Assembly (NCBI GenBank): GCA_021106995.1
Contig: JAIOTG010000079.1
Coordinates: forward strand, 1 to 16,871
Reading direction: 5' to 3'
Length of the DNA stretch: 16,871 nt
Origin: a bacterium
Lineage (GTDB): Bacteria; Patescibacteriota; Patescibacteriia; Patescibacteriales; JAGXOH01
Position numbers and translations under genes: made by a program. This document shows, in pieces, positions 1 to 16,871 of this stretch. Within the stretch, counting starts at the first letter, position 1, and each line of letters opens with the position of its first letter. The notes under the pieces were generated by a model. The model was given only the letters and a program-made list of their open reading frames with translations, did not search any database and had not been told where the DNA came from.

Positions 1-9
1 TACCAAAAT

Positions 10-897
10 ATGAAATTAATAGACGGACACAAGATAGCGGATAAAATAAAAGATAAAATAATAAAAGAAATTATTTCTATAAATGCTAAGGAAGTAAATT
101 TACCTAAAGATAAAATTATTCCTAAAAAAAGACCAAATTTAGCTATTATTTTAATAGGTGCGAGGGAAGATTCTGGTCTCTATGTAAGGTTAAAAGAAAA
201 AGAAGCAAAAAAAGTAGGAATTGATACTCATCTTTATAAAATACCAGAGACTAGTACAGAGAAAGAGGTAAAAGAAATAATTGAGCATTTAAATAAAGAT
301 GATTTGATTGACGCTATTTTAGTGCAGTTGCCACTACCAGAGCATTTTAATGCTGATGAAATTGTAAAAATTATAGATCCAAAAAAGGACGTAGATAGAT
401 TTCATCCCGACAATTTAAAAGAATTAACAGAAAGCTGTAATCATAAACATGTTATGCCTCCAGTTTTTCAAGTCGTCTTTTATGTTTTAGATGAAGCAAG
501 ATTTGATTTAAAAGATAGAAAAGTTTGTGTTTTAGCTAAGTCTCAGATTTTTACTAATGCTCTTAAACATGTTTTAGAATGTAGAGGCGCCCAAGTAGTT
601 ATAGTTAGTCCTTATGCTGAGAAATTAAAAGAAAAAACTATAGAAGCAGATTTGTTAATAACCGTAGTTGGTCAGCCAGGCTTAATTAAGGAGGACATGA
701 TAAAAAAAGGGGTTGGCATTATTGATATTGGAATTACAAAAAAAGATAAATATATTTTAGGAGATGTGGACAGAGAAGGTATAAAAGAAAAAGTTTCTTT
801 TTTAACGCCGGTTCCAGGGGGGGTGGGTCCCATTACGATTGCTACGGCTTTAAAAAATACACTTGATTTGTTTAAAGAAAATAAAGAAGTAAATTAA
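10..897 (+). CDS. folD: FolD: methylenetetrahydrofolate dehydrogenase / methenyltetrahydrofolate cyclohydrolase (divergent)
   Basis: This 295-residue cytosolic enzyme of one-carbon metabolism would interconvert 5,10-methylene-THF, 5,10-methenyl-THF and 10-formyl-THF. The N-terminal catalytic domain keeps the YxxxK pair (Y58, K62), the QLPLP substrate loop (Q106) and KDVD (D129). The C-terminal [17 protein letters not shown] block (269-285) is canonical. It is unusual in two places. The PCTPxG motif expected near 150 reads MPPVFQVV, and the GRSxxVGxP dinucleotide-binding loop reads [10 protein letters not shown] (176-185). R130 also replaces the Gly of the usual DVDGFH. The catalytic half therefore looks intact, while NADP binding may be altered or use another cofactor. 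The ATG at 10 has no Shine-Dalgarno sequence, as is general here. gdhA follows after 10 nt, suggesting co-transcription. Family assignment is firm; dehydrogenase activity is less certain. Confidence 0.93.
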
Positions 898-907
898 GTA
901 TAAAAAT

Positions 908-2170
908 ATGTCTAAAAATTATAATAATTGTTTAAGTCAGCTTAGAAAAATTAAAAACATTATTCAATTAAAGGGCAAGAATAGTCGAGACAGAGAAGCT
1001 GTTTATGAAGAGATGGAAGTTTTGGAAAAACCTCAGAAAATTATTCAAGTTTCTCTTCCGGTTAGAATGGATGATGGCACGCTTAAAGTTTTTGAAGGCA
1101 TCAGGGTCCAACATTCAGATATTAGAGGACCCTTTAAAGGTGGAATAAGGTTTCATCCTAAGGTTAATATAGACGAAGTTAAGTCTTTGGCTTTTTGGAT
1201 GACAATAAAATCAGCAGTAGTAGATATACCTTATGGAGGTGGAAAGGGAGGAATTACGGTTAACCCAAAAGAATTAAGTCAGACAGAATTAGAAAGGTTA
1301 TCACGGACTTATATTAGAAAAATGTCTAATGATATTGGGCCAGATAAAGATATTCCAGCTCCAGACGTTTACACTAATCCCCAGACAATGGCTTGGTTTA
1401 TGGATGAATATAGTAATATTAAGGGGAAAAATATTCCTGGAGTTGTAACTGGTAAACCAATTGAAATTGGAGGTTCATTAGGCCGAGATAAGGCTACGGC
1501 TCAAGGTGGTTATTTTGTTTTTGAAAATATAAAAAAGAAAATAAATTTAAGAGATAAAGTTGAAGTCGCCATACATGGTTTTGGTAATGCTGGTGCTAAT
1601 TTTGCTAAAATAGCCTCGGACAATGGACACAAAGTGGTGGCCATCAGCGATTCCAAAGGAACAGTTTTTAATAAAAATGGATTAAACATTAATGAACTCA
1701 TGGAGTATAAGAGGCAAAATGGTTCGGTAGTCGGATTTCCTAATTCTGAAAAAATAAAATGGGAAGAACTTTTAACTCTAAAGGTTGATCTTTTAGTTCC
1801 AGCTGCTCTAGAGGGGACTATAACCAAGGAAATAGCCTTGGGCGTTAAGGCTAAGGTTATTTTAGAACTTGCCAATGGACCAATTACCCCGGAGGCTGAT
1901 GAGATTATTGATAAAAATAATATTTTAGTAATACCTGATGTTTTAGCTAATGCGGGAGGGGTGGTTGTTTCTTACTTTGAGTGGGTGCAGAATTTGAGAA
2001 GTTATTATTGGGATGAAGAAAAAGTAAGAACACAACTTTATAATAAAATGAATAAGGCCACAGACGTTGTTTGGAGAGCCAAGGAAGAATATAAGGAAAA
2101 CATGAGAACAGCGGCCTATATAGCGGCCTTTTTAGAATTAAGCAAGAGTCTTAAGGTAAGAGGTATTTAA
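908..2170 (+). CDS. gdhA: Glutamate dehydrogenase (Glu/Leu/Phe/Val dehydrogenase family)
   Basis: This 420-residue protein has the normal length for hexameric bacterial and archaeal GDH. It would oxidatively deaminate glutamate to 2-oxoglutarate, or run in reverse to assimilate ammonia. The substrate domain shows FKGGIRFHP (K77), the catalytic-lysine motif GGGKGGI (K113) and [14 protein letters not shown] with the catalytic Asp at 153. The Rossmann domain has GFGNAG at 224-229. Asp247 lies at the end of the second strand (SDSKG), which is more typical of NAD than NADP preference; that is inference. The C-terminal block with [12 protein letters not shown] and [16 protein letters not shown] is canonical. 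The ATG at 908 follows folD by 10 nt. No terminator with a plus-strand U-tract follows; the hairpin at 2178-2196 is oriented for the opposite strand but could also stop this transcript. Confidence 0.97.
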
Positions 2171-2177
2171 TAAAAAA

Positions 2178-2196
2178 GGGATATCTAAGATATCCC
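2178..2196 (-). terminator. Intrinsic terminator of the minus-strand orphan, convergent with gdhA
   Basis: A perfect 8-bp stem, GGGATATC/GATATCCC, encloses a 3-nt loop. On the minus strand it is followed by TTTTTTATTA, a good U-tract; on the plus strand it is followed by TGAGGG. It therefore terminates the gene at 2225-2443. Confidence 0.8.
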
Positions 2197-2224
2197 TGAG
2201 GGCTGGTCGACTCTAGTTTGAGTT

Positions 2225-2443
2225 TTAAGTGTTTGATAAATCCTTGCAAAAACGAATAAATTTATCTTCCATTTGTTTCTGTTGTTGTGGTGTTCTTTTG
2301 AAATATTTACCCCTTGGCTCGGTTATAATCGTTTTTAAATAGGTTTTTAGAATCTCTTTTAATTCTTCATAATTGTTATTACTGTTATTACAGAGATGAC
2401 GATTATAAAAGTCTTCAAAAGACTCTACTTTGGCTTTTGTCAT
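2225..2443 (-). CDS. Orphan 72-residue protein in its own transcription unit
   Basis: I do not recognise this protein. It is hydrophilic and probably helical, with a basic C-terminal half (KYFKRTPQQQKQMEDKF at about 46-62), two cysteines (C18, C66) and a short Asn run (20-24); no signal peptide or membrane segment is visible. I accept it as real because it has a full set of expression signals. These are a TTGACA-17-TATAGT promoter at 2549-2577, a leader of about 100 nt, a very strong Shine-Dalgarno sequence (GGGAGGGG, 2449-2456) six bases from the ATG, and a terminator at 2178-2196. The leader can fold over the Shine-Dalgarno (separate entry), so translation may be regulated. It lies on the opposite strand between gdhA and recQ. 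Function unknown. Confidence 0.8.
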   Translation of the reverse strand: MTKAKVESFEDFYNRHLCNNSNNNYEELKEILKTYLKTIITEPRGKYFKRTPQQQKQMEDKFIRFCKDLSNT

Positions 2444-2448
2444 ATTTT

Positions 2449-2524
2449 CCCCTCCCTTTGTTAAACTTAAATACCAGCCGAAAAATCACGAAAAACCTAA
2501 TTTTTTGGCTAGCAACAAAGGAAA
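2449..2524 (-). promoter_or_regulatory. Structured 5' leader that can sequester the Shine-Dalgarno sequence
   Basis: Reading the minus-strand RNA, UUUCCUUUGUU (2524 to 2514) can pair with AACAAAGGGAG (2462 to 2452), giving 11 bp with two G-U pairs. The 3' arm covers part of the Shine-Dalgarno sequence. Inside this helix, CUAGCC (2512 to 2507) pairs with GGCUGG (2479 to 2474) with one G-U pair, and the stem continues as A5/U5 past one bulged base. The arrangement resembles a translational riboswitch, thermosensor or protein-controlled leader. It was folded by eye only. Confidence 0.5.
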
Positions 2525-2540
2525 TTTTAAAGGAAAATTT
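2517..2540. repeat. 12-nt tandem repeat at the orphan's transcription start
   Basis: AAAGGAAATTTT (2517-2528) is followed directly by AAAGGAAAATTT (2529-2540), differing at one position. It begins about 2 nt downstream of the predicted minus-strand start (about 2542). The inner copy also supplies the 5' arm of the leader helix. It could be a tandem operator or be incidental. Confidence 0.45.
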
Positions 2541-2548
2541 ATAAATAA

Positions 2549-2577
2549 ACTATATCATAAAATAAAAAATTTGTCAA
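2549..2577 (-). promoter_or_regulatory. Sigma-70-type promoter for the 2225-2443 orphan
   Basis: On the minus strand, TTGACA (2577 to 2572) is a perfect -35, followed by a 17-nt spacer and TATAGT (2554 to 2549) as -10. The predicted start is near 2542, leaving a leader of about 100 nt. Both hexamers and the spacing are identical to those of the promoter at 7152-7180. Confidence 0.8.
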
Positions 2578-2589
2578 TAATTTTAAAAA

Positions 2590-4668
2590 ATGTTTTTAAA
2601 AAAACTTCAACAAGTTAAAGAGCTTCTTAGACTTCATTACGGTTTTAATGAATTTCGGTCTGGGCAAAAAGAGGCTATAGAAAGTATTTTAAATAAAAAA
2701 GATACATTAGTAATTATGCCTACAGGTGGTGGTAAATCATTAATTTATCAGTTGTCTGCTTTAGTTTTAGAAGGAGTTACTATTGTGGTGTCTCCTCTTA
2801 TTGCTTTAATGAAAGATCAGGTTGATACTTTAAATTCAGTTGGTATTCCAGCCACTTTTATTAATTCTTCAATATCTTTTAAGGAGGTTCAAGAAAGAAT
2901 TGAAAGAGTTCAGAGCGGTTTTTATAAAATTTTATATGTAGCACCAGAGAGATTTAATAGTCAGGATTTTTTAAGTGTTTTAAAGAATGTAAAAGTGGAT
3001 CTTTTTGCTGTAGATGAAGCCCATTGTATTAGTGAATGGGGTCATGATTTTAGACCTAGTTATACTAGATTAAACAAAGTTGTTGAATTTTTAAATAATC
3101 CTATGGTTGTGGCTCTAACTGCCACAGCTACTCCGGAAGTTAAAGAAGATATTGGAAAACAATTAAAACTAAAAAGTCCTAAAATTATCGTAACCGGTTT
3201 TAAAAGGCCTAATTTACAACTAGGGGTTCTTAGGGGAAATGATTATCAGAAATTACAAGCCGTTTTAAACACTATAAAAAGTATGCCCGAGTCCAGGGGT
3301 ATTGTTTATGTTAACACCAGGGCTAAGGCTGATGAAATAATGCAAGCGCTTTTAAATGAAGATTTTAAAGCGGCCTCTTATCATGCTGGTATGGATCAGG
3401 AAGACAGGAAGTGGGTTCAGGATAGTTTTATGAAAGATAAGGTAGAAATAGTTGTTGCTACCAATGCTTTTGGTTTAGGAATAGATAAAAAAAATATTAG
3501 ATTTGTTATTCATTATAATATGCCCGGAACGGTTGAGGCTTATTATCAGGAAGCTGGTAGAGCTGGCAGGGATGGTAAAAGTAGTTTCTGTCTCTTGCTT
3601 TTTTCTCCCAGAGACCGTTACTTGCAGGAGTTTTTTATACAAGGAGACAATCCTGAAGGAGAAACAATTTTAGAAATATACGAACTTTTATTAAATTATG
3701 ACGATGATAGAATTATGTTCACTTATAGTGAAATTTGCCAATCTTTAAACGGCAATGTTCCTGAGATGGCAGTGGGGGCAGCCTTAAAAATATTGGAAAG
3801 TAACGGCTTAATAAGGAGAAGTCATGAAAAGGCAGGGAACGCTTATTTTAAAATTTTAACTGATTTTAATAAAGCCTTAGGAAAACTTGGTCCTAAAGCA
3901 AAAAAACAAAGAAATACTTTCGAAGCTTTTTATAGGAAATATGAAGAAGAATTAAAAAAAGGAGGTTACTTTAATTTAGAAGAGGTCTCCGAGCTTGTCG
4001 GAGTGAAAAGGGAAACATTAAAAAGAATGTCTAAATCGTTAGCCGACAAAGGCGTTTTAGAATATAAACCTCCTTTTAGGGGTACGGAGATAAAGGTTCT
4101 AAAAAGAGTTGAGAGAGATGAGTTAGAGTTAGACTTTAAAGTTCTAAGAGAAAAAGCCGACAAAGCTTATAAAAAATTAAATAAAATAGAAAATTATGTT
4201 TACTATTCTGGGTGTAGGCAGGAATATATTCTTAATTATTTTGGAGACATAGATTCTCAGGTTTGTGGAAAATGTGATAATTGTTTAACAACTAGTGATG
4301 TCCGTATTTATGAAGAGGAGCCTAAAAGAAAAAAGAAAACTGGAATAAAGTTGAATACAAAATTAACCCAGCTGGAAACTTATGAATTATATAATAAGGA
4401 CATGAGTATTTCTGAAATTGCTAAAAAAAGAGAAATAAAAGAAAACACGGTTTTTGAGCATCTGAGTTATTTGGTAGAGAAGGGATTGATAACAAATATA
4501 GATAATTTTGTAGATAAAAAAAATCAAGCTGAAATTAAAAAGGCGATTAAAAAAATAGACTCCGACAAACTAAAGCCCGTCTTTGAAGAATTAAAAGAAA
4601 AAATTTCTTACAATGATATAAAAATGGTTATAGCAAAAGAAAAAAATAATAATAAAAAAAATGGATAG
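2590..4668 (+). CDS. recQ: RecQ family ATP-dependent DNA helicase
   Basis: This 692-residue 3'-5' superfamily 2 helicase acts in recombination and replication-fork repair. In order it shows the RecQ motif 0 (EFRSGQKEAI, 21-30), Walker A TGGGKS (45-50, K49), SPLIALMKDQV, DEAH at 142-145 followed by CISEWGHDFRP, TATATP, and motif VI QEAGRAGRDG (320-329). The RQC zinc site has cysteines 542, 559, 562 and 565. Instead of an HRDC domain, the C-terminus (about 590-680) carries a helix-turn-helix module of the kind found at the end of many bacterial RecQs, with SISEIAKKREIKENTVFEHL. This makes it longer than the E. coli protein (about 610). The ATG at 2590 precedes the conserved N-terminus by a few residues; no Shine-Dalgarno is present. 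Its TAG overlaps the next gene by 8 nt. Confidence 0.97.
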   Translation: MFLKKLQQVKELLRLHYGFNEFRSGQKEAIESILNKKDTLVIMPTGGGKSLIYQLSALVLEGVTIVVSPLIALMKDQVDTLNSVGIPATFINSSISFKEVQERIERVQSGFYKILYVAPERFNSQDFLSVLKNVKVDLFAVDEAHCISEWGHDFRPSYTRLNKVVEFLNNPMVVALTATATPEVKEDIGKQLKLKSPKIIVTGFKRPNLQLGVLRGNDYQKLQAVLNTIKSMPESRGIVYVNTRAKADEIMQALLNEDFKAASYHAGMDQEDRKWVQDSFMKDKVEIVVATNAFGLGIDKKNIRFVIHYNMPGTVEAYYQEAGRAGRDGKSSFCLLLFSPRDRYLQEFFIQGDNPEGETILEIYELLLNYDDDRIMFTYSEICQSLNGNVPEMAVGAALKILESNGLIRRSHEKAGNAYFKILTDFNKALGKLGPKAKKQRNTFEAFYRKYEEELKKGGYFNLEEVSELVGVKRETLKRMSKSLADKGVLEYKPPFRGTEIKVLKRVERDELELDFKVLREKADKAYKKLNKIENYVYYSGCRQEYILNYFGDIDSQVCGKCDNCLTTSDVRIYEEEPKRKKKTGIKLNTKLTQLETYELYNKDMSISEIAKKREIKENTVFEHLSYLVEKGLITNIDNFVDKKNQAEIKKAIKKIDSDKLKPVFEELKEKISYNDIKMVIAKEKNNNKKNG

Positions 4669-5356
4669 AGAGACCCAAAAAAAACTACTAGAAACAGTGA
4701 GAATTAATTATGAAGAGATTGCTTTTAGTTTTAATCAGACCAGAAAAAAAGGTATTTGGCCCGAACTGACCAAGTTGGCCGAGGAAGTTAAAGACGGAGA
4801 CAGAATTCTTGATATTGGCTGTGGAAACGGTCGTCTTTTAGAGGCTTTTCGGGATAAAAAAATTGATTATATAGGAGTTGACTTTAGTAAAAATTTAATT
4901 AAAAAAGCAAAAGACAATTATCCAGAGAATAATTTTTTTGTAGGAAATATGCTTGATTTAGGTAAAATATCAGAGCTTAATTTTAATTATGTTTTTAGTG
5001 TCGCCACGCTTCATCATTTGCCAAGCAAAAACTTAAGAATTCAAGCTTTAAAGCAAATGAGGAATAAAATTAAAAAAGACGGTAAAATTGTTATTACTAA
5101 TTGGAACTTGTGGGAGAAAGAATGGTCTCGTAAATTAATATTTAAGTTTTTTCTTTTAAAGATATTTGGAAAACACAAAATGGATTTTGGCGATATTCTT
5201 TTTGACTGGAAAGCAGAAAAAGACAAGGGATATTCCCAGAGATATTACCACGCTTTTAGAAAAAGAGAATTAAAAAAAATAGCCCGTAAGGCAGGCCTCA
5301 AAATGGAAAAAATTTATAAGGATAAACATAATTATTATTTGATTTTGAAAAAATAG
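4661..5356 (+). CDS. Class I SAM-dependent methyltransferase, Trm9/ALKBH8-like
   Basis: This 231-residue Rossmann-fold methyltransferase has SAM motif I DIGCGNGRLL (51-60), the acidic end of strand 2 (VDFS, D74), and a motif IV/V region SVATLHHLPSKNLRIQAL. An N-terminal NYEEIAFSFNQTR and a C-terminal tail ending YHAFRKRELKKIARKAG resemble the Trm9/ALKBH8 family, whose eukaryotic members methylate modified wobble uridines in tRNA. I infer an RNA, possibly tRNA, substrate, but a small-molecule substrate is possible. The ATG lies inside the last codons of recQ (ATGGATAG, 8-nt overlap), indicating co-transcription and probable translational coupling. No membrane segment is seen. Family is firm; substrate is not. 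Confidence 0.85.
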   Translation: MDRETQKKLLETVRINYEEIAFSFNQTRKKGIWPELTKLAEEVKDGDRILDIGCGNGRLLEAFRDKKIDYIGVDFSKNLIKKAKDNYPENNFFVGNMLDLGKISELNFNYVFSVATLHHLPSKNLRIQALKQMRNKIKKDGKIVITNWNLWEKEWSRKLIFKFFLLKIFGKHKMDFGDILFDWKAEKDKGYSQRYYHAFRKRELKKIARKAGLKMEKIYKDKHNYYLILKK

Positions 5357-5366
5357 TTTTTAAAAT

Positions 5367-6146
5367 ATGATCAAAGAATTAATTGTTCCCGTGATAACTC
5401 CTGTGAAAGATTCGCGGGTCGATATAGAGAGTTTTAAAAATTTAATCAATTTTTTGATCAACAATCGTGTTGATTCAATTTTTGTTTTAGGCGCAACAGG
5501 GGAATTTCTTAAATTATCTTTAAAAGAAAAAAGAGAAATTATTAATATTTGTACTTCTTTTGTTGATAGAAGTTCTTTTTTAATTGGTGTTTCTGCAAAT
5601 ACATTAAAAGAAACTAGGGAATTGATCGATGCTTCTAATAATTTAAAGCCTTCCGCGATTGTTTTAACGCCGATGGTCGGTCAAGGTGAGGTTGTTGAAA
5701 AAATAGAATTAGCTTTGAAATATTCTATTTTACCCATAATTTTATATAACAATCCAGCAATACAAAATAATATTAATTTAGATTTAAGTATTATTAATAA
5801 ATATGCTGTTAACTCTAAAATAATTGGCATAAAGGATAGTTCTTCTAATGAAGATTATAATGATCAACTTATAAAAATTTCACCAGATAGTTTTAAGTTT
5901 TTTCAGGGCAGTGAGTCCCAATTTATTAATTTTCCCAATAAAGAGATTTCAGGATTGGTGGCAAGCAGTGCTAATGTTTATCCTGCTGAATTTAAAAATT
6001 TTATTAAAAGTTCGAACAATAAAAGTTCTGACAAAATAAGAAATTTGAAAAACGATATTAAAAAAATTTCTCCAAACTCTATTTTTAATATAAAGACACT
6101 GTTAAAGGAAATGTGTATTATTGAATCAAATGAAATTTATGAATAA
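5367..6146 (+). CDS. DapA/NanA-superfamily class I aldolase or lyase
   Basis: This 259-residue TIM-barrel protein belongs to the dihydrodipicolinate synthase / N-acetylneuraminate lyase superfamily. It shows VITPV near the N-terminus, the pyruvate-binding GATGE loop (42-46), the catalytic Tyr in LYNNP (Y127) and the Schiff-base Lys in GIKDSS (K156). Members condense or cleave pyruvate with an aldehyde. At 259 residues it is shorter than the usual 290-300, and the missing part falls in the C-terminal helices. No other lysine or sialic-acid genes are nearby, so the substrate cannot be assigned, and calling it dapA would overreach. It starts 10 nt after the methyltransferase and ends in an 8-nt overlap with the next gene (ATGAATAA). 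Confidence 0.85.
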   Translation: MIKELIVPVITPVKDSRVDIESFKNLINFLINNRVDSIFVLGATGEFLKLSLKEKREIINICTSFVDRSSFLIGVSANTLKETRELIDASNNLKPSAIVLTPMVGQGEVVEKIELALKYSILPIILYNNPAIQNNINLDLSIINKYAVNSKIIGIKDSSSNEDYNDQLIKISPDSFKFFQGSESQFINFPNKEISGLVASSANVYPAEFKNFIKSSNNKSSDKIRNLKNDIKKISPNSIFNIKTLLKEMCIIESNEIYE

Positions 6147-6741
6147 ATATTTAGAAATATCTTTAGAAAAGGGTTTTTCTCCTATGAATTGTGAAAATGG
6201 TATAAGTAGTTTTGTTTTTGAAAAAGATGATTATGTTTTTAAAATAAATAAACGCAACAGTTTTCAAAGGTCAAAAAGTGATTATCAAAAACTTCAAAAT
6301 ATATGTAGAGATTTTCCAAACAAAGTAGCAGAATCGTCTTTGTTTGAATGTGTCTATAATAAAGAAAAATATGTTTGTATAAAACAAAAGAAAATCAATG
6401 CCCCAACAATCAAACAAGTAGGAGAATTAGTATTTATTAATTTTTTAAAATCTAATAGAAAAGAACTATTTTTTTTAAATAAACTTATTAATGAGTTTTT
6501 TTCTAGTATTGAAAAAAAAGAGCTTTATCTAGATATTGTGGGCAATCCTTCGGATCAATCAATTTTTAATTCTATGAATATTCTGTTACATCCCGAGAAA
6601 GGACTGACTCTATGTGATATTGGCTTGTCTCCCCATGAAGACACTCTTAGAAGGTATGGATTAGAGTTTTATAAATCAGATAATGTAAAACATTATTTGG
6701 AAAAAATGAAAGAAGCAATAGACATGGTTTCTAAAATTTAA
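6139..6741 (+). CDS. Putative kinase-fold protein, orphan
   Basis: I chose the ATG at 6139 because it reproduces the 8-nt stop/start overlap seen at recQ and the methyltransferase; TTG 6121 and ATG 6130 are alternatives. The 200-residue product has hints of a protein-kinase-like or YrbL-like fold. YVFKINK (K35) resembles an ATP-binding lysine strand and is followed by a helix with SDYQKLQN. Later come LYLDIVGNPSD (D132), NILLHPEKG (N147) and LCDIGL (D160), in the spacing of a catalytic loop and metal-binding DxG motif. It is far from well-known families and might be a pseudokinase. The overlap suggests that it works with the upstream aldolase-like enzyme. Kinase fold is inference. Confidence 0.7.
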   Translation: MNKYLEISLEKGFSPMNCENGISSFVFEKDDYVFKINKRNSFQRSKSDYQKLQNICRDFPNKVAESSLFECVYNKEKYVCIKQKKINAPTIKQVGELVFINFLKSNRKELFFLNKLINEFFSSIEKKELYLDIVGNPSDQSIFNSMNILLHPEKGLTLCDIGLSPHEDTLRRYGLEFYKSDNVKHYLEKMKEAIDMVSKI

Positions 6742-6761
6742 CATTAACTTAATTTTTTAAC

Positions 6762-7130
6762 ATGATTAAAATTTCAAAGGCTGTAATTAAAAAGAATAAT
6801 AAATATCTCGTTTTAAAAAGAGCTCCACATTCAAAGAGCTTTCCGGGTACATGGGATTTTGTAGGAGGTAAACATGACCCAGAAGAAACTCCTGAAGCGT
6901 CAGTTGTAAGGGAAACAGAAGAAGAGACTTCTTATAAAATAAGCCCGGGCGAGAAAATTAAAAAAGAAGAATATCATGACGAAGAATACAATTTGCTTTT
7001 TTATTATTTTATCCCAGAAAAAATAATTGGTGAGTTAAAGTTAAGCTCTGATCATACCGAATTTACATGGGTTTCAAAAGAGGAGCTTGAAAAATTAGAT
7101 TTACATCCTTCTGTAAAATTATTTTTTTAA
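6762..7130 (+). CDS. Nudix hydrolase
   Basis: This 122-residue single-domain protein would hydrolyse a nucleoside diphosphate linked to some other moiety (damaged nucleotides, NDP-sugars and similar). The Nudix box is present. G36, five residues, E42, seven residues, then R50-E51-T52-E53-E54-E55; the usual Gly near the box end is Ser57. Preceding WDFVGGKHD and the N-terminal VIKKNNKYLVLKR are typical of MutT-like members, but nothing fixes the substrate. The ATG at 6762 lies 20 nt after the kinase-like gene, with no Shine-Dalgarno sequence. It appears to be the last gene of the recQ-to-Nudix run, as a strong new promoter starts 22 nt after its stop. No clear terminator hairpin follows. Confidence 0.93.
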   Translation: MIKISKAVIKKNNKYLVLKRAPHSKSFPGTWDFVGGKHDPEETPEASVVRETEEETSYKISPGEKIKKEEYHDEEYNLLFYYFIPEKIIGELKLSSDHTEFTWVSKEELEKLDLHPSVKLFF

Positions 7131-7151
7131 TTGGATTGTTTTAATATTTGC

Positions 7152-7180
7152 TTGACAGAAACATATAATTATATTATAGT
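7152..7180 (+). promoter_or_regulatory. Sigma-70-type promoter for the 7237-7647 orphan
   Basis: TTGACA (7152-7157) is followed by a 17-nt spacer and TATAGT (7175-7180), with a start predicted near 7187. This leaves a leader of about 50 nt. It shares both hexamers and the spacing with the minus-strand promoter at 2549-2577. Confidence 0.82.
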
Positions 7181-7193
7181 TATGTTTTAGCAT

Positions 7194-7208
7194 GTAATAA
7201 TTTATTAC
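7194..7208. promoter_or_regulatory. Perfect 15-nt palindrome just after the transcription start
   Basis: GTAATAA, one central T, then TTATTAC. At roughly +8 to +22 it could be a repressor operator or a hairpin at the 5' end of the mRNA. Given the AT content, the operator role is a suggestion. Confidence 0.4.
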
Positions 7209-7236
7209 TTTAACTTTAAAAAGGAGGGTTGAGTTA

Positions 7237-7647
7237 GTGAATAATTTACAGAGTTCTTTAGTTAATACGGGTTTGGCAGACGACAAAGTTTTAGCTAAAA
7301 ACCTTCAAAATGAGAAAACAGTTGTCAGTCAACACATTGCTTCTGTAAACAAAAAAGTTTCACGAAATCCAAGCTTACTCAAGCTTGAGTCAGTCGGAAG
7401 TGTTTCTCAGTTTAAGCAGGAGGCAAAGCAGATCTTGTTAGATGATTATTCCCTGGTTGAGGAAATTTTAAATTTGGCTCAAGGGCTAAAAAATCTGGAT
7501 GGGGGAAAGAAGTTACTTTGGTTGCTTTATTCAACTAAGGGAAATATTTTTAAGGCAAAGCCTGAATTTGTAAAACAGATTATAAAAAGGGCTTTTCGAA
7601 AGTCGAACCCGACGGTTGAGTTTAAAAAGGAATGGTTCCAAAGATAA
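7237..7647 (+). CDS. Orphan 136-residue soluble protein (GTG start)
   Basis: I do not recognise this protein. It is predicted soluble and mostly helical, without cysteine, signal peptide or membrane segment; the first 50 residues are polar (LQSSLVNTGLADDK), and the rest alternates hydrophobic and charged residues with a basic end (IIKRAFRKSNP, FKKEWFQR). The GTG at 7237 is chosen because AAGGAGGG (7221-7228) lies 8 nt upstream, one of only three strong Shine-Dalgarno sequences in the window. It forms a single-gene unit, with a promoter at 7152-7180, a palindrome at 7194-7208 and a terminator at 7666-7696. These signals suggest high or regulated expression. Function unknown; no motif supports a guess. 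Confidence 0.85.
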   Translation: MNNLQSSLVNTGLADDKVLAKNLQNEKTVVSQHIASVNKKVSRNPSLLKLESVGSVSQFKQEAKQILLDDYSLVEEILNLAQGLKNLDGGKKLLWLLYSTKGNIFKAKPEFVKQIIKRAFRKSNPTVEFKKEWFQR

Positions 7648-7665
7648 AAATTACATAAAATCAAT

Positions 7666-7696
7666 AAGGGGTTGCTGTTATCAGAACCCCTTTTTT
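7666..7696 (+). terminator. Intrinsic terminator after the 7237-7647 gene
   Basis: AAGGGGTT (7666-7673) pairs with AACCCCTT (7685-7692). The loop side adds a CTG/CAG helix past one bulged G, and six T follow from 7691. It ends only 3 nt before the nusA -35 box. Confidence 0.9.
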
Positions 7697-7698
7697 AT

Positions 7699-7726
7699 TT
7701 GACACAATCTTTAAATATGTTATTCT
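7699..7726 (+). promoter_or_regulatory. Sigma-70-type promoter for nusA
   Basis: TTGACA (7699-7704), a 16-nt spacer and TATTCT (7721-7726). The start is predicted near 7733, giving a leader of about 120 nt before the preferred nusA ATG. Confidence 0.75.
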
Positions 7727-7754
7727 TAAATTAAGAAAGTTGAGATTGGATTAG

Positions 7755-7783
7755 GCTAGTTGTTTTACGCAATTAGCTTTTTT
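7755..7783 (+). terminator. Terminator-like hairpin in the nusA leader
   Basis: GCTAGTTG (7755-7762) and CAATTAGC (7770-7777) form an 8-bp stem (one G-U pair) with a 7-nt loop, directly followed by TTTTTT (7778-7783). It lies between the predicted start at about 7733 and the nusA gene, so it would attenuate nusA transcription. NusA is known to promote hairpin-dependent termination, so an autoregulatory role is plausible but inferred. Confidence 0.6.
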
Positions 7784-7852
7784 AATTATATTTTATATAA
7801 AAATATTAAATTTTAAGGTTAAAAAATGTTTAATCTTAAAATTTTTAAAATT

Positions 7853-9187
7853 ATGTCAGAATTATCAAGTGCTATTAGAGCGGTATGCGAAGAAAAAGGA
7901 TTAGAGTTTGAGTCTGTTTTAGAGACTATTGAGCTTTCCTTAGCGGCTGCTTATAGAAAAGATTTTGGAGAAAAAAATCAAAATATTAAAGTTGATTTTG
8001 ATCCAGAAACAGGAGAAACAAAAATAAGAGACGTAAAAATGGTAGTAGAAGATTTACCTGAGGAAGAAGAAATTGAAGAAGGAGTTGAAAAGAATGAAGA
8101 AAAAAAGAAAGATAGCAAAAAAGAAGGCGAAGAGGATGTTGAGGAAAAAAAATTTAATCCCAAAACAGAGATTCAACTGGAAGATGCCAAACAAATTAAA
8201 AAGTCAGTTAAAGTAGGCGATGAGCTTGTTGTCAGGTTGGAAGCCCCAGAGGGATATGGGAGAATGGCAGCACAGACCGCTAAACAGGTTATTATTCAGA
8301 AATTAAGAGAAGCTGAAAGAGACACTATTTATAGAGAATTTAAAGAAAAAGAAAATGAGGTTGTTAATGGAATTGTTCAAAGAAGAGAAGGTAGAAATGT
8401 TTTAGTGGACTTAGGGAAGGCCATTGGTTTTTTGGTGTCAGAAGAGCAAATTTATGGTGAAAGATATAATTCTGGAGAAAGAATTAAGGTTTATATTAAG
8501 GAAGTTAATATGGAATCGCGCGGTCCTAGAATTATTTTATCTCGAGCTTCTAAAGAAATAGTAAAAATAATGTTTTATTTAGAAATTCCAGAAATAAGTT
8601 CAGGAGCTATTGAGTTAAAAGGTATAGCCAGAAATGCTGGATCTCGTTCTAAGGTTTCTGTTTGGACTGATTCAGAAAATATCGACCCAATTGGATCTTG
8701 TGTTGGGCAAAAGGGAGCTAGAATACAAACTATTATTAGTGAATTGGGCGGTGAAAAAATTGATATTATTCAATATGATGAAGATCCCGCTAAATATATA
8801 GTTAATGCTCTTTCACCAGCTAAAATTATAAGCATAGAATTAGACGAAAAGAATAAAACAGCGGAGTTAAAAATAGCATCAGATCAATTTTCTTTAGCTA
8901 TTGGAAGAAGAGGTGAAAATATTCGTTTAGCTTCAAGGTTGACTGGTTGGAAAATTAATATAACAGAAGATAAAGAAGACTCCCCTGAAGAACAACAAGA
9001 AATTAGTAGTGATAACTATATAAAGGAGGAAGAGAAAGATGGTTCTCAAACTGAAGAAACTAAAAAAGAGGAAAAATTCGAGAAAGATGATAAAAAAGAG
9101 GAAAAGAAAAAAGATAAAAAAGAGGAAAAGAAAAATTCTTCAAAGGACTCTAAAGAAGAAAAAAAAGAGGAAAAGAAAATAAAGTAA
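7853..9187 (+). CDS. nusA: Transcription termination/antitermination factor NusA
   Basis: NusA binds RNA polymerase and nascent RNA to modulate pausing, termination and antitermination. I prefer the ATG at 7853 (MSELSSAIRAVCEEKG) because it matches the family N-terminus; an in-frame ATG at 7826 adds nine residues and is preceded by a weak AAGG. From 7853 the product is 444 residues. It has an N-terminal polymerase-binding domain (1-165), an S1 domain (about 168-232), KH1 with GQKGARI (285-291) and KH2 with GRRGENIRLASRLTGW (351-366). The N-terminal domain is interrupted by an acidic/lysine-rich low-complexity segment (about 69-100), and a KE-rich tail (about 373-444) follows KH2. The leader hairpin at 7755-7783 may attenuate it. 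ppaC follows after 41 nt, probably on the same transcript. Confidence 0.97.
   Translation: MSELSSAIRAVCEEKGLEFESVLETIELSLAAAYRKDFGEKNQNIKVDFDPETGETKIRDVKMVVEDLPEEEEIEEGVEKNEEKKKDSKKEGEEDVEEKKFNPKTEIQLEDAKQIKKSVKVGDELVVRLEAPEGYGRMAAQTAKQVIIQKLREAERDTIYREFKEKENEVVNGIVQRREGRNVLVDLGKAIGFLVSEEQIYGERYNSGERIKVYIKEVNMESRGPRIILSRASKEIVKIMFYLEIPEISSGAIELKGIARNAGSRSKVSVWTDSENIDPIGSCVGQKGARIQTIISELGGEKIDIIQYDEDPAKYIVNALSPAKIISIELDEKNKTAELKIASDQFSLAIGRRGENIRLASRLTGWKINITEDKEDSPEEQQEISSDNYIKEEEKDGSQTEETKKEEKFEKDDKKEEKKKDKKEEKKNSSKDSKEEKKEEKKIK
9062..9178 (+). repeat. Purine-only short repeats coding the NusA tail
   Basis: Four copies of AAAAAAGAGGAAAA occur, at 9062, 9092, 9116 and 9161, each encoding KKEEK-type residues. 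The strand is almost pure purine. It probably expands and contracts by slippage and encodes a disordered charged tail. Confidence 0.7.
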
Positions 9188-9228
9188 AAAGTTATCAAAT
9201 TTAATTAATAATTTTAATTGTTTTTATT

Positions 9229-10161
9229 ATGTCAGAGAAAATATATGTTATTGGACACAAGTCCCCTGATTTAGACACTGTTGCTGGAGCTATTGCTTAT
9301 GCTAGTTTAAAAAATATTATTGAAAAAACAGATTTATATACCCCGGTTATTACAGGGAATATTAATAAAGAAACTGAGTATGTTTTAAATAAATTTGATT
9401 TTAAAAAGCCTGAAATTTTAGAAAATGCTTCAGGTAAAAAAGTAGTTTTAGTGGATCATAATGAATTTTCTCAAGCAGTAGACGGAATTGAAGAGGCTGA
9501 GATTTTGGAAGTTGTTGATCACCATAAGGTTAATTTTTCTTATGGACAGCCAATTTCTTTTAACGTTCTTCCTTGGGGGGCAAGTTGTTCTATTATTACC
9601 CAAAAGTATTTTGATTATAATCTAGAAATAAATGAAAACTTATCTGGCTTAATGCTCAGCGCTATTTTAATAGATACTGTTATAACAAAGTCTCCTACTT
9701 GTACTGAAAGTGATATTAGGATAATTGATCAATTGTCCAAGTTGTCTAAAATTGAAAATTGGGAAGATTTTGGAATAGAAATTTTTAAAATTCGTTCTAG
9801 TGTAAACGTTTTATCGCCAAGAGAAATAATAAAAAGTGATTATAAAGACTTTAATACCAATTCAGGTGTTTTTGGGGTGGGACAAGTTGAAACAGCTGAT
9901 TTGGATGAATTTGAAGAAAAGGAAGATGAAATATTAAAAGAATTAGAAGAAATTAAAAAAGAAGGTGATTATCATTCCGTGATATTACTTTTGACTGATA
10001 TAATAAAAGAAGGTTCCAAGCTTTTTGTTGCTAGTGATAATAAAAAAAAACTTGGCCAAGTTTTTAATGTAGATTTAGTAAATAATAATAAAGTTTTTAT
10101 TTCTGGATTAATGTCTAGAAAAAAACAAGTAGCACCCAAGATAGAGAAATCGTTTAATTAA
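9229..10161 (+). CDS. ppaC: Manganese-dependent inorganic pyrophosphatase (family II PPase)
   Basis: This cytosolic enzyme hydrolyses pyrophosphate to phosphate, pulling biosynthetic reactions forward. The 310-residue length and motif order match PpaC. The DHH domain supplies metal ligands H10, D14 and D16 (GHKSPDLD), D76 (LVDHNE), H98 within VDHH (97-99) and D149 (SAILIDT). SPTCTE follows, and the DHHA2 domain ends in the substrate-binding SRKKQ (296-300). No CBS or DRTGG insert is present, so it should be the simple, non-nucleotide-regulated type. The ATG at 9229 (MSEKIYVIGHKSPD) fits the family; no Shine-Dalgarno is seen. It lies between nusA and the Cys-rich orphan, 13 nt upstream of the latter. 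Confidence 0.97.
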   Translation: MSEKIYVIGHKSPDLDTVAGAIAYASLKNIIEKTDLYTPVITGNINKETEYVLNKFDFKKPEILENASGKKVVLVDHNEFSQAVDGIEEAEILEVVDHHKVNFSYGQPISFNVLPWGASCSIITQKYFDYNLEINENLSGLMLSAILIDTVITKSPTCTESDIRIIDQLSKLSKIENWEDFGIEIFKIRSSVNVLSPREIIKSDYKDFNTNSGVFGVGQVETADLDEFEEKEDEILKELEEIKKEGDYHSVILLLTDIIKEGSKLFVASDNKKKLGQVFNVDLVNNNKVFISGLMSRKKQVAPKIEKSFN

Positions 10162-10174
10162 AAAGGAGGGGAAA

Positions 10175-10393
10175 ATGAGAATTAAAAAGGAGGCAAGCGT
10201 TGCAAGTTTGGGCAAGGTTCAGTTAATAGAGTTTTTACAAGAAGGAAACTGTCTTTCTTGTAATAAAAGTGTTTTAACAAAAGCGTGGATTAAAACATGT
10301 GAGTTAGGGGGATGTTGTTGTGAAGATTGCTTTCTCAATAAAAGGGTTGTTAAGGCATTAGAAAAACTATCTCTTAATGTTTCAATGGCATAA
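10175..10393 (+). CDS. Cys-rich 72-residue orphan, probable metal-binding protein
   Basis: I do not recognise a family. Seven of 72 residues are cysteine (C26, C29, C42, C47, C48, C49, C52), arranged as CLSC, then C-x4-CCC-x2-C, which suggests a small zinc-binding or redox domain of about 27 residues. Around it, the N-terminus is basic (MRIKKEAS) and the C-terminus is a short amphipathic helix (RVVKALEKLSL). The ATG at 10175 has a near-perfect Shine-Dalgarno sequence (AAGGAGGGG, 10164-10171 and on) with four bases before the ATG, in strong contrast to its neighbours. It starts 13 nt after ppaC and is followed by a hairpin at 10401-10422, so it is the last gene of the nusA-ppaC unit. A nucleic-acid-binding or ribosome-associated role is conceivable but unsupported. 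Confidence 0.82.
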   Translation: MRIKKEASVASLGKVQLIEFLQEGNCLSCNKSVLTKAWIKTCELGGCCCEDCFLNKRVVKALEKLSLNVSMA

Positions 10394-10400
10394 AACAAAA

Positions 10401-10422
10401 AAACCCGGATAAAACCGGGTTT
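10401..10422. terminator. Hairpin between the Cys-rich gene and tig
   Basis: A perfect 8-bp stem, AAACCCGG (10401-10408) / CCGGGTTT (10415-10422). The plus strand has only three T after the stem core, while the minus strand has a long T run. It likely closes the nusA-ppaC-orphan unit, less efficiently than a U-rich terminator. Confidence 0.7.
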
Positions 10423-10446
10423 AAAAATAAATCAATTAAATTTTAA

Positions 10447-10452
10447 TATAAT
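10447..10452 (+). promoter_or_regulatory. Possible -10 box of tig
   Basis: A perfect TATAAT lies four bases before the tig ATG (10457). No convincing -35 is found 16-18 nt upstream. If used, the mRNA would be leaderless or nearly so; in this AT-rich context it may be chance. Confidence 0.3.
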
Positions 10453-10456
10453 TTTT

Positions 10457-11770
10457 ATGAAAGTAGATAAAAAAAATTTAGAAAAATCTCAAGTTGAATT
10501 AAATGTTGAATTATCTCTAGAGGAATTTCAACCTTTTATAAAAGAAGGAGCAAAAGAACTTTCTAAAGAAATTAAAGTTGAAGGGTTTAGGCCTGGTAAG
10601 GTTCCTCTTGAAATAGTGAAGCAAAAAGCAGGGGAAATGAGCATACTTGATAAGGCCGCTAGAATAGCAGTTAACAAGACTATTGATGAGGCTATAAAAA
10701 AAGAAGTTGATGGTGAGCCAATCGGTCAACCTAGGGTTGATATAACCAAGCTGTCTCCTGATAATCCTTTGTGTTATAAGATAGTTTTATCGTTACTTCC
10801 TAAAATAGAACTAGGTGATTATAGAAATAATAAAATTGAAAAACACGAAGAAGAAACCAGTGAAGAGGATGTTGATAAAACTATTAAAATGATTCAAGAA
10901 CAACACGTAAAAGAAGAAAAAGTAGAGAGAGAAGTAAAAGATAGAGATAAGGTTGTTGTTGATATTAATATGTCTGTTAATAATGTACCTATAGAAGGTG
11001 GTCAAAGTAAGGACACTTCTGTCATAATTGGAAAAGATTATCTTGTTCCAGGTTTTGATAAAAACTTAATAGGTGCTAAAAGCGGAGATGAGTTAAAATT
11101 TCAGTTAGATTATCCAGAAAAACATCACCAGAAAAATTTGGCTGGTAAAAAGGTTGATTTTAAAGTCAAGACAAAAGATGTTTTTAAACGAGAAGAACCT
11201 GAACTAAACGATGAGTTTGCTAAAAAGTTTGGAATGACTGATTTGAACCATCTAAAAACCACCATTAAAGACAATATTAAACAAGAGAAAAAAATAAAAT
11301 CAGAGCAAAAAACAGAAATGAATATTATTAATAAACTTCTAGGAAAAACAAAGTTTAGTGAAATTCCAACTATTTTAATAGAAGATGAATCAAGGAAAAT
11401 AGTTGGTGAAATAGAGCAAAATATAGTATCTCAGGGTGGAAAATTTGATGATTATCTTAGTAGTATTGGAAAGGTTAGGGAGCAATTATTGGAGGAAGTA
11501 AAAGAAGAGGCTGAAAAAAGGGTAAAAATATCTTTATTGATTAGAGAAATTGGAATAAAAGAGGGTGTTAAGGCTTCAAAAGAAGAAGTGGATAAAAAAC
11601 AACAAGAATTATTAGATCAGTATAAGGGATATGAAAAGGTAGAGAAAAGAATAAAAGAACCTAGCTACAGAGCTTATTTAGAAAATATTCTTATTAACAA
11701 TAAAGTGGTAGCAAAACTTAAAGAATGGAACGTAAAAGAAAAGGGTGAAAAGAAAGAAGAAGAAAAATAA
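10457..11770 (+). CDS. tig: Trigger factor, ribosome-bound chaperone and peptidyl-prolyl isomerase
   Basis: Trigger factor binds ribosomal protein L23 at the exit tunnel and shelters nascent chains. The 437-residue length is normal. The N-terminal ribosome-binding domain has the signature GFRPGKVP (43-50). The FKBP-type domain spans about 161-246 (PIEGGQSKDTSVIIGKDYLVPGF). The C-terminal helical chaperone domain follows, with a short lysine/glutamate tail (GEKKEEEK). The ATG at 10457 gives the canonical start MKVDKKNLEKSQVELNVELS and has no Shine-Dalgarno sequence. The gene lies between terminators at 10401-10422 and 11792-11823, so it appears to be transcribed alone, upstream of a ribosome-rescue cluster. 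Confidence 0.97.
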   Translation: MKVDKKNLEKSQVELNVELSLEEFQPFIKEGAKELSKEIKVEGFRPGKVPLEIVKQKAGEMSILDKAARIAVNKTIDEAIKKEVDGEPIGQPRVDITKLSPDNPLCYKIVLSLLPKIELGDYRNNKIEKHEEETSEEDVDKTIKMIQEQHVKEEKVEREVKDRDKVVVDINMSVNNVPIEGGQSKDTSVIIGKDYLVPGFDKNLIGAKSGDELKFQLDYPEKHHQKNLAGKKVDFKVKTKDVFKREEPELNDEFAKKFGMTDLNHLKTTIKDNIKQEKKIKSEQKTEMNIINKLLGKTKFSEIPTILIEDESRKIVGEIEQNIVSQGGKFDDYLSSIGKVREQLLEEVKEEAEKRVKISLLIREIGIKEGVKASKEEVDKKQQELLDQYKGYEKVEKRIKEPSYRAYLENILINNKVVAKLKEWNVKEKGEKKEEEK

Positions 11771-11791
11771 AAAATAAAACGAATTTTTTAT

Positions 11792-11823
11792 AAATGCCAC
11801 AGATTTTATTTTCTGTGGCATTT
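11792..11823 (+). terminator. Long-stem terminator after tig, abutting the next start codon
   Basis: A 12-bp perfect stem, AAATGCCACAGA (11792-11803) / TCTGTGGCATTT (11812-11823), has an 8-nt loop and a T-rich tail TTTGTTGATTT. The tail runs into the ATG at 11832, only 8 nt after the stem, so it could also affect translation of that gene. Confidence 0.8.
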
Positions 11824-11831
11824 GTTGATTT

Positions 11832-12326
11832 ATGAGATATTTAATAGACGCCAACAACCTGGCTGGCAAATTAAACTTATTAAATAGAGAAAATTTTGAT
11901 AATATATTAATAGATAAATTAAGTTTTTTTGCTGGTCAAAAAAGATGTGACATATATCTTGTTTTTGATAGCGTTGATCCTTTAGGGGATAAAGTTGAAA
12001 AAGATAACTTAAAAATAATTTATACGCCCAGGGATACTTATTACAGGAATGCTGATGATAAAATATTGGAATTACTAAACAGTTTTTTAAAAAATGATGA
12101 GGTAATATTGGTGACCAATGATATAAATCTAAAAGACAAGGCAATTAAGAAGGGTGTGAAGAGGGGAGCGGGAAATAGACTAAAAATAGAGGATACAAAT
12201 GATTTTATTTTGCGTTTGAATAAGAAAGTAATTTTAGAGGAAGAAAATGACTTGTCCGAAGACGATAGGAGTGATATAAATAAAGAGATGTTTAATAAAT
12301 TTAAGAATAAAAAATATAGAAATTGA
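11832..12326 (+). CDS. YacP/Rae1-like NYN-domain endoribonuclease
   Basis: This 164-residue protein has the PIN-like NYN fold of the YacP family. The acidic metal-binding positions are visible at D6 (YLIDANNL), D46 (LVFDSVD), D75/D76 (NADDKI) and D97 (VTNDINLK), in the usual order. Bacillus Rae1 (YacP) is a ribosome-associated endoribonuclease that cuts mRNA in the ribosomal A site; whether this homologue does so is inference. A charged C-terminal extension (about 133-164) follows the domain. The context fits: it lies 10 nt upstream of smpB and ssrA, which rescue ribosomes on cut mRNA, and downstream of tig. It ends in TGA, showing that TGA is a stop here. No Shine-Dalgarno; a hairpin ends 8 nt before the ATG. 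Confidence 0.82.
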   Translation: MRYLIDANNLAGKLNLLNRENFDNILIDKLSFFAGQKRCDIYLVFDSVDPLGDKVEKDNLKIIYTPRDTYYRNADDKILELLNSFLKNDEVILVTNDINLKDKAIKKGVKRGAGNRLKIEDTNDFILRLNKKVILEEENDLSEDDRSDINKEMFNKFKNKKYRN

Positions 12327-12336
12327 ATATTAGATT

Positions 12337-12810
12337 ATGCCAGTTTTAGCTAGAAATAAAAAAGCTTATTTTGATTATGAAGTTTTAGGAAAATATGAAG
12401 CTGGTTTAAAGTTGCTCGGGCATGAGGTTAAGGCTATAAAAGATTTTCGTATTAGTTTAAAGGGTAGTTTCGTCACTTTAAAACAAGCCGAAGGAAAGAG
12501 ATTGCCAGAGCTATATCTTATAAACGCTCATGTACCTTTATATAAGCATGCCGGTAATATAAAAGATTACGATCCCTATAGATCAAGAAAGCTATTGTTG
12601 AAAAAAAGAGAAATTGCTTATTTGGTGGGGAAAAAACAGGAGCAAGGCTTGACATTAATTCCTCTAAAAATGTATACTAAACATAGCCTGTTGAAGTTGG
12701 AATTTGCTTTAGCTAAGGGTAAAAAGAAGTTTGATAAAAGGGAAAATATTAAAAAAAGAGATTTGGAGAGAAGGCAAAGGGAGATGTTAAAAAAGAGTGT
12801 AAGAGGTTAG
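12337..12810 (+). CDS. smpB: SmpB, tmRNA-binding protein of trans-translation
   Basis: SmpB binds the tRNA-like domain of tmRNA and delivers it to stalled ribosomes. The 157-residue product begins NKKAYFDYEVLGKYEAGLKLLGHEVKAIK-like as in the family (start at residue 7), with LINAHVPLYKHAG, DPYRSRKLLLKKREI and LTLIPLKMYTK following, and GKKKFDKRENIKKRD. The C-terminal tail (KRDLERRQREMLKKSVRG) is basic, as needed to enter the vacant mRNA channel. The ATG at 12337 is 10 nt after the nuclease gene. ssrA starts 62 nt downstream, so the protein and its RNA partner are probably on one precursor transcript. Confidence 0.97.
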   Translation: MPVLARNKKAYFDYEVLGKYEAGLKLLGHEVKAIKDFRISLKGSFVTLKQAEGKRLPELYLINAHVPLYKHAGNIKDYDPYRSRKLLLKKREIAYLVGKKQEQGLTLIPLKMYTKHSLLKLEFALAKGKKKFDKRENIKKRDLERRQREMLKKSVRG

Positions 12811-12872
12811 AGGTATATATAAAGCACAAATTTTTAAGTGTTTTATTGTTTTTTTAAGGTCTTTGACAAAAT

Positions 12873-13263
12873 GGGGATGCTAGGCATCGATAATGAATTT
12901 ATCGCAAAATACGCGAATTGTGCTTTGGGAGGTAGGCACATAAATATTATTTTCCAAAAACAAGTGCAAACAAAATTGCAAAGAAAGCTGCTTTCACTAT
13001 GAAAATTCCAGCTTTCGTTCCTGTTGCAGCTTAATAAAGTTCGCAACCATCCGTCCGGGGATTTCTCATAACCGATCACGGGTGTCAACCATGAGAATAG
13101 ATTTTTTTAGGACGTCTTTACTTAAAAAATTTGAAAGCAAATAAAGACCCGCTACTGTCTTTTTGTCTAATTTCTCAGGTAGTAGTTAAAAACAAATTGG
13201 ACTATATTCGTAGACGTATTTGTGAGTATTTGTTACACGCGGGTTCGATTCCCGCCATCTCCA
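12873..13263 (+). ncRNA. ssrA: tmRNA (ssrA), one-piece
   Basis: tmRNA rescues stalled ribosomes and adds a degradation tag. The acceptor stem pairs GGGGATG (12873-12879) with CATCTCC (13256-13262, one G-U pair), and A13263 is the discriminator. The T arm is GCGGG-TTCGATT-CCCGC just before it. A tag reading frame ends GCAGCTTAATAA (13026-13037), exactly as in many tmRNAs. About 220 nt of pseudoknot region separate the tag from the T arm. The CCA end is not encoded (ACATA follows), so CCA must be added. A terminator follows at 13272-13300. No promoter fits a start at 12873, so I infer 5' processing by RNase P from an smpB co-transcript. Confidence 0.95.
12966..13034 (+). other. tmRNA tag-peptide frame
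   Basis: From the resume codon GCA at 12966 the frame reads 22 residues, starting ANKIAKKAAF and ending IPAFVPVAA, then TAA TAA. The C-terminal VAA resembles the LAA protease signal. The resume codon is inferred from GCAAAC, as in E. coli. The tag is longer than the 10-residue E. coli one and is rich in Ala and Lys. Confidence 0.8.
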
Positions 13264-13271
13264 CATATAAA

Positions 13272-13300
13272 AAAACGTGGTTATTGCCATGTTTTTTTTT
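13272..13300. terminator. Bidirectional terminator between ssrA and the 13313-13591 gene
   Basis: AAAACGTGG (13272-13280) pairs with CCATGTTTT (13287-13295) with one G-U pair and a 6-nt loop. T9 follows on the plus strand (13292-13300), and a T-rich tail is also present on the minus strand, so it can end ssrA and the convergent membrane gene. Confidence 0.85.
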
Positions 13301-13312
13301 GTGTATTTATTC

Positions 13313-13591
13313 CTATCTAAGCAATAAATATTTATTAATAAAAATAATTATAAAAATGATAATAAACAAAATTAGTCCAAGCATTATCATTTTTATAGAT
13401 TTTTTCTTTTGAGCTTTATTTTTATGTATAATAGATGATATTAATTTTGCGATTCCAAATATTAGAAGAAACAGAGGTATTATACTTAAAACAAGCATTA
13501 TTAATTTAATGTTATAAAATAATAACTCATTAGGATTTGGTGGCCCATAATCAATAATTGAAGGCTGATTATTTGTTTCTATTATATTCAT
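13313..13591 (-). CDS. Small two-helix membrane protein, probably leaderless mRNA
   Basis: I do not recognise a family. The 92-residue product has a polar N-terminus (about 1-26), a hydrophobic segment at about 28-52 (IKLIMLVLSIIPLFLLIFGIA), a basic loop (HKNKAQKKKSIK) and a second hydrophobic segment at about 68-86. By the positive-inside rule the loop is cytoplasmic, so both termini would be outside. Pilin-like TrbC/VirB2 proteins have a similar two-helix layout, but I see no specific motif. The promoter at 13598-13626 puts the -10 only 6 nt from the ATG, predicting transcription starting at or next to the start codon. It converges on ssrA. Confidence 0.7.
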   Translation of the reverse strand: MNIIETNNQPSIIDYGPPNPNELLFYNIKLIMLVLSIIPLFLLIFGIAKLISSIIHKNKAQKKKSIKMIMLGLILFIIIFIIIFINKYLLLR

Positions 13592-13597
13592 GTTTTT

Positions 13598-13649
13598 ATT
13601 ATATAAAAAAATTAAACATCTTGCAAAAAAATGATAATTTGTATATAAT
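13598..13649. promoter_or_regulatory. Back-to-back promoters sharing one palindromic -35 box
   Basis: TTGCAA (13621-13626) is self-complementary. On the plus strand it is followed by 17 nt and TATAAT (13644-13649), driving the tRNA genes. On the minus strand it is followed by 17 nt and TATAAT (13603 to 13598), driving the 13313-13591 gene. The arrangement is exactly symmetric, so only one polymerase could bind at a time. Confidence 0.75.
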
Positions 13650-13655
13650 ATTTCT

Positions 13656-13677
13656 GAGCTTAAAAAGCTTGTTTTTT
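13656..13677 (+). other. Short hairpin with U-tract at the 5' end of the tRNA transcript
   Basis: AGCTT (13657-13661) and AAGCT (13665-13669) form a 5-bp stem followed by TGTTTTTT. It lies at the predicted transcription start. It looks like a terminator but is so close to the start that a role in 5' processing or stability is as likely. Confidence 0.35.
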
Positions 13678-13703
13678 ATATTTAAACTACAAATAAGTAA
13701 AAA

Positions 13704-13789
13704 GCTGCGGTGGCGGAACTGGTAGACGCGTTGGACTTAAAATCCAATTCCTTTAAACTGGAGTGGGAGTTCGATTCTCCCCCGCAGCA
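13704..13789 (+). tRNA. tRNA-Leu (anticodon UAA)
   Basis: The acceptor stem is GCTGCGG (13704-13710) / CCGCAGC (13782-13788), with A13789 as discriminator. The anticodon arm TTGGA-CTTAAAA-TCCAA gives UAA, reading UUA, which is heavily used in this AT-rich region. A long variable arm (TCC/GGA stem) and the T arm GGGAG-TTCGATT-CTCCC fit a class II tRNA. CCA is not encoded. Confidence 0.97.
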
Positions 13790-13801
13790 CATAGTAAAAT
13801 A

Positions 13802-13873
13802 GCGGGTATGGTATAGTGGCTATTACATTACCTTGCCAAGGTAGAGAGACGGGTTCAATTCCCGTTACCCGCT
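13802..13873 (+). tRNA. tRNA-Gly (anticodon GCC)
   Basis: The acceptor stem is GCGGGTA (13802-13808) / TACCCGC (13866-13872), with T13873 as discriminator, usual for bacterial tRNA-Gly. The anticodon arm TTACC-TTGCCAA-GGTAG gives GCC. The T arm is ACGGG-TTCAATT-CCCGT. It lies 12 nt after tRNA-Leu, presumably on one transcript. CCA is not encoded. Confidence 0.97.
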
Positions 13874-13884
13874 CACCTATAAAG

Positions 13885-13913
13885 ACAAGTCCTCAGGGGC
13901 TTGTTTTTGTTTT
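13885..13913 (+). terminator. Intrinsic terminator of the tRNA pair
   Basis: ACAAGTCC (13885-13892) pairs with GGGCTTGT (13897-13904) with one G-U pair and a 4-nt loop, followed by TTTTGTTTT. Confidence 0.88.
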
Positions 13914-14018
13914 ACATTAGCGTTTATTTGACCAGGTAAAACCTCATTTTCTTCCCCTATTTTAAGAGTAAAACTGGGAGCGTTGCCCATATAGTGCCCA
14001 AAAAACGAATAGATATAA
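13914..14018. other. Gap between tRNA terminator and minus-strand terminator
   Basis: No firm feature. On the minus strand an ATG at 13990 opens 37 codons (MGNAPSFTLKIGEENEV...) ending in TAG at 13877-13879. Its composition looks protein-like, but it overlaps the tRNA terminator, lacks a ribosome-binding site and is at best a remnant. Confidence 0.25.
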
Positions 14019-14049
14019 AAAAGACGGAGCACTATGTGCTTCGCCTTTT
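14019..14049 (-). terminator. Terminator of the minus-strand membrane-protein run
   Basis: A 14-position stem between 14019-14032 and 14036-14049 (one mismatch, one G-U pair) has a 3-nt loop. The minus-strand side continues in TTTTTTATAT. It lies about 50 nt past the stop of the 14101-14493 gene. A T-rich tail on the plus side makes it potentially bidirectional. Confidence 0.82.
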
Positions 14050-14100
14050 GTTTTAATTTTATATATTACCTTAAGGCTTTGAATTCTTTTACCCAACTTT

Positions 14101-14493
14101 TTATTTACAGGGACCACATTCTTTAATTTTGCCTTTATTTGTAATAAAATATTCAAAATTAAAACCTTCTTCAAGAGTCGAATAATATTCTTTATAAGTT
14201 ATGTCTTCTTTTGGCAGTATAACTTTCTCAAAAACCTCTTTGTGTTTATTTTCCCCATAAAACATTCTGTGCATTAAGTCAAATTTACCAACTGGAAATT
14301 CAACATAATTATCATATGGAATTTTTTCTCTAGTGTGGCAACAAGTAAAAAGATAATCAACGTTTTTCCTTCCTCCCATCATTGTACCAATACCGAAAGC
14401 ATTTATAATTAATATTAAGACTATAACAGTTACTATAATGGTTTTTTTATGTTTTTTTGTTATGGTTTTTAATTTATAAAACAGATTTTTCAT
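14101..14493 (-). CDS. Membrane-anchored protein with extracytoplasmic cysteines, unknown
   Basis: I do not recognise a family. The 130-residue product has a very basic N-terminus (KLKTITKKHKK), one hydrophobic segment at about 18-38 and then a soluble domain that should lie outside the membrane. Four cysteines are there: C51-C52 (TCCHTREKIPYD) and a C-terminal CGPCK (C126, C129), a CxxC like those of thioredoxin-type or metal sites. It lies 18 nt downstream of the 14512-14809 gene and ends ahead of the terminator at 14019-14049, so it is the last gene of a minus-strand unit. Function unknown. Confidence 0.75.
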   Translation of the reverse strand: MKNLFYKLKTITKKHKKTIIVTVIVLILIINAFGIGTMMGGRKNVDYLFTCCHTREKIPYDNYVEFPVGKFDLMHRMFYGENKHKEVFEKVILPKEDITYKEYYSTLEEGFNFEYFITNKGKIKECGPCK

Positions 14494-14511
14494 AATATTT
14501 TTAATAAAGTT

Positions 14512-14809
14512 TTATGAGAAATTATTTTTATAGTCTTTGTAACTTAAATATATCAACAATAAATCACCTACTACTGCACCAAGGAAAAAAGCATCGACTG
14601 GAAACATTATTATTCCTTTGCCGATATCAATTATAACAATAATCATTACTATAATTAATATCCATTTTTGTCTTGTTAATATACCAATAATAGCAAGTAA
14701 ATATAGGGGTATTAAGATAAAAGATATGGGCAATGGAACAATTTGAAATATTAATCTTATTAATAATAGTAATAATAAGATTATTGTTATTATTATATTT
14801 TTTTTTCAT
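14512..14809 (-). CDS. Small multi-helix membrane protein with apparent frameshift in an A9 run
   Basis: The clear reading frame, from about 14733 (TTG) to 14512, codes a 73-residue hydrophobic protein with three membrane helices (PISFILIPLYLLAIIGIL, ILIIVMIIVIIDI, FFLGAVVGDLLLIYL). The same frame stays open upstream to 14797 and codes more hydrophobic residues (IIITIILLLLLL), but has no ATG. An ATG at 14809 followed by nine A lies one base out of frame. Removing one A gives a protein of about 98 residues that begins MKKNIIITIILLLLLL and runs into the rest. Either the run is miscounted, or RNA slippage or phase variation restores the frame, or the gene starts at TTG. Unknown family. Confidence 0.6.
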
Positions 14810-14888
14810 AAAATTTTATTAAAATTTCACTTAACAAGCTATATATAGACCTGTTTTTTTACTGATTTTTTAATAAAACTTATTATAT

Positions 14889-15428
14889 TTATTTTTTTTT
14901 CTTTGGTTTGTAACTTGTTTTTAAAATTGCTAGTATTTCAGCTATTTTCTTTTCTGTTTTTAAATCTGTCTGGTAGTCGGCCTCTGATCTTAGGTCGGTT
15001 ATTTCTCCTTGTTGGTTTTGAGATATCATGATAAAAGTTGCTAGTATAATTGCTTCTAGAGAGACAACTAAAGTAAGCATTCCAAAAGGGTATGGATCAA
15101 AAGGATTTTTAGCATAGATATTATATATTAGCCATATACCAAACCAAATAATATGAATATAAACAAAAAAGATACTTCCACAGAATTGTGTTATTTTGTC
15201 TGATATTTTATCAGATAAAGTCTTTGTTTCAGTAATCATTTTTTTAATATCTTTTGATATTATGACAATTTTTTTGTCTGTTTCCAGCCAGGTTTGTTTT
15301 CCGTTATCATCTGTGCAAAATTCACAATGTTGAACTACCTCATTTTTTATCATTGCTTGTAGATTTCCGCAATTACTACATTTATAAATTAAACTTTTTG
15401 GACTTTTTTGTCCTGGCTTTAAAGACAT
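14889..15428 (-). CDS. DUF1003 membrane protein with N-terminal zinc ribbon
   Basis: The 179-residue protein begins with a four-cysteine zinc-ribbon-like module (C17-x2-C20 and C35-x2-C38). A linker with a predicted helix leads to two membrane segments (about 84-105 and 115-136). The DUF1003 signature is clear: FDPYPFGMLTLVVSLEAI, then ISQNQQ and a polar helix with LRSEADYQTDLKTEKKIAEIL. The family is widespread, its function is unknown, and most members lack a zinc ribbon of this kind, so the N-terminus may be a sensor or docking module. The ATG at 15428 has no Shine-Dalgarno sequence. It lies 79 nt upstream of the next minus-strand gene. Confidence 0.9.
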   Translation of the reverse strand: MSLKPGQKSPKSLIYKCSNCGNLQAMIKNEVVQHCEFCTDDNGKQTWLETDKKIVIISKDIKKMITETKTLSDKISDKITQFCGSIFFVYIHIIWFGIWLIYNIYAKNPFDPYPFGMLTLVVSLEAIILATFIMISQNQQGEITDLRSEADYQTDLKTEKKIAEILAILKTSYKPKKKK

Positions 15429-15508
15429 GTTTATAGCTTTAATTATTATAATTTATTTTTCTTTTATTATATCCTAAAAAATCATTTTGGAGAATATGAG
15501 CTACTGAG

Positions 15509-15637
15509 TTATTTCTTTGTTTTTTCAATAAGAGCCATATGAACCGACCCTTTGGAGTTGATAGATTTTTCAACCTTCCAATCAACCCCTTTTAAAATAT
15601 CCTTCACCCACAGTATTAAAATAGCTAATATTTGTTC
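15509..15637 (-). pseudogene. Possible C-terminal gene remnant
   Basis: An open frame of 42 codons ends in TAA at 15511 to 15509. Its product (EQILAILILWVKDILKGVDW, then KVEKSINSKGSVHMALIEK) looks like a normal protein tail, but there is no ATG; only a GTG at 15607 could start it. A stop lies directly upstream. I cannot name the parent family. It may be a decayed gene or a chance frame. Confidence 0.25.
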
Positions 15638-15650
15638 TTATTATAACATG

Positions 15651-15703
15651 ACCTACTTTAAGTTTAAAGCAGGTGGGGGTAAACTTAAGCTTGTTTTTTT
15701 TTT
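15651..15703 (+). promoter_or_regulatory. Possible attenuator in the infC-rpmI-rplT leader
   Basis: Two hairpins compete for 15656-15666. The terminator form pairs 15657-15666 with 15680-15689 (10 bp, one G-U) and is followed by ten T (15694-15703). The alternative form pairs 15651-15660 with 15665-15674 (9 pairs, one mismatch). infC starts 23 nt after the T run. Leader-level control by L20 is known for this operon in other bacteria. Confidence 0.6.
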
Positions 15704-15726
15704 GTATTATGTAGTAATGTGTTGTT

Positions 15727-16281
15727 ATGAGAAGAAAATGGAGAAAACCAAAGCCAAAGATTGAGAAAAAGGAGATCGCTAACGAAAGAATAAAGTCTGA
15801 AAAAGTTATTCTTATTAGTGAGGACGAAGGAATGATAGGAGAAATTTTTACTCGAGAGGCTTTAGAAAAAGCAAAAAGTGAAGGTATGGACCTTGTTTTG
15901 GTAAATCCTAAAGCAGATCCACCGGTTGCCAAGATTACTGATTTGGGTCGTCTTAAGTATGAGAAAGAAAAAAGGGCTCATAAGCAGAAATTGCAGCAAA
16001 AAAAGGTGGATACCAAAAATATAAGACTATCAGTTGGAATTGGTCAGCATGACTTTGATTTAAGAATAAGACAAGGTAAAAAATTTCTAGAAAAAGGGCA
16101 TAAATTAAAACTAGAATTAACTTTAAAAGGAAGAGAAAAACAACACCCTGAAAAAGCAAGAGAAAAAATACAGGAATTTGTAGAAACTTTAAAAAATGAT
16201 GATAATTTTAATGTAAGCGAAGAGCAACCCTTGACAAAACAGGGCGGAAGGTATACTATAATTGTAATAAATAAAAAATAA
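15727..16281 (+). CDS. infC: Translation initiation factor IF-3
   Basis: IF-3 binds the 30S subunit, keeps it apart from 50S and checks the start codon and initiator tRNA. The 184-residue protein has a basic N-terminal extension (MRRKWRKPKPKIEKK), then the IF3-N domain (ANERIKSEKVILIS, DLVLVNPKADPPVAKITDLGRLKYE), a lysine-rich linker, and IF3-C (IRLSVGIGQHDFDLRIRQGKKFLEKG, LKGREKQHPEKA, EEQPLTKQGGRYTIIV). The start is ATG at 15727, not the rare AUU used for autoregulation in E. coli, and no Shine-Dalgarno precedes it. It opens the conserved infC-rpmI-rplT cluster, with the possible attenuator just upstream. Confidence 0.97.
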   Translation: MRRKWRKPKPKIEKKEIANERIKSEKVILISEDEGMIGEIFTREALEKAKSEGMDLVLVNPKADPPVAKITDLGRLKYEKEKRAHKQKLQQKKVDTKNIRLSVGIGQHDFDLRIRQGKKFLEKGHKLKLELTLKGREKQHPEKAREKIQEFVETLKNDDNFNVSEEQPLTKQGGRYTIIVINKK

Positions 16282-16295
16282 AACCAAAATAAATT

Positions 16296-16320
16296 CAGGT
16301 TTTAAGCCTGTTTTTTGTTT
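16296..16320 (+). terminator. Weak terminator-like hairpin between infC and rpmI
   Basis: CAGGT (16296-16300) and GCCTG (16306-16310) form a 5-bp stem (one G-U pair) with a 5-nt loop, followed by TTTTTTGTTT. It could lower rpmI-rplT read-through relative to infC. Confidence 0.5.
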
Positions 16321-16332
16321 TACAGAGTTCGT

Positions 16333-16524
16333 ATGTCTAAGATGAAGACCCCAAAGGCCATATCTAAAAGATTTAAGATTACTAAATCGAAGGTTATTAA
16401 GAGAAAGGCTGGTAAAAACCACTTTAATGCTAAAGAATCTTCTAAAAAGACTCGAAATAAACGTCGAGATGTTTTAGTTAGTGATGATTTTTCTAAAAGC
16501 ATTAGACAATTAATTTCTAAGTAA
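16333..16524 (+). CDS. rpmI: 50S ribosomal protein L35
   Basis: This 63-residue, strongly basic protein is a late-assembling component of the large subunit. MSKMKTPKAISKRFKITKSKVIKRKAGKNH matches the L35 signature in pieces (MKTxKxxxKRF, KxKRxxAGxxH), followed by SSKKTRNKRR and a short C-terminal helix. The ATG at 16333 is chosen by family alignment; a TTG at 16315 would add six residues. It sits between infC and rplT, 7 nt before the latter, with no Shine-Dalgarno sequence. Confidence 0.96.
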   Translation: MSKMKTPKAISKRFKITKSKVIKRKAGKNHFNAKESSKKTRNKRRDVLVSDDFSKSIRQLISK

Positions 16525-16531
16525 ATAATAT

Positions 16532-16871
16532 ATGCCAAGAGTAAAAAGAGGAACAACTCATAATAAAAGAAGGAAAAATTTACTAAAAAAAGTAAAAGGT
16601 TTTAAATTTGGTAGAAAAAATTTGTTAAGATTGGCCCGTACTGCTAGTATAAAAGCAGGTGCTAATAGATATAAAGACGTAAGAAGAAAGAAAAGAGATT
16701 TTAGAAGATTGTGGCAGATTCGTATTAATGCCTTTGTAAGAGATTTTGATTTATCCTACTCTAGGTTTATAGACAAACTAAAGAAAAATAATATTGAATT
16801 GGACAGAAAGATATTAGCCGATTTTTCAATTAATAACAAAAAAATCTTGTCTCAAATAATAGAAAAAATAA
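16532..16871 (+). CDS. rplT: 50S ribosomal protein L20 (runs off the window end)
   Basis: L20 binds 23S rRNA early in large-subunit assembly and, in several bacteria, represses its own operon by binding the leader mRNA. The ATG at 16532 begins MPRVKRGTTHNKRRKNLLKK, continues with RLARTASIKAGANRYKDV, KKRDFRRLWQIRINAF, LSYSRFIDKLKKNNIELDRK and ILADFSI, all typical. 113 codons are visible; the frame is still open at the last base, so a short C-terminal part and the stop lie outside. The TAA at the window end is out of frame. Confidence 0.96.
   Translation, partial: MPRVKRGTTHNKRRKNLLKKVKGFKFGRKNLLRLARTASIKAGANRYKDVRRKKRDFRRLWQIRINAFVRDFDLSYSRFIDKLKKNNIELDRKILADFSINNKKILSQIIEKI

Follow-up and report, generated by a model that had tools for sequence, protein, structure and literature searches.

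A predicted leader hairpin that buries the Shine-Dalgarno sequence of a lineage-specific small gene in a patescibacterium

In translational riboswitches, the Shine-Dalgarno (SD) sequence is sequestered by an expression platform and lies in an outer helix around another domain. In the FourU and ROSE RNA thermometers, the SD lies in a U-rich helix. The leader described here shares both features, with its SD in a U-rich outer helix that encloses a second domain. Unlike translational riboswitches, it has no aptamer, known family, alternative fold or Rfam match, and unlike the FourU and ROSE thermometers it is far too stable by prediction. By analogy, the nearest described system is the type I toxin mRNA aapA3 of Helicobacter pylori, which carries SD-sequestering hairpins (PMC6733600); the likeness is one of mechanism and not of membership. 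As in aapA3, an anti-SD close to the 5' end of the mRNA of a small gene would conceal the SD, both while the mRNA is being made and afterwards. Unlike aapA3, the orphan leader is one stable local hairpin with a hydrophilic 72-aa product, and no antisense RNA or homologue was seen for the orphan unit. Type I toxins are small and hydrophobic, and the orphan product, hydrophilic by eye, does not fit that description. The orphan leader does conform to the general description of an SD-sequestering leader, in which the SD is paired in a stable leader fold (unpaired probability 0.007 at 37 °C).

The window is the whole stretch of DNA analysed, 16,871 nucleotides from a genome assembly of 799 kb in 130 contigs. 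The small size of the genome and the presence of named Patescibacteria, next to many other phyla, among the relatives of its recQ point to a patescibacterial source. The orphan unit lies on its minus strand between gdhA and the divergent recQ (Table 1). The consensus promoter, start-site tandem repeat and terminator named in an earlier sequence-only reading are all present. From the position of the promoter, the transcript is predicted to start near 2542, which puts the 5' arm of the hairpin inside the transcript. On the plus strand, where the promoter of an antisense RNA would lie, promoter-like sites scoring 9/12 occur at 2233 and 2346, with three sites in total against a chance expectation of 2.0. 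We propose, with a probability of roughly one half, that the leader controls the translation of a lineage-specific small gene and keeps it off by default. This proposal is based on the sequence parts, the predicted fold and the rank of the leader among sampled leaders.

Table 1. Positions of features in and around the orphan unit and of other small ORFs with a strong SD
Feature	Position	Strand	Description or basis
gdhA	908-2170		ELFV dehydrogenase; Pfam
Intrinsic terminator of orphan unit	2197-2177	minus	9-pair stem and T run
Orphan ORF, 72 aa	2443-2225	minus	
Shine-Dalgarno GGGAGGGG	2449-2456	minus	sequence; within 3' arms of P1 and P2
Leader, ~99 nt	~2542 to ATG at 2443	minus	from predicted start
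Promoter	2577-2549	minus	TTGACA-17-TATAGT, TG before -10; consensus scan 11/12
Tandem 12-nt pyrimidine-rich copies	2517-2528 / 2529-2540	minus	direct repeat, 92% identity
P1, outer helix	5' arm 2531-2538, partner 2444-2451	minus	MFE fold
P2	5' arm 2515-2524, partner 2452-2461	minus	MFE fold; perfect 8-bp core
Inner stem-loop	2472-2514	minus	MFE fold; P3 and P4
P3	2507-2514 with 2472-2479	minus	MFE fold
P4	2498-2505 with 2481-2488	minus	MFE fold
recQ	2590-4668		divergent from orphan unit; Pfam
Small ORF with strong SD	window 10175-10393		
Small ORF with strong SD	L157 499-660		
Small ORF with strong SD	L162 1142-1279		
Small ORF with strong SD	L170 3333-3650		

The minimum free energy (MFE) fold of the leader is a single long irregular hairpin of four helices (8, 10, 8 and 8 bp) with one-sided bulges of 6 nt and 10 nt. 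The two 12-nt copies supply most of the 5' (anti-SD) arms, and a perfect 8-bp inverted repeat, CCTTTGTT/AACAAAGG, lies at 2455-2462 and 2514-2521. The inner helices (8 + 8 bp, plus a lone pair) form a stem-loop of -18.0 kcal/mol by itself. The sequence-only reading had described an 11-bp helix around a stem-loop of 6 + 5 bp. Both elements exist, and their sizes were understated. It had also made the 3' arm part of the SD; the SD does lie in the 3' strand, and the 3' strand of the outer helices (8 + 10 bp) holds all of it.

Folding of the leader, a check proposed with that reading, gives for 2542-2430 (minus strand) this slightly larger hairpin at -34.2 kcal/mol, compared with -20.0 (sd 3.11) for shuffled sequences (z -4.57; 0 of 200 as stable). 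For 2577-2444 (minus strand), z is -3.88 and again none of 200 shuffles is as stable. The plus strand of 2444-2542 folds at -18.6 kcal/mol (z -3.06; 2 of 200 shuffles as stable). Segments of 113 nt that are at least as stable number 32 of 5832, at 22 separate places, in the 124-kb sample. Among segments with a GC content of 0.345 or less there are 5 of 3938, the leader included; by eye, three of the other four contain terminator-like stems (contigs L163, L167 and L171), and the fourth is in L162. The whole fold is well beyond chance under the folding model. In L162, a long hairpin (6041-6110) immediately precedes the SD of a 336-aa ORF whose start resembles a signal peptide and which has no match in Pfam.

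The SD is fully paired in the predicted fold. Its opening costs 13.65 kcal/mol, and the SD-free fold lies 13.9 kcal/mol above the MFE. The leader sample comprises the window and 20 of the 130 contigs (124,302 bases). The orphan leader ranks first in cost among the 23 SD-bearing leaders scored there (next 6.61), a ranking whose choice of start codons favours SDs and which leaves out two of 25 SD-bearing ORFs for lack of flanks. With a wider footprint (-18 to +12) it is again first by a narrow margin (14.21; next 13.27), and in a set of 16 GGAGG motifs, each ahead of an ORF of at least 30 aa, it is first at 13.77 (next 8.99). The SD of the strong-SD small ORF elsewhere in the window (Table 1) is open, with a cost of 0.44.

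The predicted unpaired fraction of the SD is 0.7% at 37 °C, 1.5% at 50 °C and 4.3% at 60 °C. These values run against the temperature switching that the sequence-only reading had suggested. The SD does pair with a U-rich strand, like that of simple thermometers, but with so little predicted melting even at 60 °C an RNA thermometer is the least probable explanation considered. Translation attenuation by an upstream ORF is scarcely more probable. A 24-codon GTG frame is visible by eye in the sequence; it begins at 2489, crosses the SD and continues beyond the ATG. However, AGG is the sole SD-like sequence before it, and ribosomes on this frame would cover the SD.

The burial depends on where the transcript starts. 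With a start anywhere from 2577 to 2538, the cost is 12.25-13.93 kcal/mol. A start at 2534-2524 lowers it to 8-10, with 8.12 at 2528, where one 12-nt copy is left; in the series tested, starts at 2520 or later give 2.9 or less. In folds of successively longer prefixes, most of the inner stem is present by nt 69 and the SD is captured by nt 93-101. The prefix folds contain no competing fold and no other partner for the 5' arm.

A metabolite riboswitch or protein-binding autoregulatory leader, in which a ligand on the inner stem-loop or bulges frees the SD, would have the place and layout seen here, as translational riboswitches also set the SD in an outer helix with a separate inner domain. The leader itself gives this explanation little room. 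No Rfam family matches it at the gathering score (best permissive E 0.11, far below the family cut-off), the fold has no junction and no multi-branched aptamer-like domain, the opening gap is about 14 kcal/mol with no alternative 5'-arm partner in the prefix folds, and no relatives were found. We consider such a ligand- or protein-operated leader unlikely, and the riboswitch-like switching of the sequence-only reading found no backing in a family, an aptamer-like domain or a competing fold.

The default-off proposal would work as follows. A leader of about 99 nt would be transcribed from the consensus promoter, and the inner stem-loop would form first. The tandem pyrimidine copies, both at the 5' end, would then pair with the emerging SD and bury it. 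The 72-aa protein would be made only at a low level, or once the 5' arm had been opened or removed; candidate openers are cleavage, a protein, a small RNA or a helicase. In this scheme we infer where transcription starts, that the RNA folds this way in the cell, that translation is repressed, and any signal for opening.

With the SD and coding start left unchanged, burial at least as strong is reached by 24 of 1063 dinucleotide-shuffled leaders (2.3%) and by 28 of 974 84-mers drawn at random from the genome (2.9%). A G-rich SD pairs easily. By this modelling, SD burial alone is only modestly beyond chance (p ~0.02-0.03). The hairpin may be incidental: the ORF would be young and lineage-specific, its G-rich SD would pair strongly by chance within a leader rich in AT and pyrimidines, and selection for regulation would have played no part. 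These fixed-SD controls fit that account, as does the fact that gene and leader occur in no other genome searched, and the 12-nt tandem duplication could come from slippage. However, chance pairing of the SD leaves aside the whole-fold z of -4.57 (0 of 200), the -18.0 kcal/mol inner stem that exists besides the SD pairing, the first place among 23 leaders and the predicted start that just takes in the 5' arm. We regard an incidental structure as less likely than not, yet as a serious rival and the main one.

A search with the leader and gene by blastn gave matches in at least 126 of 145 genomes (own included); the listed matches are weak, and most of them lie in the query's AT-rich promoter region. 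The core element matches in 40 of 140 genomes (own included) and once in its own genome. Inspection covered 24 matched loci, the window itself among them, with 6 short loci left out. Many of the inspected core matches are coding DNA by eye, in which the string reads Ala-Lys-Lys-Leu-Gly. Two matches lie between ORFs, in genomes G122 (32/36) and G076 (27/31). The G122 match folds as a different, weaker stem. The G076 match (L123, 490-535) is an intergenic stem-loop like the inner stem, downstream of an opposite-strand ORF. It was rejected as a homologue, as it lacks both an SD helix and the context of a start codon, and its sequence is probably a terminator-like chance likeness.

A one-sequence covariance model run on 140 genomes recovered itself and one match at E 0.048; judged by eye, the latter is a terminator-like hairpin that lies between two ORFs. 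The searches of 145, 140 and 140 genomes (own included) thus gave no credible homologous leader, where the covariance model and the stricter filters could miss distant relatives. As no credible homologue of leader or protein came out of the searches, nothing points to the pairing being under selection, which counts against the default-off proposal.

Given its promoter, SD and terminator, the orphan ORF is probably a gene. Its codon score (0.014 bits per codon) is above 24 of 25 hand-picked decoy ORFs and below 15 of 16 window genes, an ambiguous value that supports coding status weakly. The translation is charged and hydrophilic by eye. Among 5.8 billion proteins searched, it matched itself alone, and in 145 genomes (own included) the single match is again itself. 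In 379 genomes of the phylum (own included) there are matches in four; the other three are weak (E 9e-4 to 7e-3) and were judged to be chance, as they fall within larger frames of 258-511 aa. No homologue was confirmed in viral contigs (phages E 0.9 at best), and Pfam, NCBIfam and PHROGs gave nothing better than E 0.012. At the DNA level there is no match in plasmids and a single 30-base match in phages (E 9e-3). AlphaFold without an alignment predicts three helices for residues 2-72 (pLDDT 61), and a fold search of the PDB gave a best E of 7.6.

The orphan lies in a variable slot (window 2170-2590) of a partly conserved block, as judged from the gdhA-recQ loci of relatives. Of 60 genomes (own included), 54 have recQ and 37 have gdhA. 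In G030 the two genes are neighbours separated by 133 nt, the orphan is absent, and recQ is followed by an ORF resembling, by eye, the methyltransferase of the window. The slot in G035 is filled by a minus-strand ORF that has a dihydroorotate dehydrogenase domain, and that in G007 by two long ORFs, one with this domain. Where other listed genomes have both genes on one contig, the two are farther apart or reordered. The sole other same-family genome among the 145 (G001) has neither gene at the thresholds used. No remnant of the orphan is visible in the relatives' loci examined (best tblastn E 1.4).

In the window and contigs L155-L174, an SD-like sequence precedes 4 of 86 ORFs of at least 120 aa when first-ATG starts are taken, which may be wrong for some ORFs. 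With an SD-favouring choice of start, 11 of 75 ORFs of at least 150 aa have an SD. Of 30 recQ ORFs from this genome and its relatives, two are preceded by an SD-like sequence. The 16S genes of relatives end in ACCTCCTTTCT in 18 of 20 cases, so that the anti-SD CCTCCTTTCT is kept in these; the other two have no match to the pattern. No 16S gene of the genome itself was found in its assembly. Since SDs are few although relatives keep the anti-SD, a strong SD is unusual here and its burial more striking than it would be elsewhere.

Several starts closely follow a TATAAT-like box, with an only mildly peaked position profile, and their mRNAs may be leaderless. Strong SDs containing AAAGGAGG occur at small ORFs (45-105 aa; Table 1), with opening costs of 0.44-5.72, and in this genome the use of an SD may be associated with small genes. 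A broader conjecture, which we consider very unlikely, is that small accessory genes are controlled through a strong SD as a handle in a clade that has largely abandoned SD-led initiation but kept the 16S anti-SD. Here the duplicated 12-nt anti-SD arm would hide the SD, and gain or loss of a copy by slippage could tune translation (8.1 vs 13.65 kcal/mol).

The listed titles and abstract beginnings of literature on SD use, leaderless mRNAs, riboswitches and SD-sequestering leaders in Patescibacteria, Parcubacteria and CPR contain no account of the orphan leader. In the review PMC11665869, the riboswitch passage concerns engineering tools; translation regulation is expected to be key in Patescibacteria, and mechanisms of differentiation are called completely unknown. 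The sequence-only reading is supported in silico in so far as it describes an orphan ORF that has a promoter and a terminator of its own and a leader that hides its SD. SD-hiding hairpins are an already known kind of control. If the default-off reading is true, the orphan leader would be a case in Patescibacteria of a lineage-specific gene controlled at the RNA level.
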